Positions 1 to 64,000 of a DNA stretch of 64,000 bases are shown here, piece by piece. The notes beneath the pieces are model-generated. The model searched no databases, had not been told where the DNA came from, and saw nothing but the letters and a program-made list of their open reading frames with translations. The stretch is from Spirochaetales bacterium Spiro_05 (GTDB lineage Bacteria > Spirochaetota > Spirochaetia > Sphaerochaetales > Sphaerochaetaceae): positions 1-64,000 of the forward strand of contig LVBG01000022.1 in assembly GCA_001603115.1 (NCBI GenBank). Direction: 5' to 3'. Position 1 is the stretch's first letter, and the number at the start of each line of letters is the position of its first letter. Made by a program: the position numbers and the translations under genes.

Positions 1-2
1 CC

Positions 3-107
3 ATCACCGGGGGAAAGCTGGACTTCGGCACTTGGGAGCAGATCTTCTACTTTGAGTTTGATGGGCAGAGAGAGAAACGGGCCTTGATCAAGATTATTGG
101 GGAGTAA
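3..107 (+). CDS. YjbQ/UPF0047 family protein, C-terminal part only
   Basis: Only the last 34 codons lie in the window; the gene begins before base 1. The visible end reads [20 protein letters not shown] and finishes LIKIIGE, which is the characteristic C-terminus of the YjbQ (UPF0047, secondary thiamine-phosphate synthase-like) family. The stop codon is at 105-107, one base before the end of the oppositely oriented brnA. A second, broken piece of the same family lies about 680 bases downstream. The in vivo function of this family is poorly settled, so only the family is claimed. Confidence 0.8.
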
Positions 108-419
108 TCACTCTTTCTTTCCATCAGAAACATCCTTCTTTTTACCATATGTCGGTGAAGATTCCTGTACCATATTTTGGCGAAGCACTTGATTCATTCT
201 CGTCTGGTACCCTCTATCTCCATCCCCTTTGTACCATTCGAGAACATCAGCATCTATGTACATGCAGATTTTCTTCTTTATTGGCCGATAGTTTTCAGGA
301 TTGCGCAAGTGTGAAGGCATAAGATCTGCCAATTGCTCATCAGTCATTTCAGGAATATCGGAGATATCTTTATCTTCGAATGCCATGATTTCCTCAAGTC
401 GTTTTTTTGATATACTCAT
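108..419 (-). CDS. brnA: BrnA-family antitoxin
   Basis: This 103-residue protein has the BrnA architecture: a flexible acidic N-terminus (about residues 1-45) thought to contact the toxin, followed by a ribbon-helix-helix-like region (about 46-82: KKKICMYIDADVLEWYKGDG, then GYQTRMNQVLRQNM). BrnA proteins neutralise the ribonuclease BrnT and repress their own operon. The start ATG at 419-417 lies inside the 3' end of the preceding brnT frame, the usual toxin-antitoxin overlap. The reading frame is intact although the partner toxin is interrupted, so it may persist as an orphan antitoxin or repressor. Confidence 0.85.
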   Translation of the reverse strand: MSISKKRLEEIMAFEDKDISDIPEMTDEQLADLMPSHLRNPENYRPIKKKICMYIDADVLEWYKGDGDRGYQTRMNQVLRQNMVQESSPTYGKKKDVSDGKKE

Positions 420-681
420 AATACTTTGCCTCTTCTTTAGGTGTAACTTTTCTTGCTGAAATAATCCTGATTATTCCATCTCTATCAGTAAGAACCACTA
501 GAATAACCAAGAATCCCTCAAGACAGCCAATACATTGGTAGCGATCTTCAAATTCATCTGAATGTTCCTTGTCATACTAATCAAGCAAGTTCGGATCATC
601 AAATATGCCTAGTATTTCATTGAACGAAAACCCATGTTTCTTTTTATTGTTTTGGCTCTTGTTCTCGTCCCATTCAAACAT
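394..681 (-). pseudogene. brnT: BrnT-family toxin gene interrupted by a TAG stop
   Basis: Reading the minus strand from ATG 681-679 gives MFEWDENKSQNNKKKHGFSF, then NEILGIFDDPNLLD, a TAG stop at 579-577 (codon 35), and in the same frame YDKEHSDEFEDRY and further on RIISARKVTPKEEAKYYEY to a TGA at 396-394. Both halves match BrnT (fold F-x-W-D-x-x-K at the start, R-I-I-S-A-R-K near the end), and the 95-codon length is normal for the family. One nonsense codon therefore separates an otherwise full toxin frame. The second half has no obvious new start with a Shine-Dalgarno, so the toxin is probably inactive unless the stop is read through. Confidence 0.85.
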
Positions 682-689
682 TGTTGCAC

Positions 690-729
690 TCCAATATTAT
701 ATATATATTATTATATAGACAATATTGGA
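690..729. promoter_or_regulatory. Inverted repeat at the brnT/brnA promoter
   Basis: TCCAATATT (690-698) and AATATTGGA (721-729) form a perfect 9-base inverted repeat around an extremely AT-rich core containing several TATAAT-like hexamers on the minus strand. It lies 8 to 48 bases upstream of the brnT start. BrnA-type antitoxins autoregulate by binding palindromes at this position, so this is a good operator candidate. Binding itself is inferred. Confidence 0.6.
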
Positions 730-785
730 ACAGTCAAGTTCTATTCAGATCAATCCTTCCAAGATCATATATATAGAGCAACTAG

Positions 786-943
786 TTTGCTTTAGTAAAT
801 GCGATGATCATCACTGCCAGTGTCTTCATCAACGATGATGAGAGCGGCCTGCATCAGGACTATGAGCGCTGGCTAGAGAAACTGGCCCCGGAAAAGCCCT
901 ACTCCCAATACCAGCACAACGGGTATGAAGACAATGCCGATGC
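786..943 (+). pseudogene. Truncated second copy of a yjbQ-type gene
   Basis: In the frame of ATG 804 the sequence reads [20 protein letters not shown], then [17 protein letters not shown] and [13 protein letters not shown]. This is the central block of the YjbQ family, which normally continues into LKR...MGREVVVA and the C-terminal block seen at the left edge of the window. Here homology starts abruptly after a TAG at 783-785 and is lost after about 943, so 5' and 3' parts are missing. It reads on as unrelated residues to a stop at 1000-1002. Because the C-terminal block lies upstream of this central block, it is a partial extra copy, not one gene split by insertion. Confidence 0.75.
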
Positions 944-1004
944 CAACCCAAGTGGGTACCAATGCTCTCCTGTGTATCTGAACCGAAGCCTTACTAGGTG
1001 ATCC

Positions 1005-1493
1005 TTATCGTCCTTTGACGTAATACACCATCGGGATGATATCCTCATACGTGCCATCATCCTTGGCAAACCCCCGATTGATGGTTCCCAGCTTCTGAAA
1101 GCCCAAGCTCTCATATAGGGTGATTGCCGCGGTATTGGATGCAACCACTGCATTGAACTGGAGAATGCGAAAACCATGGAGGGGAAGTTGGGCCAAACTG
1201 TGCTGAACCAAGAGCCTACCCACACCCCTTCCCCTGCTAGTTTGGCTTACTGCATAGGAAGCGTTGGCAATGTGGCCTACCCTGCCGACATTGTTGGGAT
1301 GGAGGATATACAAACCAAGCACCAGTTCCTTTTCAACAGCGACTGCACAGAATGTTTGGGATGCAAAGAATCGAGCTGCTGATGCTTGATCAAGCAGGTC
1401 TGTCTGAGGAAAGGCATTGCCCATCCCTACCACCTCATTCCAGATGAAAATCATCTGATCCAGGTCTTTTTCCTCGTATCCACGTACTTCCAT
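1005..1493 (-). CDS. GNAT-family N-acetyltransferase
   Basis: A 162-residue single-domain GNAT protein. The acetyl-CoA pyrophosphate loop is visible as TSRGRGVGRLLVQHSL (about residues 83-98), preceded by the central strand region (AVEKELVLGLYILHPN) and followed by the C-terminal ASNTAAITLYESLGFQKLG motif (about 118-136). It should transfer an acetyl group from acetyl-CoA to an amine, but the substrate cannot be read from sequence. It is divergent from the sua5-type gene with about 83 bases between the preferred starts. No strong Shine-Dalgarno precedes this ATG. Confidence 0.85.
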   Translation of the reverse strand: MEVRGYEEKDLDQMIFIWNEVVGMGNAFPQTDLLDQASAARFFASQTFCAVAVEKELVLGLYILHPNNVGRVGHIANASYAVSQTSRGRGVGRLLVQHSLAQLPLHGFRILQFNAVVASNTAAITLYESLGFQKLGTINRGFAKDDGTYEDIIPMVYYVKGR

Positions 1494-1576
1494 GCATGCA
1501 GTCTAGCACAACAAGCCTTGCCTTGCATCGGCAGTTTGCGGTAGGCTTTCGGCACGTAGCGCTGGGAGGCCTTTGT

Positions 1577-2866
1577 ATGTCGCATTGCACCGTATTCTGT
1601 ACCTATCCTCTTGCCAAAATCCTGAAGGGTCTTTCGCTCCCTACGTGTATCCAGCGGTGTGTGATTTCATCAAAGCAAGAGGAGATTCCCAAGGCACATA
1701 CCGTTTGTGAAGCCAAATCTCTGTTCTCAGTGACTGAAGAACAGGATAGGCGAACCTTGCTTGCATCACGAGAGGCCTTCTTTCTTGATGAGAAAGGGAG
1801 GCTGAGCTTTCTGTGCAAGCTGGACAGCTCTGAAGATCCGCTGCAAACCCTATACTTTCATACTATTGAGGATGCGCTGGCTTTCATCGCCGAGTATCCA
1901 GAGCCCCAGAAGCAGATACCTCTCCTCATTGAGGAGTATGCCTCGCTGCTCAAGAAGGGCAAGCTGGTGGCTTTCCCCACCGAGACCGTCTACGGCCTGG
2001 GTGCCGATGCCACCAATGAGGAAGCGGTCAAGCGCATCTTCTCAGCAAAGCAAAGACCCTTCTTCGACCCACTGATCGTCCATATCGCTGACCTCTCCCA
2101 ACTGGAAGGCTTGGCCATGGATGTCAGTGAGCAAGCCTATACGCTGATGAGAACGTTCTGGCCGGGGCCCTTGACCCTGGTGCTGAAAAAGAGTGCGAAC
2201 GTTCCTTCCCTTGTGACAGCCGGCAGTGAAACCGTAGCCGTTCGCATGCCTGCGAATGCTCTTGCACTCAGCCTGATCAAGGCAAGCGGACTCCCCATTG
2301 CAGCCCCCAGCGCAAACCGCTTTGGCTACACCAGCCCCACTACCGCAAGGCATGTGAAAGAACAGCTGGGGGACAGGATTGAAGCAGTGCTGGATGGAGG
2401 CGCTTGTACCGTGGGCATTGAGTCAACCGTACTCAGCCTCTGCACTGAAGTACCCACCATCCTCAGACCAGGAAAGATAGGCATCGAAGAGTTGACCCCG
2501 ATTTTGGGAACCGTTGCAATGGCCCAGAAGGCAGGGCCTACCGATACCACCCTGCCCAGCCCCGGACTTCTTGACAGCCACTATGCTCCCACCACCCCGT
2601 TCTACCTTGTGGACGATGTCTCACTCTATCAGGACCGCAGTGACGTGGGAGTCATCCTGGTGGAGAAAAGCTCAGTTCCCTTCAAGGGACCGGTTGTCAC
2701 CATCAGCGAGACCGATGATGCAGAGGAAGTGGCCCGGCGCCTCTACTGGGCTATCAGGCACCTGGACAGCATGCATCTTACGTGCATGGTGGGCTCTCTG
2801 ATGGAAGAGAGAGGCATCGGGGTGGCCATCAACAACCGACTGCGCAAGGCTGCCACCAAAGCCTGA
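1577..2866 (+). CDS. Threonylcarbamoyl-AMP synthase (Sua5/YrdC family) with N-terminal extension
   Basis: The YrdC/Sua5 domain begins near residue 128 (KGKLVAFPTETVYGLGADA) and runs through the KRPFFDPL-like loop, PGPLTLVL and SANRFGYTSPTTA. The Sua5-specific C-terminal domain follows the linker PGLLDSHYAPTTPF. The enzyme makes threonylcarbamoyl-adenylate from threonine, bicarbonate and ATP for t6A37 tRNA modification. The frame is open from an ATG at 1496, but ATG 1577 is preferred: GGGAGG at 1564-1569 sits 7 bases before it, and it leaves room for a divergent promoter. The first 120 or so residues, with five cysteines (for example MSHCTVFCTYP), are not part of the known domain and I do not recognise them. 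Confidence 0.85.
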   Translation: MSHCTVFCTYPLAKILKGLSLPTCIQRCVISSKQEEIPKAHTVCEAKSLFSVTEEQDRRTLLASREAFFLDEKGRLSFLCKLDSSEDPLQTLYFHTIEDALAFIAEYPEPQKQIPLLIEEYASLLKKGKLVAFPTETVYGLGADATNEEAVKRIFSAKQRPFFDPLIVHIADLSQLEGLAMDVSEQAYTLMRTFWPGPLTLVLKKSANVPSLVTAGSETVAVRMPANALALSLIKASGLPIAAPSANRFGYTSPTTARHVKEQLGDRIEAVLDGGACTVGIESTVLSLCTEVPTILRPGKIGIEELTPILGTVAMAQKAGPTDTTLPSPGLLDSHYAPTTPFYLVDDVSLYQDRSDVGVILVEKSSVPFKGPVVTISETDDAEEVARRLYWAIRHLDSMHLTCMVGSLMEERGIGVAINNRLRKAATKA

Positions 2867-2914
2867 CGATTTTTCCTTGCCAATAGTGATAGCCACGTCT
2901 ACACTTCTCTTACC

Positions 2915-5023
2915 ATGGATGAGCTTACTGCACAACGATTGGAACGACTGAACCACCTCCAGGGAACCGACCCTGGTTTCTTTGTGCTTGCAGTCCATTC
3001 ATTCATCGAGGCATCGTTGAGGGAGCGCTACTCAATGGAGGACCTCCAGTGCAGCTTCGCTACGCTGCTCAGCCAATTTCTTGAAGAAATCACCAGTGAA
3101 GCTACCGAGTATCTGAAAGAAGTTCCGGCTCTGAAACAACTCAAGTTCTCCCATATCCAAGCCAATGAGGTACGCCACCGGTTCCGCTTCTCATCCGTTG
3201 AGGAAGCTCGTGCAGCAACCTTCCACCTTTTGCACTTCTGTCGTCTGGCGAATTTGGGAAATGCTGAACAACTAGAAAAACTCTCAGCCTACCTCAAAGC
3301 CTGGGAGAGTACGGACAGCTATGCGCAGCTGCTTGATGAGCATGCCTGCCTCAAGGCCCTCGCCGACAGATTGATGGCCTCCAACCAACAGCTTGAGCAA
3401 ACAGTGCTCGACTATCAAAATCTTCGTGAGCAGATGCGAACGGCCTATCATGAACTTGGCGAGAAGGAGCATCAGCTCAGGGAACTCGAGGCTGCCCAAG
3501 AGAAATCCCAAGAGAAGATCGATGAACTCAGAGGCCAAACCTTTGCCTTGAAGTGCACGGTCAGGGAGAAGCAACAGCAACTGGCAGAGCAAAAAGAGGT
3601 CGGCAGCTACGTGGAGGCACTCAGAAGCTTCGCTGTCTGCACACGAACCCGTCGTCAGTATGAGAGCCAGGTCATCAGGCTGACAGCAGAGCAGAACGCA
3701 TTGCTTGACAAGCTGTCCTTTGAGCAAGACAGCCTTATCAGAGGAGGTGCAGGAAGTGGAAAGACGCTGGTGCTGATGAAAGCGTACCAAGCCTGCATTT
3801 CACGGTATCCAGAGAGACGTTGCCTTTTAGTAACCTATACACGAACCCTGGTCAAATACAACCAATACCTGTGCAACCTGCTTTCTGCACACCAGACAGA
3901 CCAAAACATCATGACCGTTGATGCCCTGCTCTTCTCACTATTGCAACACTTCGAACCTGCCTCCGAGCTCGATGGAGAACTGCTGAGACATCTGCTCAAC
4001 CCTTTTGCAACCGACTCGCTCCCGCTTTGGCTGCTCGAGCAAGAAATCGAGCAATTCCTCCTCAGGCACAATATCAGCGAGGAGGAGTATCTTGAATCGA
4101 AGGTGGTACGGAAGGGGCTGAAACGCAGAGTGGGCAAACAGCAACGCAAGGCAATCTATGCACTCAAGCAAGAGGTGCTGCAGCAGATGAAAACTTTGGG
4201 GAAATACAGCTTCAGCAGTGTGGCTGTTCGGCTCTTGGAGCATCTGGAAAGAGAGCATGAATCGTCGCTCATGTTTGACAACCTGTTCGTAGATGAAGTG
4301 CAGGACCTTGGCCGGGCAGCTCTCTCTGTTCTGAAAAAGCTGACACGAAAATCAATGCTGCTCAGCTGTGATGCACAACAAAGGCTCTACCTGAAAGGAC
4401 TTCCGCTCTCCCAAAGTGGAATCATGATAGGAAGACAAAGCCATCGCCTTTTGGCCAATCATCGCAACACAATCCCCATTGAACAGCTCGATCAGCGCTA
4501 TTGCGAGCAAAGAGCACTTCCTTCAGCCTTCAGGGATGGTCCACCACCGACTCTGATAGCCTGCAAGAGCAGGAAGCATGTTCTGGATGAGCTGGTTAGC
4601 CAACTCACCTTCTATCGCACAGTACTCTCTTATGAGCTTGAGAACATCTGCATTCTCACTCCCAGCAAGCAGGACTTCCCCGTCATCCTCCAGCACGTGA
4701 AACAATCGGGCATGGAGATCAATGAGATGCTCTGTCCCTCCTTCTCCTTCACCGAAGAACAGGGAATTCGTCTTAGCACCATCCATTCGGCAAAGGGTGT
4801 GGAGTTCCCTTTGGTTCTGCTCTGTCTGACTCGTTTGCCGAGCAATCTTTCAGGGTATGATACGGCAGAACAAGATGAGATTCTCAGGAACTTGGTCCAT
4901 GTCGGCATCACCCGATCAAGCGAACAGTTGGTGGTTATGGTCAACACGCAGGAGATCCATCCTGCGTATGAGCATCTGATGCACTGTTTTCTCAGTGAGC
5001 AAGAGCTTGGGCAAACTCATTGA
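2915..5023 (+). CDS. Superfamily-1 (UvrD/PcrA-like) helicase or ATPase with novel N-terminal region
   Basis: A 702-residue protein. Residues 1-110 form a helical domain (FFVLAVHSFIEASLRERYS) that loosely resembles DUF4145-type modules. Residues about 140-240 are a heptad-rich coiled coil. Then come SF1 motifs: a Q-like LTAEQNALLDKL, Walker A GGAGSGKT (277-284), Walker B VDEVQD (459-464), NHRNT (motif near 500), TIHSAKG (622-628) and a C-terminal VGITRSSEQLVVMV. It should hydrolyse ATP on nucleic acid; no nuclease motif is apparent. No clear Shine-Dalgarno precedes ATG 2915, so an internal start is possible. It overlaps the convergent flavodoxin gene by 32 bases. Possible roles are DNA repair or genome defence; neither is shown. 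Confidence 0.75.
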   Translation: MDELTAQRLERLNHLQGTDPGFFVLAVHSFIEASLRERYSMEDLQCSFATLLSQFLEEITSEATEYLKEVPALKQLKFSHIQANEVRHRFRFSSVEEARAATFHLLHFCRLANLGNAEQLEKLSAYLKAWESTDSYAQLLDEHACLKALADRLMASNQQLEQTVLDYQNLREQMRTAYHELGEKEHQLRELEAAQEKSQEKIDELRGQTFALKCTVREKQQQLAEQKEVGSYVEALRSFAVCTRTRRQYESQVIRLTAEQNALLDKLSFEQDSLIRGGAGSGKTLVLMKAYQACISRYPERRCLLVTYTRTLVKYNQYLCNLLSAHQTDQNIMTVDALLFSLLQHFEPASELDGELLRHLLNPFATDSLPLWLLEQEIEQFLLRHNISEEEYLESKVVRKGLKRRVGKQQRKAIYALKQEVLQQMKTLGKYSFSSVAVRLLEHLEREHESSLMFDNLFVDEVQDLGRAALSVLKKLTRKSMLLSCDAQQRLYLKGLPLSQSGIMIGRQSHRLLANHRNTIPIEQLDQRYCEQRALPSAFRDGPPPTLIACKSRKHVLDELVSQLTFYRTVLSYELENICILTPSKQDFPVILQHVKQSGMEINEMLCPSFSFTEEQGIRLSTIHSAKGVEFPLVLLCLTRLPSNLSGYDTAEQDEILRNLVHVGITRSSEQLVVMVNTQEIHPAYEHLMHCFLSEQELGQTH

Positions 5024-5471
5024 TCGCATTGGTACGGATCTTTTTCACGTCCTCTTTGGTCTTGCTCATCTTTTGCATAAGCCAGCGGGTAAACGGAGCC
5101 ATTCGTGAGAACAGGAGCTGGCCTCCGAAGCTGGTCTTTACCACTGCATGCGAGAGTAGGTCCTCCGGGTAATTGAGTGCCAACTGCTTGGAAATCTCTT
5201 CTTCCTTCTCTTCCATCCCACAGATGAACAGACCAAGCTTCTTTTTCAACAGCTGGTCTTTGTGCTCCAAAGAGAAACTGCGAATCTTACCATCGAGTCG
5301 ACCTGCATGAATGGCTCCCCCGAGCACTACCGTTTCATACGGTTCCATATCGATGGTCTTCTGATCCTTCAGATCGAGCATCATCACCTCTCCTGCTAGT
5401 TGAGAGGCGAGCATTTCTACACAGGTTCTCGTAGTTCCGTGTTTGGTAGCATAGATAATGAGGGTTTTCAC
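4992..5471 (-). CDS. Flavodoxin-domain protein
   Basis: A 159-residue flavodoxin-fold protein of the HemG/flavodoxin_5 type. The N-terminal FMN phosphate loop is visible as IIYATKHGTTRTC (residues 5-17), followed by a VVLGGAIHAGRLDGKIRSF segment typical of this subgroup (about 47-66). It probably binds FMN and passes electrons, but protoporphyrinogen oxidase activity should not be assumed. The start is GTG at 5471-5469 with AAAGGAG about 11 bases upstream; an overlapping ATG nearby is in another frame. The gene converges on the helicase gene. Confidence 0.75.
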   Translation of the reverse strand: MKTLIIYATKHGTTRTCVEMLASQLAGEVMMLDLKDQKTIDMEPYETVVLGGAIHAGRLDGKIRSFSLEHKDQLLKKKLGLFICGMEEKEEEISKQLALNYPEDLLSHAVVKTSFGGQLLFSRMAPFTRWLMQKMSKTKEDVKKIRTNAINEFAQALAH

Positions 5472-5561
5472 CGTACATTACTCCTTTGTCTCTCATATCA
5501 TACCACTCATACATCAAATCACCTATGGCAGGCACAAGGAGTCTGCTCAGAATTCCCCAGT

Positions 5562-5589
5562 ATCGAAAAGAGAGGGCCTTTCGGCCCTC
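5562..5589 (-). terminator. Intrinsic terminator of the repeat-rich exported protein gene
   Basis: GAGGGCC (5572-5578) and GGCCCTC (5583-5589) form a perfect 7-bp stem. On the minus strand the loop is GAAA and the hairpin is followed by TCTTTTCG, so it works as a rho-independent terminator for the gene at 5610-5993. Confidence 0.7.
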
Positions 5590-5609
5590 AATCTCACACG
5601 CAAAACCCG

Positions 5610-5993
5610 TTACCAGCTCCTGTTTGGTCTCTGGCTGTTTGTCCTGCCATACCCAACCCTGTCAGCCTGATTCTCAGCTTGTCTCTTCTCAGCTTCCGCC
5701 CTTCGTGCAACTACCAGTTCCTGCAGTTCTGCAGGTACGGATGCAAGCATCTCTTCCTGAAGCACCCGAGCCTGCACCATCTGCTTCTGCTGTACAGCCT
5801 GTGCATTCTGCATCATGGGAGCTGCTGCGACTCTGCCCTGGACTGGGGTTGCAACTCTCGCCTGTACGGGCACTGCGACCATTCTTCCCTGTACGGGAGC
5901 TGCCGCGACTCTACCCTGTCTGGGACCTGCACTGAGTGCAGCAATACTTACGATAAGGACCACGGCTACGATTACGATACGTTTCTTGTTCAT
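5610..5993 (-). CDS. Small exported protein with PVQGR-type repeats, downstream of a two-component system
   Basis: A 127-residue protein with a clear Sec signal peptide (MNKKRIVIVAVVLIVSIAALSA). The mature N-terminus carries imperfect repeats of the type PVQGRVAA/PVQARVAT (about residues 25-60), then a Met/Gln-rich stretch (MMQNAQAVQQKQMVQARVLQ) and a charged helical tail. No family is recognised. A strong Shine-Dalgarno (TGGAGGTC) precedes the ATG. The gene follows the histidine kinase gene on the same strand after an 83-base gap. Position and size recall periplasmic accessory proteins of envelope-stress systems such as CpxP/Spy, but that is only an analogy. Confidence 0.6.
   Translation of the reverse strand: MNKKRIVIVAVVLIVSIAALSAGPRQGRVAAAPVQGRMVAVPVQARVATPVQGRVAAAPMMQNAQAVQQKQMVQARVLQEEMLASVPAELQELVVARRAEAEKRQAENQADRVGYGRTNSQRPNRSW
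5815..5935 (-). repeat. Imperfect coding tandem repeat (about 27-30 bp units)
   Basis: Within the exported protein gene the minus strand repeats units encoding QGRVAAAPV, QGRMVAVPV, QARVATPV and QGRVAAAP. At DNA level, CCTGTACGGG-containing blocks recur near 5860 and 5890 (plus-strand reading). Unit number could vary between strains by slippage. Confidence 0.6.
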
Positions 5994-6076
5994 CTTGACC
6001 TCCAGTCAATTGGTTTGTTGTTTCTGACTGAATAGTCGCACCTTTGCATTGAGGCTGTTTCAACGCTGGGTAAAGA

Positions 6077-7420
6077 TTAGGTAAAGCGAAGGATGAATCG
6101 GGTGGTTTTGTTGCTCTCTGCCTCAATGGTCCAGTGGTGGGCCTCAACAATCGCCTTCACAATGGCAAGACCAAGCCCGCTTCCTTCAGTTGAGCGGGCA
6201 TGCTCAGAACGGCTGAGACGGTCAAAGACATGAGGAAGAAACGCTTGATCGATATGCCCCTCATTCTCTATGCAAAGCCAAACAGCGTTCTTTTGTCCAT
6301 CGGCTTCGAACGTAATGGTGATGGTACTGTTTGCCACTCCATACCGTATTGCATTGGAAATGAGGTTGTCCAAAGACCGGGTCAGCAGTGCAGCATCAGC
6401 AACCACGTAGGCTTGTTTGGTGGGAATCGAGACAACCATTGCACGTTTCGCGGCTTCAGCTTCAAAACGAGCTTGGGTTTGCCTGAGCAAATCCGTAAGA
6501 CTGATGCGCTGCACCTCCGGCTTGAAATTGGGGCTTTCCAGTCTTGTCAGCAATGAGAGGCTGTTAATCAGGTTCTCAAGCCTTCCTGTCTCGCGCAACA
6601 ATAAATCAAGTCGCTTTGCATCTGCTGTGAAGACCCCATCTGAGATGGCTTCCAGCTGCCCTTTCAGCACCGTAACAGGGGTTCGCAGATCATGGGCGAT
6701 GTCAGCAGTCCACTGATCACGCAGTGTTTCCTCTTTTGAAAGCGTACCCTGCAGCACCAAGGACGCTTCGGCAATGGTCTCAAACTCAAGTACCTTCTGC
6801 TCAGGAAATGATACATCTCGCTCACCATTGGCGATGCGCTCCAGTGCTGAAGCCAGCTTTTCACTCTGCCTTTTCAAGGGGTAAAGCACAAAAAAAGCAA
6901 GCACAACCGCTGCAAGGAATGCTATGAGAAATGAAATGAGCAAAACTTGCCACGCAGCGGAAAGCAAATACCCAATCCCTTCCATTTCTGTGAAGGTGGG
7001 AAGGTGGGTGGAGAATCGGAACGCAATGGTGCCGTCTGAGGCGAGAACAGTCTGCCAGTGTTCCGGCTCTGAAAGCCCCATCTGCAGCCCTCTTGCCCTT
7101 CCCATACCACGTTCTGCCTTTCGATACGAGTAGAGCACTCTCCCCAATGCATCGGAAACCGTCAGGTAGGTAGGACTGAAAGGCAGGCCTTCAAAAGCCT
7201 GTTGCAGCGTATCTTCCGTAAGAGGCGCCTTGCTTCTCTGAACTTCCTGTAATCGCATTGAGACATACCGATTGAGACTGGTCAGTTCCTGCTCGTGCCA
7301 TGATTCCATCAATCCATCAAGACCGAAAGCAAGCAGAACAGCAAGCAGAACCATGAATAACAGGAAACTTGAAATGACCAAAAGAAGATTGAGTTTGGTG
7401 AGCGACAATCGCATGTGCAT
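6077..7420 (-). CDS. Sensor histidine kinase (EnvZ/CpxA-like architecture)
   Basis: A 447-residue membrane kinase: TM1 about residues 8-35, an extracytoplasmic sensor of about 120 residues, TM2 about 155-180, a HAMP linker to about 230, HisKA with the phospho-acceptor His243 (ADIAHDLRTPVTVLKGQ), and an HATPase domain with N-box NLISNAIRYG and G-box GSGLGLAIVKAIVEAH. It autophosphorylates and should transfer phosphate to the regulator encoded immediately upstream, whose stop is one base before this ATG. GGGAGAAG provides the ribosome site inside the regulator's 3' end, so the two genes are translationally coupled. The signal sensed is unknown. Confidence 0.9.
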   Translation of the reverse strand: MHMRLSLTKLNLLLVISSFLLFMVLLAVLLAFGLDGLMESWHEQELTSLNRYVSMRLQEVQRSKAPLTEDTLQQAFEGLPFSPTYLTVSDALGRVLYSYRKAERGMGRARGLQMGLSEPEHWQTVLASDGTIAFRFSTHLPTFTEMEGIGYLLSAAWQVLLISFLIAFLAAVVLAFFVLYPLKRQSEKLASALERIANGERDVSFPEQKVLEFETIAEASLVLQGTLSKEETLRDQWTADIAHDLRTPVTVLKGQLEAISDGVFTADAKRLDLLLRETGRLENLINSLSLLTRLESPNFKPEVQRISLTDLLRQTQARFEAEAAKRAMVVSIPTKQAYVVADAALLTRSLDNLISNAIRYGVANSTITITFEADGQKNAVWLCIENEGHIDQAFLPHVFDRLSRSEHARSTEGSGLGLAIVKAIVEAHHWTIEAESNKTTRFILRFT

Positions 7421-7421
7421 G

Positions 7422-8114
7422 TTACAACTTCTCCCGCTCGCCGGAGAATGAGTAGCCGAAACCGCGCACTGTTTTTATCCACTCAGCAGTTCCCAGTTTT
7501 GAGCGCAAGTTCTTCATATGAGTATTGATGGTACGATCCGACCCATCGTGTACATACCCTAGGCACTCCCCGAGCAGGCGTTGGCGGGTGATGAGGGTCT
7601 TTGCATTGGAAGCGAGGAAAAAGAGCATCTTCCATTCCAGGGCGGTAAGCGATACATGCTGGGCATCAACACTCACCTCATGTTTGTGCTCATCAAGCAC
7701 CATGATGTGTTCCCCAAGCTTGTACCGCTTTCCCTCTTCCTCCCCTTTCTGGCTCTTCTGCACACGCCGCAGGATGGCCTGCACACGCAGGACCAGCTCG
7801 CGGGGGCTGAACGGCTTGACGATGTAATCCTCACCGCCCAGCTCAAGGCCGGTTATCCTGTCGCTTTCCGCCTCCCGGGCGGTAAGGAAGAGAAAGGGGA
7901 TGGCCGGGTTGTGCTGGCGAATCTGCTTGGCAAGCTCAAACCCGTTTCCATCGGGAAGCATGATGTCCAGGATCACCAACTCCGGCTGCTTGTAGGCAAG
8001 ACTCTCCACGACGTTCGCAACCTGGCCGAACTCCTCTACGGTGTAGTCGGCAAGCTCCAAGTAGGCTTTGATGGTCTCCCGTATTCCTTGGTTGTCTTCA
8101 ACAAGATAAATCAT
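7422..8114 (-). CDS. OmpR/PhoB-family response regulator
   Basis: A 230-residue regulator. The receiver domain has the acidic pocket E6/D7, phospho-acceptor Asp50 (VILDIMLPDG) and the KPF lysine motif (DYIVKPFSPREL). The C-terminal winged helix carries LTALEWKMLFFLASN and the recognition-helix region SDRTINTHMKNLRSKLG, ending KTVRGFGYSF. The frame can be extended to a TTG at 8144, but ATG 8114 begins exactly at the conserved MIYLVEDN core and is preferred. It forms an operon with the histidine kinase and probably regulates envelope genes, perhaps including the exported repeat protein downstream. Confidence 0.9.
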   Translation of the reverse strand: MIYLVEDNQGIRETIKAYLELADYTVEEFGQVANVVESLAYKQPELVILDIMLPDGNGFELAKQIRQHNPAIPFLFLTAREAESDRITGLELGGEDYIVKPFSPRELVLRVQAILRRVQKSQKGEEEGKRYKLGEHIMVLDEHKHEVSVDAQHVSLTALEWKMLFFLASNAKTLITRQRLLGECLGYVHDGSDRTINTHMKNLRSKLGTAEWIKTVRGFGYSFSGEREKL

Positions 8115-8182
8115 AGTCTGATGGTAGTCCCAAGACCATGCCAACTCAAGAGCATGGGTTGCATCTTTACCAACTCTTCATA

Positions 8183-8947
8183 TCAGAGGGCTGTCCAACC
8201 CCCATCAACAAGCAGAAGGGTTCCGGTAACCATATCCGCATGGTCGCTTGCCAGATAGAGTACCGCCGAGGCGACATCATCAATGGTTGCCACTCTTCCT
8301 CTGGGAATGTTCGCCAAGACCTTGGAGAGGAAAGCCGGGTCATCCAGCCGCTCTGCTGTTCCAGGGGTGTGCACGAAGGTCGGCCCCACAGCATTTACGG
8401 TGACGCCCCTTCCCGACCACTCCACCGCAAGGGTTTTGGTGAGCATGTTCACCCCTCCCTTTGAGGCACAATAGACCGCCTCATGCGGGATGGCAACGAC
8501 ACTCGCCTGACTTGATATGTTGACAATCCTTCCTTTTCCACGCTCCAGCATCCGTTTCCCTGCTTCCTGGCAGCAGAAGAAGGTTCCTTTCAGGTTGAGG
8601 TCCATCATCCAATCCCAGTCTTCTTCGGTAATCTCTTCTGCAGGGATTGGATTTCCCATTCCTGCATTGTTGACCAGCACATCGATGGGACCGAGCTTCT
8701 CCTCCATCAGGGCAAAGCACTCCCTGATCGAGGAGACTCGCCTGAGGTCGAGGTTGAAGACATGAGCCTCTCCTCCCTGCCCTTCGATTTCCGCTTTGAC
8801 CTCTTCAAGCGTCTTGGTATCACGTGCAGCAAGCGCTAGGCGAGCGCCCTCTCCTGCCAAGATGGTGGCAAGCCCCCGCCCGATCCCTCTGCTGGCTCCG
8901 GTTACCACCACGAGCTTACCTTCCAAATGCGACCCAAACGTTTGCAT
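8183..8947 (-). CDS. Short-chain dehydrogenase/reductase (classical SDR)
   Basis: A 254-residue classical SDR. The cofactor loop is TGASRGIG (residues 16-23), with NNAG near residue 92, the catalytic Ser region IVNISSQAS (about 142-150) and the Tyr-Lys pair YCASKGG (about 159-165). The C-terminus ends in VDGGWTAL as in 3-oxoacyl-reductase and gluconate-5-dehydrogenase relatives. A1-type residues after strand 2 (ALAARDT) suggest NADPH. The substrate cannot be decided. GGAGGAG precedes the ATG by a normal distance. It is transcribed alone, oppositely to the MFS gene. Confidence 0.85.
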   Translation of the reverse strand: MQTFGSHLEGKLVVVTGASRGIGRGLATILAGEGARLALAARDTKTLEEVKAEIEGQGGEAHVFNLDLRRVSSIRECFALMEEKLGPIDVLVNNAGMGNPIPAEEITEEDWDWMMDLNLKGTFFCCQEAGKRMLERGKGRIVNISSQASVVAIPHEAVYCASKGGVNMLTKTLAVEWSGRGVTVNAVGPTFVHTPGTAERLDDPAFLSKVLANIPRGRVATIDDVASAVLYLASDHADMVTGTLLLVDGGWTAL

Positions 8948-9104
8948 GGCAACTCCTCCCTCTCTTCCTCCACCCTACGGCCGCTTGAATCACAGGTCAA
9001 GAGAAAAGCTTGGTGCCGGAGTACCAGGAATCTTGTTGACAACACATGCGATTCCGAGCATAGTCCTCCCTAAGGGTACATGATGCCCTAGGGTGAGGTC
9101 ATGC

Positions 9105-10325
9105 ATGCAGACAGAGAAACAGTCGATCTATCGCGGTGACAAGGCGGTGAGAACCTTCCTTGCAACGATCCTTTTTTCCGGGCTCGCCTACGGGTTCTAC
9201 CGTGGTATCCAGGACAACTATCTTGCAGAAATCGTAAAGATCAGTGAATTTGAGAGGGGAATTGTTGAGTTTTTCCGCGAGATACCAGGTCTGTTGCTTG
9301 TCTTCATCCTCGCTGCCATGTATCGATTCAGCGAGACAAAAGTCTTCAAAATCGGAACGGCAATCATGCTCAGTGGTGTCTTGGGCTTGCTCTTGCTCGG
9401 GTCGAGCAAAGTCGTGGTCATCCTCTTCATGGTGGTTTTCAGCACCGGTGAGCACATCGTCATGCCGATAAAGAGTTCAATGTCACTGTCTTTTGCCAAA
9501 AATGACAAGGGAGGGGCGAGTCTTGGAGTCACCTCCTCGATCAGCCACGGAGGAAACATCATCGGTTTCTTTCTGGTATCCGCACTCTTCTTTATCTTCA
9601 GCCGCATTGGTATAGCCCGCGATTCCATCATAGGTTTTCGCACCGTCTTCATCATCGCTGCCGTTCTCTTGCTGCTCTCCACCCTCATCGTCCTGACGAT
9701 GAAGGACCAAGGAAAGCCGGTCAGACGAAGCAGGCTGTACATCAACAGGAAATACCATAAGTTTTATATGCTTGAGGTCTTCTACGGTGCCCGTAAGCAG
9801 ATATTCCTTACGTTCGCCCCGTACGTCCTGATTCTCTTCTATGGTGCAGACACCTCAGTCATTGCCCTTCTCTTGGCCATCTGTGCAGTGTTTGGCATGC
9901 TGCTCTCCCCGGCCATCGGCATCTTGGTCGACAAATTGGGGTATAAAACGATCATGGTCGCCGACACCCTGATCCTGGTCGTCGTCTGTCTCATGTACGG
10001 CTTTGCACACCGACTGTTTCCTATGCACATTGCATTCATTGTGGTCTGCGTAAACTTTGTCCTGGATTCCATCATCAGCCTGGCAAGCATGGCCACCAAC
10101 GTCTACGTACGCGATCTCTCATCCAGCAGAGAGGAGTTGACCGCCACCCTTACCACCGGAATCTCGGTCAACCACCTCATCAGCGTGCTCATCGCCCTGC
10201 TTGGAGGATACATCTGGAAGACGCTCGGCATCGAGGTGCTGTTCTCCCTTTCGGCCGTCCTGGGTGTCATCAACTCAATCTATGCGGCAACGATCAAAAA
10301 GCCGGTAGAACGGACGATGTTCTGA
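9105..10325 (+). CDS. MFS-family transporter
   Basis: A 406-residue polytopic protein with about 12 predicted membrane segments in two halves separated by a basic loop (MKDQGKPVRRSRLYINRKYHKF, about residues 207-228). The fold and length fit the major facilitator superfamily; no substrate-specific motif is evident. A GTG at 9093 is in frame, but ATG 9105 has GTGAGG 6 bases upstream and is preferred. The 3' end overlaps the convergent prenyltransferase gene by 32 bases. Confidence 0.75.
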   Translation: MQTEKQSIYRGDKAVRTFLATILFSGLAYGFYRGIQDNYLAEIVKISEFERGIVEFFREIPGLLLVFILAAMYRFSETKVFKIGTAIMLSGVLGLLLLGSSKVVVILFMVVFSTGEHIVMPIKSSMSLSFAKNDKGGASLGVTSSISHGGNIIGFFLVSALFFIFSRIGIARDSIIGFRTVFIIAAVLLLLSTLIVLTMKDQGKPVRRSRLYINRKYHKFYMLEVFYGARKQIFLTFAPYVLILFYGADTSVIALLLAICAVFGMLLSPAIGILVDKLGYKTIMVADTLILVVVCLMYGFAHRLFPMHIAFIVVCVNFVLDSIISLASMATNVYVRDLSSSREELTATLTTGISVNHLISVLIALLGGYIWKTLGIEVLFSLSAVLGVINSIYAATIKKPVERTMF

Positions 10326-11256
10326 GCACCTCCAAGCCGAATGAGAGCATACAGGAGATGCAGTAGAGCACATAGGAGCGGGAGGCAAATCCCATATGCC
10401 GGCTTTTGTGCTCCTCATGCATACCTGATCTGATCATCTGCCGATAGGAACGGGCATAGATCCAGAGACTGGGCACAAGAAACAGCAGAAGGTGCCATGG
10501 GTAGATGCCGGTGATAGCCAAAGCTGCACTTGTCAGATAGGCCACATATCCCTCCACTCCCACCAGAACGGGGGCATAGCGCTTTCCAAGCAGAATGGAG
10601 AGCGTCTTTCGTCCACTCGCCTCATCCCCAATCCGGTCACAACCGTTGTTTACCGATAGAATCATTGCAATCAAGAGGAAGAACGGGATGGTTGCCAAAA
10701 CGGTTTGCCCGGAAAGCGTCACCTCCAGCACAAACAGGGTGATCAGAAAGAGCACCGAACCTAAGAACCCACCTGCGAACAGTTCTCCAAATGGAGTCCT
10801 GCTGATGGGAAACGGACCGGCGGTATAGAAGAATCCAACCAACATGCACACAGAACCTACAGCGATTAGATACCAACTGGTCATTGAGGCAAGAATCAGG
10901 CCAAACAGGCCGGCTAGGCCAAAGAGTGCCATACTGACAAGCAAGGCGAACAGAGGATTCACGCTCTCATGCACCAGCACCTTCTCTTTTTCCTTCGTAT
11001 AGTGTGAGTTGTCGGTACCCCGATAGTAGTCAAAGAAGGTATTGAACCCTGTTGTCCCCATATCGACACACAGGGTGGCCACAACCATGAGCACAAGCTT
11101 GGCAAAGGGCAGAGACCCTTGCAAAAGAAGTGCATAGAGGGCTGCAGAAGCGACGGTGCCCATACTGATGAGCTTGGTACGAATCTCCACAATATGGAGG
11201 AATTGGACTACTGTCATACGGCCATAGTAGCGATATTCACCCACTTTTTCCAGCAT
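10294..11256 (-). CDS. UbiA-family prenyltransferase (MenA-like)
   Basis: A 320-residue integral membrane protein with eight to nine predicted helices. Both Asp-rich prenyl-diphosphate motifs of the UbiA superfamily are visible: NTFFDYYRGTD (about residues 72-82) and NNGCDRIGDEASGRKTLSILLG-type sequence (about 202-223). The pattern is closest to 1,4-dihydroxy-2-naphthoate polyprenyltransferase, which makes demethylmenaquinone, but no other menaquinone gene lies nearby, so the acceptor is uncertain. It is divergent from the TAXI-TRAP operon and convergent with the MFS gene. Confidence 0.75.
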   Translation of the reverse strand: MLEKVGEYRYYGRMTVVQFLHIVEIRTKLISMGTVASAALYALLLQGSLPFAKLVLMVVATLCVDMGTTGFNTFFDYYRGTDNSHYTKEKEKVLVHESVNPLFALLVSMALFGLAGLFGLILASMTSWYLIAVGSVCMLVGFFYTAGPFPISRTPFGELFAGGFLGSVLFLITLFVLEVTLSGQTVLATIPFFLLIAMILSVNNGCDRIGDEASGRKTLSILLGKRYAPVLVGVEGYVAYLTSAALAITGIYPWHLLLFLVPSLWIYARSYRQMIRSGMHEEHKSRHMGFASRSYVLYCISCMLSFGLEVLRTSSVLPAF

Positions 11257-11345
11257 TGGAGCCTTTTCCCTTGATTTTCACTCATTCCGTAAATTATGCT
11301 TATGCTGCATATTGATACAATCTCTATGCATCTTTATACTCTAGG

Positions 11346-11373
11346 TTCAAGGATTCCGTGGGAAACCCTTGAA
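11346..11373. promoter_or_regulatory. Imperfect 28-bp palindrome upstream of the TAXI-TRAP operon
   Basis: TTCAAGG (11346-11352) is complementary to CCTTGAA (11367-11373), and inside them TTCC/GGAA form a second matched pair. The dyad lies 61-88 bases before the start of the binding-protein gene, within the 177-base divergent region shared with the prenyltransferase gene. It could be an operator or an untranslated-leader hairpin. Confidence 0.35.
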
Positions 11374-11433
11374 TGGGGTGCCCAAAAGCCGCAGGACTTG
11401 CTTTCCTGTAAGATAACGAGTAGGAGAAATTCC

Positions 11434-12420
11434 ATGAAAAAAAGACATGTAGTCCTTATTGCCCTGATCGCTTTGTTTCTCAGCACTGCCCTCTTTGCCT
11501 CAGGCAAGGCTGAAGCGACCAAAACCGAAGGGCTTGATCGCAGCAAATATTTCATAACCGTCGCCACCGGCCCGACCAGCGGCCTGTATTATCCGATTGG
11601 AGGAGCATTCTCCTCCCTGTTCCAGAATAAGCTTGGGTACAAGTCTTCAGCACAGGCAACAGGTGCATCTGCTGAAAACATCACCTTGATCAGAGAAAAC
11701 CGTGCAGAGATGGCCATTGCCATGAGCGATGCAGTAGCCCAGGCCTACCAGGGCTTTGGCGCCTATGAAGGCAAGCCTGCCGCCTCCGAACTCAGAGCGT
11801 TGCTCGGCCTCTATCCCAACTATGTACAGCTTGTCACCACCAACAGGACCGGTATCACCAAGTTCACCGACCTGAAGGGCAAGCGCGTTGGCGTAGGTGC
11901 TCCGAACAGCGGTGTTGAGCTGAATGCCCGCATGATGTACGAAGCCCACAACATGACGTACGCAGACAGCAAGGTCGATTACCTCAACTATGGTGAGGCC
12001 ATCGCCCAGCTGAAGAACAACCTCGTCGATGCAGTGTTCGTAACCAGCGGCATTCCCAATGCAACCATCATGGAATTGGGAACCACTGCCCAGATTGTAC
12101 TCATTCCCATCGAGGGAGAGGGCCTGAAGAACCTGAAGGCCAAGTATCCGTTCTTTGTCGAGGCTACCATCCCTGCTGATGTCTACGACACAAAGACCGA
12201 TGTGGTAACCGCCACGGTTCGCAACATCATGATCGTGAATGAGAACCTTCCCGAGGACGTTGCATATGATCTGACCAAGGGTGTATTTGAGAACATTGAA
12301 GATATCCAGGCTTCCCATGCAACGGCAAAGCAGCACATCACGCTGGAAAACAGCCATCTTGGTGTTGACATCCCCTTCCACAAGGGAGCCCAGCGGTACT
12401 ACCAAGAGGTAGGAAAGTAA
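11434..12420 (+). CDS. TAXI-family TRAP transporter substrate-binding protein
   Basis: A 328-residue periplasmic protein with a signal peptide (MKKRHVVLIALIALFLSTALFASG). It has the TAXI-family hallmarks: FITVATGPTSGLYYPIGG near the mature N-terminus, then a type-2 periplasmic-binding fold with DLKGKRVGVGAPNSGVELNA (about residues 148-167). It captures a solute, commonly glutamate or a dicarboxylate in studied members, for the fused permease encoded two genes later. The start is ATG 11434 with AGGAGA 7 bases upstream; the frame extends upstream without a signal sequence and is rejected there. Confidence 0.92.
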   Translation: MKKRHVVLIALIALFLSTALFASGKAEATKTEGLDRSKYFITVATGPTSGLYYPIGGAFSSLFQNKLGYKSSAQATGASAENITLIRENRAEMAIAMSDAVAQAYQGFGAYEGKPAASELRALLGLYPNYVQLVTTNRTGITKFTDLKGKRVGVGAPNSGVELNARMMYEAHNMTYADSKVDYLNYGEAIAQLKNNLVDAVFVTSGIPNATIMELGTTAQIVLIPIEGEGLKNLKAKYPFFVEATIPADVYDTKTDVVTATVRNIMIVNENLPEDVAYDLTKGVFENIEDIQASHATAKQHITLENSHLGVDIPFHKGAQRYYQEVGK

Positions 12421-12430
12421 GCATTCCGGT

Positions 12431-12922
12431 ATGAAGAGCAGATACAAAGTTTTGATCCCATGTGTTGTCCTCGCCCTTGTGGCGGGGACACTGCTCTTCT
12501 TTCTGACACAAAAAAACCTGACATTGGTGCTGGTGGAGCAAGAAAGCAGGCAGGTGTTGAAAACACTGCCCATTACCGAGGGAGACGGGCTTGCATTTCA
12601 TTGGATCCACTCCTTCGAACACATACCCTGGATCGAAGAGTACACCATGGAAGCTGAGCAAGGTTTCATGCTCAATACCATCAAGGTAGCCGGATTTGGT
12701 GCAGGAATCCCAGAGAACAAGGGAATTGTCACCATTGAGAATGGCATGGTGGTCATGAGCTCCATAGACCAGGGGTTTGACAAAATCTCTTGGATACATT
12801 CCCAAACTGCCCTTGTTTCCATTACAGTACAGGGGAATACCTTCATACGAGGGACAGATATCCCTCATCACCTACCTGTAGAACTTTACTTGAAAGGAAC
12901 ACGTACCCTATGGCCAAGATAA
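12431..12922 (+). CDS. DUF1850-domain protein of the TAXI-TRAP operon
   Basis: A 163-residue protein with an N-terminal membrane anchor or signal (residues 5-25) and an extracytoplasmic domain. The conserved HWIHSFEHIPWIEEY segment (about residues 57-71) is the DUF1850 signature. DUF1850 genes are recurrently found between TAXI binding proteins and fused TRAP permeases, as here, but their role is unknown. The gene starts 10 bases after the binding-protein stop and overlaps the permease start by 13 bases, so the three are co-transcribed and coupled. Confidence 0.85.
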   Translation: MKSRYKVLIPCVVLALVAGTLLFFLTQKNLTLVLVEQESRQVLKTLPITEGDGLAFHWIHSFEHIPWIEEYTMEAEQGFMLNTIKVAGFGAGIPENKGIVTIENGMVVMSSIDQGFDKISWIHSQTALVSITVQGNTFIRGTDIPHHLPVELYLKGTRTLWPR

Positions 12923-14874
12923 CTCTTGACGAACTGAAACCCGATATGAAAGCCAAGCAAGACAAGCTGCTGGAAAAATTTGAGAAGGAGTCCAAGACCA
13001 GGATGTTTGACCACTTCCTGCTCGCCCAGGCTGTCTATTGGATAGCAATCGGCATCGCACTCTACCACTTCATCACCAGCTTCATCGGGTACCCTGCCAC
13101 TCACCTCCATCGCTCACTGCATGTGTCGATGATCCTGTTCATGACCTTCTTCATCTATCCGGTAAGCAGGAAGTCGAGCCGAAAGACGCTGCCTTGGTAC
13201 GATATCGTCTTTGCACTGCTCTCGGTTGCAGTTGCAGTCTATGTTTGGGTCGACTATATCAACTTCATCAACCGCATGGGTTCTCCCAACACGATGGATG
13301 TCATCATGGGAACACTCCTGATCGTCCTTGTACTTGAGGCAAGCAGACGCATCAGCGGCTGGCCCTTGGTCATGTTGAGTCTCCTGTTCTTGCTCTATGG
13401 GCTCTTTGGACGCAATCTTCCGGGCATCTTCATGCACCGTGGCTACGATTGGAAGGCGCTGGTAAACCATATCTTCATCAACACGGAAGGTATCTACGGC
13501 ACCTCGGTTGACGTTGCCGCTTCCTACATCTTCCTCTTCATCATGTTTGGTACGGTCATGAACAAGTGCGGCATGGGTCGTTTCTTCAACGACCTTGCCC
13601 TCGCATTTGCAGGCTCTTCCAAAGGCGGACCTGCAAAGGTGGCCGTCATTGCCAGCGGTTTCTTGGGTTCCATCAATGGAAGTGCAGTTGCGAATGTAGT
13701 CACCACAGGAGCCTTCACCATTCCCTTGATGAAGAAAACGGGTTACAGCAAAGAGTTCAGCGGAGCCGTTGAATCCTCTGCATCCGTCGGAGGACAGCTG
13801 CTTCCCCCCATCATGGGAGCTGCTGCCTTCATCATGGCTGAGATGCTTGGTGTCAAGTATGGCACCATCGTCATCAGTGCTGCCATCCCTGCCCTGCTCT
13901 ACTATCTGGGAATTTTGGTGCAGGTGCAGCTTCGCGCTTCCAAGAAGAACCTTCAGGGAATCCCAAAGGAAGAACTTCCAAAGGTCAGTGATGTCATGCG
14001 TGAGCGCGGCCACTTGCTGCTGCCCATCGCATTCCTTCTCTATATGTTGCTCTTCAGCGGTGCTACCGTCATCTTCAGTGCCTTCTGGGCTATTGTGGCT
14101 ACCATTGTGGTGAGTATGGCACGCAAGTCCACGCGCATGACAGGCAAGCAGATTCTCGATGCCTTTGCTGAAGGAACCCGTGCTGTTGTTTCGGTTGCTG
14201 TTGCATGCGCTGTAGTCGGCATCATCATCGGTGTGGTGAGCCTTACCGGCTTCGGTCTGAATATGGCGAACGCCATCATCCAGCTCGGTCAGTCCAACCT
14301 GATGCTGACCTTGCTGTTGACCATGGTCACTTGCATGATCTTGGGTATGGGGCTTCCCTCCATCCCTGCCTACCTGATCACCGCCACCATGGCGGCCCCT
14401 GCCTTGGTTAAGCTTGGCATTCCCCCGCTTGCTGCGCATATGTTCGTCTTTTACTTTGCCATGTTCGCGAATATTACCCCACCGGTTGCGCTCGCATCCT
14501 TTGCAGCTGCCGGCCTCAGCGGCGGCGATCCCATGAAGACAGGCCTTCAGTCGGTGAAGCTTTCCCTGGCCGGTTTCATTGTTCCCTACATGTTCATCTA
14601 CAACTCAGCCTTGTTGCTCATCGATACCACACCGCTTATCGCACTGCGGGTTACCGTGACCGCCATAGTGGGCGTGTGCATGATCGGCATGGCAACCGAA
14701 GGATACTTCCTCACCGAAATGAAGTGGTTTCTGCGCTTGCTCTCTTTTGCTGGTGCACTACTGCTCATCACAGCCAATGTGTGGCAAGATGCTATCGGGC
14801 TTACCTTCTTGGGGGTTGTCCTGCTCTTCCAATACCATGAAAAGCGCGTAATACAGCACACCAAGACTGCATAA
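12910..14874 (+). CDS. Fused TRAP transporter permease (small plus large subunit, 4TM/12TM)
   Basis: A 654-residue membrane protein joining the DctQ-like small and DctM-like large subunits. After a soluble, Lys/Glu-rich N-terminus (about 1-35) come four helices, then the DctM part with GSINGSAVANVVTTGAFTIP (about residues 252-271), ESSASVGGQLLPPIMGAAAF, and the second inverted-repeat motif MGLPSIPAYLI plus ANITPPVALASFAAAGLSG. It imports the TAXI-bound solute using an ion gradient. ATG 12910 starts at MAKITLDELKP; upstream frame extension overlaps the DUF1850 gene and lacks support. A strong terminator follows. Confidence 0.93.
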   Translation: MAKITLDELKPDMKAKQDKLLEKFEKESKTRMFDHFLLAQAVYWIAIGIALYHFITSFIGYPATHLHRSLHVSMILFMTFFIYPVSRKSSRKTLPWYDIVFALLSVAVAVYVWVDYINFINRMGSPNTMDVIMGTLLIVLVLEASRRISGWPLVMLSLLFLLYGLFGRNLPGIFMHRGYDWKALVNHIFINTEGIYGTSVDVAASYIFLFIMFGTVMNKCGMGRFFNDLALAFAGSSKGGPAKVAVIASGFLGSINGSAVANVVTTGAFTIPLMKKTGYSKEFSGAVESSASVGGQLLPPIMGAAAFIMAEMLGVKYGTIVISAAIPALLYYLGILVQVQLRASKKNLQGIPKEELPKVSDVMRERGHLLLPIAFLLYMLLFSGATVIFSAFWAIVATIVVSMARKSTRMTGKQILDAFAEGTRAVVSVAVACAVVGIIIGVVSLTGFGLNMANAIIQLGQSNLMLTLLLTMVTCMILGMGLPSIPAYLITATMAAPALVKLGIPPLAAHMFVFYFAMFANITPPVALASFAAAGLSGGDPMKTGLQSVKLSLAGFIVPYMFIYNSALLLIDTTPLIALRVTVTAIVGVCMIGMATEGYFLTEMKWFLRLLSFAGALLLITANVWQDAIGLTFLGVVLLFQYHEKRVIQHTKTA

Positions 14875-14880
14875 AGTATA

Positions 14881-14912
14881 AGGCTATGGGTTTTGCCCAT
14901 AGCCTCTTTTTT
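14881..14912 (+). terminator. Intrinsic terminator of the TAXI-TRAP operon
   Basis: AGGCTATGGG (14881-14890) and CCCATAGCCT (14896-14905) form a perfect 10-bp stem with a 5-base loop, followed by a run of T at 14907-14912. It lies 7 bases after the permease stop. Confidence 0.92.
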
Positions 14913-14980
14913 GCCCAATGAAACCGGCAGCTGTCAGAAATTGACAGGTATTTCGTGAGATGCAGTTGTTCGAAAGCTCT

Positions 14981-15391
14981 TTAGTCTTCAAGCACCCATG
15001 TTGCTGAATGGCCTTTATTGTCCCCTCTGCAAGGTGGGAAGCGCTTTCCCTCTTCCATGGCGACTGTTCGGTCAGGATGGTCTTGGCAGTGGTACTGCCC
15101 GCTTGCCACACACGTTGCACCGGTTTGGGTGGAAACGGCTTCCTCTTCGGCCAGTTCTGCTTCCTGGGCCTTCTCCATCACGTGTTGGGGTTCCTCTGCT
15201 CCTTGTTTTCCCAACAGCAGCCACTGCACGACAATTGCAGCCAGGCCTACCAGAAGGACTAGGATGATGGCGATGGTCTTGACTTTTGGATCCTGTACAG
15301 CAATCAGAATCAACACCACGATAAGTACCATAACCACGATGTAGACAATGGTGGTCTTCTGGACACGTTCTCTTTCCTGACTCGTATTCAT
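14981..15391 (-). CDS. Small two-helix membrane protein with Cys/His-rich C-terminal domain
   Basis: A 136-residue protein starting at ATG 15391 (AGGAGAAGG Shine-Dalgarno); the frame also runs upstream to 15496 but without a ribosome site. Two membrane helices (about residues 16-36 and 40-60) are followed by an acidic linker and a C-terminal domain CVASGQYHCQDHPDRTVAMEE with later FPPCRGDNKGHSATWVL. The GxYxC...FPPC...H..W pattern resembles YjzC-like or rubredoxin-type zinc modules. No function is known. It converges on the TRAP operon. Confidence 0.6.
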   Translation of the reverse strand: MNTSQERERVQKTTIVYIVVMVLIVVLILIAVQDPKVKTIAIILVLLVGLAAIVVQWLLLGKQGAEEPQHVMEKAQEAELAEEEAVSTQTGATCVASGQYHCQDHPDRTVAMEEGKRFPPCRGDNKGHSATWVLED

Positions 15392-15603
15392 ACCTTCTCC
15401 TACTAAAGTTTGTACCCCAGGAGGGAAGAAATCATCTAGGTTCCTGAATTCAGCATACAATACCTCTCGCCAATTCTCAATGTTTTTCCTTAGCATGCAA
15501 TCATATGGAGAAAAGGCTCATCTTACATGTATCGTGCATCATACAATTCCCATACATATTTTTCAATGTTATATATTACACATTTAAATTGCCTAAAATA
15601 TTA

Positions 15604-15632
15604 TTGACTTTATTATTTCTTCTTGCTATACT
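15604..15632 (+). promoter_or_regulatory. Sigma-70-type promoter for the beta-barrel gene
   Basis: TTGACT (15604-15609) and TATACT (15627-15632) are separated by exactly 17 bases, 25 bases before the start codon of the gene at 15657. The preceding 15500-15600 stretch is AT-rich and holds nothing else that I recognise. Confidence 0.75.
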
Positions 15633-15656
15633 CCGCTCATCAATACGGAGGAACTC

Positions 15657-16505
15657 ATGAAACGTACTATCATCGCCATCCTGATTGTTATGCTCGCCTT
15701 TACTTTTTCCCTCTCAGCACGCACCTTCTCTCCCTTCCTAGAAACCGAACAGGGTACCATTGCCCTGCTCCACCACACCTACCAAAACGGAAATGCCTAC
15801 GACCCTGCACGTGAATTTGACTTCATCGCCCAAGGCGGACAGGACAACATCTACCCCTTCAGCCGCTACACCGTAGGCGCAACCGTCAATGAGAAGCATC
15901 GCGTATGGTTCACCTACCAGCCGCTTCGTCTGGAGACTGCGGTTAATTTCCAGGAAGAAGTGAATATCGGAAATCAGAAGTTTGCTGCAGGCAATACTCC
16001 TCAAGCAATGGAACTCACCTACAGCTTCCCCTTCTACCGTGGCACCTATACCTACGACCTCTTGGGCAAGTATGAGCAGGCCTACCTGGGAGTTGGGCTT
16101 GCCTTGCAGATCAGAAACGCATCCATCCAATTCAAGGCTGTTAATGGTAGTGCACTGTACGTCGGCCAGAATGTCGGCTTGGTACCAGCTCTTGCCATCT
16201 ACAGTGAGTATCGCTTCCCCTTCGGGTTGACCCTCAGTGCAGACATTGCAGGCTCCTATGCAAACCTTGCCTACATCAACGGTGCCGACTATGCATTTGA
16301 GGGATCAATTCTGGATGCATCCCTGAGAATGAGCTATGCCGTGCAGGAGGACCTTTCCCTCTTTGCCAATGCCCGGTTCTTCGGAGGCACCTCCAATGGC
16401 ACCAGCAAGGCCGGTGGTGAGACCTGGACGGAAAGCGAGCAGAAGTACACCAAGAACAACATCGCGTCCCTTACCTTCTCCGCAGGACTTACCTACCAGT
16501 TGTAA
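15657..16505 (+). CDS. Exported beta-barrel-like outer membrane protein, family not recognised
   Basis: A 282-residue protein with a signal peptide (MKRTIIAILIVMLAFTFSLSA) and a mature part rich in alternating polar/aromatic strands (for example YTVGATVNEKHRVWFTYQPL, LAIYSEYRFPFGLTLSADI). It ends LTFSAGLTYQL, with a terminal hydrophobic residue as expected for a barrel inserted by BamA. GGAGGAACTC precedes the ATG and a good promoter lies directly upstream, so it is a well-expressed single gene with its own terminator. The ligand or function is unknown. Confidence 0.65.
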   Translation: MKRTIIAILIVMLAFTFSLSARTFSPFLETEQGTIALLHHTYQNGNAYDPAREFDFIAQGGQDNIYPFSRYTVGATVNEKHRVWFTYQPLRLETAVNFQEEVNIGNQKFAAGNTPQAMELTYSFPFYRGTYTYDLLGKYEQAYLGVGLALQIRNASIQFKAVNGSALYVGQNVGLVPALAIYSEYRFPFGLTLSADIAGSYANLAYINGADYAFEGSILDASLRMSYAVQEDLSLFANARFFGGTSNGTSKAGGETWTESEQKYTKNNIASLTFSAGLTYQL

Positions 16506-16522
16506 AAGAGTCTTTGCTACCA

Positions 16523-16555
16523 ATGCGCAGGCAAACTGTCTGCGCATATTTTTTT
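16523..16555 (+). terminator. Intrinsic terminator after the beta-barrel gene
   Basis: ATGCGCAG (16523-16530) and CTGCGCAT (16540-16547) make an 8-bp stem with a 9-base loop, followed by seven T residues (16549-16555). Confidence 0.9.
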
Positions 16556-16597
16556 GTATCTGTGCTTCACCTTTTTCTAGGCAAATGAGGCAGAGGT

Positions 16598-17731
16598 GTG
16601 TACGATATGAGCAGAGAGGAGGTTGTAGTGCCAGCATACGCCATCGTGAACATCTTCAGCCTGTTTCCCCTCCTCTTCACCATCTATCTGGCAAAGCGCC
16701 ATGTAGCAGGGTCGAGACAGAATAGGTATTACATTCTCGCATCGATCATCACTATCGTGATCTTGTTGCTTGAAATTGCCCAAGCGGCACTGAGCGGTCG
16801 TGAAGGCACCTTCTTCCTGCTTATCCACTATCTTGCCTATTGGATAAATTTCTCTCTCACCCCAGCCATTCCCTTGGTCATTCTCTTCTACCTTGGCTTC
16901 TCTTCGCTTTCCACCAGGGCAAAAGTCCTGCTTTCCCTTCCCGTTGCCATGAATGTCATCCTCTCCGTGCTCTCGATACAGAATGGCTGGGTCTTTACCA
17001 TCAATGAAGCCAACCTGTATGTTCGGGGTCCCCTGTTCTTGGCAGCGACACTCATTTCAGCAGCATACTACCTGCTGATCCTGCTCCGCCTGAAACAAAT
17101 AGAGAAGCATATCATCGTACCCTCCCGCCTGTTGTTGGCGATGGTATACCTCCTGCCCATCGTATCGACGCTCTACCAGCTGTTCTTCAATGAGGAAATC
17201 TTCATCTTCAGTACCGTTGCCATTGCCCTCCTGCTCTACTATCTGATCATGCAGGAAGCAAGCTTTGACTATGACCTGCAAACAAAGGTGAGAAACCGAG
17301 TCTCCTTCGAGCATGAGATGCACGCACTCGAACAGGCAAAACGACCAGTTTGCATTTTCATCTTCGATATGAACAACCTCAAGCAAACCAATGATGCCTG
17401 GGGGCACCAAGAAGGGGATGTCCTTCTGGCGAACGTCGCAGAGCTGCTTAATCAAGCATTTGGATCGGAAGGTCGGATTTTTCGGGTTGGTGGTGATGAA
17501 TTCTGCGTGCTGGTGGAACCACAAAAGAAAACCGACTGCAAGGTATTGCTGCAGCGCTTCAAATCCCTTGTAGCCGAGGCAAACGAAGTGAGGGTTCCCT
17601 CCATCAGCATCGCCAGCGGCTATGCATGCTTCGATCCTACCAAGGGGTCTACCATCTCCAAGACCTTCCATCTTGCCGACGATGCCATGTATCGTGACAA
17701 GATGGAACAGAAGCTCAAATTACGTCAGTAA
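16598..17731 (+). CDS. Membrane-anchored GGDEF diguanylate cyclase
   Basis: A 377-residue protein with about seven membrane helices in the first 215 residues, then a cytoplasmic GGDEF domain (about 228-377): LQTKVRNRVSFE, IFDMNNLKQTNDAWGHQEGD and the active-site loop RVGGDEFCVL. It should make cyclic di-GMP from two GTP. The position of the inhibitory RxxD site, five residues before GGDEF, reads FGSEGRIF, so product inhibition is probably absent. The start may be GTG 16598 or ATG 16607; both have GAGG-type sites. The 3' end overlaps the convergent TolC-like gene by 12 bases. Confidence 0.88.
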   Translation: MYDMSREEVVVPAYAIVNIFSLFPLLFTIYLAKRHVAGSRQNRYYILASIITIVILLLEIAQAALSGREGTFFLLIHYLAYWINFSLTPAIPLVILFYLGFSSLSTRAKVLLSLPVAMNVILSVLSIQNGWVFTINEANLYVRGPLFLAATLISAAYYLLILLRLKQIEKHIIVPSRLLLAMVYLLPIVSTLYQLFFNEEIFIFSTVAIALLLYYLIMQEASFDYDLQTKVRNRVSFEHEMHALEQAKRPVCIFIFDMNNLKQTNDAWGHQEGDVLLANVAELLNQAFGSEGRIFRVGGDEFCVLVEPQKKTDCKVLLQRFKSLVAEANEVRVPSISIASGYACFDPTKGSTISKTFHLADDAMYRDKMEQKLKLRQ

Positions 17732-19264
17732 GCCCAAAAGCTGCATCTGCATTGAACGCAATTCCAGCTCACGGAGCGTTGCGAGAGCCGTAAACGCCGC
17801 CTGATACCAATCCAGCTCCTTCTGCTTGAGGGCACTGGAATCGATGAGGTTTGCCTCAAACCGAATCTGCTCAGCCTCATAGATCGCTCGCTTCAGCTGA
17901 TACTCCTCAAGCTGTATCAACAGATCGATAAGGAATGAGCGTACTTCCTTCACCAAGAGATCGAGCTCATCAGAAGCCTGCTCGAACGCCTGCTCCACCT
18001 TTGCCTTGCTGCCAAGCAGGGCAAGTTCTGCACTCTTTTGCTGGAGAGCGGAAGAGCGTCTGAACAAATCGGTTGCGCTGAACCCGATGGAGAAGGAGAG
18101 TGCTGGATCCCCATCAGTGAAGAGCTCTGAGAAGGAACTGAAATACTGCTTCTCAGTGCCGTTATAGTAGGGGGAAAGGGAGAATGAGAGCTGCAGCTGC
18201 GGTGCATCACTGAGGGAGTAATACCCGCTGTCCAGTGTTGCCGACCGCAGTTCAAGCAGTGCACTCTGATAGGAGGCACTCTTGGCGAGGTAGCGCTGCT
18301 GAAGCATCTGCTTATCTTCGGTGTGCTTTGCAAGGGAGAAAGGATCGAAGCCAGGAGATACCGACACCTCACCCGGAGCATTGCCTGTGAAGGTCTTTTG
18401 CAAGGTGGCATTGAGGTCGTTCAGCTCACGCTCCACCTCATCATAGGAGGCAGCAAGCTGATAGTAACTGATCAGCCTGTTTTCATAGGCCTGTCGGCTG
18501 ATCAGGCCCTGCTCGAGGTCCAAGCTCGCCTTTCTGACCGCTTGCTCGGCAAGCAGAGCACGCTCACCGATGAGAAAGCGATTCTCCAACAGACTCTGGC
18601 GTACATGCAAGAGCCGGGCATTCTGCACAACCAAGGTTCTTTTCAGCGAATCGGCTTGCAGCGTGGCAGACGAAAACTTGATCGCTTGCTTCTCCAGCTG
18701 GTCCTTCTGATAGGAGGTGGAGAGCGGTGCAGATCCCACAAACAGCGGTTGCTGCAAAGAGACCGTCACAGAGGGTGTCTGGGTCCAGACAGTCTTGTCA
18801 ATGTTGTACGAACTGCTCTGCTTCACTCCCACACTGAGCGTTCCCGCGGTGGGCAGGCTCTGGGTCAGCGACCCTCCAACTGAGAAGCTATGGGTTTTTG
18901 GTGCATTGGGGGTACCCATTGTTCGTGGGTCGGTATAGGAGTATGGGGTGGCACTGATACCAAGTTTTGGTTTTGCACTCTGCCTTGCAAAGTCCAACTG
19001 GGCCTTCTGCAGGCCCACCACATACTCTAGCTGGTCGAGCTCAAGACTCGTTGCCTCCACTTCCCTCTCCAACGTATCTTGCAGGGATGCAAGCGAACTG
19101 AGCTTTGGATTTGCCCACATCGTGAGGAATGGGTCGAGCGAAGGTGAACCAAAGGCTACCTCTGGCAGCGTGAACGATGATTGGGTGGAGAAATCCGGAT
19201 ACGCAGCGCCCAGCGGGAACATCAAGGAAGTCAGGATAAGCGCAGAAAGCAGGATGGATCTCAT
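17720..19264 (-). CDS. TolC-like outer membrane efflux protein
   Basis: A 514-residue exported protein with a signal peptide (MRSILLSALILTSLMFPLGAA). It has the outer-membrane-efflux-protein pattern: long helical segments (LQDTLEREVEATSLELDQLE) alternating with short barrel strands (SVGVKQSSSYNI, SVTVSLQQPLFVG). It should form the outer-membrane channel for the RND pump encoded upstream. Its ATG (19264-19262) overlaps the RND stop as ATGA, so translation is coupled. The start 39 codons upstream in the same frame lies inside the RND gene and is rejected. Confidence 0.85.
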   Translation of the reverse strand: MRSILLSALILTSLMFPLGAAYPDFSTQSSFTLPEVAFGSPSLDPFLTMWANPKLSSLASLQDTLEREVEATSLELDQLEYVVGLQKAQLDFARQSAKPKLGISATPYSYTDPRTMGTPNAPKTHSFSVGGSLTQSLPTAGTLSVGVKQSSSYNIDKTVWTQTPSVTVSLQQPLFVGSAPLSTSYQKDQLEKQAIKFSSATLQADSLKRTLVVQNARLLHVRQSLLENRFLIGERALLAEQAVRKASLDLEQGLISRQAYENRLISYYQLAASYDEVERELNDLNATLQKTFTGNAPGEVSVSPGFDPFSLAKHTEDKQMLQQRYLAKSASYQSALLELRSATLDSGYYSLSDAPQLQLSFSLSPYYNGTEKQYFSSFSELFTDGDPALSFSIGFSATDLFRRSSALQQKSAELALLGSKAKVEQAFEQASDELDLLVKEVRSFLIDLLIQLEEYQLKRAIYEAEQIRFEANLIDSSALKQKELDWYQAAFTALATLRELELRSMQMQLLGLLT

Positions 19265-22200
19265 TGTGCGTTCCTCCGCGTACGATCGTAGATTGCTCCA
19301 TACAGCAAGGGAATGATAAACAAGGCACTGATGGTGGAGAACACCAACCCTACCATGATCGTGCTGGCCATGGGAGACCACACCACTGAGTACCCTCCCA
19401 CCCCGATTGCAGTGGGAAGCAGGCCGGCGATGGTTGTCAGACTGGTCAGGAGGATCGGTCTGATCCTGGTTGAAGCAGCCTCAACCACCGCCTCGGAGGT
19501 TGCGATGCCCTCAGCTCTCTTTTCATTGATGAAACTGATCAGGACGATGGCATCATTGACTGCAATGCCTGCAAGAGCCACCGCGCTGTAAATGACGGTG
19601 GTGGAGAGCGGGGTGCCGGAAACAAAGAGATAGAGCACCACCCCGATGAAGGCAAACGGAACGGAAAGGAGGATCAGGAAGGGCTGGCTATAGCTGTTGA
19701 ACTGGGTTCCCAGGATAAGGTACATCAAGAAGAGTCCCAAGACGAATACCCGAAGGATATCGATCAGGAGATTTGAGAAATCACTGAACTCACCACCCAC
19801 CACAAGATCTACACCAGGGAACTGGGAAGCGAGCGTCGCATCCCAATAGGAGCGCATCTCTTCATTGACAGCCTTCTGGTCCACTTCTCCCAGGGCATCA
19901 GCTGTGATGGTAACCTCACGTTTGCCTTCGACTCGGCGGATGGTTCCGATGGAAGACTCTCCACGGATGCGGGCAACGCTGGAAAGAGGAATCAGGCGTC
20001 CATCATCGGTGGGGATCAGGATCTGCTCCAGATCCTCAAAGGTCTGCCTTCCCGCTCGGGGGAAGCGCGCCACGATGTCGATTTCCTCGTTGTCAAGGAA
20101 AAAGGTGCCTACCGTAACCCCCTCGAAGCGACTGCGCAGGTAGCTTGCAATGGTTGATACCCCAATGCCCAGCCTGCTTGCCTGCTCTTGGTCGACTTCA
20201 ATGCGCAAAGCGGGATTGCCAGGGACAAAATCGCTCTGTACGTTTGCTACATCCTGGAAAGAGGCAAGCTTTGCAGAGAAGGCATCACTGGCTCGTACGA
20301 TACGTTCGTACACATCGCCAGAGAGACGAAAACTGAAGTCTGCAGAGGTAGGAGGCCCGTTCTGGGCCTTGGTGAAAAGGACCTGCTCGGTGCCACCGAG
20401 GTAGTAGGTCTCCCTCTTCACTTCCTCAATGATGGCCTCAATGCTGCGCATTCTTCCCTCATCCATCTCTGCAAGGTCAACGGTGATATTTGCCTTGGTG
20501 GTGTTCTGTGAGCCAGAGGTTCCTCCACCGACATTGGTGCTGATGGAGAGTATCTCCCCCTTGCCTATCTTGGAGAGCAACACCTCTTCGTAGCGGCTCA
20601 CCACCTGGTTTGTCCGTGCGAGGGTGGACCCCAAGGGGGTGGTGATCTCAATATTGAAATAGCTGTAATCCTCTGCACTGAAGAGATCTTGGCGAAGCGA
20701 GCCAACCAAGGAGAAGACACCAATGAGCAGAAGCAGAGCAACAAGAAGCCAAAGAACTTTCTTTGCATAGAGGCGTCTGAGCAGTGCAAGATATTTTTTC
20801 ACCAAAGGAGCAAAGAAGCGTGAGGTTTTCTCCTTCACCGTCTCTCTCGGTCCCCACTCAGCGTAGTGACTGGGTAGGAAGAAGAGTGCCTCAATGGTAC
20901 TGACAATGAGGGCTATGGTGACGGTGAGGGGAATGACGCGCAAAAACTTACCAATGGTACCGGGAATGATCATCAGCGGAAGGAAGGCTGCTACCGTTGT
21001 CCCCGTCGCTGCGATGATCGGCCATACCACTTGGTTGACACCCAGAATGGCGGCATCATGGCGCTTCATACCCAAGGTTTGCAGCCGATAGGAGTTTTCA
21101 ATGATCACAATGCCATGGTCGACGATGAGGCCAAGAACCAAAACCAAGCCAAACAAGGTATTGGTGTTGATGGTTTCTCCCAGCAAGTCGAGCACCAAGA
21201 AGGTCAGTGCAAAGGTGACCGGAATACCGAGGGCGGTGATCAGGGAGTTTCTCACTCCAATGAAGAGCGAGAGGATGACCACCAAGAGAGCCAGACCCAT
21301 CAAGGCATTGGAGGAGAGAACCGAGAGGCTGGAAGCAATCTGTACCGTAGAGTCATTGAAGAGCGTCAAGGTTGCCCCACTGCTCTTCTGCGCTTCATCG
21401 ACGATGGATCGCACTCTCTCCACGATGGCAACAGAGTTCCCTTTCACCACTTTGGTGATCCTGAGGCTGATGGAGGGTTTTCCATTGAAGCGGCTGAAGG
21501 GGCTGTCATCCTCAAAGCCGTCCACTACCTGAGCAATGTCACCCACCCGCACCAGTCCCTCTCCTTGGGTGGATCGGCGCACGATCACATCCCCGATGTC
21601 ATCGACACTTCTGATCGAACCAAGGGTCCTGAGCAGGTATTCACGCGAATCGGTGGTGAGGTTCCCGCTGGGAGCGGTGCGGTTCTGCTCGGAAATCGAG
21701 CGAACCACCTCATTCACACTCAATCCGAGGCTGGAGAGCGTGATGGGGTCTAGGTTCACCTGGATTTGCCGTTCCGGCAGACCGATGATCTCTGCATCCT
21801 TCACATCAGGAATTCTCAGAATCTTGTTCTGCAGCGAAAGAGCCTGCTCCCGAAGGTCCTCATACGAGAGATTTCCACTGATGACCACCTCGATGACCGG
21901 AAGGAAGTCCGAGGAGGAGAAGTCATCAAGAACGGCAGCAAGTGTTCCCTCAGGCAATCGAACCTGGCTGAAACGTGTCTGGGCATCCTGGTAGAGGGAT
22001 TTGAAGATTTGGTCATCAATGCCATCACTGAACTCCACCCTGACTACCGAAAGTCCTTCGCTGGTGGTTGAGCTGATCTGTTTCAGTCGGTCCATCCCCT
22101 GAAAAGCATTCTCCACAGGAATCGTTACCGTGGCTTCCATATCCTCGGCACTCACCCCGGGATACGGGACGATCACATTCACCCAGTAGAAAGGAACCTC

Positions 22201-22335
22201 AGCAAACTGCTCCTGAGGAAGCCGGACAAGGGAGAAGATTCCCAAGGCCAGGACCGTAATCATGAGAATATTAACCAGAACCGGTTTGGTGACAGAGAAC
22301 CTGCCGATGGAAAAGCGTTTAACCTCGTCGTCCAT
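19261..22335 (-). CDS. RND-family efflux pump inner membrane subunit (AcrB/MexB superfamily)
   Basis: A 1024-residue protein of full RND length with a helix after the N-terminus (VNILMITVLALGIFSLVRLP), two large periplasmic loops and two sets of transmembrane helices. The TM4 proton-relay segment reads VLGLIVDHGIVIIENSYRLQ, keeping one acidic residue where AcrB has the DD pair. The TM10-12 part includes AVALAGIAVNDAIVLISFIN. It exports compounds by proton antiport together with the adaptor and TolC-like partners of the same operon; substrates cannot be predicted. GAGGAGGAG precedes the ATG, 12 bases after the adaptor stop. Confidence 0.92.
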   Translation of the reverse strand: MDDEVKRFSIGRFSVTKPVLVNILMITVLALGIFSLVRLPQEQFAEVPFYWVNVIVPYPGVSAEDMEATVTIPVENAFQGMDRLKQISSTTSEGLSVVRVEFSDGIDDQIFKSLYQDAQTRFSQVRLPEGTLAAVLDDFSSSDFLPVIEVVISGNLSYEDLREQALSLQNKILRIPDVKDAEIIGLPERQIQVNLDPITLSSLGLSVNEVVRSISEQNRTAPSGNLTTDSREYLLRTLGSIRSVDDIGDVIVRRSTQGEGLVRVGDIAQVVDGFEDDSPFSRFNGKPSISLRITKVVKGNSVAIVERVRSIVDEAQKSSGATLTLFNDSTVQIASSLSVLSSNALMGLALLVVILSLFIGVRNSLITALGIPVTFALTFLVLDLLGETINTNTLFGLVLVLGLIVDHGIVIIENSYRLQTLGMKRHDAAILGVNQVVWPIIAATGTTVAAFLPLMIIPGTIGKFLRVIPLTVTIALIVSTIEALFFLPSHYAEWGPRETVKEKTSRFFAPLVKKYLALLRRLYAKKVLWLLVALLLLIGVFSLVGSLRQDLFSAEDYSYFNIEITTPLGSTLARTNQVVSRYEEVLLSKIGKGEILSISTNVGGGTSGSQNTTKANITVDLAEMDEGRMRSIEAIIEEVKRETYYLGGTEQVLFTKAQNGPPTSADFSFRLSGDVYERIVRASDAFSAKLASFQDVANVQSDFVPGNPALRIEVDQEQASRLGIGVSTIASYLRSRFEGVTVGTFFLDNEEIDIVARFPRAGRQTFEDLEQILIPTDDGRLIPLSSVARIRGESSIGTIRRVEGKREVTITADALGEVDQKAVNEEMRSYWDATLASQFPGVDLVVGGEFSDFSNLLIDILRVFVLGLFLMYLILGTQFNSYSQPFLILLSVPFAFIGVVLYLFVSGTPLSTTVIYSAVALAGIAVNDAIVLISFINEKRAEGIATSEAVVEAASTRIRPILLTSLTTIAGLLPTAIGVGGYSVVWSPMASTIMVGLVFSTISALFIIPLLYGAIYDRTRRNAQ

Positions 22336-22347
22336 GCTCTCCTCCTC

Positions 22348-23451
22348 TTATTGGATGCTGATGGAAGAGCCATCAACCAACCGGGAGAGACCGCTTACCA
22401 AGACGCGCTTTCCGGTAAGTTTTGTGTTGGCATCTACGCTTTCGATGGCAGTAAAGTCACCATATTGGTCAACAATCCGAACCTCAACCAAGGAAGCAGA
22501 ACCTCCTTCTGCCAAAAAGACATAGGTTTTTGCGTTCCGATATACCATCGCTTGGTTCGGTACCAGCTGGTATCGGGGTGCATCATCCTGATAGATGGTC
22601 ACAGAGGCGGTGATGCCGGCCTTGAGGATATCCAGCCTGGGGTTGTCGAAATCGACATAGACAGTCCAACTGCCGGTCCTGCTGTCACTGGAGGCACCTA
22701 CCGCACTCACCCTGCCTTCTGCAGTAATGCGCTCAATGGGCGTCTCGATCACAATATCTGCTCTGGCACCCTCTTTGATGAGAAAGAGCTGGTTTTGCCC
22801 TACCCCAAGGGTTACGCGAAGATGCTCAAGATCGACAATGCGGGCAACCTGAGCTCCTGCGCTGATCAGGTCCCCAGGCACAAGCTTGGTTAGTTCGGCA
22901 ATGCTGCCGGAGATGGGTGTCGTAATCTGGGTATTGGAACGCGCATTGCGGGCATTCTCGAGCTGGGCGGCAAGACCATCCGCAGATGATCTGCTCTGAT
23001 TGAGCTGGGAGAGGGAAATCGCGCCTTTGGCATAGAGCTGCTCATTTACGGCAAGTTCCCCTTGGGCATTCTTGTATTGGTTCTCCAGCTGGCTGAGGTT
23101 GAGATTGGCAATGGTGTCATCAAGGACAAGCAGGACATCACCCTTGTTCAAGGTGGAACCAAGATTTCCATGCACACTGCGAATCTCTCCGCTTGTGCGT
23201 GCCTTGATGCTCACCTCCTGCTGGCCTTGCACCGTACCGCTTCCGATAACCCTATCACGGAGGGGCCTTACCTCGATGGGAACGGCGGTAGCAACCACCT
23301 GGGTGTAATCGGTGGCTGAGGCAACAACGTCGGCCGATGAGGACGCTGCTTGCTTGTTCCCGACAGACTCCTGCTTGGCACAGGAGCCTAGCACCAGGAT
23401 GGTCACCAGAAGCACTGCAAACAGTTTTCGCAGAGAAGACAATCGTGACAT
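22348..23451 (-). CDS. RND efflux periplasmic adaptor (membrane fusion protein), lipoprotein
   Basis: A 367-residue adaptor with a lipoprotein signal (LLVTILVLGSCAKQES; lipobox ending at Cys). It has the usual hairpin-lipoyl-barrel order: RPLRDRVIGSGTVQGQQEVS and IKARTSGEIRSVHGNLGSTL for the first lipoyl half, a coiled hairpin (LSQLENQYKNAQGELAVNEQ), then TPISGSIAELTKLVPGDLIS for the second lipoyl half and a beta-barrel domain. It links the RND pump to the outer-membrane channel. ATG 23451 (TTGAGGT upstream) is preferred to an in-frame TTG at 23463. It is the first gene of the three-gene operon. Confidence 0.92.
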   Translation of the reverse strand: MSRLSSLRKLFAVLLVTILVLGSCAKQESVGNKQAASSSADVVASATDYTQVVATAVPIEVRPLRDRVIGSGTVQGQQEVSIKARTSGEIRSVHGNLGSTLNKGDVLLVLDDTIANLNLSQLENQYKNAQGELAVNEQLYAKGAISLSQLNQSRSSADGLAAQLENARNARSNTQITTPISGSIAELTKLVPGDLISAGAQVARIVDLEHLRVTLGVGQNQLFLIKEGARADIVIETPIERITAEGRVSAVGASSDSRTGSWTVYVDFDNPRLDILKAGITASVTIYQDDAPRYQLVPNQAMVYRNAKTYVFLAEGGSASLVEVRIVDQYGDFTAIESVDANTKLTGKRVLVSGLSRLVDGSSISIQ

Positions 23452-23477
23452 AGGATACCTCAATTGGAAATTTTAAA

Positions 23478-23496
23478 ATTAAGAATTTGTCTTAAT
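23478..23496. promoter_or_regulatory. Operator-like palindrome upstream of the RND operon
   Basis: ATTAAGA (23478-23484) and TCTTAAT (23490-23496) form a perfect 7-5-7 inverted repeat, 27-45 bases upstream of the adaptor start in an AT-rich region. It partly overlaps a second perfect palindrome, AATAAGCTTATT (23494-23505). Size and placement fit a MarR- or TetR-type repressor site; no such regulator gene lies in the window. Confidence 0.5.
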
Positions 23497-23536
23497 AAGC
23501 TTATTGCAAAACGTTCTCCGATGCAAGAAGAGCGGC

Positions 23537-23694
23537 AGGTGTCTTCTTGCAGGAGGTGTGAAAATGAGGTATGATGGCTGCATAAGCACTCAGCATATCA
23601 CCTGATTTGACCAAATTGGTCTGTCCTATGCGTAGGACCACAAACGGTGGTCGTGGGCGAATGAACGCCATGACTGGATGCGAAAGACACACCT
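23537..23694 (+). ncRNA. Candidate structured 5' leader of the cation-efflux gene
   Basis: Three perfect short inverted repeats lie side by side: GACCAA/TTGGTC (23609-23621), GTCCTA/TAGGAC (23623-23638) and GACCAC/GTGGTC (23636-23652). The bases just before the start codon, CACACCT (23688-23694), can pair with AGGTGTG (23554-23560), while the overlapping AAGACAC (23684-23690) can instead pair with GTGTCTT (23539-23545). No ordinary Shine-Dalgarno precedes ATG 23695. This could be a regulatory leader, but I cannot match it to a known riboswitch and no promoter has been mapped. Confidence 0.35.
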
Positions 23695-24627
23695 ATGAGT
23701 ACCAAAAAACAGGAACTGCAAATTCTTCGGTTGACCACGCTCGTCTGCCTCGGCTTCGGCGTGCTCGGTCTTCTCGCCTCCGTTTGGGCAAGCTCGAACT
23801 CACTCTTGATCGACGGACTCTACTCCATGATCCAAAGCCTCTTCATCATAGGATCGGGCAAGGTCGTCCTGCTCTTGTTCAAGAAGGATGATGATCGCTT
23901 TCCCTTCGGATACGGCTCCTTCGAGCCTTTCTTCCTCACCCTCCGTTCGCTGGTGTTGCTTACCATGATGTTAGTCATCGGCAGCAATGCTGCCAAATCC
24001 TTGGCACATGGGGGCTACATCATTTCCGTTTCGATTGCCCTGCCTGTCTCGGCTCTCTCGCTGGTGGTTTGCTTCATCATCTGGATGCTGCTCAAAACAA
24101 AGGCCCGCACGCTCTCCAGCCCCTTGCTCCGTTCTGAAAGCAAGGCTTGGATGCTCGACACCCTGCTCAGTCTTGCTTCTGTCATCGCCATTCTCCTGGT
24201 CATGGTCTTCTCAAAGGGAAGACTCTCCTCTGTCTCCTCCTATATAGACCCTGCCCTTACCCTCTTGTTCCTGCTCTTTCTCTCCCCCTCATTGGTGAAG
24301 GATATCATCCAATACAGTGCAGAGTTGCTCGGTGCCGCCCCATCGGCGCAGGTGCAGCAGGCACTGGAGAAGATTGTTACCCGATTCGTTCGTTCACATC
24401 ACTTCCTCAGCTCCGAAGTTTTTGCCTCAAAACGGGGTAGAAGCCTTCACGTTGTGATCTATATCTATCTTGGGGAGGAGCATCCACTGCTCGAGCTTGA
24501 TGCAATTCGCCTCGAGATGACCAAGGCGCTGCTCTCCTATTGCAGTTGGTGCGATGCGGACATCATCTTCACGGTTGATGATCGTTGGATGGATGCATCT
24601 TCCTTTCTGAAACTCCAAAAGGCTTGA
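23695..24627 (+). CDS. Cation diffusion facilitator-family protein with altered metal site
   Basis: A 310-residue CDF protein with six membrane helices and a C-terminal cytoplasmic domain (about 215-300). The family motif FPFGYGSFEPFF is present (about residues 69-80). In characterised members such as FieF/YiiP the transport site uses Asp45/Asp49 in TM2 and His153/Asp157 in TM5. The aligned positions here are Asp40/Ser44 (LLIDGLYSMIQS) and Ala151/Asp155 (SKAWMLDTLLS), so half of the ligands are missing. It may transport a different ion or use another site. Confidence 0.8.
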   Translation: MSTKKQELQILRLTTLVCLGFGVLGLLASVWASSNSLLIDGLYSMIQSLFIIGSGKVVLLLFKKDDDRFPFGYGSFEPFFLTLRSLVLLTMMLVIGSNAAKSLAHGGYIISVSIALPVSALSLVVCFIIWMLLKTKARTLSSPLLRSESKAWMLDTLLSLASVIAILLVMVFSKGRLSSVSSYIDPALTLLFLLFLSPSLVKDIIQYSAELLGAAPSAQVQQALEKIVTRFVRSHHFLSSEVFASKRGRSLHVVIYIYLGEEHPLLELDAIRLEMTKALLSYCSWCDADIIFTVDDRWMDASSFLKLQKA

Positions 24628-24698
24628 GGACTGTAATCTTTTCCTCTCATTGGTGTTTAGCCTAGTGAAGAGAGTGTACTGGAAGGGAGGGGAAAGGT

Positions 24699-25022
24699 AT
24701 GCGAACACGATATTCACAGTTCTTGCTGCTTGGCATACTCTCCTTGCTGCTCTTCTTCAGCACCGGTTGTGGTGTCTACAGCAAGGTGCCAGCAGTACAA
24801 CCAGAGGGACAGGGATGGGAAGGTCCCCTGCTTGATCAGGCGGATATGGAAGACATCCAGGTCACCGTCAAGGCCCGCAAGAACTCAGTTACCCTCAACC
24901 TTGAGGAACTGGATGCTGACCTGCCGCTCTTGCTTACCTATATCAACCAAGCAGAAGAAACCAGCTCATCGAACAATGAGCTGGGATCTGAATACATTCT
25001 GGTCATCGCAAAGAAAGAGTAG
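24699..25022 (+). CDS. Small lipoprotein, unknown function
   Basis: A 107-residue protein with a clear type-II signal peptide: hydrophobic LLLGILSLLLFF followed by the lipobox STGC at about residues 21-24. The mature part is acidic, without recognisable domain (for example LNLEELDADLPLLLTYINQA). GGGAGGGGAAAGG precedes the ATG. Its stop lies one base before the convergent ABC-ATPase gene. Confidence 0.65.
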   Translation: MRTRYSQFLLLGILSLLLFFSTGCGVYSKVPAVQPEGQGWEGPLLDQADMEDIQVTVKARKNSVTLNLEELDADLPLLLTYINQAEETSSSNNELGSEYILVIAKKE

Positions 25023-25023
25023 A

Positions 25024-26106
25024 TCAGAGAATCACATGCGCACTGATCGGATCGAAGGTCACCCCTACCTCATCACCCACCTTGTACAGACCCTCTTTCA
25101 CCGGATTATAGGAGATGGCCACAATCGGTTCTGTTCTCCCCTTCACACTGATCTCATACTCAACGGTTGCACCTAGGTAGACAGCCTCGGTGATTTTGCC
25201 ATTGAAAAAGGCTTGCTCGCTGTTTTTCTGGATATGCAAGCCTTCGGGTCGGATGACTACCGTCGCACGCTTGCCTGCCTTGACATCCTTATTGAATGCA
25301 GGGAATTGGTACTGTTTCTGGTTGACTTCTACGGTAACCACATCAGAGACACTCTTCACCATACAGGAAAAAAAGTTTGCCCGACCGATGAAATCAGCGA
25401 CAAAATGATTGGTCGGCCTGCTGTAGATCTCAAACGGAGTTCCCAGCTGCTGGATCCTTCCCTTGTCCATGACCATGATCCGATCACTGACTGTCATCGC
25501 CTCATCCTGGTCATGGGTCACATAGATGCTGGTGATCCCAAACTGCTGCTGGATTCGCCTGATCTCAGTCCGCATCTGGTCTCTCAGCTTTGCATCAAGG
25601 TTGGAAAGTGGTTCATCAAAGAGCAGCACACGCGGTTTGGTGACGATTGCCCTTGCAAGTGCCACACGCTGTTGCTGACCACCGGAAAGCTGGCTGGGCT
25701 GCCTTGTCCCGAGGGCAGAAAGCCCCATGGTTCGCATGATCACATCCACTTCGCTCTTGATCTGGCTCTTCTTCAACCCCTTCAGTTCAAGGCCGAAGCC
25801 GATATTCTCCTCAACCGTGAGGTGGGGAAAGATGGCATAAGATTGGAACACCATCGAAGAGTTGCGTTTATTGGCCGGCAAATCATTTACCAGCGAACCG
25901 TCGATGTAGACATCACCCTTGGTCTGTTTCTCAAACCCGCTGATGATTCTCAGCGTGGTGGTCTTGCCGCAGCCGGATGGGCCGAGGAAGGTAACCATCT
26001 CCCCTTCCTTTATCTCAATATTGACATCATCGACTGCTGTGAACTCCTTGCTCTTGTCATCCTGGTCGGTGAAAATCTTGGTTACTTTTACTAAGGTTAC
26101 GCTCAT
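25024..26106 (-). CDS. ABC transporter ATP-binding protein (FbpC/PotA-like)
   Basis: A 360-residue ATPase with Walker A GPSGCGKTT (about residues 42-50), Q-loop FQSYAIFPHLTV, signature LSGGQQQR, Walker B VLLFDEPLSNLD and the switch histidine VTHDQDEA. Residues after about 240 form a TOBE regulatory domain. It powers the fused permease encoded just upstream. The set of binding protein, fused permease and ATPase with TOBE domain is typical of ferric-ion or 2-aminoethylphosphonate importers. Confidence 0.92.
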   Translation of the reverse strand: MSVTLVKVTKIFTDQDDKSKEFTAVDDVNIEIKEGEMVTFLGPSGCGKTTTLRIISGFEKQTKGDVYIDGSLVNDLPANKRNSSMVFQSYAIFPHLTVEENIGFGLELKGLKKSQIKSEVDVIMRTMGLSALGTRQPSQLSGGQQQRVALARAIVTKPRVLLFDEPLSNLDAKLRDQMRTEIRRIQQQFGITSIYVTHDQDEAMTVSDRIMVMDKGRIQQLGTPFEIYSRPTNHFVADFIGRANFFSCMVKSVSDVVTVEVNQKQYQFPAFNKDVKAGKRATVVIRPEGLHIQKNSEQAFFNGKITEAVYLGATVEYEISVKGRTEPIVAISYNPVKEGLYKVGDEVGVTFDPISAHVIL

Positions 26107-26115
26107 GTTGTGCTC

Positions 26116-27807
26116 CTACTGTGAGAGAATTGAACTGGTGGTGTGGTACTTCAACCGCAGAATCAGCTTGATCACTGCCATGGCAACCAAGATGATGGCC
26201 ACCAGGATCAGACTGAAGGCGGCAGCCGCTCCAATGCGACCACTCTCCACTTGGCTCATGATCTGGACCGTCATGAGTTTCCACCGTGCCGATACCAAGA
26301 AGATTGCTGCACTGATGGCCGTCATGCTCCGCACAAAGCTGAAGATGAGGGAGCTGAAGAAAGCCGGAACCATCAGCGGAAGCGTCACCCGTTGGAAGGT
26401 CTTGTTGCTGTCTGCACCCAAATCGACAGCAGCCTCCTCAATGGAGGGATCGATTTGCTTGAGCACTGCCACCCCACCCTGCACACCGACGGGGATGTAG
26501 CGGAAGATGAAGTTAAGCAGCAGAATCAGCAAGGTTCCCGTCAGATAGAGCGGATGCTTGTTGAAAGCCAGGATGTAGCCGATACCTACTACCGTACCAG
26601 GAAGGGCGAAGCTGAGCATGGAGGAGAACTCCATGAACTTTCTTCCCCAGAACTTCTTTCTGACCACCAAAAAGGCGATGATCATACCCAAGATACCTGC
26701 AACCGGCGTGGAAAGGCCTGCGATGGCAAGGGTATCGAGCACCGACTCGAAGCCAACACGCCAGACATAGACGAAATTCTGCAGGGTAAGCTTGGAGCTG
26801 TTGCCCCACGATTCGGCAAAGGCCCCAAAGACGATGCTTGCATAGACGAGGATGATGAAGAAAGCGATCAGGCAGCAAACTCCAAAAAGTATCCACCGGG
26901 CCTTGGGACTGACCACATCGTTGCTGGACTGGGTCGGCTTTCCGGTAACCGTCACATACTGCTTCTTGCTCACCCAATACTTTTGGAGCATGTAGGCTGA
27001 GACGGAGGGAACCAGCAGGATGAATGCAAGCGCCGCCCCCTTGGCGAAGTTGCCCATACCGGTTATCTCCAGGTATGCTTGCACCGAGAGGATGGGAAAC
27101 TGTGCCCCTGCCAGCACCAAGGGATTGCCGAAGTCGGCCAGCGACTCGACAAAAAGGATGAGCATGGAGGAGGCAATGCCTGGAATGGAAAGGGGCAAGG
27201 TGACCTTGCGAAAGATGGTGAACCTATTGCCGCCCAGATCCATGGCGGCATCCTCCAAGGTGGGACTGATCGACTCAAGGACGCCCCGCAAGGTGATGTA
27301 AGCAACCGGGAAGAAGGTCAGCACCTGGGCAAAGAGCAAGCCTTTCGCTCCATAGGCGCTGGCATTCTTCATGCCAAGCAAGGTGGAGCTGATAAAACCA
27401 TTTCTTCCAAAGAGCATGATCACTGCCAAGGCCCCGATGAACGGGGGACTGATGATGGGAATCGTTGCGATCAGGTTGAAGAACCTGCGGCCTGGGATAT
27501 TTGCCCGAGTCAGGGAGTAGGCAAAAACATAGGCTATCAAGGTACCCAATACGGCGGTGGCCACCCCCATCCATAATGAGTTGAAGAGGGCCTTGAGGTA
27601 GTAGCCATTTGAATAGGTAAGTACATCGGTAAAATTCTTGAATGAGAAGGCTCCATTGACTTGGAAACTGACCACTACCACCTTATAGAGTGGGTAGATG
27701 ATGAAGAGGACCAGTGAGAGGAGCAACAAGAGAATGACACCCAACAAGAGCGGGTCCTTGCTCAGTTGGATGAAGCTGTGCCATGAGGAGATGATACGTT
27801 GTTTCAT
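26116..27807 (-). CDS. ABC transporter permease with two fused domains (FbpB-like)
   Basis: A 563-residue membrane protein with two consecutive binding-protein-dependent permease domains. Each has its EAA loop: LEDAAMDLGGNRFTIFRKVT in the first half (about residues 189-208) and IEEAAVDLGADSNKTFQRVT in the second (about 468-487). The fused form supplies both membrane subunits of a FbpABC-type importer. It starts after a stable hairpin that follows the binding-protein gene and ends 9 bases before the ATPase gene. Confidence 0.92.
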   Translation of the reverse strand: MKQRIISSWHSFIQLSKDPLLLGVILLLLLSLVLFIIYPLYKVVVVSFQVNGAFSFKNFTDVLTYSNGYYLKALFNSLWMGVATAVLGTLIAYVFAYSLTRANIPGRRFFNLIATIPIISPPFIGALAVIMLFGRNGFISSTLLGMKNASAYGAKGLLFAQVLTFFPVAYITLRGVLESISPTLEDAAMDLGGNRFTIFRKVTLPLSIPGIASSMLILFVESLADFGNPLVLAGAQFPILSVQAYLEITGMGNFAKGAALAFILLVPSVSAYMLQKYWVSKKQYVTVTGKPTQSSNDVVSPKARWILFGVCCLIAFFIILVYASIVFGAFAESWGNSSKLTLQNFVYVWRVGFESVLDTLAIAGLSTPVAGILGMIIAFLVVRKKFWGRKFMEFSSMLSFALPGTVVGIGYILAFNKHPLYLTGTLLILLLNFIFRYIPVGVQGGVAVLKQIDPSIEEAAVDLGADSNKTFQRVTLPLMVPAFFSSLIFSFVRSMTAISAAIFLVSARWKLMTVQIMSQVESGRIGAAAAFSLILVAIILVAMAVIKLILRLKYHTTSSILSQ

Positions 27808-27833
27808 GAGGACCTCATCATTGATTCAAAGCA

Positions 27834-27857
27834 TCTCCGGCAGGTCTCTGCCGGAGA
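27834..27857 (-). promoter_or_regulatory. Intercistronic hairpin between binding protein and permease genes
   Basis: TCTCCGGCAG (27834-27843) and CTGCCGGAGA (27848-27857) make a perfect 10-bp stem with a 4-base loop. On the minus strand it is followed by TGCTTTG, not a T-run, so full termination is unlikely. Such hairpins commonly protect the binding-protein mRNA or partially terminate, keeping the binding protein in excess. Confidence 0.7.
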
Positions 27858-27871
27858 GGGAAAACAAAACA

Positions 27872-28897
27872 TTACTTCTTTGCCGAAAGCACTTCGCTGA
27901 CCCAGCGTTCCACCAGCTCAGCCTTGCGGCTGCTGTAGTAGGAAAGGTCTACGCCTACCACGTTGAGGGTGGAAAAAGCAGGCATGACGGGATCGATCTC
28001 AGCATCGTCGATAACCGGATAGAAGTAGGTTCCGGTAGACTTGAGCACATCCTGTCCCTTCTTGCTGACCAACCACTCCATGAAGATCTTGGCAGCCTCA
28101 TAGTTCTTGGCTCCCTTGAGGATGGAAGCAGCGGGGAACTCGAACCCAAAACCTTCGCTTGGGAAGACAATTTCGATCGGTTGTCCGTTTGCCTTCATCT
28201 GGAAGAAAGCGGGGGAGAACTGGATGCCGATGGCAGCATCACCGACGTTCACACCCTTGGAGGGGCCTGTGCCACTTGAGGTGTAGGTCTGGATGTTGGC
28301 ATTCAGCTTGGCCATGTAGGCAAACGCTTCAGCCTCGCCCATGATCTCGATCAGGCTGTACACCATGGTCGTTGCCGTACCGCTGGCCTGCGGAGTCGGC
28401 ATCTGGATCAGGTTCTTGTACTCGGGCTTGAGCAGGTCGGCCCAGCTGGTCGGTACCTTTGCCCCTGCCTTCTGCAGTGCTACGGTATTCACCCCGAAGC
28501 AGAGCGGATTCATATAGAAGCCTCTCCAATACCCTTCACTATCCTTGAACTCTGCACCCAAAGCTTCGAAAGCGGGCCCCTTGTACGGGACGGTCAAACC
28601 ATCTTTCTTGGCAATGACATGGTTGTCACTCGGAGCTCCAAGCCAGACGTCGGCTTGGGGTCTGCCGCTCTCAGCCTGGATCCTGGTGAGGGCCGGCCCA
28701 CTGGAGAGCTGGACAAAACTTGTCTTGATGGCGGTATCCTTGGTGAAGGCATCGAGAATCTTCACGGCGTTCGCCTCATCGACACTCGCATACACAACCA
28801 GCTCTTTTGCAGCCTGCCCATCTTCCTTCGACCCCTGGGCTGCTACTGGACTGAAAACGGTCACAAGGACCATAAGTACCACTAACCACTGTTTCAT
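27872..28897 (-). CDS. ABC transporter substrate-binding protein (FbpA/AfuA-like)
   Basis: A 341-residue periplasmic protein with a signal peptide (MKQWLVVLMVLVTVFSPVAAQ). It has a type-2 binding fold: ELVVYASVDEANAVKILDAF at the start, then GRPQADVWLGAPSDNHV, PTSWADLLKPEYKNLIQMPT and a C-terminal YYSSRKAELVERW. Relatives bind ferric iron or phosphonates; a tyrosine pair is present near the end, but the ligand cannot be fixed. AGGAGGT precedes ATG 28897; the upstream frame lacks a signal peptide and is rejected. It is the first gene of the importer operon. Confidence 0.88.
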   Translation of the reverse strand: MKQWLVVLMVLVTVFSPVAAQGSKEDGQAAKELVVYASVDEANAVKILDAFTKDTAIKTSFVQLSSGPALTRIQAESGRPQADVWLGAPSDNHVIAKKDGLTVPYKGPAFEALGAEFKDSEGYWRGFYMNPLCFGVNTVALQKAGAKVPTSWADLLKPEYKNLIQMPTPQASGTATTMVYSLIEIMGEAEAFAYMAKLNANIQTYTSSGTGPSKGVNVGDAAIGIQFSPAFFQMKANGQPIEIVFPSEGFGFEFPAASILKGAKNYEAAKIFMEWLVSKKGQDVLKSTGTYFYPVIDDAEIDPVMPAFSTLNVVGVDLSYYSSRKAELVERWVSEVLSAKK

Positions 28898-28935
28898 GCA
28901 AACCTCCTGTTGAATATCATGATACGTGTAAATCC

Positions 28936-28963
28936 ATTCTACCATTGATTTGGCGGGGGGCAA
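28936..28963 (-). promoter_or_regulatory. Likely promoter of the ABC importer operon
   Basis: On the minus strand TTGCCC (28963-28958) and TAGAAT (28941-28936) are spaced by 16 bases, 39 bases before the binding-protein start. A perfect palindrome TATCATGATA (28915-28924) sits at the expected transcription start and may be an operator. Confidence 0.5.
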
Positions 28964-29016
28964 GCAAAGGTTTTGGCTATCAGGAAGCAAAAGTGTTGAT
29001 ATTACAGAAGTTACAT

Positions 29017-29448
29017 CTATGTATACGTAAAGGAGAGGGAAACGAGAAAGGTCTCGCCATCCTCATCGAGGTACCACACAAAGAAGCCGGTGGCCAGGCG
29101 CCCCGACAGCGTACGGAACGGCACCTCATAGAGTGTTCCCCTCAGTATCGCTTGGCCGATGAGCACGTCTCTGATTGGAAGCAAGGAGGCGAGCAGCTGG
29201 TCATAGGTGTGCACAAAACTCTGGTGCAGCTCCCCCGGCACATAGCGTTCCAGCCAAGCAAGATCATAGGGACTGCCCAAAGCTTGCAGGGTAAGCATCT
29301 CCACACTCCCCCCTACAGGTTCAATCACCTGCCCGATGGTGCTGTCAACGGGAAGCAAGTAGGAAAAGGCGCTCTGTACAGCAGAGGCAAGCGGGGAAGT
29401 GACCAGAACAAGAAGTAGGGCAAGCAAAGCCAAGCGTTTGATAGGCAT
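29017..29448 (-). CDS. Small exported protein, unknown function
   Basis: A 143-residue protein with a signal peptide (LALLALLLVLVTSPLASAV). The mature part has no recognised domain; it contains VPGELHQSFVHTYDQLLASL and ends in a strand-rich stretch (GFFVWYLDEDGETFLVSLSF). It is on the same strand as the ABC importer and lies upstream of it, but with its own gap of about 120 bases; linkage is uncertain. Confidence 0.6.
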   Translation of the reverse strand: MPIKRLALLALLLVLVTSPLASAVQSAFSYLLPVDSTIGQVIEPVGGSVEMLTLQALGSPYDLAWLERYVPGELHQSFVHTYDQLLASLLPIRDVLIGQAILRGTLYEVPFRTLSGRLATGFFVWYLDEDGETFLVSLSFTYT

Positions 29449-29492
29449 AGGCTCATACTACCAATTCCTGTCTGTTTGTCAAAGGTATTGGA

Positions 29493-29516
29493 TTGTGTAC
29501 AAATTATTGTATACAC
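29493..29516 (+). promoter_or_regulatory. Tandem GntR-type operator-like sites upstream of the kdgT-like gene
   Basis: TTGTGTACAA (29493-29502) and TTGTATACAC (29507-29516) each differ by one base from the perfect palindrome TTGTATACAA found at 30646-30655. Their starts are 14 bases apart, and they lie about 90-110 bases before the permease start. The T-x-G-T...A-C-x-A form fits FadR-subfamily GntR regulators. No GntR gene is in the window. Confidence 0.55.
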
Positions 29517-29603
29517 ACTCACATTTTTGTTGGTCTTTCCTACGTGTCGTGATATGGTTTAGGAAATGATGTCATGAAGACACAGAAAAAGGAGAAAAAT
29601 AAC

Positions 29604-30629
29604 ATGAAGATGGGAAAAGTACCGATTTTTGACACGATCAACAAGATTCCTGGCGGCATGATGGTGGTTCCTTTGGTTCTCGGTGTGATATTCAACACGT
29701 TCTTCCCCGGAGCCCTGAACATCGGCAGTTTCACGACTGCGTTCTTCAAGACTGGTGCATTGACCCTGATCGCCCTGCTCTTCTTCTGCAGTGGTGCTCA
29801 GATCAACCTCCGCACAGCCGGTATCTCCCTGTACAAAGGTGTCGTTCTTAACTCCAGCAAGGTCTTCTTCGGCCTTATCCTGGGCGTGCTTTTTGCCAAA
29901 GTGGCCGGCCCCGGTGGCGCACTGCTTGGTGTAACTCCCCTGGCAATGATTTCCGCCATGTCCAATTCCAACGGCGGACTTTATACTGCTCTTGCATCCA
30001 AGTACGGCGATGAGTCCGACGTTGGTGCAATCGCCGTCATCAGCTCGAACGACGGACCGTTCTTCGAGATGATGTTCATGGGTATTGCCGGCGTTGCAAC
30101 CATTCCTCTTGTCAGCCTCGTAGCTGTCATCGTCCCGATCATTGCCGGTATGATCCTTGGTAATCTTGATGAAAAGTTCCGCGACTTCCTCAAGCCCGGT
30201 ATGTTCATCGCCATTTTCACCTTCTCCTTCCCCCTCGGTGCAGGCCTGAGTTTCCAGACCATCATCCAAGCCGGTATCCCGGGCATCATCCTTGGCCTGA
30301 TGACCCTCATCATCACCGGTGTTCCCTCCTACTTCATCTACAAGTGGTTGGTACCCAAGAAGGCGAGAAAGACCTCTGCAGTAGGAGCGGCGATCGGAAC
30401 AAGTGCCGGCAACTCCATTGCAACCCCAGCTGCCATTGCTGCAGTCGACCCGTCTTGGCTTCCGTTTGCTGAGAAAGCCACTGTCCAGGTTGCTGCATCC
30501 ATCATCGTCAGTGCCATCCTGGTTCCCTTCCTGGTAGACTTCTTCTACCGCTGGGAAGTAAAGCGTGGCTTGATCAACGAGAGTGCCAATGCAGCCGTAG
30601 CCGTTGACGCAAAGGGCCAACAGCTATAA
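29604..30629 (+). CDS. 2-keto-3-deoxygluconate permease (KdgT) family sugar-acid transporter
   Basis: A 341-residue membrane protein with about ten helices. It matches KdgT from the start (FDTINKIPGGMMVVPLVLGV) through GALTLIALLFFCSGAQI, MSNSNGGLYTALASKYGDES and SAVGAAIGTSAGNSIATPAA. KdgT members carry 2-keto-3-deoxygluconate and related sugar acids with protons. Here the operon partners act on four-carbon acids, so a tetronate may be the real substrate. ATG 29604 has AAGGAG 9 bases upstream and matches the family start; an in-frame ATG at 29574 is possible. The next gene is on the same strand after an operator-like site and a hairpin. Confidence 0.88.
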   Translation: MKMGKVPIFDTINKIPGGMMVVPLVLGVIFNTFFPGALNIGSFTTAFFKTGALTLIALLFFCSGAQINLRTAGISLYKGVVLNSSKVFFGLILGVLFAKVAGPGGALLGVTPLAMISAMSNSNGGLYTALASKYGDESDVGAIAVISSNDGPFFEMMFMGIAGVATIPLVSLVAVIVPIIAGMILGNLDEKFRDFLKPGMFIAIFTFSFPLGAGLSFQTIIQAGIPGIILGLMTLIITGVPSYFIYKWLVPKKARKTSAVGAAIGTSAGNSIATPAAIAAVDPSWLPFAEKATVQVAASIIVSAILVPFLVDFFYRWEVKRGLINESANAAVAVDAKGQQL

Positions 30630-30645
30630 GCTTAGGATACTCGTT

Positions 30646-30655
30646 TTGTATACAA
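30646..30655 (+). promoter_or_regulatory. Perfect TTGTATACAA palindrome between kdgT-like and larA-like genes
   Basis: TTGTATACAA at 30646-30655 is a perfect 10-base palindrome and overlaps a TATACAAT that could serve as a -10 element. It matches the two sites upstream of the permease gene, linking both genes to one probable regulator. Confidence 0.5.
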
Positions 30656-30665
30656 TCTACGGATA

Positions 30666-30693
30666 AGAGACGAGCCCAGCTCGTCTCTTTTTT
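30666..30693 (+). terminator. Terminator or attenuator hairpin ahead of the larA-like gene
   Basis: AGAGACGAGC (30666-30675) and GCTCGTCTCT (30679-30688) form a perfect 10-bp stem with a 3-base loop, followed by T residues to 30693. It lies between the operator-like site and the larA-like start codon, so it ends kdgT transcripts and may also attenuate transcripts starting at the site. Confidence 0.85.
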
Positions 30694-30711
30694 GACTATC
30701 AGGAGGCACCC

Positions 30712-32061
30712 ATGTATGTACACAATCCCATAGATCCGGCGCACAAGGATCTCCAGCTCCCCGATTCCACGGTCTGCTACGCCATGCAGGCTCCCCCTGC
30801 CCTACAAGATCCCGTGCAAGCAGTCGAACAAGCCCTTGCACATCCGCTCAACAGCAAGCCGCTCATCGATATCGCCAAGGAGAAGTTGGCAAAGAATGCA
30901 GAGGCAAAAGGGGTCATCGTCATCTCAGACAATACTCGTCCTGTTCCCTATAAAGGAGTAGGCAATATCCTGGTTCCGATTCTTGAGACCCTGCTCTCGG
31001 TCGGGTATCGTGCGGCGAACCTGAAGGTGCTCATTGCCACCGGAACACACAGGCCGATGACCGCTGAAGAGATTGAGAAAATCATCGATCCCTGGGTATT
31101 TGCCAACCACATCGAAGTCATCAACCATGATTGCAAGGATGAAGAGAACCTGACCTATCTGGGCAGGACTGAGCGCGGCAGTGAGGTGAAGATCAACAGC
31201 CTGTACGTGCAGGCAGACCTCAAGATCCTTACCGGCCTGGTTGAGAGCCACTTCATGGCAGGAGTAAGCGGCGGCCGCAAGTCCGTTTGCCCGGGCCTGA
31301 TCAGTGAGCACGGGACCTTCCTTTTCCATGGGGCAGACCTCATGGGACATGCAGATTCCCGTGACCTGAACCTTGAAGGCAACCCAGTGCATGAAGAGTC
31401 ACTGGCTTTTGCCAAGATGGCTGGTGTCGATTTCATCATCAATGTGACCCTCGACCACAAGTTCGCCATCACCGGTGTCTATGCAGGGGAACTGGAAGCA
31501 GCACACCTTGCAGCCTTCGAGATGGTCAAGGGGTATGCAAAGATCCCTGTAGCCGAGGAAGCTGATATCGTCATCACCCACGGCGGCTTTGTCGGTATCA
31601 ACCACTACCAGACGGCAAAGGCAGGCTTTGCAGCCATTGGGGCCCTGAAGAAGGACGGCTATCTGATCAGCATCGCAAACTTCACCGACAAGAAGGATAT
31701 TGTGGGGTCTGTCATGTACAAGACAGTACTTGCCCTGCTTGCCCTCACCAGCAGTGAAGAGTTGGTTCGGGTGCTGCACAGCAAAGATTGGCCGTTCATC
31801 CCCGACCAGTGGCAGGTACAGAAGTGGGCATCGCTCTTTGACAAGATTCCGCTCAATCACTACTTCTACTATGCACCGCAGTTGAAGGGCATGCAGACCA
31901 ACGGATTGCCAGGAGTGAACGCACAAGCATTCTGTGAGGAAGAGGATTTCAGCAAGGTGGTGCTTGCTACCATCGAGCACATCAGATCCCTTGAGGGCAA
32001 AAAAGACCTCAAGATTGTCTGGCTCAGTGATGGACCGTATGCAATTCCCTATGTGAAATAG
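30712..32061 (+). CDS. LarA-family nickel-pincer racemase/epimerase
   Basis: A 449-residue protein of the lactate-racemase (DUF2088) family. The LarA key residues align by spacing: His113 (TGTHRPMT), His180 (ESHFMAG), Lys190 (VSGGRKSVCPG) and His206 (LFHGADL), corresponding to His108, His174, Lys184 and His200 of Lactobacillus plantarum LarA, where the lysine tethers the nickel pincer cofactor. The family interconverts configuration at the 2-hydroxyacid carbon. Neighbouring genes (sugar-acid permease, tetronate kinase, PdxA2-type dehydrogenase) argue for a four-carbon sugar acid as substrate. AGGAGG precedes the ATG. The cofactor genes larB/C/E are not in this window. Confidence 0.88.
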   Translation: MYVHNPIDPAHKDLQLPDSTVCYAMQAPPALQDPVQAVEQALAHPLNSKPLIDIAKEKLAKNAEAKGVIVISDNTRPVPYKGVGNILVPILETLLSVGYRAANLKVLIATGTHRPMTAEEIEKIIDPWVFANHIEVINHDCKDEENLTYLGRTERGSEVKINSLYVQADLKILTGLVESHFMAGVSGGRKSVCPGLISEHGTFLFHGADLMGHADSRDLNLEGNPVHEESLAFAKMAGVDFIINVTLDHKFAITGVYAGELEAAHLAAFEMVKGYAKIPVAEEADIVITHGGFVGINHYQTAKAGFAAIGALKKDGYLISIANFTDKKDIVGSVMYKTVLALLALTSSEELVRVLHSKDWPFIPDQWQVQKWASLFDKIPLNHYFYYAPQLKGMQTNGLPGVNAQAFCEEEDFSKVVLATIEHIRSLEGKKDLKIVWLSDGPYAIPYVK

Positions 32062-32083
32062 GGTAATTCAGTTCTCTTAAGGG

Positions 32084-32108
32084 AAAGGAGAGGTTTTGCC
32101 TCTCCTTT
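32084..32108. terminator. Bidirectional terminator between converging sugar-acid genes
   Basis: AAAGGAGAGG (32084-32093) and CCTCTCCTTT (32099-32108) form a perfect 10-bp stem with a TTTTG loop, followed by CTTCATT on the plus strand. It lies between the larA-like stop and the end of the converging pdxA-like gene. Confidence 0.75.
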
Positions 32109-32113
32109 CTTCA

Positions 32114-33079
32114 TTAGAGCTTCTTGCCGATTGAAATGGCCTCAAGCATACTCTGCTCACTCGCCACCAGCCTGTCGGCGATATCGAAGGCAGTACCGTG
32201 ATCGACACTGGTGCGGATCACATCAAGGCCGACAGTGATGTTCACCCCGCTGTCAAAAGCAAGCATCTTCAATGGGATGTGTCCCTGGTCGTGGTACATG
32301 ACCACAATGATATCCCACGCACCCTTCAAGGCCCGTACGAACACGGTGTCAGGGGGAACAGGCCCTTCCACAGAGAGCCCTTCTGCTTTCGCCGCCTCAA
32401 TGGCTGGTATGATCTGTTCAATCTCCTCCCGTCCGAACAGCCCGTTCTCCCCTGCATGGGGATTGAGACCTGCAACGGCAATCCGCGGGCTGAGGATGCC
32501 AACCTTCACCAAGGTCTGCTGGGCAAGGTGAATCACATCAAGCACACGGGCCTTGGTGCAACGGTCGCAGGCTTCACGGAGGCTCACATGGGTGGAGACG
32601 TGGATGACCTTAAGCTTCTCGCTCCAGAGCATCATGGCGTAGGAGTCCCCATGGGCGTACGCACCGAAAATCTCGGTATGGCCTGCGAACTTGTGCCCAG
32701 CAAGATGCAGTGCTTCCTTATTGAGTGGAGCGGTTACCACCGATGCGATGTCACCCCGCAAGGCAAACTCAATTGCACGTTTCACACTGAGGAAGGCAAT
32801 CTCCCCGCCAAGTTTGGTCACCTTGCCGATCTCAATCTCCTCACGCGCCACCGGAAGGGGATCATAAACGTTGATAGCCTTCTCATCCCACTCCTCGATG
32901 CTGAGAATCTGATGGAAGCGCATCGCATACCCCAGACGCTTGGCATAGTATTCAAGCAAGGAGAGGGTGCCGAAAAGCAGGGCATCCTTCTGATACTCCT
33001 GCTTTGCCTGTAATGCCTTGAGGGTGACTTCCACCCCGATGCCGCACGGATCTCCCAAGGTAATCCCGAATCTGCTCAT
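32114..33079 (-). CDS. PdxA-family 4-phospho-acid dehydrogenase (PdxA2 type)
   Basis: A 321-residue protein matching PdxA: GITLGDPCGIGVEV at the start, metal-binding histidines in GHKFAGHTEIFG, LNPHAGENGLFG and MYHDQGHIPLKML. PdxA oxidises 4-phosphohydroxy-L-threonine in vitamin B6 synthesis, whereas PdxA2 enzymes oxidise and decarboxylate D-threonate (or D-erythronate) 4-phosphate to dihydroxyacetone phosphate. The gene follows the acid-sugar kinase by 14 bases on the same strand, which strongly favours the PdxA2 role. ATG 33079 is preferred over an in-frame TTG at 33097. Confidence 0.88.
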   Translation of the reverse strand: MSRFGITLGDPCGIGVEVTLKALQAKQEYQKDALLFGTLSLLEYYAKRLGYAMRFHQILSIEEWDEKAINVYDPLPVAREEIEIGKVTKLGGEIAFLSVKRAIEFALRGDIASVVTAPLNKEALHLAGHKFAGHTEIFGAYAHGDSYAMMLWSEKLKVIHVSTHVSLREACDRCTKARVLDVIHLAQQTLVKVGILSPRIAVAGLNPHAGENGLFGREEIEQIIPAIEAAKAEGLSVEGPVPPDTVFVRALKGAWDIIVVMYHDQGHIPLKMLAFDSGVNITVGLDVIRTSVDHGTAFDIADRLVASEQSMLEAISIGKKL

Positions 33080-33093
33080 GATGCTGTCTCCTC

Positions 33094-34311
33094 TCAATCC
33101 TGTTGCCTGAGCACACGCAGTGCATAGGAAATTGCGTCTTTGTTTCCGAAAGCCCCAGCTTTGGTAACGATGCCAAGCCCATCATACGTGCTGCCTACAA
33201 CCTGCATCAAGGGAAGTCCGAGCACCACTTCCCGTTTGATATCCACCTCATGAACATTCAGCAGGGAGAGCAGGCCGAAGGCAGTGTCCCCTCCGGTAAG
33301 GAACAAGCCGGACAGCTCGTGCGAGTCGAGCAACTGCTTGCCAAGGTTGCCCAGTTTTTCACGGATCTGATCGGCTATCTGCCCGTCGTCCAAGCCTTGA
33401 CGCCTTCCCTCTGCAAGGGAACGATCAAACTCTGCTCGGTCAAGGACAGAGGAGACAACCAGCATCACATCCTCGTTATGCTCAAAAGCACTCTTGGCTT
33501 TGTCCAGGTAGCCTTGCAGGTCCTTCTGCCCGAGAAGATCGTCCACCTTCAGCACAATGCAGGCAGCACCATGATCACTTGCATACTCAACCTGGGCCTT
33601 GGTCGTCTCACTGAGGCTTGCGACCAAGGCAAGAGCCGGCTTGCTCGGCCTGGAAGTTTCCACCAGTGCCTGTGCAAGGCCTGCGCTTCCGACAAAGAGG
33701 ATGCGCTTCTTCAAGGATGCTGCCCAAGCAACAACCAAGCCAAGATCGCTCTGCTTCTCAGCGTCACACACCACAACCTCGGCGTCAGCGAGCTTGAAGG
33801 AACCAGACCGAATCTGCCCGACATCCATGAGGATGGTCTTCTTTCGTTTGGCGAACAGACGGACCAGATCATCCTCTGCCACCGGCTTTCTGGGATCACG
33901 GAAAGCTTCCGTCTCCCCCAATCGCCTGCCATGGACATACACCACCCCTTGCTTGCATGTTCTTCCCAGATCAGGATAGGCTGTGGCTACGATGATCAGC
34001 TCTGCTGCAAAATGGGTAGCGCTCACCTCCACTTCGCTGGCAATATTTCCCCGCAACGTCGAATCCACTTTCTTCAGGATGGTGGAAAAATCGGTGGAGT
34101 GCAAGGAAGCCAGGCTCTCTTTGAGCACCTGCCCAGCCTCTTTCTCCCCCATATTCCTCGACTCGGTATCAAGGACCAGACTCACATTGCTTGCAAGCGG
34201 AGCAAAAGCTCTTTGTATCTGTACATGGGTGGGGAAATGATGGCGAACCAGTTGGATGCCGCTGTCATTTGATCCGGTGAAATCGTCTGCGATGATCAGG
34301 TAGGGGTGCAT
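33094..34311 (-). CDS. Four-carbon acid-sugar kinase (DtnK/OtnK family, DUF1537)
   Basis: A 405-residue kinase. The N-terminal substrate domain shows LIIADDFTGSNDSGIQ (residues 4-19) and KKVDSTLRGNI (about 81-91); the C-terminal nucleotide domain shows LFLTGGDTAFGLLSLL (about 331-346) and LPLMQVVGSTYDGLGIVTKAGAFG. Family members phosphorylate D-threonate, L-threonate or D-erythronate at O4. Coupling with PdxA2 fits a D-threonate kinase (DtnK). ATG 34311 has AAAGGAGG upstream; the longer frame to 34383 lacks a ribosome site. Confidence 0.88.
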   Translation of the reverse strand: MHPYLIIADDFTGSNDSGIQLVRHHFPTHVQIQRAFAPLASNVSLVLDTESRNMGEKEAGQVLKESLASLHSTDFSTILKKVDSTLRGNIASEVEVSATHFAAELIIVATAYPDLGRTCKQGVVYVHGRRLGETEAFRDPRKPVAEDDLVRLFAKRKKTILMDVGQIRSGSFKLADAEVVVCDAEKQSDLGLVVAWAASLKKRILFVGSAGLAQALVETSRPSKPALALVASLSETTKAQVEYASDHGAACIVLKVDDLLGQKDLQGYLDKAKSAFEHNEDVMLVVSSVLDRAEFDRSLAEGRRQGLDDGQIADQIREKLGNLGKQLLDSHELSGLFLTGGDTAFGLLSLLNVHEVDIKREVVLGLPLMQVVGSTYDGLGIVTKAGAFGNKDAISYALRVLRQQD

Positions 34312-34400
34312 GACTTCCTCCTTTGATAGCCTCATGATGCCATAGCTCGTCGGCCATTGCCAGCCTTTACAGACGCTTTGCACTGCTTTACTATTGCTGT

Positions 34401-35639
34401 ATGCAAACCAAAGCCAACACCCTGCTCGCTTCCCTTCTCAGCAACCAGACTGAGAGTATCCGGGATCCCTTGTGGAAGGACATCCACCTCTCACGTCAGC
34501 TGAAGCGAGTATTCGGCGTACCCTGCGTTCAGAAATTGGGAAGGATCAAGCAACTTGGCCCAACCTTCCATCTCTATCCCGGGGCAGTCCATACGCGCCT
34601 TGACCACAGCCTGGGTGTTTACTATGTCAGTTCGCAGATTCTGGTCGGATTGCTCAAGCAAGACAAGCACAGCAAAACAGAAACCCCCTTCACAGAAGAG
34701 GGAATGCAAACCTTTCTCTGTGCAAGTCTTTTGCATGATATCGGCCACTTTCCCTATGCTCACTCCTTGAAAGAACTCCCCCTCAAAGAGCATGAACAGA
34801 TTGCAGGCGATCTGGTGGAAGGTGATGAGATCCTGAGGCGAGCCATCATCGAGGCAGGGCTCAGCCCGGCTCGGGTAGCGGCCATCATTGACGAGAACCG
34901 TCCGAACCAAGACAAGGAGATCAAGCTCTACCGCCGCTTGCTCTCCGGAACGCTCGACCCTGACAAACTCGACTACCTGAACAGGGATGCATTCTTTTGC
35001 GGAGTCCCCTACGGCATGCAGGACGTCTCCTATATCACCGACAAACTGGTGGTAGCAGAGGAGAAGATTGCCTTGCTCGAGCAAGCGCTCGGCTCAGTGG
35101 AGCATCTGCTTTTCAGCAAGTATCTGATGTACCGCAATGTGTACTGGCACAAGACCACCCGCAGCGCCACTGCCATGATCAAGAAAGCAGTGTTGCTCTC
35201 GCTGAGCAATCAAAGCCTCAGACCTGAGCAACTGTATACGCTTGACGATGAGCAGTTCTCCCACCTGGGGCAAAAACAGAGTCCCCTCTTTGGCATGGTT
35301 CGGGACAACCAGCTCTATCCCTGCCGCTATGAGAAGCCCTTTGGGCCAAAGGAGAGCCGTTTGCTGGATTTAGGCGCACGGACCCGTTTTGAAGAGGAGC
35401 TTTCCGGCCGGCTGAGTGTGCCACCCCATCATCTGATCATCGATATTCCCGAACCCATCTCCTTTGAGTCAGAGATTCCCATCCTCACCGAGGAGGGGTC
35501 GCTCTCCTCCTTTTCCCAGCTTGATCAGATTTTTTCCCATGATATTGGTAGGGTCTTTACAAAAAGTCTCAGAAAATTCAGAATCTTCACACACCCCTCG
35601 ATCAGAACAGAAGATCTTGAGGCAGTATTGGAGTCCTGA
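34401..35639 (+). CDS. HD-domain phosphohydrolase (dNTPase/SAMHD1-like)
   Basis: A 412-residue HD-superfamily protein. The metal-binding motifs are visible in order: HTRLDHSLGVYY (about residues 64-75), LLHDIGHFPYAHS (about 111-123) and TLDPDKLDYLNRD (about 182-194). This arrangement resembles deoxynucleotide triphosphohydrolase and SAMHD1-like proteins, so it may cleave nucleotides, but the substrate is not established. It is followed after 4 bases by the TtcA-like gene, so the two are probably co-transcribed. Confidence 0.82.
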   Translation: MQTKANTLLASLLSNQTESIRDPLWKDIHLSRQLKRVFGVPCVQKLGRIKQLGPTFHLYPGAVHTRLDHSLGVYYVSSQILVGLLKQDKHSKTETPFTEEGMQTFLCASLLHDIGHFPYAHSLKELPLKEHEQIAGDLVEGDEILRRAIIEAGLSPARVAAIIDENRPNQDKEIKLYRRLLSGTLDPDKLDYLNRDAFFCGVPYGMQDVSYITDKLVVAEEKIALLEQALGSVEHLLFSKYLMYRNVYWHKTTRSATAMIKKAVLLSLSNQSLRPEQLYTLDDEQFSHLGQKQSPLFGMVRDNQLYPCRYEKPFGPKESRLLDLGARTRFEEELSGRLSVPPHHLIIDIPEPISFESEIPILTEEGSLSSFSQLDQIFSHDIGRVFTKSLRKFRIFTHPSIRTEDLEAVLES

Positions 35640-35643
35640 TCTC

Positions 35644-36393
35644 ATGGAAAAACTTTCGTATCGCTCCCTCATAGACGGTGACATCCCCCCTTGGGTGATG
35701 CGCTTCGTCAAGCAGACGGGAAAAGCCATAAACACCTACTCGATGATTCGCTCCGATGAGACGGTCCTGCTCAGTGCCAGCGGAGGCAAGGACAGTCTTG
35801 CGCTGGCCTTGGCCCTCTCGCTGAGAAGGTCGTGGCTTCCCATCACCTACCAGCTGAAGGCGATGATGATCAACTGGATCGAACACCCCATCCCCGACGA
35901 GTACCGAGACCTTCTCACCACCTACTTCACCGATTTGGGCTTTGAGTTTCTCATCGTCGACGAGCACCAGTACCCTGCATCGTTCAAGGGAGAGTTCAAC
36001 TGCTACCTCTGCTCACGCAACCGACGCAGGATACTCTTTGATTATGCAGCAGAGCACCAGATCAAGCTCATTGCCATGGGACACCATCTTGATGACCTGG
36101 TCGAAACCAGCTTGATGAATCTCTGTTTCCGGGCCAACTTCTCCACCATGCAACCGGTTCAGCCCTTCTTTGACGGCAAGCTATCGATCATCAGGCCGAT
36201 GATTGAGGTGCACGAACAAGTCACCCATCGCCTTGCCCAAGCCTATGATCTTCCGGTAGTAAAACCGGTGTGTCCCTACGACCAGACCAATATCCGTTCA
36301 CGGCTCAAGCCCATCATCAGGGAATTGTCGCAATTGGACAAGCTTACCCGTGAGCACATCTACCATGCACACCAATTCCCGGGCAGGGTGTAA
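35644..36393 (+). CDS. TtcA-like tRNA thiolation enzyme (PP-loop ATPase)
   Basis: A 249-residue protein with the PP-loop SGGKDS at residues 46-51. The cysteine motif CYLCSRNRRRILFDYA starts at Cys120/Cys123, and a further Cys210 lies in KPVCPYDQTN, matching the three-cysteine iron-sulfur site of TtcA (tRNA 2-thiocytidine synthetase), which thiolates C32 in some tRNAs. GHHLDDLVET also matches. ATG 35644 follows the HD-protein stop by 4 bases with GGAG about 11 bases upstream; the frame open further upstream overlaps the HD gene and is not used. Confidence 0.85.
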   Translation: MEKLSYRSLIDGDIPPWVMRFVKQTGKAINTYSMIRSDETVLLSASGGKDSLALALALSLRRSWLPITYQLKAMMINWIEHPIPDEYRDLLTTYFTDLGFEFLIVDEHQYPASFKGEFNCYLCSRNRRRILFDYAAEHQIKLIAMGHHLDDLVETSLMNLCFRANFSTMQPVQPFFDGKLSIIRPMIEVHEQVTHRLAQAYDLPVVKPVCPYDQTNIRSRLKPIIRELSQLDKLTREHIYHAHQFPGRV

Positions 36394-36465
36394 CTTGCTT
36401 TCCTCCTACCTGTTTACATCCATACAGAGTATGTGGGATGATAGAGGTGGAAGGAGGGTGGATGC

Positions 36466-37863
36466 ATGAGCAGTCGCGTTCTGGTGCTGCTGCTGACAGT
36501 TCTGCTTGTGGCCTTCCCCGTTGCCGGTCAGGTAGAGGGAGAGGAGTCACTCTCAACTCCGCCATCGGTGGAGAACTCTGTTGCGTTCTCCTTCCCCAGT
36601 TACCAGCTCCATACCGAGAGTACAGGAGAAGGCCTTTTGGAAGGTGTCGCCACCAGTGACGGCTACTTCAGCCTCTCCTACATGCCTGACTTCTCCATCG
36701 GCAGCCTGACTTTCCAGTTGGATCTCAAAATCAAGGGGAATGTCACCATCGACCCCTTCAAACTCAGTTTCGACTTCTCCGATTGGCAGATGCCAACGAA
36801 AGAGGAGGAGCTGGGAAGTGGCGAGTACAGCCTCTCCCTTTTCAAGCACTATACGCGCTTCATTCGCTCAATCCAGTATGGGCAGCGGTATGACAAGATC
36901 TATATCCGCTACGGGAAATTGCTGGGCATCACCTTGGGTGACGGAGCGCTGATCAACGGCTTTTTTGACCGTGGTGTAGGGGTTCGTTCCACCCGGCCCG
37001 GCCTTGACCTGATGATCGATGGCAACAAGATGGGAATCCCTAATGCAGGCTTTGAGTTCATCACCAATGACATCTACGAACCGACGCTCTCGGCATGGCG
37101 CATCTTCACCCGGCCCCTGTATGAGTACACCGACCTGCCCACCTTCTCCAGAATGCAGGTGGGTCTCTCGTTTGCCATGAGTCCCGAACGGGAGGAGGGG
37201 GAGAGCGCCGCCTTGGGACGAAAGCTGATCGCCCTCGACTTCTCCTTGCCGCTCTACCAGTGGGATGCCCTCAACCTCGATGTGTTTGCCAATGTGTTGT
37301 TGCAGACCCCCGACGTAAAGACCAGGCAGCCTGCCATCGCCTACCGTTATGGGATTTGGGGCCACTCCAAGAGCATTTTCATCTTCAATGCAAGCATTAC
37401 TGTCCCCACCATTGGCTATTATCATGCTGAATACTTCGCATCTGACTTTGAAATCCGAAGCCAGGAAGAACTCGATGCGCTGCATGTTCCCCTGGGAACC
37501 ACACATCTGGATGCGATGTTCAGCCTGAACTTTGCCCGTCAGGGAGTGTACCTTCGCACCAAGTTGGTAAGTGATTACACCAACGGCTCCTACCACAACC
37601 ACCGATTCCTTGCAAATGCTCGTATTGATAAGCGTTTCTTGAATATCGTTTCGCTGGACTTGAGCTATGAAAAGCTTTATCCTACCACTACAGGGGAAGG
37701 GTTCTTCTCCGGCCTTGGTACACTGCGTAACGTGGTTGTTGGAGCCAGTGCAGTTGTCAAGGTCAAACCCTATACCTTCGACATCGGGTTGAGCATCCTG
37801 TTCGATGAATCGGCCCGATCTACCTACAAGCTGGATACCGCGGTCAGAATCTCCTTACTCTGA
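36466..37863 (+). CDS. Exported beta-barrel-like protein, family not recognised
   Basis: A 465-residue protein with a signal peptide (VLVLLLTVLLVAFPVAGQ). The mature sequence is strand-rich throughout, with many alternating aromatic/polar segments (YIRYGKLLGITLGDG, FDIGLSILFDESARSTYKLD) and ends AVRISLL, consistent with an outer-membrane barrel. AGGAGG precedes ATG 36466. It sits 20 bases before the FecR-like/barrel gene and probably forms an operon with it. No ligand is known. Confidence 0.6.
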   Translation: MSSRVLVLLLTVLLVAFPVAGQVEGEESLSTPPSVENSVAFSFPSYQLHTESTGEGLLEGVATSDGYFSLSYMPDFSIGSLTFQLDLKIKGNVTIDPFKLSFDFSDWQMPTKEEELGSGEYSLSLFKHYTRFIRSIQYGQRYDKIYIRYGKLLGITLGDGALINGFFDRGVGVRSTRPGLDLMIDGNKMGIPNAGFEFITNDIYEPTLSAWRIFTRPLYEYTDLPTFSRMQVGLSFAMSPEREEGESAALGRKLIALDFSLPLYQWDALNLDVFANVLLQTPDVKTRQPAIAYRYGIWGHSKSIFIFNASITVPTIGYYHAEYFASDFEIRSQEELDALHVPLGTTHLDAMFSLNFARQGVYLRTKLVSDYTNGSYHNHRFLANARIDKRFLNIVSLDLSYEKLYPTTTGEGFFSGLGTLRNVVVGASAVVKVKPYTFDIGLSILFDESARSTYKLDTAVRISLL

Positions 37864-37883
37864 CAAACGCGTTGGGAGTGTAT

Positions 37884-40286
37884 ATGAATTGGTTGTTCAA
37901 ACGTGTCGGTCTTTTGCTTTTGGCCCTCTGCCTCTCTGCAAATCTCGTTGCCGACGATTCGGTCTTCATAGGCGATGGGGACATCTCGTCCCTCAAGCTC
38001 TATGACAGCCAAGGCAATGCCCTTGACCTGACCGAAGAAGTCATCAGCCAAATCGGTGAAGGCTGGATCATCAGCAATCCCGATACTCCCCTGCTGCTGG
38101 TTACCCCTCGCGGAACGATCAATGTGTATGAGAACTCACTGCTGGTAACCGGCAATCTGGTCGGCATGCACGCCGAGCTCTACCTGGTGTCCGGCAAGGC
38201 AACCTTCAACACCTATCCGCTTGAGGGAAGTACCCTGACGGTGACCACGCCGGTTTCCAAGTATGTACTGGAAGGCGAAGGCGAGATGCTGGTCATCTCC
38301 ACTGATGATGAGGAGAGTGTCACCGCCTTCACCGGTGAGGTGGAGAGCTACAACGGCCTGACCCGTGTCAAACGTCCTGTTCGTACCTTCGAGAAGTTGG
38401 AAATGTCGGAGCGCACTGCCCGTGCCCAGCGGATTGAGGCTGGCTACTATCTCACCTACGCAACCTATCCTGACATGATGCTTGCCCGACAGTTGGTACA
38501 GCAGGCAGCAGAACCGCTGCTGCCCCCTGCTCCGCGTTCCGTACGTGCTGCAACCAAACCCTACGTCGTGGAGACCCCCCTGCCGGTGAGTGTTTCCATA
38601 ACGCCGATAACCTCCCCTGTCTCCTCCCTTTCGGTCGTGGAACAAAAACCTTACATCCCCACTGTGATGCAGACCATCAGCGTAAAGGTTGAGAAAATTC
38701 CGGTACCCAAGCGGGTCAGCACCCTCACCAGCAAGATTCTCAAAGCTCCCAGCGATCGCATCGTGGTCACCATCAAGCCCCTCACTCCAGAAGTACCTCA
38801 GACAGTACGCACCCAGGTCAGCGTTGTTGTTCCTCCCCAGCCTACCATCGCCGAACCCGAGCTCGGCTTGGTTGCTGAAGAGCCACAAGCAAGCCAGAGC
38901 GAGCAGATCCTGCCGGAAGTAATTTCAGAAGAACTTCCCGTTGCCGAGGTGGCTCAGCCTGTGCAGGAAGAGCGTGCTGTGAGCAGCGATCCCCCTGCCC
39001 AGCGTCCCAGCTCGACAGCACTGCTTGCTTTCGACGACCGAGCCCAGGAGATCAAGGGATCGATCGGGATGGAAGCGTCCTATCGTTTCCTATTGGATGG
39101 TCCCTCTTCCAACGCGATGAACCATCGCCTGATGATCAAGCCCTACTATGAAAAGGGGCCCTTCGCACTCAAGCTTCAGTTTTCAGCAGACACTGATGCT
39201 TTCTCCACCTACTCCAACTCGGTCACCTCCTTTCCCACCGGAACGCTGGAGACGATCTCCTATGTTTTCTCCTTCTTCGACCAAGCAAGGATTGGGTACC
39301 AGACCAGCGCGTTCTACTTCGTGATGGATCACGTCAGAAGCCTGTATAGCGAGCAATCCACCTTCTCAGCTCCTGTCTTTGGTGAGAGTGAGAAGCTGGT
39401 TATGCAGAATCAGATCAAGCTGGGGGGCCTGAGCCTCACCACTACCATCGATGACCTGTACTTGACTGAGTTGCTTGCAGGAAGACACCAATTCGGTTCC
39501 TCCCTGCTTGAGTTCACCGCACCTGGAGAGTATCCACTGGGCATAGCAATCGGGGCACTCGCAAAGGTAGACCGAAGCCCTGCCACCATCGAGCTCTATC
39601 CGCTGGTGAGCTTCAGTTTCCCGATCATCAACAACAGGACCACCAATCTGAATGCACTGGTAATCGCAAACAGCTATCTTCCCGCCTACCCCACCTTGGA
39701 CTTCGACGCCTTGGTTGACACCAGTGTAGCAACCTTGTTTCCCAACCATCTCTTGGGAGCTGGCTTCTACCTCAAGCACCAAGACCTCCAGGCAAGGATG
39801 GTGGCCTCCATCACCGAAGGAAAGAATCAGAGCCTTTTGGTCAACGATTTCTCCTATGCCCTGGACATCAGCTATGCAGCAGCGCTTGATGTGCTGCTCG
39901 ACATCCAATACACCGGAAAGGTCATCCAGGCAAGGGCACTGTACAACCTTCCTGTCACCAGTTCCTTCGGCATTGCCAACCTGACTGCCAGCGCCCATCA
40001 GGCTGACTACAGTCAGTTCACCTTTGCCTTTACAAAGGATCGGTTGCAGATGGGGCTTGGCCTCTCCTACCTTGGGCTCTTCGACACCCTCAGCTCGGTG
40101 CTTGGGGGAAATGCATCCTCGCTCAATCTGCTCGGCGGTCCCTATTCCACCAGCTACCTCTTCGCCAGCATGGTGTTCAAGCCTTTCACCCTGCTTGCGA
40201 AAGCCAGCTACCCGATCACAACCGGGAGTGTGGGAGTACCCAGGTTGAGCATCCAAGCAAAGATCAATCTTCAGAAGACAATCTGA
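37884..40286 (+). CDS. Large exported protein: FecR-like N-terminus, Pro/Val-rich linker, C-terminal barrel-like region
   Basis: An 800-residue protein with a signal peptide (VGLLLLALCLSANLVADD). Residues about 45-185 resemble a FecR-type domain: LLLVTPRGTINVYENSLLVT, STLTVTTPVSKYVLEGEGEM and STDDEESVTAFTGEV. Residues about 205-390 are rich in Pro, Val, Ser and Thr (for example PVSVSITPITSPVSSLSV). From about 400 the sequence is strand-rich with aromatic alternation and ends LSIQAKINLQKTI. ATG 37884 has GGGAG upstream; a TTG 12 bases earlier is in frame. It is likely co-transcribed with the preceding barrel gene. Function unknown. Confidence 0.6.
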   Translation: MNWLFKRVGLLLLALCLSANLVADDSVFIGDGDISSLKLYDSQGNALDLTEEVISQIGEGWIISNPDTPLLLVTPRGTINVYENSLLVTGNLVGMHAELYLVSGKATFNTYPLEGSTLTVTTPVSKYVLEGEGEMLVISTDDEESVTAFTGEVESYNGLTRVKRPVRTFEKLEMSERTARAQRIEAGYYLTYATYPDMMLARQLVQQAAEPLLPPAPRSVRAATKPYVVETPLPVSVSITPITSPVSSLSVVEQKPYIPTVMQTISVKVEKIPVPKRVSTLTSKILKAPSDRIVVTIKPLTPEVPQTVRTQVSVVVPPQPTIAEPELGLVAEEPQASQSEQILPEVISEELPVAEVAQPVQEERAVSSDPPAQRPSSTALLAFDDRAQEIKGSIGMEASYRFLLDGPSSNAMNHRLMIKPYYEKGPFALKLQFSADTDAFSTYSNSVTSFPTGTLETISYVFSFFDQARIGYQTSAFYFVMDHVRSLYSEQSTFSAPVFGESEKLVMQNQIKLGGLSLTTTIDDLYLTELLAGRHQFGSSLLEFTAPGEYPLGIAIGALAKVDRSPATIELYPLVSFSFPIINNRTTNLNALVIANSYLPAYPTLDFDALVDTSVATLFPNHLLGAGFYLKHQDLQARMVASITEGKNQSLLVNDFSYALDISYAAALDVLLDIQYTGKVIQARALYNLPVTSSFGIANLTASAHQADYSQFTFAFTKDRLQMGLGLSYLGLFDTLSSVLGGNASSLNLLGGPYSTSYLFASMVFKPFTLLAKASYPITTGSVGVPRLSIQAKINLQKTI

Positions 40287-40331
40287 GGCTGAGGTTTTGC
40301 GCTTCTGCCTCTTCTATGCTAGAGTCTTCTT

Positions 40332-42110
40332 ATGAGAATCAAACTGCTCGACCCCTTGGTGGCACAGCGTATTGCCGCAGGGGAAGTCATAGAACGACCT
40401 GCTTCCGTACTTCGGGAACTCTTGGACAACGCCCTCGACGCAGGAGCGAAGACCTTGGTCGCCAGTGTCACCGACGGAGGGCTTGAGCAGATCAAGCTCA
40501 TGGATGACGGGGAGGGCATTGAAAAGGAAGATCTTCCCCTGCTCTGTGAGAGCCATGCCACCAGCAAGGTGCGTGAACTCGAGGACCTGTTCCACATTCA
40601 GAGCATGGGCTTCAGGGGTGAAGCGCTCTACAGCATCGCAGCAGTCTCTTCCATCACCATTGAAAGCAGTTACCAAGGACAGGATGCATTCCAAATCACG
40701 GTGGACAATGGCAAGAAAGGAGCAGTGCTTCCCAGCGGCACACGCAAGGGAACCGTGGTCACCGTTGAGCGACTTTTTGCAGAGATACCAGCCAGAAGAC
40801 AGTTTCTCAAGCGTCCCTCCACTGAGGCTACCATGTGCAAGCAAGTGCTGCAGGAGAAGGCCCTCGCCTTCCCTGAGGTCGCCTTCCGCTTCCTCAGCGA
40901 GGGAAAGGTACGGCTTGACCTTCCCCCTGCCACCAAGCGCCAGCGCATTCTCGACGTGCTTGCCATCAATCAGAATATTGTGCCCTCTGAGATGATTGAA
41001 CTCTACGATACAGCCGGCCGTTTCAGCCTCTATGCAGTCTGTTCCACCCCGGCCCTGTATCGCAGCGACCGATCGCATATAAAACTCTTTGTGAACAAGA
41101 GGCCGGTGGACGAATACTCACTGGTACAGGCTGTCACCTACGGATATGGGGAACTGCTCCCCGGCGGGTCTTTTCCCTATTGCTATCTCTTCATCGATGT
41201 AGATCCCACCTTGGTCGATTTCAACATCCACCCGACCAAGCGTGAGGTTAAGCTGAGAAACAAGGCTGAAATCCATCACCAAATTGTTTCCATGGTTCAA
41301 AGCCAAGTCCGAAGAACCATACCCAGGCTGGTGAAACAGCACATCCAGGAGGAGAATGAGCCGTTGCTGGCGCCCTATGCAACAAAGCGAGATGGTTCTC
41401 AGCAGAGCCATCCTGCAGTTGCTGAACGAAGGGCCTCCTATGAGGCGGAACAGAGAAAACCTGTCGATGCACAATGGTTCCAGAAAGCGCGCGAAATCTT
41501 GGGAAACTCCGCAACCGTCCAAACTTCACGGACGAGTGAGAGCGAGGATATCTGGGCAATGCAGAAGGAAGAGAGCTCCTATGAGTATCTCGGCCAAGCC
41601 TTCAACCTCTTCTTGGTTGCCCAGAAAGGGGACAACCTCTACCTCGTCGATCAGCACGCCGCCCATGAACGCCTGCTCTTCGACCAGATCAGGGAGAAGA
41701 AGCAGATACAGAACCTTATGATACCCATCTCCTTTGAAGTTGATCGCGATGTTGACGCCTATCTGAAAGAACATCAGGATGTCTATCTGAATTTGGGAAT
41801 CAAGCTGGAAAGGATTGAGGATCTGCTCTGGCACTTGTCCAGTCTTCCCTCACTCTACCGCTCTATTGAGAAGGAGTTGGTCAACTTCATCCAGACCATG
41901 ACCGGCGATGCACAAGAGGTTGAGAAAGGCCTGTATGCCATCGTAGCTTGTCATGCAGCCATCAAGGCCGGTGACAAAGTGGACAGGTTGATGGCCCTCT
42001 CCCTTCTGGACAAGGTGTTCAGCATGGAAGAGCCGGTGTGCCCTCATGGAAGGACATTCGTGGTTCGTTTGGAGAAGGATGAGCTGGCGAAGGCGGTAGG
42101 ACGAACCTAG
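40332..42110 (+). CDS. mutL: DNA mismatch repair protein MutL
   Basis: A 592-residue MutL. The GHKL ATPase motifs are near the start: LVAQRIAAGEVIERPASVLR, ELLDNALDAGA, DDGEGI and HATSK...GFRGEAL. The C-terminal half carries the endonuclease-type motifs: DQHAAHERLLFD (440-451), ACHAAIKAGDKVD and CPHGRTFVVRL. The canonical nuclease motif ends in Glu; here that place is Asp451. It should nick the new strand in MutS-directed repair in organisms without MutH. No mutS lies next to it. It overlaps the convergent lipoprotein gene by 4 bases. Confidence 0.94.
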   Translation: MRIKLLDPLVAQRIAAGEVIERPASVLRELLDNALDAGAKTLVASVTDGGLEQIKLMDDGEGIEKEDLPLLCESHATSKVRELEDLFHIQSMGFRGEALYSIAAVSSITIESSYQGQDAFQITVDNGKKGAVLPSGTRKGTVVTVERLFAEIPARRQFLKRPSTEATMCKQVLQEKALAFPEVAFRFLSEGKVRLDLPPATKRQRILDVLAINQNIVPSEMIELYDTAGRFSLYAVCSTPALYRSDRSHIKLFVNKRPVDEYSLVQAVTYGYGELLPGGSFPYCYLFIDVDPTLVDFNIHPTKREVKLRNKAEIHHQIVSMVQSQVRRTIPRLVKQHIQEENEPLLAPYATKRDGSQQSHPAVAERRASYEAEQRKPVDAQWFQKAREILGNSATVQTSRTSESEDIWAMQKEESSYEYLGQAFNLFLVAQKGDNLYLVDQHAAHERLLFDQIREKKQIQNLMIPISFEVDRDVDAYLKEHQDVYLNLGIKLERIEDLLWHLSSLPSLYRSIEKELVNFIQTMTGDAQEVEKGLYAIVACHAAIKAGDKVDRLMALSLLDKVFSMEEPVCPHGRTFVVRLEKDELAKAVGRT

Positions 42111-42721
42111 GGCTTGAGACGGTAGAAGAGCCCTTCCTCTGCCAAGCCGATGAGCACCAGCTGTACGTCCTCACCGACAAGATAGGGTGATCCCCCCCCA
42201 AGAGAGAGGCTTTTTCCTTGCTCATCATATGCTTCGATGCTTGCCAGAGGCGAATGCACTGACAACAGTCGGGTCTCTTCATCATAGCTGACTGCATCAC
42301 TGACAACCGCCCTGGCAGCAGGGACTGTGACAGTTTCAGTGAGGGTTCTCCCATCCTTGTACAGCACGTCCATCGTGTAGGAGCCTTGCTCCAAGGCAAG
42401 ACCTTTGCCCAAGGCAAGTGGTGGCAACTGGTAGAAGCCTTGCTCATCCCCATCCACTGACATAACCCAGCGCCTCTCTCCGCTCGGAGAGCTTACCAGC
42501 ACCTGCACGGTCTTTGTCCCAGAGGAGAGCGTGAAGGAGAGAGACAGAGTCATAGTCTCTTCATGGGGGAGGAGCTCAACCAGGGTGTGGACCTTCGAAG
42601 AGACGTTGAGCAGCCTCAACTCCTCCCGGCTGCAAGCCGAGAGAAGCAGAAACAGGAGAAGCAGCGCTAACGCACGTCTAGTCTTTTTGTGCTGCAAGGT
42701 AGGACCTGACCGGATTGGCAT
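42107..42721 (-). CDS. Lipoprotein, unknown function
   Basis: About 204 residues with a lipoprotein signal: RRALALLLLFLLLSAC, lipobox LSAC. The mature part contains beta-sandwich-like segments (MTLSLSFTLSSGTKTVQVLV, GSYTMDVLYKDGRTLTETVT) and no recognised domain. The exact start is uncertain: ATG 42721, ATG 42727 or a TTG at 42694 with AGGTCC upstream are all in frame. All overlap the 3' end of the acyltransferase gene, suggesting translational coupling. Confidence 0.65.
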   Translation of the reverse strand: MPIRSGPTLQHKKTRRALALLLLFLLLSACSREELRLLNVSSKVHTLVELLPHEETMTLSLSFTLSSGTKTVQVLVSSPSGERRWVMSVDGDEQGFYQLPPLALGKGLALEQGSYTMDVLYKDGRTLTETVTVPAARAVVSDAVSYDEETRLLSVHSPLASIEAYDEQGKSLSLGGGSPYLVGEDVQLVLIGLAEEGLFYRLKP

Positions 42722-43814
42722 AGGCATTGAGAGCAAACCGATACACATCCTCCCTTACTCCCTTGAAGCGGTAGAGGAATGCTTCCTTGTCAAAATCCTG
42801 ATAGGAAGCGGCAAATCGGGTACTGTTCTCAAGATAGTCATAGGCAAACAGGTTTGTCGGCCAGAGATGATAGAGCGTATGGATCTGACGATCCACTTCT
42901 TGGGCAACCTGGTCCGAGTTTTCAAACTCACCGGCGATCGGCTTTCCAAAAGCAATATGGATATTGCCCTTGTACCCTTTCAAGCCACGGGAGATGGAGA
43001 TGAGATCCTCATAGCGTTTCTTGGTATGATCGCCACGATTGATACGAGCGACTTCCTCCCCGGCCTTGATCAGATCACAGGGGTCATACTCATAGCTCAC
43101 CGCTACCGGAACGATGCGGCAGTTGTTTACCACCTCATTGAATGTGATGCCCTTCGATTTCTGGGAGAGATGGAGCATCTTGATGATGGCCGGTGTGGTC
43201 ACATCCAGCCCATCTTTCGCCCTTCCGCTCTTCTGGGCAACCCAGATGGATTTGTTCTCTTCGGTGATCAGCTCAACAAAATAGGAGCTGAGCCGGATCG
43301 ACTCCAGATACTTCTCGCGCATCGGAAGCGTTCGCTTGACCGTTACCCCACCATTGAGCTTGAACAAGTCGGTTACGAACTGGTTGGTGAGCAGATTGTC
43401 CCCGATGGCCATCTCGCAGAGCATCCTGTCACCCTTGAGCAAGGCCATGTCGATCAAGGCACAATCGAGGACGATGTCCCGGTGGTTGCTCATGAACAGA
43501 TACGCCTTCTCTTTGGTGGTGTGCTCCATACCGCTGAAGCTGAATGTATCCACACTTTTCTTGATGATCGCAGGCAGGAAGACTCCAGCTGTGATGTGCT
43601 TCTGAAACTCATCATAGTTGGTCACTTGGTCCAGCATGTTCACGATATGCTGGGAGTACTTGGAGAGCAGCAACTGCTGCTCCTCCGTCTGTGCCGGGCC
43701 TACCGAGGCCAGTATCTTGTGTATGGCATCCTTGTTCGCAAGAACGCGTGTGATGGCGTCACGAACATCCTGCCCCCGATAGGGGGCGATATCCTTATAC
43801 TGTGTCAAATCCAT
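42678..43814 (-). CDS. PlsC-domain acyltransferase
   Basis: A 378-residue protein with the glycerolphosphate acyltransferase motif SNHRDIVLDCALIDM (about residues 109-123; NHxxxxD box) and a downstream GGVTVKRTLPMREKY segment. Such enzymes acylate glycerol-3-phosphate or lysophosphatidate in phospholipid synthesis. Long N-terminal (about 100 residues) and C-terminal parts flank the core, as in glycerol-3-phosphate acyltransferase-like proteins, so the acceptor is uncertain. It starts 3 bases after the DHOD-like gene stop. Confidence 0.78.
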   Translation of the reverse strand: MDLTQYKDIAPYRGQDVRDAITRVLANKDAIHKILASVGPAQTEEQQLLLSKYSQHIVNMLDQVTNYDEFQKHITAGVFLPAIIKKSVDTFSFSGMEHTTKEKAYLFMSNHRDIVLDCALIDMALLKGDRMLCEMAIGDNLLTNQFVTDLFKLNGGVTVKRTLPMREKYLESIRLSSYFVELITEENKSIWVAQKSGRAKDGLDVTTPAIIKMLHLSQKSKGITFNEVVNNCRIVPVAVSYEYDPCDLIKAGEEVARINRGDHTKKRYEDLISISRGLKGYKGNIHIAFGKPIAGEFENSDQVAQEVDRQIHTLYHLWPTNLFAYDYLENSTRFAASYQDFDKEAFLYRFKGVREDVYRFALNAYANPVRSYLAAQKD

Positions 43815-43817
43815 AGG

Positions 43818-44810
43818 TCAACCCTTTTGTGCGTCCAGTATCGACTTCATGTATTGCACACGTTCCCATTTTGCAGGGTCGCTCATTCGCTCCTGTGCAA
43901 GTTTTCCGTTGAAGTCGGCAATGCTGGAGTAAGCATGCGAATCCATCCATTGCACCAGTTCAGCCTCAATATTGGCAACAGAGCCAAGACCCTGTTTGAG
44001 GAGAACGGAGCAGAGCTGGACAGCCTTGGCCCCGGCTAGCAACTGCTTGATCACAGTGCTGCCACTATATATGCCGGTGGAAGCACAGATATCGTAACGA
44101 ACCTCTTCACTCATCAGTGCAGTCCACCTGAGGGAAAGTGCATACTCATCCTTGCTGCTCAGCATCTGGGCGGGCACCAAGGTCATCTTGTTGATATCAA
44201 TGTCAGGACTGTAGAAGCGATTGAAAAGAACCACGCCATCGATGGAGTATTCATCAAAGCGGCGCATCATATTGGCAAGCGAGGAGAATGAGGGACCCAT
44301 CTTGAGGCTGAGCGGCAGCTTGATCTGCTTGCGGGCAGCCTTCACCAAGGAGAGGTACTCCTTCTCGATGGCAGATCCATCCACCTCCACATCTGCAGCC
44401 ACCACATAGTGGTTGAGCTCGATGGCATCGGCTCCACAGGCGGCGAAACGGTTTGCATACTCAATCCAGCTGCCACTCTGGCGGCAGTTGATCGAGGCGA
44501 TGACCGGGATTTCCAGCGTGCGCTTGGCATCCTCAAGGAGGGTCAGATACGCATCGATGTGCCGTTCCATGCTCGCACTCTTCATGAAGCCATAGGCATC
44601 GGCATGGGTGAGATAGGCATCATTGAGGTCGGCGGCAGACTCCCCGTCCATCTCGATCTGCTCCTCAAAGATTGACTTCAATACCACAGCTGACATCCCT
44701 GCGTCCTCACACCGCTTGAGGTTGTCAAGCGAAGCAGTAAGGGGGCTGCTTCCTGCGATCAGGGGGTTTTTCAGTTTCAATCCAAGATATGATGTAGACA
44801 GGTCTGCCAT
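43818..44810 (-). CDS. Dihydroorotate dehydrogenase-like flavoprotein
   Basis: A 330-residue TIM-barrel protein related to class-1 dihydroorotate dehydrogenases: LGLKLKNPLIAGSSPLTASL at the start, VIASINCRQSGSWIEYANRF, ACGADAIELNHYV, PLSLKMGPSF and GVVLFNRFYSPDIDI, with the C-terminal FMN-phosphate region ASTGIYSGSTVIKQLLAGAKAVQ. Proteins of this branch are usually annotated as DHOD-like and their substrate is unknown. ATG 44810 has GAGGAGC upstream; the longer frame is not supported. It is followed 3 bases later by the acyltransferase gene. Confidence 0.82.
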   Translation of the reverse strand: MADLSTSYLGLKLKNPLIAGSSPLTASLDNLKRCEDAGMSAVVLKSIFEEQIEMDGESAADLNDAYLTHADAYGFMKSASMERHIDAYLTLLEDAKRTLEIPVIASINCRQSGSWIEYANRFAACGADAIELNHYVVAADVEVDGSAIEKEYLSLVKAARKQIKLPLSLKMGPSFSSLANMMRRFDEYSIDGVVLFNRFYSPDIDINKMTLVPAQMLSSKDEYALSLRWTALMSEEVRYDICASTGIYSGSTVIKQLLAGAKAVQLCSVLLKQGLGSVANIEAELVQWMDSHAYSSIADFNGKLAQERMSDPAKWERVQYMKSILDAQKG

Positions 44811-44914
44811 ACGAGTGCTCCTCAAAAACAAAGGTAAAACGTGCCCACCGGCACAGTCGGTGCAAGTATAGCATGAATGCAATCAATTCTCTAGACAACT
44901 TGAGCAATCGACAC

Positions 44915-44941
44915 AAAGAAAGGGTGCCCCGAAAGGCACCC
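44915..44941 (-). terminator. Intrinsic terminator after the serA-serC-lrp operon
   Basis: GGGTGCC (44922-44928) and GGCACCC (44935-44941) make a 7-bp stem. On the minus strand it is followed by TTTCTTTG. It lies 27 bases downstream of the Lrp gene stop. Confidence 0.8.
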
Positions 44942-44967
44942 CCTGTGAAATGAGAATGAAGAGGAAA

Positions 44968-45423
44968 TCAGAGAATGTAGGGAATCTTGAGGTTGTGGGA
45001 TTGGTACACCACGAACGTCTCCACCTCCGAAATCTCACTGATTTTGTCCAGTTCGAACTTGAAGAAGTCCAGAAGGCTCAAGCCCTCTTCCTCAGAGAGT
45101 ACAAGTTGGACAATGAGATCGTAACGACCGGTTACCACCGCTGCGGAGATGACGCCCCTGAGTTCACTGAACTCCTTGGCCTTTCGCTCCAGGTCGAGTG
45201 TCTTCAGCTTCACCCCCATCATAACCACCTGCAAACCAGGAATGGTTTCAGGATTGATGAGGCCTGAGATCTGCAGAACCCCCTCATCGATCAATTTGTT
45301 GACGCGGGCGCGAACGGTGTTCTCGGTGATGCTCAGCTCTTCAGCGATTGCGCTGAAGGGCTTTCTTCCATCACACAGTTGCCGAATGATCGCTTTGTTC
45401 GTATCGTCCATCTTCACTTTCAT
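44968..45423 (-). CDS. Lrp/AsnC-family transcriptional regulator
   Basis: A 151-residue Lrp-type protein: N-terminal winged helix-turn-helix (MDDTNKAIIRQLCDGRKPFS, then ELSITENTVRARVNKLIDEG) and C-terminal RAM ligand-binding/oligomerisation domain (about residues 62-140). Lrp proteins respond to amino acids. The gene follows serC by 6 bases in the same operon, so feedback control of serine synthesis is a reasonable inference. Confidence 0.88.
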   Translation of the reverse strand: MKVKMDDTNKAIIRQLCDGRKPFSAIAEELSITENTVRARVNKLIDEGVLQISGLINPETIPGLQVVMMGVKLKTLDLERKAKEFSELRGVISAAVVTGRYDLIVQLVLSEEEGLSLLDFFKFELDKISEISEVETFVVYQSHNLKIPYIL

Positions 45424-45429
45424 GTTGGC

Positions 45430-46512
45430 CTACCCATTCTTCCGTTCGAACTCTTTCATGAACTCTGCCAGAGCAACCACATCTTCGGTGGGAAGTGCGT
45501 TGTACAGACTTGCACGCAAACCGCCGACAGAGCGATGGCCCTTCAGACCAAGCATGCCCTGCTTCTTCGCCTCATTGACAAATTGTTCCTCAAGCTCCTC
45601 ATTGGGAAGCCTGAAGACGATGTTCATCTTGGATCGGAAAGCCGGGTCGACTGGACTTCTGAAGAAGGGTGAGGAGTCGATTGTATTGTAGAGGATACCA
45701 CTCTTCTCAACTGCGCGCTTCTGCATCCCTTCGGTGCCTCCGTTCTTCTTGATCCACTCAAGCACAAGCTTCACAGCCCAGATCGAGAATACGGGAGGGG
45801 TATTGTACAAGCCCTTTTCCTTGCTATGCAGCGAGTAATCCATGTAGGCGGTAAGGTTGGAATTCTGTTTTTCCAGCAGGCTCTTCTTCATGATGATGAA
45901 GGTTGCACCAGCAGGACCGAGGTTCTTCTGCACACCACCATAGATCATGTCGAACTTGTTCACATCAACCGGGCGGCTGAAAATATCGCTGGACATATCG
46001 CCGATGAGGGGGACGGAACCGGTGTCGGGGAAGTCCTGCCACTCGATTCCTCCGATCGTCTCGTTCGAGCAGAGGTACAGGTAGCTGGAGTTTGCACTGG
46101 GCTTGACCGTCTTCGGATCAGGAAGGGAACTGTACTTGTTTGCCTTGCCGTCATAGTAGTAGTTGACCTTTCCCAGCTTCTCGGCATCATCAGCTGCCTT
46201 ATTGGCCCAGGTGCCGCTGCGGATATAGTCGGCAACCGTTCCGGGGCGAAGGAAGTTCATCGGGATCATGGTGAACTGCAAGGTTGCACCACCACCAAGG
46301 AAATAGACATCATACTCATCGCTGATGCCCAACAGTTCCCTGAACAGTGCCAGGCACTCATCATACATCGACTCAAACATACCACCGCGATGGCTGGCTT
46401 CGATCATGGACAGACCCTGGTTGTTGTATTCCACCATCTGGTCTCGCAGTTGCTCCAACACCTCAACGGGCATTACCGAGGGACCTGCAAAGTAATTCTT
46501 CTTGCGTTCCAT
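45430..46512 (-). CDS. serC: Phosphoserine aminotransferase
   Basis: A 360-residue class-V aminotransferase matching SerC: KKNYFAGPSVMPVEVLEQL at the start, SHRGGMFESMYDE, the FLGGGATLQFTMIPMN phosphate-binding segment, and the PLP lysine Lys196 in GGVQKNLGPAGAT. It converts 3-phosphohydroxypyruvate and glutamate to phosphoserine and 2-oxoglutarate. Its ATG shares one base with the serA stop (TAATG), so the genes are coupled. Confidence 0.94.
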   Translation of the reverse strand: MERKKNYFAGPSVMPVEVLEQLRDQMVEYNNQGLSMIEASHRGGMFESMYDECLALFRELLGISDEYDVYFLGGGATLQFTMIPMNFLRPGTVADYIRSGTWANKAADDAEKLGKVNYYYDGKANKYSSLPDPKTVKPSANSSYLYLCSNETIGGIEWQDFPDTGSVPLIGDMSSDIFSRPVDVNKFDMIYGGVQKNLGPAGATFIIMKKSLLEKQNSNLTAYMDYSLHSKEKGLYNTPPVFSIWAVKLVLEWIKKNGGTEGMQKRAVEKSGILYNTIDSSPFFRSPVDPAFRSKMNIVFRLPNEELEEQFVNEAKKQGMLGLKGHRSVGGLRASLYNALPTEDVVALAEFMKEFERKNG

Positions 46513-47396
46513 TAGATTTTTCCTCCCTTCTTCAATTCATCAATGATGTCAAAGGTCTCCTCGCCGATGCGAGCAAGATTCTCTTCGCTGTTTGCTCCGA
46601 CGTGCGGAGTGAGGGTCACCCTCTCACAACCGAGGATCGGATAGTCCGGGCTCGGGGGATCAGAAGGATAGACATCGGTGCAGTACCAGCTCACCAAACC
46701 ATCGTTGAGCATTGAAACCATGTCATCAGCATCCACACAGAGCCCACGACCGGTATTGATGACAACCGGGCTCTTTGTGCAGTTGCTGATCAGAGCCTTG
46801 TTGACCATGCCGCGGGTCTCATCGGTAAGGGGAAGGTGCAAGGAGATGTAGTCTGCATCTACGACGGCTTCTTCCGCAGTGGAAATCATCTGGGCAACAG
46901 GAGAAGAAGAGACATACTTGTCGAACGCCACGACCTTCATGCCGAAAGCCTTGGCACGCTCGGCAACCTTGGTTGCGATATTGCCGATGCCGAACAGGCA
47001 CAGGGTCTTCCCATAGAGCTCGGTGCGCTTGAGATTCTTCAGCCACTCGCCGCCCTTCATCCCATTATGGTAGGCAACCAGATTGTTGGGAGTGCTCAGC
47101 ATCAGGGCAAAAGCAAGTTCAGCAACAGCGATGGCAGAGGACTTGGGAGTGTTGCGAACGATGATTCCCTTGCTTTCCGCATAGGCCTTGTCGATGTTGT
47201 CGATGCCGACGCCACCGCGGATGATCAACTTCAGCTTCGGAGCCTGGTCGATGTACTCTTTGGTGCATTTGGTCTTGCTGCGTACCAATACCACTTCAGC
47301 CTCGCTGAGGCGGTTCTTGTCGGAGGTCACTTCGCCGAATACAGACAGACGTTCGGGAAGCGAAGAATCAAAGGCGTCAGAAATGAGAATAAGCAT
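46512..47396 (-). CDS. serA: D-3-phosphoglycerate dehydrogenase-like 2-hydroxyacid dehydrogenase (short form)
   Basis: A 294-residue protein without the C-terminal ACT domain of long SerA forms. The NAD-binding region reads GIGNIA (136-141), with catalytic Arg217 (NTGRGLCVD) and His265 (TPHVGANSEEN). The usual catalytic Glu falls in DVYPSDPP, where Asp246 is the nearest acidic residue. Location as first gene of serA-serC strongly supports oxidation of 3-phosphoglycerate. No ACT domain means serine feedback must act otherwise, perhaps through the operon's Lrp protein. Confidence 0.88.
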   Translation of the reverse strand: MLILISDAFDSSLPERLSVFGEVTSDKNRLSEAEVVLVRSKTKCTKEYIDQAPKLKLIIRGGVGIDNIDKAYAESKGIIVRNTPKSSAIAVAELAFALMLSTPNNLVAYHNGMKGGEWLKNLKRTELYGKTLCLFGIGNIATKVAERAKAFGMKVVAFDKYVSSSPVAQMISTAEEAVVDADYISLHLPLTDETRGMVNKALISNCTKSPVVINTGRGLCVDADDMVSMLNDGLVSWYCTDVYPSDPPSPDYPILGCERVTLTPHVGANSEENLARIGEETFDIIDELKKGGKI

Positions 47397-47426
47397 GGTT
47401 TTACATTCCTCTCTTTGCAGTGTGGT

Positions 47427-47440
47427 GGGCTCATGAGCCC
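47427..47440. promoter_or_regulatory. Perfect 14-bp palindrome upstream of serA
   Basis: GGGCTCATGAGCCC occupies 47427-47440, 31 bases upstream of the serA start. It could be an operator (for example for the operon's own Lrp protein) or a leader hairpin. The rest of the 47397-47600 gap is AT-rich with no recognised gene. Confidence 0.4.
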
Positions 47441-47602
47441 TGTTACAATCTTCTGAGGAAATTGTACACCAAAAAAGTGCCTTTTGTCTAATTTATTTTA
47501 CATTTTCTGACGTATTTATAAAAATTCCCCTAAAATGTTTCCGGATAGGAAGAATTAGGGGGTTCTTGTAAAACGAACTGCACGATCATTTGCGAGCAAA
47601 TA

Positions 47603-47627
47603 GAAAAACCGCCGGAATACCGGCGGC
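47603..47627 (-). terminator. Intrinsic terminator of rpsU
   Basis: CCGCCGG (47609-47615) and CCGGCGG (47620-47626) form a 7-bp stem with a 4-base loop, followed on the minus strand by TTTTTC. It is 12 bases past the rpsU stop. Confidence 0.9.
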
Positions 47628-47638
47628 CTGTATGAGCA

Positions 47639-47848
47639 TCAATAGCCTTTTGAAACATGGAGCTTGCGCACCTTTTTCATCTGCTTGCGTGCAAGAGCTT
47701 TCTTCTTCCTGTTGAGGATGGTGGAGGGCTTTTCAAAGTACTCCCGCTTCTTCCATTCGCGGATGATGCCTTCCTTCTCAACCATGCGCTTGAAACGCTT
47801 GATCGACTTTTCAAGAGGCTCATTGTCGTCTACTTTTACGAATGCCAT
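47639..47848 (-). CDS. rpsU: 30S ribosomal protein S21
   Basis: A 69-residue S21: [20 protein letters not shown] followed by [18 protein letters not shown] and a Lys/Arg-rich tail ([14 protein letters not shown]). S21 binds the 3' region of 16S rRNA during initiation. ATG 47848 with GGGGGGTGAT upstream matches the family start; a frame extension of four codons is rejected. Confidence 0.95.
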
Positions 47849-47934
47849 ATATAAAATCACCCCCCTTCCCGATTACTGGGTTCATATTCACCTGCACAAG
47901 AATGCCCGAAAGACGGCACGTGTGTCAAGTAGAG

Positions 47935-50076
47935 CTAAGCGCTTTCTCCTGAAGACTTCAGGTCAATGATCGTCAACTGCAGACTCTCCTGGCTGCGGAA
48001 ATAATTCCGCCCCAGACGGAACACCACATCCACAAAAGACCCCTTGTCAAAATCCTTGCCTACCCGGTCCCCGGCTTTCCAATAGACCGCCGGCCACTTG
48101 TAGGTTCCAAAGCTGAGGGTAAGCTTGACATGCTGACTCGAACCCTTGGAGTTGTTCATGAACTGGATGTCATCAACAATGGCGCCTTCCATCTGAAAGA
48201 CCAAGGGAGCATTCTTCTCCCCATAGGGCTCGAAGAACTCCACCACCTTGATGATCTCAGGGGTCATGTAGGGTTCGGGCAGGGCACAGTCGATGACCAC
48301 CTCGTCCTCGGTTTCCTCGGGCATGCAGTCCATCGTGTCGATCTCGTCCATCACCCTCCTCTTGAATTCAGGGAGGTTTTCCACATCCATGGAAAAACCA
48401 CCGGCACACACGTGGCCGCCAAAATCAAGGAAGAGGTCGCTGAACCGCGAAAGGAACTCTCGTGCATTGAAATGGGTGGGACTGCGCATCGAAGCGGAGA
48501 CCCGCTTCTCTCCCACGGTTGCCAGAACGATGGCCGGGGCATTGAACTGCTTGAGCAACCTGCTGGCCATAACCCCGGTAATGCCGCGGGAGAGCTGGGG
48601 ATCCTCAACCACCACAAGTTTCGATCCGGTGGCCTCAAAGCTGTGCTTTGCCTTGCCCTGCATCCGATCCCACGCATCCTCACCCAGCTTCTGCCGCTCC
48701 TTGTTGAGTTTCATCAGCTCGAAGGCCAACTGTTCCGACTGTTCAAGGTTCTCACTGAGCAGCATCTCCAGGGCAACCGATGGTTTTCCCATTCTTCCCG
48801 AAGCATTGATGACCGGGCTTATCTGCCAGGAGATATCACTGGTGGAGAGCTGTTTTCCCATGAGGTTCTGCATCGAGAAGAGCGGAAGCAATGATTGCCG
48901 TTTGCCCAAGGTGAGCACCTTCAGCCCCCGCTTCACCAGAATGCGGTTCTCATCCTCCATGGGCATCAGGTCGGCCACCGTCCCGATGGCAACCAGATCG
49001 AGTATGGACTCATACTCTGCATCGAGGGAGGGATAGCGTTTCATGCAATATGCATTGAACAGGGTAAAGAGCACCTGCAGCTCATCCTTCCCAAAGGGCG
49101 AGTACTTGATAGCCCTGCTCAGATTGGAGAGTGCAAACAGCCCCTTGCCCTTGATCACCGGCATCACTTCTTCCATTTGCGAGCGCATGTCCATGAGGTG
49201 GATATCCACCTGTTTGCCGAAGGCTTGCTTCAGTTGGGCCAGTTCGCTGGGTGCATCAAGGACCAGGATGGGCAGACCGCAGTCAAGGAACTGCAGCACC
49301 TTGCTCTGGCTGCTCTTGATGAGGCCAGGGTTGATCTCCTCGATCACCCGGTCGATGACCAGAAGGTTCTGGATGCGCATCGCCTGGATGATGATCGTAT
49401 CCTTGCCCGGCTGGGCATGGAGCAGGATGCACTCTTCACGGTAGAAGTCCGTATGGCTGAACCGGAGCGCCCAGATGACTTTTGCCACTACCCCGCACCC
49501 GGCCAGGTGCTGGAAAGGATAGCCGCTGCCGCTCATCTTCGGGTCGATAATAGCGAGGGCCGGAGGAAGCTCATCCCCACTGATATGGTGGTCAAGGACG
49601 ATGGTGTCCAACCCCAGCGTGTGAGCATGCGCAATCTCTGCGACATTGGAAATGCCGCAGTCGACGGTAAGGATCAGGGTCACCCCATCTTCAGCAGCCT
49701 TGTCCACCCCGTGCATGGTCATCCCGTAGGGATCGTCACCTTCGGGAAGCTGATAACTCACTTCAAGACCCAGACTCCGCAGTTCTGAGACCAAAAGCGC
49801 GGTGCTGGTGATGCCGTCGACATCGCGGTCACCAAAGACACAAATCTTCTCACCCTCGCTGACCGCATCGTTGATGCGATCGACAACCTCTTCCATATCA
49901 TCGAAGAGGAACGGATTGTGAAGATACGTCAGCTCACTTTCAAGAAAGAATTTAACCTGTTCAGTACCTGTCAGGCCCCTTCTTGCAAGAATCGAGGAAC
50001 ACAGGACGTCCAGCCCATACTGCTCATGAAGATGGCGTATGTCCTGGGAAGAAACCGGAGACTTTTTCCAAAGCAT
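47935..50076 (-). CDS. recJ: Single-stranded-DNA exonuclease RecJ with large internal insertion
   Basis: A 713-residue RecJ. The DHH motifs are clear: ICVFGDRDVDGITSTALL (motif I), VDCGISN, the DHH box VLDHHISGDELP, and HLAGCGVVAK. The second half has DLVAIGTVADLMPM, NASGRMGKPSVAL, SRGITGVMASRLL and GGHVCAGGFSM. RecJ degrades 5'-ended single strands in repair and recombination. Between the AGCGVV segment and DLVAIGTVAD there are about 145 residues where most RecJ proteins have about 30; this insert contains VIDRVIEEINPGL and LPILVLDAPSELAQLK. It is 39 bases downstream of recO. Confidence 0.92.
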   Translation of the reverse strand: MLWKKSPVSSQDIRHLHEQYGLDVLCSSILARRGLTGTEQVKFFLESELTYLHNPFLFDDMEEVVDRINDAVSEGEKICVFGDRDVDGITSTALLVSELRSLGLEVSYQLPEGDDPYGMTMHGVDKAAEDGVTLILTVDCGISNVAEIAHAHTLGLDTIVLDHHISGDELPPALAIIDPKMSGSGYPFQHLAGCGVVAKVIWALRFSHTDFYREECILLHAQPGKDTIIIQAMRIQNLLVIDRVIEEINPGLIKSSQSKVLQFLDCGLPILVLDAPSELAQLKQAFGKQVDIHLMDMRSQMEEVMPVIKGKGLFALSNLSRAIKYSPFGKDELQVLFTLFNAYCMKRYPSLDAEYESILDLVAIGTVADLMPMEDENRILVKRGLKVLTLGKRQSLLPLFSMQNLMGKQLSTSDISWQISPVINASGRMGKPSVALEMLLSENLEQSEQLAFELMKLNKERQKLGEDAWDRMQGKAKHSFEATGSKLVVVEDPQLSRGITGVMASRLLKQFNAPAIVLATVGEKRVSASMRSPTHFNAREFLSRFSDLFLDFGGHVCAGGFSMDVENLPEFKRRVMDEIDTMDCMPEETEDEVVIDCALPEPYMTPEIIKVVEFFEPYGEKNAPLVFQMEGAIVDDIQFMNNSKGSSQHVKLTLSFGTYKWPAVYWKAGDRVGKDFDKGSFVDVVFRLGRNYFRSQESLQLTIIDLKSSGESA

Positions 50077-50115
50077 ATATATACAACCTTATCTATAATA
50101 ATCATGTCCAAGCCC

Positions 50116-50862
50116 CTAGGAAGTCATCAAGAGCCCATCGCTGAGCGTCTTCAGATAGCCGCCGCACAGGAGGGCTGCATATCTGAGCATGTAGGTCCTG
50201 ATGCGAACGGTGGTTGTGGGGTTCAGTTCCACCATGACCGCATCCTCAAAAGAGAGATCGGCTGTGACCGTAAGATACCGCCTCATTCCGGGGAGAAGCA
50301 ACAAAGGCGAATCCAAGGAAGCACACTCCTTGCAACAGGGAGAGCCCAGGGAAGAAGAGAAGGAGATGATCTCGTTCGCCCCATACGGCCGTTCACAAAC
50401 GGGACAGATGCGGTAGTCGGGGCGCAGTCCCAACAGCTCGCTCATCTGGTGGATGAACTGGATCAAAACCAGATTTGCCTGATCGGGCAGGCTGGAAAGC
50501 AGATCAAGAGCCTTGCTCAACAACGCATAGGCCTTACCGCTCTCTCCCCCATTGGTCTTGATCATCATCTCACAAAAGAAGAGCGCTCGATAGGTTTGCA
50601 TCAAGTCCAAACGAAGCACTTCATGATCAGCAAGCACCTTCAGGTCCTTGAGGGTATACTCTTTCTTCACTGGATTGTAGTAGAGGAAGAACTGTCCGTC
50701 GGTAAGCACTTCAGCCTTCACCGCCTTCAGCGATTTCCGGGCCCCATAGCTCACCACATCTATGATACCAAAGTCGACACTCAGCAAGGTAAGCCTACGA
50801 TTCAGTTGGCCGTACCGCTGACTGTGAAGCACGATGCCCAAAGACGATACGTTCCGCTCCAT
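50116..50862 (-). CDS. recO: DNA repair protein RecO
   Basis: A 248-residue RecO: N-terminal OB-fold region (SSLGIVLHSQRYGQLNRRLT), central helical part, and the four-cysteine zinc motif CPVC...CCKEC (about residues 153-180). RecO loads RecA with RecR on SSB-coated DNA. ATG 50862 with GGAGGG upstream begins at the conserved core; the frame further upstream overlaps the divergent DUF4105 gene and is rejected. It precedes recJ on the same strand. Confidence 0.88.
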   Translation of the reverse strand: MERNVSSLGIVLHSQRYGQLNRRLTLLSVDFGIIDVVSYGARKSLKAVKAEVLTDGQFFLYYNPVKKEYTLKDLKVLADHEVLRLDLMQTYRALFFCEMMIKTNGGESGKAYALLSKALDLLSSLPDQANLVLIQFIHQMSELLGLRPDYRICPVCERPYGANEIISFSSSLGSPCCKECASLDSPLLLLPGMRRYLTVTADLSFEDAVMVELNPTTTVRIRTYMLRYAALLCGGYLKTLSDGLLMTS

Positions 50863-50947
50863 GAACCCTCCACATCCTAGAGTAGAAGGAACAAGGCAAA
50901 AAATCAACTGGTTGGAAGTTGGGTCAGCCTGTGATAAGCTATCGCTC

Positions 50948-52222
50948 ATGAAACGTCCCCTACTCATGCTGATGGTGCTGCTCCTCTTCGCCCCGCTGTG
51001 GGCATTGAGCATCGTTCCACGCGACACCGAACAACCTTTTGACAGCGTCAAGGAACTGGAAGCTGTGGATTTTTCCCTGCCGCTGGCACCCAATCAGAGA
51101 GCGTGGGTAGACAAGACCGAAGTGCATCTGCTCACCGTTGGACCTGGGGACCCTCTCTATGCGTGGTTCGGACACAGCGCCCTCATCATCACCCAACCCT
51201 CAGGGACCAAGATCATGTATGACTGGGGCATTTTCGACCCAGAGCAGAAGCACTTCTACCTCAATTTCGCCCAAGGCAGGATGTACTACTATGTAGTGGC
51301 CAGTGCGGCAGAGTGGCGCATTGAGGAAGCCCTTGAGGAGATGCGGGATGTGAAGCTGGTCAAACTTGACTTCTCAGCTGAATCCAAGTTCGCTCTCATC
51401 TCCTTTCTTCAGCGGCACATCAAGACCGAATACAGTACCTATCTCTATCACTTCTACTATGACAACTGTGCCACCAGGATACGGGATATCATCAATGCCG
51501 CCACCGAGGGTGATTTCCAAGCATGGGCTGAAGCGCAGATGGCAGAGGACTCTCTCCGTTCGGTCACCCTCCCCTCCATGATCCACAGTCCGCTGGTCTT
51601 CTGGGTTCTCGATTTCTTGCAAGGAAAGACCATCGACAAGCCGATGAACCGGTATGAGGAGCTTTTCCTCCCCGAGAAACTCCATCAGGCGGTGGTTGAT
51701 TACTCAGCACACTACCCCCAAAGGTTAGCCACATCGACTGAAGTGCTGCAGGAGGTGGACGGGCTGGGTGTACGTTTTACGGTACAAGAGGGCCAAGGCT
51801 CGTTCGTGTGGGCCTACGCACTTGTCGGTCTTGCAACCGGTGCCCTGATGCTTATCCTGGAAAAGAGGTTTCCCAGAATCAGGAGTGTTCTTCTGGGCCT
51901 GATGATGCTTGCCCTCGCCCTGTTGGGAGCCCTGCTGCTCTTCATGATGCTCTTCTCAGACATGGATATGACCTACTTCAACGAGAACATCCTCTTTGTG
52001 CATCCGCTCTTATCGATTCCGGCATTCGGCTTTCTGCTGCAAAAAAAACAGAGATCCCGCATGGTGGGAATCTCCGCTGTCGTGATGGTGGTGTTGGTGG
52101 TGATGAAGCTGCTCATCCCCTCTGCGGCCTTGCAGGACAATCTCAGGACGATAGCCCTGCTCCTGCCGATCTATCTCTCAGGGGCGACCTTTCAGCGCCG
52201 TGGCGATGTTCAGAAGCACTAG
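50948..52222 (+). CDS. DUF4105-domain membrane protein
   Basis: A 424-residue protein with a signal peptide or first helix (MKRPLLMLMVLLLFAPLWA). The DUF4105 (Lnb N-terminal periplasmic) core includes VHLLTVGPGDPLYAWFGHSA, MYDWGIFDP and YLYHFYYDNCATRIRDII, with conserved His and Cys that recall thiol-hydrolase-like families. The last 150 residues hold four to five membrane helices. Role unknown; related domains occur in lipoprotein N-acyl transfer (Lnb). No clear Shine-Dalgarno is seen and a GATAAG element lies 13 bases before the ATG, so it may be nearly leaderless. It overlaps the LemA-like gene by 45 bases. Confidence 0.8.
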   Translation: MKRPLLMLMVLLLFAPLWALSIVPRDTEQPFDSVKELEAVDFSLPLAPNQRAWVDKTEVHLLTVGPGDPLYAWFGHSALIITQPSGTKIMYDWGIFDPEQKHFYLNFAQGRMYYYVVASAAEWRIEEALEEMRDVKLVKLDFSAESKFALISFLQRHIKTEYSTYLYHFYYDNCATRIRDIINAATEGDFQAWAEAQMAEDSLRSVTLPSMIHSPLVFWVLDFLQGKTIDKPMNRYEELFLPEKLHQAVVDYSAHYPQRLATSTEVLQEVDGLGVRFTVQEGQGSFVWAYALVGLATGALMLILEKRFPRIRSVLLGLMMLALALLGALLLFMMLFSDMDMTYFNENILFVHPLLSIPAFGFLLQKKQRSRMVGISAVVMVVLVVMKLLIPSAALQDNLRTIALLLPIYLSGATFQRRGDVQKH

Positions 52223-52759
52223 GTCTTCCATCTCAAGCCTGCGAGCTACCAAGAGCGCTGGGAATGCCCGCTTCTGGGCGTTGAAATACTCTGCTCGCGC
52301 ATTATACTCCGCGGCTGCATCCGCAAGCTTCCGCTCAATCGCATACAGCTCCTCAAAGTATGCAAGGAACTGATTGTATTGGCTTATGGTAAAGAGACTT
52401 GGCTGTAAGGCGGAAAGCTCCTGATCCAGCTTGCGGTAAGCCGATCCCAGCCTATCCATACCGGCATCCTTGTTGAAAAGACGTAGCGATTCGGAGATGA
52501 GGTCCGTTTGCACATCATCATTGACCAGTTTCACCAGTGCATCGGTATAGAGGAAGCGTTCTTCAATGAGCGTGCGCACCTGTTTGTCAGCAAGCATGGC
52601 TTGGCTCTCATAGCGGGTGAGGCGATTGACGTTGTTTCGGTCAATCGCCAAAACCGCAAAAGCCAGGAGGGAAATGACCACCGCAATGCTGATCACAGCA
52701 CTGCGGCGATTGGGAAAGTAGGGTTTCTTAGAGGACAATCTTTGTTCCTTTTCCTTCAT
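52178..52759 (-). CDS. LemA-like membrane-anchored protein
   Basis: A 193-residue protein with one N-terminal helix (AVISIAVVISLLAFAVLAID, about residues 16-35) and a helical outside domain. The C-terminal AEYNARAEYFNAQKRAFPAL plus VARRLEMED resembles the LemA family ending. LemA proteins are membrane-anchored helical bundles of unknown role. The start lies within the last codons of the carbamate kinase gene, so the two may be coupled. The 3' end converges on the DUF4105 gene with a 45-base overlap. Confidence 0.65.
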   Translation of the reverse strand: MKEKEQRLSSKKPYFPNRRSAVISIAVVISLLAFAVLAIDRNNVNRLTRYESQAMLADKQVRTLIEERFLYTDALVKLVNDDVQTDLISESLRLFNKDAGMDRLGSAYRKLDQELSALQPSLFTISQYNQFLAYFEELYAIERKLADAAAEYNARAEYFNAQKRAFPALLVARRLEMEDLVLLNIATALKGRP

Positions 52760-53672
52760 AGAGTGCACCATAGATGTTTGCAGGGTCGGTGATCAAGCCC
52801 ATGTTGCCGGTGGAGCGTACGAAATCAACGATTGCCTGCACCTTGGGAAGCATTGAACCGGGAGCAAAATGCCCTTCGGCAATGTACGCCTGTGCCTCTT
52901 CAGTGGTGATGGTATCCAGACTCTTCTGGTTCGGCTTGCCATAATTGAGACAGACCTTTTCCACAGCGGTGGAGATGACAAAGAGGTCTGCATTCAGCTG
53001 TTTTGCCATGAGAGCTGCAGCCAGATCCTTGTCGATAACCGCTTCACGGCCGCTGAGCATGCCCATCTCATCGCGTACGACAGGAATACCACCGCCGCCG
53101 CCGGCAATCACGATGATCTTGTTGTCCAAAAGACTCTTGATGGTATCAATCTCCACAATGGCCTTTGGCTTGGGACTGGCGACAACCCTCCGGTACCCGC
53201 GTCCAGCATCCTCTACGCAGTTCCACCCATCGTGCTCGGTGTGGTAGTCAGCATCTTCCTTGGTCATGAAAGACCCGATGGGCTTGGAGGGCTTGCCGAA
53301 GGAGGGGTCGTCATCACTGACTTCCACCTGGGTCACCACGGTGGCCACATTGGGCTTGAGGCCGAGTTTGGCAAACTCATTGTGCAAGGCCATCTGCAGC
53401 TGATAGCCGATGGCACCTTGGGTGTCCGCTACGCAACTGTCCAGCGGTACGGTATGGAGAATGGAACGGGAAAATTCAGCCCTAAGCAGGATGAATCCTA
53501 CCTGAGGGCCGTTGCCATGGGCGATCACCACACGGTGACCAGCTGCCACGAGCTTGGCGATATGTGCTGCGGTCTTGCGGGCAGCCTCGTACTGGGCTGA
53601 AACCGAAACGTGTTTTGGATCCTCGATCAACGAGTTTCCCCCAATTGCTATGACAATCAACTTGCTTTCCAT
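52728..53672 (-). CDS. arcC: Carbamate kinase
   Basis: A 314-residue protein matching carbamate kinase: LIVIAIGGNSLIEDPKHVSV at the start, AHGNGPQVGFILLRAE, GAIGYQLQMALHNEF, VIAGGGGGIPV and DKDLAAALMAKQLNADLFVI. It makes ATP from carbamoyl phosphate and ADP, usually as the last step of arginine deiminase or related fermentations. No arcA/arcB lies nearby. ATG 53672 with AAGGAG upstream is preferred over frame extension to 53813. Confidence 0.94.
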   Translation of the reverse strand: MESKLIVIAIGGNSLIEDPKHVSVSAQYEAARKTAAHIAKLVAAGHRVVIAHGNGPQVGFILLRAEFSRSILHTVPLDSCVADTQGAIGYQLQMALHNEFAKLGLKPNVATVVTQVEVSDDDPSFGKPSKPIGSFMTKEDADYHTEHDGWNCVEDAGRGYRRVVASPKPKAIVEIDTIKSLLDNKIIVIAGGGGGIPVVRDEMGMLSGREAVIDKDLAAALMAKQLNADLFVISTAVEKVCLNYGKPNQKSLDTITTEEAQAYIAEGHFAPGSMLPKVQAIVDFVRSTGNMGLITDPANIYGALYEGKGTKIVL

Positions 53673-53717
53673 AGTAGGAGCTCCTTCTGTACACCAGAGA
53701 CTAGGTTCTGTGCTTTC

Positions 53718-53745
53718 ATCATAGCATGACTGCAACAAATTGCAA
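53718..53745 (-). promoter_or_regulatory. Likely promoter of arcC
   Basis: On the minus strand TTGCAA (53745-53740) and TATGAT (53723-53718) are spaced by 16 bases, 45 bases before the arcC start codon. Confidence 0.5.
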
Positions 53746-53784
53746 CACATTATCATCCCCCATTGCACAATTTCTCCCCGCCAT

Positions 53785-53814
53785 TTGACCCATCCAAGCC
53801 CTTTCGGGTACACT
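53785..53814 (+). promoter_or_regulatory. Likely promoter of the YhhQ-type gene
   Basis: TTGACC (53785-53790) and TACACT (53809-53814) are spaced by 18 bases, 20 bases before the start codon. The leader is too short for a preQ1 riboswitch. Confidence 0.5.
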
Positions 53815-53833
53815 CAGCGCCAGAGGGGACACC

Positions 53834-54475
53834 ATGGATTCACAGTCAACAGGAATGGATAAAAAGGAACTCTTCCTTTTCGCGCTTTATATTACCGGCA
53901 TGATTGTCGTAAACACCGTCGGCAGCAAGATCATCAGCCTCTTTGGCGTACGAGTATCGGTAGGTATTTTCTTCATGCCGGTTCTCTTTCTGGTCACCGA
54001 TATCATCGGTGAAGTAAAGGGCCATGCACATGCAACACTCTTTGTCAGGTACTCCATTCTCATGCTGGTCATCATGTTCGTGGTAACCGGCCTTTTCATC
54101 AAGATCACTCCACACCCAAGCTGGGAGCTTCAGCAGCAATACCAGCAGATTTTCGGCATGAGCATGCGCATGAGCCTTGCTTCCCTGATCAGCTTTGCTG
54201 TCAGCCAGACAGTAGATGTGAACATCTTCTTGCTCTTCAAGAAACTCAGCAAAGATAGGATGCTTTGGCTGCGCAACAACCTGAGCACGATGGTAAGCCA
54301 ATTCATCGATACGGTGATCTTCATGTTCATCGCCTTCTACCACATAACACCCACGTTCACCGCAGCCTACGTCTTCTCCCTGGTCATCCCCTACTGGCTT
54401 TTCAAGGTGCTCTTCGCCCTCATCGATACCCCATTCTGCTATCTTGGGGTACAATGGCTGAAGAAGGAGCGCTAG
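53834..54475 (+). CDS. YhhQ/VUT-family transporter (queuosine precursor type)
   Basis: A 213-residue membrane protein with about six helices. The family signature is visible in FALYITGMIVVNTVGSKIIS, FFMPVLFLVTDIIGEVKGHA, SLASLISFAVSQTVDVNIFL and WLRNNLSTMVSQFIDTVIFM. YhhQ imports queuosine precursors such as preQ0/preQ1. GAGGGGAC precedes the ATG. It is divergent from arcC and ahead of lon, separated from it by a probable promoter region. Confidence 0.86.
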   Translation: MDSQSTGMDKKELFLFALYITGMIVVNTVGSKIISLFGVRVSVGIFFMPVLFLVTDIIGEVKGHAHATLFVRYSILMLVIMFVVTGLFIKITPHPSWELQQQYQQIFGMSMRMSLASLISFAVSQTVDVNIFLLFKKLSKDRMLWLRNNLSTMVSQFIDTVIFMFIAFYHITPTFTAAYVFSLVIPYWLFKVLFALIDTPFCYLGVQWLKKER

Positions 54476-54510
54476 TCTCTTTCCTTTGGGAAAAAGTTTG
54501 ATTACCTTTG

Positions 54511-54539
54511 GTTCGGACGAGCTCTACACTTGTCCGAAC
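54511..54539. promoter_or_regulatory. 8-bp inverted repeat at the lon promoter
   Basis: GTTCGGAC (54511-54518) and GTCCGAAC (54532-54539) are perfect inverted copies separated by 13 bases, ending 22 bases before the lon start codon. A TACACT hexamer between the arms (54525-54530) could be the -10 element. It does not match the CIRCE or HAIR heat-shock operators. Confidence 0.55.
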
Positions 54540-54561
54540 GAATTTGTCATATGGAGGCGCT

Positions 54562-57030
54562 ATGTCTGAACAGGAACTGATGCCGATCGAGCAACTGCTT
54601 CCCAATAATCTGTTTATTCTCCCAGTCACCGGGAACCCCGTGTTCCCCGGACTGTTTACTCCTTTGATGATCACCGACAACCAGGATGTCGAGATCGTGA
54701 ACCAGGCCATCAAGCATGGCGGATTTCTCGGTCTCCTTTTGGTCAAGGATGAGACAGAGAGCGAGGAATACTCTGCCCAAAACCTCTACAGTGTGGGAAC
54801 CGTTGCCAAGATAGTGAAGAAGATCAAGCTCCCTGATGGGGGCATAAGCATCTTTATCTCCACCCTCAAGCGATTTGAAACCAAACAGTACTACCCTTCC
54901 GGCCCCTATCTGGTGGCTGAGGTGCAGTATCTTGAAGACATTGAGGATGAGCAGGAGGAACTCAGGGCGTGGACCCGGCTGCTGCTCAGCGAAATGAAAA
55001 TGCTGACCAAGAACAACCAGCTCTTCAGTGAGGAGATGCGTCTGAACATGGTCAACATCGACCACCCGGGCAAGCTTGCCGATTTCATCGCAAGCATCCT
55101 TAATGTCGATCGCAAGCAACAGCAGGCAATTCTGGAAACGCTGGTGGTCCGCCGAAGGATAGAGAAGGTGCTGGTCTTCATCAAGAACGAGCAGAACATC
55201 GCCCAGGTCCAGGCAAAGATCCAGGCCAGGGTGAACCAGAAGATCGAGAAGAACCAACGCGACTACTTCTTGCGGGAGGAGCTCAAATCCATCCAGCAGG
55301 AGCTGGGTATGACGACCAACCCCAAGGTTGAGCTGATCAACCGGCTCAAGGCCAAATTCAAGAATCTTCCCCTTTCTGCCGAAGCGCAGGAGACGGTCGA
55401 CCGTGAGATGAGCCGCCTTGAGGCCATGGATCCTTCCAGCCCCGAGTATTCCATCAGCCGCACCTATCTTGAGATCATCAGTGACCTTCCCTGGAAGGAG
55501 CCCAAGGCTGAGAATTTCAGCATTGACAGTGCACGCAAGATTCTCGAGCGTGACCACTATGGCATGAAGGATGTGAAGGACCGTATCCTGGAGTTCCTTG
55601 CCGTACGCAAGAAGAAGCAGGACACCAAGGGCTCGATCATCTGTCTTGTCGGCCCTCCGGGTGTCGGTAAGACCAGCGTGGGCATCTCCATCGCCCGGGC
55701 GCTGAAGAAGCAGTACTTCCGTTTCTCCGTCGGCGGCATGAATGATGAGAGCGAGATCAAGGGCCACAGAAGGACCTACATCGGGGCAATGCCCGGCAAG
55801 ATCATCCAGGGGCTGAGAATCACCAAGGTGAAGAACCCGGTCTTTTTGATCGATGAGATCGACAAGATGGGTGTCTCCTACCAAGGCGATCCTGCCAGTG
55901 CCCTGCTTGAGGTGCTGGATCCCGAGCAGAACTCCACCTTCCGTGATACCTATCTTGACATCCCCTTCGATGTGAGTGAGGTGCTCTTCATCTGTACGGC
56001 AAATACGCTGGATACCATCCCGCGCCCCTTGCTTGACCGCATGGAGATCATCCAGCTCTCCGGCTACACCAGCGAAGAGAAGCTTGCAATCGGCAAAAAG
56101 TACCTCGTACCCAAGTCGATGGAGAAGCATGGGCTTGCCAAGAACGAGATCAAGTACTCTGCAGCCATCCTTCGCAAGATCGCCGATGAGTACGCCAGGG
56201 AAGCCGGGGTGAGAAACTTCGAGAAGTCTCTGCACAAGATCAACCGTAAGGTTGCCTTGCTTTTGATGGAGAATCCGCAGACCGATGTGCCGGTTGTCAT
56301 TGATGACAAGAGACTTGCTGAGTATCTTGGTGAGCCAATCTTCGCCGAGGATGAGATCGTGAAGGCAGACCGACCGGGAACGGCCATCGGGCTTGCCTGG
56401 ACCAGCATGGGTGGTGACACCCTGATCATCGAGGCGCAGAACACTCCCGGAAAGGGAGAGGTGAAGCTGACCGGACAACTGGGTGAGGTCATGCAGGAGT
56501 CGGTGAGCATCGCCTACACCTGGATCAAAGCCCATGCACTTGAGCGCAAGATCGATCCTTCCTGGTTCGAACAGAACGCTGTCCACCTCCACGTTCCCGA
56601 AGGGGCAACCCCGAAGGATGGACCGTCGGCAGGCATCACCATGACTGTTGCCCTCTATTCGCTGGTCACCGGCCAGGTGATGGCACAGAACATGGCGATG
56701 ACCGGAGAGCTGACGCTCAAGGGCAAGGTCATGCCGATCGGCGGTTTGAAAGAGAAAGTGCTTGCTGCAAGGCGGAACAAGATCACCACGATCCTCATCC
56801 CCCAGTACAACAAGCGCGATCTAGACAAGCTGGATGACAACGTGAAGGACGGCATCACCTTCCATTTGGTGGGGACCATCGAGCAAGTGCTCGCCTATGC
56901 CTTCCCAGACGATGAGAGCCGACCCCAAATGGAGAAGGTTGCACCGCCTGCACAGAATACCAAAGAGGACATAGTTGCCATCAGCGCTGCTGTGGCTCAG
57001 GCGGTCAGGGAGGCTCTTCGTGAGCATTGA
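54562..57030 (+). CDS. lon: ATP-dependent protease Lon
   Basis: A full 822-residue Lon. N-terminal LON domain (FILPVTGNPVFPGLFTPLMI), coiled-coil, AAA+ module with Walker A GPPGVGKT (364-371) and Walker B PVFLIDEIDKMG, and protease domain with catalytic Ser689 (KDGPSAGIT) and Lys732 (GGLKEKVLAA); their spacing of 43 is that of Escherichia coli Lon. It degrades damaged and regulatory proteins. ATG 54562 with GGAGG upstream is preferred to an in-frame GTG/ATG further upstream. The 3' end overlaps the U32 gene by 11 bases. Confidence 0.96.
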   Translation: MSEQELMPIEQLLPNNLFILPVTGNPVFPGLFTPLMITDNQDVEIVNQAIKHGGFLGLLLVKDETESEEYSAQNLYSVGTVAKIVKKIKLPDGGISIFISTLKRFETKQYYPSGPYLVAEVQYLEDIEDEQEELRAWTRLLLSEMKMLTKNNQLFSEEMRLNMVNIDHPGKLADFIASILNVDRKQQQAILETLVVRRRIEKVLVFIKNEQNIAQVQAKIQARVNQKIEKNQRDYFLREELKSIQQELGMTTNPKVELINRLKAKFKNLPLSAEAQETVDREMSRLEAMDPSSPEYSISRTYLEIISDLPWKEPKAENFSIDSARKILERDHYGMKDVKDRILEFLAVRKKKQDTKGSIICLVGPPGVGKTSVGISIARALKKQYFRFSVGGMNDESEIKGHRRTYIGAMPGKIIQGLRITKVKNPVFLIDEIDKMGVSYQGDPASALLEVLDPEQNSTFRDTYLDIPFDVSEVLFICTANTLDTIPRPLLDRMEIIQLSGYTSEEKLAIGKKYLVPKSMEKHGLAKNEIKYSAAILRKIADEYAREAGVRNFEKSLHKINRKVALLLMENPQTDVPVVIDDKRLAEYLGEPIFAEDEIVKADRPGTAIGLAWTSMGGDTLIIEAQNTPGKGEVKLTGQLGEVMQESVSIAYTWIKAHALERKIDPSWFEQNAVHLHVPEGATPKDGPSAGITMTVALYSLVTGQVMAQNMAMTGELTLKGKVMPIGGLKEKVLAARRNKITTILIPQYNKRDLDKLDDNVKDGITFHLVGTIEQVLAYAFPDDESRPQMEKVAPPAQNTKEDIVAISAAVAQAVREALREH

Positions 57031-58303
57031 GCTGCTCAGTCCGGCAGGAAATCTTGAGAAGCTGCGTCTGGCTTTCGCCTATGGGGCTGACGCAGCGTAT
57101 CTCGGGCTTTCCGACTTCTCCCTCAGATCGAATGCAGGGAATTTTTCCGAGGCGGACCTGGATCAGGTCCGTCTTCTCAAGCTGCAGAGCGGCAAACGCC
57201 TCTACTGCACACTGAACATGCTTTTTGACGAGCAGAAACTCGTTTCGCTTACCCAGGAGATGGGAACCATCAAGAGTTGGCCGTTTGATGCGTTCATCAT
57301 CAGTGACATCGGCCTCGTTCCCATCTTACAGGATGCACTGGGAAGCGATGTGGAACTGCACCTTTCCACCCAAGCGAGTTGCACCAACTCATCCAGTGCC
57401 CGCATGTACCATAGGATGGGCTTTTCCCGGGTTATCTTGGGAAGGGAGACTCCCTTGGACGACATCCGTCGCATCAAGGATTCCAATCCCGACCTTGAGC
57501 TTGAGGTCTTCGTGCACGGGGCCATGTGCATGGCATACAGCGGGCGCTGCCTGCTCTCCAGCCATCTGGCGGGAAGAAGCGCAAACCAAGGAGACTGCAG
57601 TCATACCTGCCGTTGGAACTATCGTCTTGCGGCTCCCGACGAGCTGAGTCGAGTATTGGCCAGTGGAGAGCTTGCTCTTGAGGAAGAGCAACGCAAAGGG
57701 GTCTACTACCCCATTGCAGAAGAGGACGGCTATACGACCATCCTCAGTTCGAAAGACCTGTGCATGATCGACCACCTCAAGGAGCTGGTAGATGCAGGCA
57801 TCGACTCGCTGAAGATTGAGGGAAGGATGAAAAGCGCCTACTATGTTGCAGTGGTGAGCCGTGCATACCGAAAGGCCCTCGATGCCCTTACCGATACTAC
57901 CATCGATTGGAAAGCCTACCGCAGCGACCTCTTCAACATCAGCCATCGTGAGTACTCAACCGGGTTTTTCTTCGGGCACGGACCGGTGGACCCAACCATG
58001 GGCAGCAGCATCGACAAGAGCACAGAGCTCGGCTACCTTAGGCAGTACCTGTTCTGCGGCTACATCGGGGAAGAGGTGGAAAGCGGCATCTATGCCCTGG
58101 ATCTGAAAAACCAGATACGGACCGGCATGACACTGCAGTTCATCGAACCTGATACTCCCTTCATCCAAGACAGCGATTTCTCACTCCTCGATGAGCAGAT
58201 GCAGAGCATTGCCCAGGCAGACCATGGGAAAGTCCAGTTTCTGAAAACCGACAAGCAGCTGAAAAAGGGCAGTATCATCCGCCGCGAAACTATGGTTAAA
58301 TAG
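57020..58303 (+). CDS. U32 peptidase-family protein (YegQ/TrhP/RlhA type)
   Basis: A 427-residue U32-family protein: IELLSPAGNLEKLRLAFAYG, ADAAYLGLSDFSLRSNAGNF, the HGAMCMAYSGRCLLSSHLAG segment, a cysteine cluster GDCSHTCRWNY and DAGIDSLKIEGRMKS. Better-studied members (RlhA, TrhP) hydroxylate RNA bases with an iron-sulfur cluster, rather than degrade protein. The start is GTG 57020 with AGGGAGG 6 bases upstream, inside the lon 3' end, so it is coupled to lon. A longer frame from 56975 has no ribosome site. Confidence 0.88.
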   Translation: MSIELLSPAGNLEKLRLAFAYGADAAYLGLSDFSLRSNAGNFSEADLDQVRLLKLQSGKRLYCTLNMLFDEQKLVSLTQEMGTIKSWPFDAFIISDIGLVPILQDALGSDVELHLSTQASCTNSSSARMYHRMGFSRVILGRETPLDDIRRIKDSNPDLELEVFVHGAMCMAYSGRCLLSSHLAGRSANQGDCSHTCRWNYRLAAPDELSRVLASGELALEEEQRKGVYYPIAEEDGYTTILSSKDLCMIDHLKELVDAGIDSLKIEGRMKSAYYVAVVSRAYRKALDALTDTTIDWKAYRSDLFNISHREYSTGFFFGHGPVDPTMGSSIDKSTELGYLRQYLFCGYIGEEVESGIYALDLKNQIRTGMTLQFIEPDTPFIQDSDFSLLDEQMQSIAQADHGKVQFLKTDKQLKKGSIIRRETMVK

Positions 58304-58307
58304 GGCT

Positions 58308-59054
58308 ATGCGCACGTTGATGTTGCTCGTAGGGTCACTTTTTTTTCTCACGCCTTCTCTCTACTCGTCCGGGTATGTCGACGACTTTGCGTTTCTCTCG
58401 TCCCTCCCCTCGTATCAGCAATTTTTGGAAGCGGTGAAAATGGATGGTGATGCAGCGAAGGCAGAAGAGCTGAGAGCAGGGTTTTCCTCGCTCGCACTTC
58501 CAAAAGAGGACGAATCGGTTCTCTTCATCCGCAGTTCGGTCATCCTTGCCCGTCTGTATGCTGAGCACATGAAAGGCGACAAGAACCGTGCCTTGCAGCT
58601 GCTTGATGAAGCGCACACACAGCTCATGGGTCTGGAGCAAGAGAGCTTTCTGCACCTGATGCTCTCATCTGAAATCGATGGGGTACACTACCTGCTCAAT
58701 CCACGCAACCTTTCCAAAGGCATACGCAGCAATTCCGCCATCAACAAGGCATACAAGCTGTACCCCAAACAGATCGCAGCGACCTTGGCCAAGGCAAACA
58801 GCCTTGCCTATGCCCCCTCTTTTGCGGGTGGGGATGTGAACAAGGCCCTCTCTCTCTACCTGGGACTTCTCCAAGATGCGGATACGCTTCTGTGCACCGT
58901 TGACCGTGCAAGCATCTACAGCGGCATCGGCTTGGTGGCGATGAAACGCAAGGAGTGGCAGACTGCCAAGCAGTATTTCCTCGCAGCCAAGGCACTCTCT
59001 GCTTTCGACCCAACCCTCGATGCGTATCTTGCCGAAGTGGAGGAGAAGCTATGA
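58308..59054 (+). CDS. Exported TPR-like protein
   Basis: A 248-residue protein with a signal peptide (LMLLVGSLFFLTPSLYSSG). The mature part is helical with degenerate tetratricopeptide repeats: SVILARLYAEHMKGDKNRAL, GGDVNKALSLYLGLLQDAD and SGIGLVAMKRKEWQTAKQYF. It probably mediates protein contacts in the periplasm. It begins 4 bases after the U32 stop and its stop overlaps the glycosyltransferase start (ATGA), so a lon-U32-TPR-glycosyltransferase operon is likely. Confidence 0.7.
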   Translation: MRTLMLLVGSLFFLTPSLYSSGYVDDFAFLSSLPSYQQFLEAVKMDGDAAKAEELRAGFSSLALPKEDESVLFIRSSVILARLYAEHMKGDKNRALQLLDEAHTQLMGLEQESFLHLMLSSEIDGVHYLLNPRNLSKGIRSNSAINKAYKLYPKQIAATLAKANSLAYAPSFAGGDVNKALSLYLGLLQDADTLLCTVDRASIYSGIGLVAMKRKEWQTAKQYFLAAKALSAFDPTLDAYLAEVEEKL

Positions 59055-60202
59055 TACTCATCCTCTGTTCTGTCATTGCACTCATCGGGCTCTGGGCGGT
59101 GGTGCTGACCATCTCAAACCTTTCCTATTTTCGCTCCCTCACCAAAGATTGGGAGAACCATACAAGCGATGAGCTTATCACCATTGCCGTTCCTGCACGC
59201 AACGAGGAAGCAAACATCGAAGCATGCATTCGCTCCCTCATGGCCCAAAGCCACCCAAACCTAGAGATTCTCGTCCTTGATGACAATTCAGAGGACAAGA
59301 CCGCCTCCATCGTGAAGAACCTGCAAAAAGAGGACAACCGCATCCATCTTCTTCATGGGCAGGCCTTGCGGCAGGGATGGAGGGGCAAGCTCTGGGCTAT
59401 GGAGCAACTGTTCACCTCCAGCAAGGGATCGTACATCCTTTTCACCGATGCTGATACCGTTCACAGCAAAGATTCAGTCGCCTTCGGCATGTCACTTCTC
59501 ATCCAAAGAAAGGCTGCTTTTCTCAGCGGATACCCAAAGCAAGAGACCAAGGGCTTGGGAACCGGGTTGCTGGTCAGTGCAATGCTCTTCAATCCCACCC
59601 TCTTTGTTCCCTTTGCATTGCAGGAAAAGCTGCAGTGGCCACTCTTTTCCATGGCGATCGGCCAGTATATGCTGCTCAAGAAAGAGGCTCTTGTCTCCAT
59701 CGGTGGCTTCTCATCACTACGTACTGAAATCTGTGATGACGTCACACTGGCCAGGGCCTTTGCCCGTAATGGCTTCAAGCAGATATTCGCACCCATGACC
59801 GAGGTGGTCGAGTGTGAGATGTTTCCCACCTTCAAGAGTGCCTTCAGTGGCTTGGAGCGTTCCATCAATGGGGTGGTGAAGCAAGGCCTCCTGGGCTTTC
59901 TGATCATCATGCTCATTGTTGCAGCTCTTCTGCTTCTCGCCGTCTCCCCCCTTCTTGCCTTGACCCTTCTCATACTCTCGTTCGGTACTCCCCATTTCTT
60001 GCTTCCTGGACTGCTCAGCTTGCTTGGATGCATCCTGCTTTCGTCCTCGTGGGCAGCCTCCGCCAAGCGTTTTGCCTTCAGCACATCTGTGGGCCTTTTG
60101 GGACATGCAACCATCTTCTTTGTGGTCCTGATGTACCTGCATGGAGCCTACTTGCGCTCCAGTGGACGTGGTTTTGTCTGGAAAGGTCGAATAATACCGT
60201 AA
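59051..60202 (+). CDS. Membrane-associated family-2 glycosyltransferase
   Basis: A 383-residue protein with an N-terminal helix (LILCSVIALIGLWAVVL), a GT-A catalytic domain (ITIAVPARNEEANIEACIRS, LVLDDNSEDKTASIV, then the DxD ILFTDADTVHS) and an EDD-like TEICDDVTLARAFARNGFKQ motif, ending in three to four membrane helices (about 280-365). It resembles hydroxychlorobactene-type or lipid-linked glucosyltransferases, but the sugar and acceptor are unknown. Its ATG overlaps the TPR gene stop, with GTGGAGGAGAAG as ribosome site. Confidence 0.82.
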   Translation: MILILCSVIALIGLWAVVLTISNLSYFRSLTKDWENHTSDELITIAVPARNEEANIEACIRSLMAQSHPNLEILVLDDNSEDKTASIVKNLQKEDNRIHLLHGQALRQGWRGKLWAMEQLFTSSKGSYILFTDADTVHSKDSVAFGMSLLIQRKAAFLSGYPKQETKGLGTGLLVSAMLFNPTLFVPFALQEKLQWPLFSMAIGQYMLLKKEALVSIGGFSSLRTEICDDVTLARAFARNGFKQIFAPMTEVVECEMFPTFKSAFSGLERSINGVVKQGLLGFLIIMLIVAALLLLAVSPLLALTLLILSFGTPHFLLPGLLSLLGCILLSSSWAASAKRFAFSTSVGLLGHATIFFVVLMYLHGAYLRSSGRGFVWKGRIIP

Positions 60203-60240
60203 AAATCCTTAAATTAGCGCGTTATTTGCAGGTTTTTCCC

Positions 60241-60268
60241 TTGCGCATGAGGAAAAGCGTGGTAAAAT
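60241..60268 (+). promoter_or_regulatory. Likely promoter of the small histone-like gene
   Basis: TTGCGC (60241-60246) and TAAAAT (60263-60268) are spaced by 16 bases, 28 bases before the start codon. Confidence 0.5.
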
Positions 60269-60296
60269 AGGCTAACCTAGATACATGGAGGATTCA

Positions 60297-60470
60297 ATGA
60301 CTATTCACGAGCAGATTGTCATGCAGTATGAAGCCTATCTTGCAGAGAACCAGAAGTTTACCGAGAAAGGTGTGAAAGTATCAGCAGCGAGAGCCCGCAA
60401 GGCACTTGCCGAAATCGCAAAGCTTTGTAAGGAACGCAGAAAAGAGATTCAGGACGAGAAAGGCGAATAA
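60297..60470 (+). CDS. Small histone H1/Hc1-like basic protein
   Basis: A 57-residue, Lys/Arg-rich protein. The segment KGVKVSAARARKALAEIAKL followed by CKERRKEIQDEKGE resembles the G-x-K-A-A-x-R-A-R...K pattern of bacterial Hc1-type histone H1-like proteins, which bind DNA non-specifically. Because it is so short, the match is suggestive only. GGAGG lies 5 bases before ATG 60297; an ATG 12 bases earlier lacks a site. It has its own promoter and terminator, suggesting high expression. Confidence 0.6.
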   Translation: MTIHEQIVMQYEAYLAENQKFTEKGVKVSAARARKALAEIAKLCKERRKEIQDEKGE

Positions 60471-60489
60471 CCTTCCACCCCTCATTTCT

Positions 60490-60515
60490 GGCGTCCTGCA
60501 AAGGACGCCCTTTTC
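60490..60515 (+). terminator. Intrinsic terminator of the histone-like gene
   Basis: GGCGTCC (60490-60496) and GGACGCC (60503-60509) form a 7-bp stem with a 6-base loop, followed by CTTTTCTT. Confidence 0.85.
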
Positions 60516-60600
60516 TTGAGATTGCTTTGTTTCTTCTGAGAACTCGTTTACAAGCCATCTGATCATGGCATGGAGAGTATCTTCTTACGCTACCAATGGA

Positions 60601-60626
60601 GAAAGCGCCCGAGAATGGGCGCTTTC
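60601..60626 (-). terminator. Hairpin downstream of valS
   Basis: GAAAGCGCCC (60601-60610) and GGGCGCTTTC (60617-60626) make a perfect 10-bp stem 20 bases beyond the valS stop. The T-run lies within the stem and there is no long T-tail, so it may act as a weak terminator or 3'-end stabiliser. Confidence 0.65.
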
Positions 60627-60645
60627 TTGTGTTTTGCGATATGCT

Positions 60646-63300
60646 TTACAGGAACGTCTTGAGCAGCGAGAGGTGTTTTTCACCCTTCTCGATCTTCTCC
60701 TCAAATTCAGCACGCTTGTCTTGCTCCTTCTCGATTGCCTCAGCCTTGGCATTGGCAAGGAACTTCTCGTTGGAAAGCTTAGCAAGCACTCCTTCAAGAC
60801 TCTTTCGGCTCTTCTCGATATCTGAAGCAAGCTTTGCGACTTCCTTCTGCACATCGATGGCCTCACGGACAAAGACAAACATCTCATAGCCAGTTCCGGC
60901 AACGGGGAAGGCAGTGCTGACATCGATGGACCCGGCTGCATCCACTTCCAGCGAAGAGGCTCCCACAAACGAAGCGATCAGGCTCTTTTGCTCCTCAAAG
61001 AATGAGGTGGCAAAGAAGGAGTTGTCCACCTTGATGACCACACGAATCTTCTTCTCAGCTCCGATTCCCAGGTCTGAACGCACTGCACGCAGGCTGGTGA
61101 CGGCTTCCTGCATCCTCGCAACAAAGGCGGCGTCCTCTCCCGCCTCATGGGCTTTGGCATAACGAGGATAGCTGCTGTCGATCAGGAGGTCGTGAACATT
61201 GGGGAGCTTCTGATAGATCTCCTCACTGATGAAAGAGGCGAAGGGATGCATCAGACGCATGGATTGGGCAAGCAGATCGAGCAGCAGGGTAACCTGACGG
61301 GCTTTCTCCCCTTCTTTCTCACTGTAGAGACCACGCTTGGCGCTTTCCACATACCAGTCACAGAAATCGTTCCAGAAGAAGTCATAGATTGCCTGGGCAC
61401 CATCATTGAACTTGTAGTTCTCCATAGCCACCTGCATCTTCCGGGCTGCCTCGTTGAGCTGATGGTAGATCCACTTGTCCATGGTGGTGCGTTCAATCGA
61501 AGCAACATCGCCCAGTTCCACACCCTCAAGGTTCATGAGCAAGAAGCGTGCGGCATTCCAAACCTTGTTGGCAAAGCGGGAACCCAGCTTGAAGCTGTCC
61601 ATGTCGATGAGAATGTCCTGTCCCTGGGTTGCCATGTAACAGAGGGTGAACTTCATCGCATCAGCACCGTAGCTCTGCACAACCTCCAAGGGGTCGATGC
61701 CGTTGCCAAGGCTCTTGCTCATCTTCCTGCCCTGCTTGTCCCTGACCAAGCCGGTGATGTAGATGTCGCGGAAGGGAACCTCTCCCATGAATTCAAGGCT
61801 TGCCATGATCATGCGCGATACCCAGAAGAAGATGATGTCATAGCCGGTGACCAGGGTGCTGGTGGGGAAAAAGCGTGCAAGGTCTGCAGTTTTCTCAGGC
61901 CAGCCAAGGGTGCTGAAGGGCCAGAGCCAGGAACTGAACCATGTATCGAGCACATCCGTTTCCTGGACAAGATTGGAACTCTTGCACGAGGGGCAGGAGG
62001 TGGGATCGTGCCGTTCCACAATGATCTGGTGGCAATCCTGGCACTCCCAGACGGGAATGCGGTGCCCCCACCAGAGCTGGCGGCTGATGCACCAGTCGTG
62101 GATGTTCTCCAGCCAGTGGGTGTAGGTATTCTCCCAACGTTTGGGATAGAAGACAACCTCCCCATTCTTCCATGCAGCAAGGGCCTTGTCTGCCATGCCT
62201 TGCATGCGGACAAACCATTGGTTGGAGAGATAGGGCTCGATGACGGTGTGACAGCGGTAACAGTGTCCGACATCGTGGTTGTGCACCGTCTCTTTGACCA
62301 AGAAGCCACCTTCCCTGAGGTCGGCTACTACCAAGGGTCTTGCATCTATTGCTCCGATGTTGCGGTACTTCTCGGGGCAGTTCTCATTGAGTGTTCCATC
62401 CGGGTTGAGCACATTGAGCTTTTCCAGGTTGTGGCGCATACCGCACTGCCAGTCGTTGGGGTCGTGGGCGGGGGTGATCTTGACCATGCCGGTACCGAAG
62501 CTCTTGTCGACAAAGCTGTCTGCGATGATGGGGATTTTGCGGCCGGTGAGCGGCAGGTCGAGCAGTGTTCCCAGCAAGTGGGTATAGCGCTCATCCTCAG
62601 GATTGACCGCAACCGCAACGTCGCCGAACATCGTCTCGGGACGGGTGGTTGCTACGGTGATGAATCCACTTCCGTCACTGTAGGGGTATTTCACCTCGTA
62701 GAGGAAACCTCCCAGATTCTGATACTCAACCTCATCGTCGGCCAAAGCCGTACCGCACTTGGGACAGTAGTTGACCAGATACTCACCCTTGTAGATGAGA
62801 CCGCGTTCATACAAGGTGACAAAGCTTTCGCGCACAGCTTGGCTCAGGCCCTCGTCCATGGTGAACCGTTCGTGCTCCCAGTCACAGGAACATCCGATCT
62901 TCTGCAGCTGTTGCTTGATGATGGAGTGGTGTTTCTCTTTCACCTGCCAGGTCCGCTCCAAGAAGCGATCTCGGCCGAGGTCTTGGCGGCGGAGGCCTTC
63001 CTTTGCTATCTGCCGCTCCACCACATTTTGGGTGGCAATGCCTGCATGGTCGGTACCCGGGACCCAAAGGGTCGGACGGCCGGTCATGCGGTAATAGCGG
63101 GTAAGAACATCCTGAAGCGAGTTGTTCAGCGCATGCCCCATGTGGAGGATTCCGGTAACATTCGGAGGAGGCATCACTACCGTAAACGGCTCGTCTGTAC
63201 CATCCTTCGGTCGAAACAGACCATTGTCCAACCATGTCTGGTAGATGCGATCCTCAAACTCCTTGGGATCATAGGCCTTCGTCAACTCGACAGCCTTCAT
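60646..63300 (-). CDS. valS: Valyl-tRNA synthetase
   Basis: An 884-residue class-I synthetase. HIGH-type motif HMGH at 53-56 within PPPNVTGILHMGHALN; zinc-type cysteines in NYCPKCGTALADDE; editing domain with ATTRPETMFGDVAVAVNPED; KMSKS loop GRKMSKSLGNG near residue 530; anticodon-binding domain; and the C-terminal coiled-coil arm typical of ValRS (VQKEVAKLASDIEKSRKSLE). It charges tRNA-Val and edits threonine. ATG 63300 with AGGAGG upstream is the start; the longer frame to 63336 has no ribosome site. Confidence 0.97.
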   Translation of the reverse strand: MKAVELTKAYDPKEFEDRIYQTWLDNGLFRPKDGTDEPFTVVMPPPNVTGILHMGHALNNSLQDVLTRYYRMTGRPTLWVPGTDHAGIATQNVVERQIAKEGLRRQDLGRDRFLERTWQVKEKHHSIIKQQLQKIGCSCDWEHERFTMDEGLSQAVRESFVTLYERGLIYKGEYLVNYCPKCGTALADDEVEYQNLGGFLYEVKYPYSDGSGFITVATTRPETMFGDVAVAVNPEDERYTHLLGTLLDLPLTGRKIPIIADSFVDKSFGTGMVKITPAHDPNDWQCGMRHNLEKLNVLNPDGTLNENCPEKYRNIGAIDARPLVVADLREGGFLVKETVHNHDVGHCYRCHTVIEPYLSNQWFVRMQGMADKALAAWKNGEVVFYPKRWENTYTHWLENIHDWCISRQLWWGHRIPVWECQDCHQIIVERHDPTSCPSCKSSNLVQETDVLDTWFSSWLWPFSTLGWPEKTADLARFFPTSTLVTGYDIIFFWVSRMIMASLEFMGEVPFRDIYITGLVRDKQGRKMSKSLGNGIDPLEVVQSYGADAMKFTLCYMATQGQDILIDMDSFKLGSRFANKVWNAARFLLMNLEGVELGDVASIERTTMDKWIYHQLNEAARKMQVAMENYKFNDGAQAIYDFFWNDFCDWYVESAKRGLYSEKEGEKARQVTLLLDLLAQSMRLMHPFASFISEEIYQKLPNVHDLLIDSSYPRYAKAHEAGEDAAFVARMQEAVTSLRAVRSDLGIGAEKKIRVVIKVDNSFFATSFFEEQKSLIASFVGASSLEVDAAGSIDVSTAFPVAGTGYEMFVFVREAIDVQKEVAKLASDIEKSRKSLEGVLAKLSNEKFLANAKAEAIEKEQDKRAEFEEKIEKGEKHLSLLKTFL

Positions 63301-63351
63301 ATCGTTGCCTCCTAACGGGAAAAAGAGTCTACCCATAGTAGCAAAATAGGA

Positions 63352-63379
63352 AAGGCTCTACAAGTCAATGTAGAGCCTT
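63352..63379 (-). terminator. Intrinsic terminator of the sigma/anti-sigma operon
   Basis: AAGGCTCTACA (63352-63362) and TGTAGAGCCTT (63369-63379) form a perfect 11-bp stem with a 6-base loop; on the minus strand it runs into TTTCCTATTTTG. It separates the operon from valS. Confidence 0.88.
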
Positions 63380-63405
63380 CACACATGAGAGCGAGAGGAA
63401 AAACC

Positions 63406-63942
63406 TTATTCGAGAGGAGTCACCGCCTTCACTTCCAGCTTCACGGCATACCCCATTGCGTCGAGATGCTGAACAATTTGTTCAAGACTGAACATATCGA
63501 GAGAAGGTTTCTGTACTTCGGTCACCTGCCGAATGTGAGCACTATCGATGGGGGAAGCAACCCCAGGAAGGATTTCCTGTCCCTGCTGGGGATTGGTCCC
63601 GAAGAGAACAAACGCACCAATGAAAACCACGACAAACGCTGCAGCACTGGTGATCAGTGCAGGAACAAGCTTGACCTGGATCTTTTTGCGAAAAATATGC
63701 ATCTTCTTATTCGTAGAAGGAAACCGTGTTTTCTCAAAGTAAGCAAACACCCTCTCCTGCCGCGCCTTGATTTCGCTGTCGCCGAGTCGCGCATCCACCA
63801 GTTTCTGATGGAGGGAACGCAGCTGTTCCAGCCTCTGGCGACAAGCATTGCAGTACCCCAGGTGTTCTTGGACTTGCGTCCTCCAGGGTTCTTGCAACTC
63901 ATCGTCAAGATAGGTATTCAACAGTTCATCATCAACACACAT
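63406..63942 (-). CDS. Zinc-finger-type anti-sigma factor
   Basis: A 178-residue membrane protein. The N-terminal domain has the anti-sigma zinc motif HLGYCNACRQRLEQL (His27, Cys31, Cys34) after LLNTYLDDELQEP; one membrane helix (LVPALITSAAAFVVVFIGAF, about residues 91-110) and a short extracytoplasmic tail follow. It should hold the ECF sigma factor, whose gene ends 3 bases upstream, inactive until a signal arrives. Confidence 0.85.
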   Translation of the reverse strand: MCVDDELLNTYLDDELQEPWRTQVQEHLGYCNACRQRLEQLRSLHQKLVDARLGDSEIKARQERVFAYFEKTRFPSTNKKMHIFRKKIQVKLVPALITSAAAFVVVFIGAFVLFGTNPQQGQEILPGVASPIDSAHIRQVTEVQKPSLDMFSLEQIVQHLDAMGYAVKLEVKAVTPLE

Positions 63943-63945
63943 GCG

Positions 63946-63999
63946 CTACTCCTGGCTGAGAATCGACTCAAGCATTTTTCGTGCCCGATAGACTCGTAC
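63946..63999 (-). CDS. ECF sigma factor, C-terminal part only
   Basis: The last 17 codons before a TAG at 63948-63946 read VRVYRARKMLESILSQE on the minus strand. This matches the end of the sigma region-4 helix-turn-helix of ECF sigma factors (S-R-x-x-R-A-R-x-x-L pattern). The rest lies beyond the window. The adjoining anti-sigma gene supports the call. Confidence 0.8.
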   Translation of the reverse strand, partial: VRVYRARKMLESILSQE

Positions 64000-64000
64000 C

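Follow-up and report, generated by a model that had tools for sequence, protein, structure and literature searches.

A putative orphan riboswitch-type RNA preceding a CDF transporter gene, apparently confined to the genus Sphaerochaeta

The CDF gene, its promoter and its translation start

The locus lies in the window (the whole 64,000-nucleotide stretch of DNA analyzed), where a gene for a CDF (cation efflux) protein is preceded by a short leader with a promoter-like sequence at its 5' edge; divergent genes for HlyD-type and AcrB-type proteins lie upstream.

23547–23575, + strand: promoter-like sequence TTGCAG – 17 nt – TATGAT, 8/12 to consensus
23582–23694, + strand: predicted 5' leader of the CDF transcript, ~113 nt, almost entirely structured RNA
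23695–24627, + strand: CDF (cation efflux) gene, 310 aa, without Shine-Dalgarno sequence (PF01545, E 2.7e-23)

By its fold and its Pfam profile match the gene product is a CDF transporter. The AlphaFold model (mean pLDDT 79.9) aligns with ZnT3 (Z 21.5, rmsd 6.4, 282 residues) and with YiiP (Z 20.1, rmsd 6.8, 276 residues); the score against the NCBIfam profile TIGR01297, 73.2 bits, is under the cut-off of 82.35. Residues Y43 and Q47 are present in 19 of 19 orthologs (and invariant among the 13 that were aligned), and in a profile built from these 13 they fall opposite His146 and position 150 in TM2 of ZnT4, in a weak match (E 0.046; the ZnT4 chain is the D150N mutant, position 150 being natively Asp). 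By this weak alignment Y and Q stand where the canonical H/D-x3-D metal ligands of TM2 would be expected. Since Y43 and Q47 replace the usual metal residues, it is uncertain what the transporter carries and hence whether the RNA would bind a metal; the suggestion of the initial annotation that the leader might be metal responsive thus stays uncertain, as CDF proteins are a metal-exporting family, yet this one carries Y43 and Q47.

Near the CDF gene a small lipoprotein-like protein (GVYSK.PA...EGPLLD) is encoded at 24699–25022 of the window, at 2728–3087 of locus L012 and at 232–696 of locus L007; the copies in the window and in L012 match nothing in Pfam. It is followed in the window by ABC transporter genes (25024–28990: a TOBE_2 ATPase, a two-domain permease and a binding-protein-like ORF), which at a guess are of the iron(III) type.

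The promoter-like pair recurs at the 5' edge of the leader, in the form TTGNNN-16..18-TANNNT, in 19 of 19 orthologous leaders with scores of 7–10 of 12 (those of L015 and L016 are weak, at 7/12); a generic promoter scan with a threshold of 9/12 returned none, the window pair scoring below that threshold. The distance from the end of the -10 hexamer to the ATG is 116–143 nt in 18 of the 19 (118–120 nt in subtype A1 and 141–143 nt in subtype A2, both introduced below, 116–119 nt in L013–L015 and 132 nt in L018), and in the remaining leader, L002, two sites of equal score lie at 150 and 120 nt, the homologous one being that at 120. The transcript would start near 23582, as placed from the sequence 7 nt past the -10 hexamer. 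This computational prediction falls upstream of 23652, the last position at which the initial annotation had allowed transcription of its proposed regulatory RNA to begin. No terminator-like site was found in the window leader. Overlapping the -35 hexamer is a perfect inverted repeat of 10 bases (TGCAAGAAGA / TCTTCTTGCA, the arms 10 bases apart, 23522–23551), which, compared by eye, is partly kept in L002–L004; it is possibly a transcription factor operator.

The absence of a Shine-Dalgarno sequence, already remarked on for the window gene, extends to all of its orthologs, as AGGA, GGAG, GAGG or AAGG occurs at -17 to -4 in 0 of 19 (in L018 an AGGA at -5 to -2 is too close to the start and outside the scanned range). 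Among 167 ORFs of at least 200 aa, sampled from the window and 200 kb of genome G002, a Shine-Dalgarno motif precedes some candidate start within the first 40 codons in 128 and the first candidate in 81; the corresponding figure for internal ATGs is 209 of 1398.

Architecture and covariation of the leader

A common RNA is seen in 15 leaders, and its structure was drawn up manually once ten of them had been aligned; L001–L012 belong to subtype A1, and L016, L017 and L019 to subtype A2, which has an extra hairpin preceding P4. The predicted leader is 112–137 nt long across the 15 and contains five helices, in which P0 closes the domain, P1 surrounds P2 and P3, and P4 follows.

23588–23596 with 23670–23672 and 23674–23679, + strand: P0, closing helix, A23673 bulged
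23597–23602 with 23646–23651, + strand: P1, enclosing P2 and P3, also recovered by RNAalifold
23609–23621, + strand: P2 hairpin
23623–23638, + strand: P3 hairpin, GUCCUA-UGCG-UAGGAC, with a UNCG-type loop
23656–23669, + strand: P4 hairpin, GGCG-AAUGAA-CGCC, near-invariant

Compensatory changes across species were found in P0, P1 and P2. In P1, 100% of cells are paired and four of six pairs show changes on both sides; in P2 the corresponding values, on the alignment fitted to the model, are 93.6% and five of six, and the letters swap as the pairing stays (GACCAA/UUGGUC versus GAUACU/AGUAUC and GUGCAC-type stems). P0 is the weakest helix, with 77.5% of cells paired in ten leaders and 86% on the model-fitted alignment, and with both-side changes in four of nine pairs on either alignment; its register slips by one base in divergent leaders, and it is absent from the RNAalifold consensus and was added by hand. 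P3 and P4 hardly vary, and their support is therefore one of conservation. P3 keeps CCUAURCGUAGGA with 96% of cells paired, loses one pair in the three A2 leaders and has five of six pairs invariant, making it too conserved for a covariation test; P4 is paired in 100% of cells, with a single change from G-C to G-U (in L002) and zero double changes. In all, 44 columns are invariant across the ten leaders, including the loops and the AAAC junction (J). RNAalifold independently recovers P1, P2, P3 and P4 from the ten leaders, with 19 pairs of which nine show double changes.

The structure was compared with several kinds of control. Standard pairs fill 90.8% of the pair cells in the ten leaders, with double changes in 13 of the 31 pairs, the slid controls being 24–40% paired; 0 of 500 shuffles match the real alignment on four measures, and on the fifth, further pair types, where the real alignment is not exceptional, 217 of 500 do. 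For all 15 leaders (13 of them distinct), in an alignment that was fitted to the model and so is biased towards it, 94.0% of cells are paired and both-side changes again occur in 13 of the 31 pairs, with slid controls at 24–42%, 0 of 500 shuffles matching on the same four measures and 79 of 500 on further pair types. The RNAalifold energy of -19.25 compares with -3.31 ± 1.96 in 300 column shuffles that preserve gap pattern and conservation class, none of which is as low. Of 300 structure-free alignments simulated on the leader tree (mean identity 0.68, as against 0.72 in the real alignment), none reaches the real energy (simulated mean -1.11, minimum -8.41) or the nine compensatory pairs that the real alignment has within its predicted structure (the simulated maximum being 6). 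G-U cells number 16 and A-C cells 7, which favors the gene's strand (+); the reverse complement folds slightly better in RNAalifold (-21.3), and energy cannot discriminate the strands.

On this comparison of sequences, the leader of the CDF gene is a real conserved structured RNA. The comparative evidence lies far beyond chance, unlike the folding energy of the window leader by itself, which is within chance (z -1.49 for 23583–23720 and -0.96 for the 117-nt leader); z is -3.32 for 23520–23720, but that segment reaches back beyond the predicted start. The proposal of the initial annotation that a regulatory RNA precedes the cation-efflux gene is therefore strengthened by the relatives to which it had looked for covariation, in which the helices are kept by compensatory changes across the genus and all 15 strong matches lie directly 5' of the CDF gene. 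Its detailed structural model, built from three adjacent perfect 6-base dyads and two 7-base pairings of the bases preceding the start codon, all of which do exist in the window sequence, survives in part.

23609–23614 / 23616–23621: dyad 1, GACCAA/TTGGTC
23623–23628 / 23633–23638: dyad 2, GTCCTA/TAGGAC
23636–23641 / 23647–23652: dyad 3, GACCAC/GTGGTC
23539–23545 / 23684–23690: pairing GTGTCTT/AAGACAC
23554–23560 / 23688–23694: pairing AGGTGTG/CACACCT

Dyads 1 and 2 are real helices, corresponding to P2 and P3, each with 84 of 90 cells paired across the 15 leaders. Dyad 3 (77 of 90 cells) is mutually exclusive with P1 and P3 and decays in divergent leaders, keeping six of six pairs in eight leaders, five in four and two to four in the three divergent ones, and it was rejected as a conserved helix. 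Both start-codon pairings are likewise unsupported. Their partner bases at 23539–23560 precede the -35 hexamer or fall between the two promoter hexamers, 5' of the predicted transcript, and these stretches differ among relatives when compared by eye; for these reasons the pairings probably lie outside the RNA. In the minimum-energy fold of the window leader the 3' strand of P1 pairs instead with the region of the start codon; this alternative was also discarded as a conserved feature, as by eye it is not kept in relatives.

In unliganded folding the leaders often favor alternative folds, the mean pair probability being at least 0.5 for P1 in 6 of 15 leaders and for P0 in 1 of 15, and no conserved pairing with the start region is seen in the folds of the 15. 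When the domain is forced, the region from -15 to +15 is more open in 12 of the 15 leaders, equal in one and less open in two; the AUG itself is more open in eight and less open in seven. Because the opening of the AUG is mixed, and because forced pairing removes competitors, no direction of switching follows from these calculations.

Distribution and relation to known RNAs

Neither the transporter nor the RNA is present in all 26 genomes of the genus, which is apparently Sphaerochaeta. A search of 60 genomes with the CDF protein finds orthologs at 47–100% identity in 19 of the 26, the window's genome included, and matches beyond the genus have at most 29% identity. The RNA is present in 15 of the 26, always immediately 5' of the CDF ortholog, and model R1 finds it at E below 1e-13 in a single place each. 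The seven genus genomes that have no CDF ortholog also have no RNA, apart from a chance-like partial match in G023; the two weak additional R1 matches have E values of 0.11 (G011) and 0.95 (G023). Weak matches of this kind, among them L052 (22 bits, overlapping the start of a gene that is MarR-like by sequence) and L051 (17.7 bits, partial), were put down to chance. L012 retains the RNA with an upstream gene other than the divergent hlyD of L007, L016 and the window.

Among 139 family genomes model R2, at E up to 0.1, finds the same 15 and none of the 113 from other genera. R2 is positive in 9 of 394 class genomes and R1 in 2 of 392 phylum genomes, all in the genus; thus no convincing copy was found beyond the genus in the family, class and phylum genomes searched, under stricter filters with which weak matches are lost. 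A pattern scan of all genomes was built on the divergent subtype, in which two bases precede AAAC, and was blind to the main subtype, in which three do; it returned three genus/order records and one match each in Nodosilinea (L032) and Actinomycetaceae (L034). The latter two were rejected, as R1 and R2 give no match at either position. A viral scan with a similar pattern gave no matches. From the sequences searched, the RNA appears to belong to one gene in one genus.

Four CDF orthologs, L013–L015 and L018, have no type A RNA by either R1 or R2. In L013–L015 the last 115–118 nt before the CDF start form a second leader type with a CAGCAC/GTGCTG-like closing stem and a conserved CAGAGGARTA. As a fold this leader is weakly supported, since its RNAalifold covariation term is unfavorable (+1.12) and single folds of L013 (z -0.26) and L014 (z -1.32) are no better than chance; the L013 leader gives nothing in Rfam at E up to 5. 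The third leader, in L018 (about 1370–1500), has strong hairpins (z -3.18) and two Rfam matches, both sub-threshold. By eye its order is a closing helix, an inner helix with two hairpins and two further hairpins, seemingly the topology of subtype A2 in other letters.

At the gathering cut-off Rfam 15, with its NiCo, yybP-ykoY, ykoK and Li/Na riboswitch families, gives no match in the window or in 14 loci. At E up to 10 the L012 leader gives none and the window leader a single 7.6-bit match on the minus strand (gathering 60), in agreement with the initial impression that the leader resembles no known riboswitch consensus. By these searches the RNA fits no Rfam family, and an RNA switch of a new kind is the likeliest account of it.

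The yybP-ykoY Mn2+ riboswitch controls Mn export genes such as mntP; the present RNA has no Rfam match, and its conserved loops differ from those of that riboswitch. The NiCo (czcD) riboswitch precedes CDF transporter genes in a metal-efflux setting, according to PMC7689651, and so shares with this RNA the position of a leader before a CDF gene; it is distinguished by the arrangement here of P0 around P1(P2,P3) and P4 and by other conserved letters. The Li+-I, Li+-II and Na+-I riboswitches (nhaA-I, nhaA-II and DUF1646 motifs) also lead cation transporter genes, and those for Li+ are unlike RNAs that precede one type of gene and sense one ion, as PMC9646797 describes; the present RNA differs from these in having no Rfam match. 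The mgtE and ykoW motifs of Thioalkalivibrio, presented in PMC11109978 as genus-restricted riboswitch candidates, are alike in having few representatives, one genus, covariation and a place in the leader of a transporter or signaling gene; those motifs include the Shine-Dalgarno sequence, whereas here there is none and the domain stops before the start codon. In the literature searched, no paper was found on Sphaerochaeta and riboswitches, or joining Sphaerochaeta and cation efflux, and the papers listed concern other work; a motif-discovery survey included Spirochaetes genomes, as stated in PMC8632094, and its supplements or those of PMC11109978 could list the RNA.

Candidate function and rival explanations

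The preferred reading, to which a probability of about 0.6 is given, is an orphan riboswitch-type RNA, restricted to the genus, that acts on translation of the CDF gene. A compact domain, in which P0 closes a junction formed by P4 and by P1 with its inner helices P2 and P3, would be transcribed from the promoter at its 5' edge and would end, with P0, 11–18 nt ahead of the AUG in 15 of 15 leaders. The substrate of the transporter, or its signal, might bind the conserved P3, J and P4 elements, and the bound ligand would stabilize P0 and P1 and thereby alter the access of ribosomes to a start codon without a Shine-Dalgarno sequence. Both ligand binding and the translational mode are what we infer for this putative riboswitch, and a cation is the default guess for its ligand.

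The two near-invariant hairpins (P3 with its UNCG-type loop and P4 with its AAUGAA loop) and the single strong place in each genome would also suit a protein site, and a conserved site at which a protein or a small RNA represses or activates translation of the CDF gene, with no small-molecule ligand, is a rival explanation. It is considered unlikely, as the covarying P0/P1 junction and the variable P2 exceed the usual needs of a simple protein site. More doubtful still is a constitutive 5' structure that takes the place of the Shine-Dalgarno sequence, docking the ribosome or stabilizing with no sensing. It would be in keeping with the lack of that sequence in every ortholog and with a structure that always ends shortly before the AUG, as well as with the strongly folded leader that L018 has in place of the type A RNA; however, the invariance of P3, J and P4 at the level of bases is greater than a mere prop would need, and the L013 and L014 leaders, as given above, do not fold better than chance.

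Control of the CDF gene by a short upstream ORF beginning at the AUG of the P4 loop is highly improbable: seven of eight A1b leaders (L005–L012 except L010) have a frame of 12 codons whose ATGA end overlaps the gene start, but across the 15 leaders all three registers against the gene (0, 1 and 2) occur, and the remaining eight have the stop elsewhere or not at all; such a leader peptide was rejected, its frame and stop not being conserved. As remote is the explanation that the dyads are DNA operator sites or chance rather than RNA, which their palindromic form and the chance-level energy of the window leader would permit but which is contradicted by covarying nested helices that include the long-range P0 and P1, by the G-U excess on the gene's strand and by simulated alignments that never reach the real values.

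If the preferred reading of the leader as a riboswitch is right, it would add an unlisted class in a phylum with few known riboswitch classes, would help to find what an atypical CDF subfamily transports and would exemplify RNA-controlled translation without a Shine-Dalgarno sequence. A more far-reaching version, in which a new class found only in Sphaerochaeta governs such translation, the CDF substrate is something other than a classical transition metal and the RNA has diverged into, or been replaced by, other leaders in sister species, is offered tentatively and is on balance doubtful. The differing leaders before orthologous genes would then form a natural series for studying aptamer turnover. 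In the CDF gene tree, which is unrooted because the outgroup L020 is too distant, the genes of L013–L015 form one clade (99/99), and that of L018 groups with L017 and L019 (90/90, on a long branch). The CDF frame of L015 (506–1429), from a draft genome, contains one in-frame TAG, reflecting either a pseudogene or a sequencing error.
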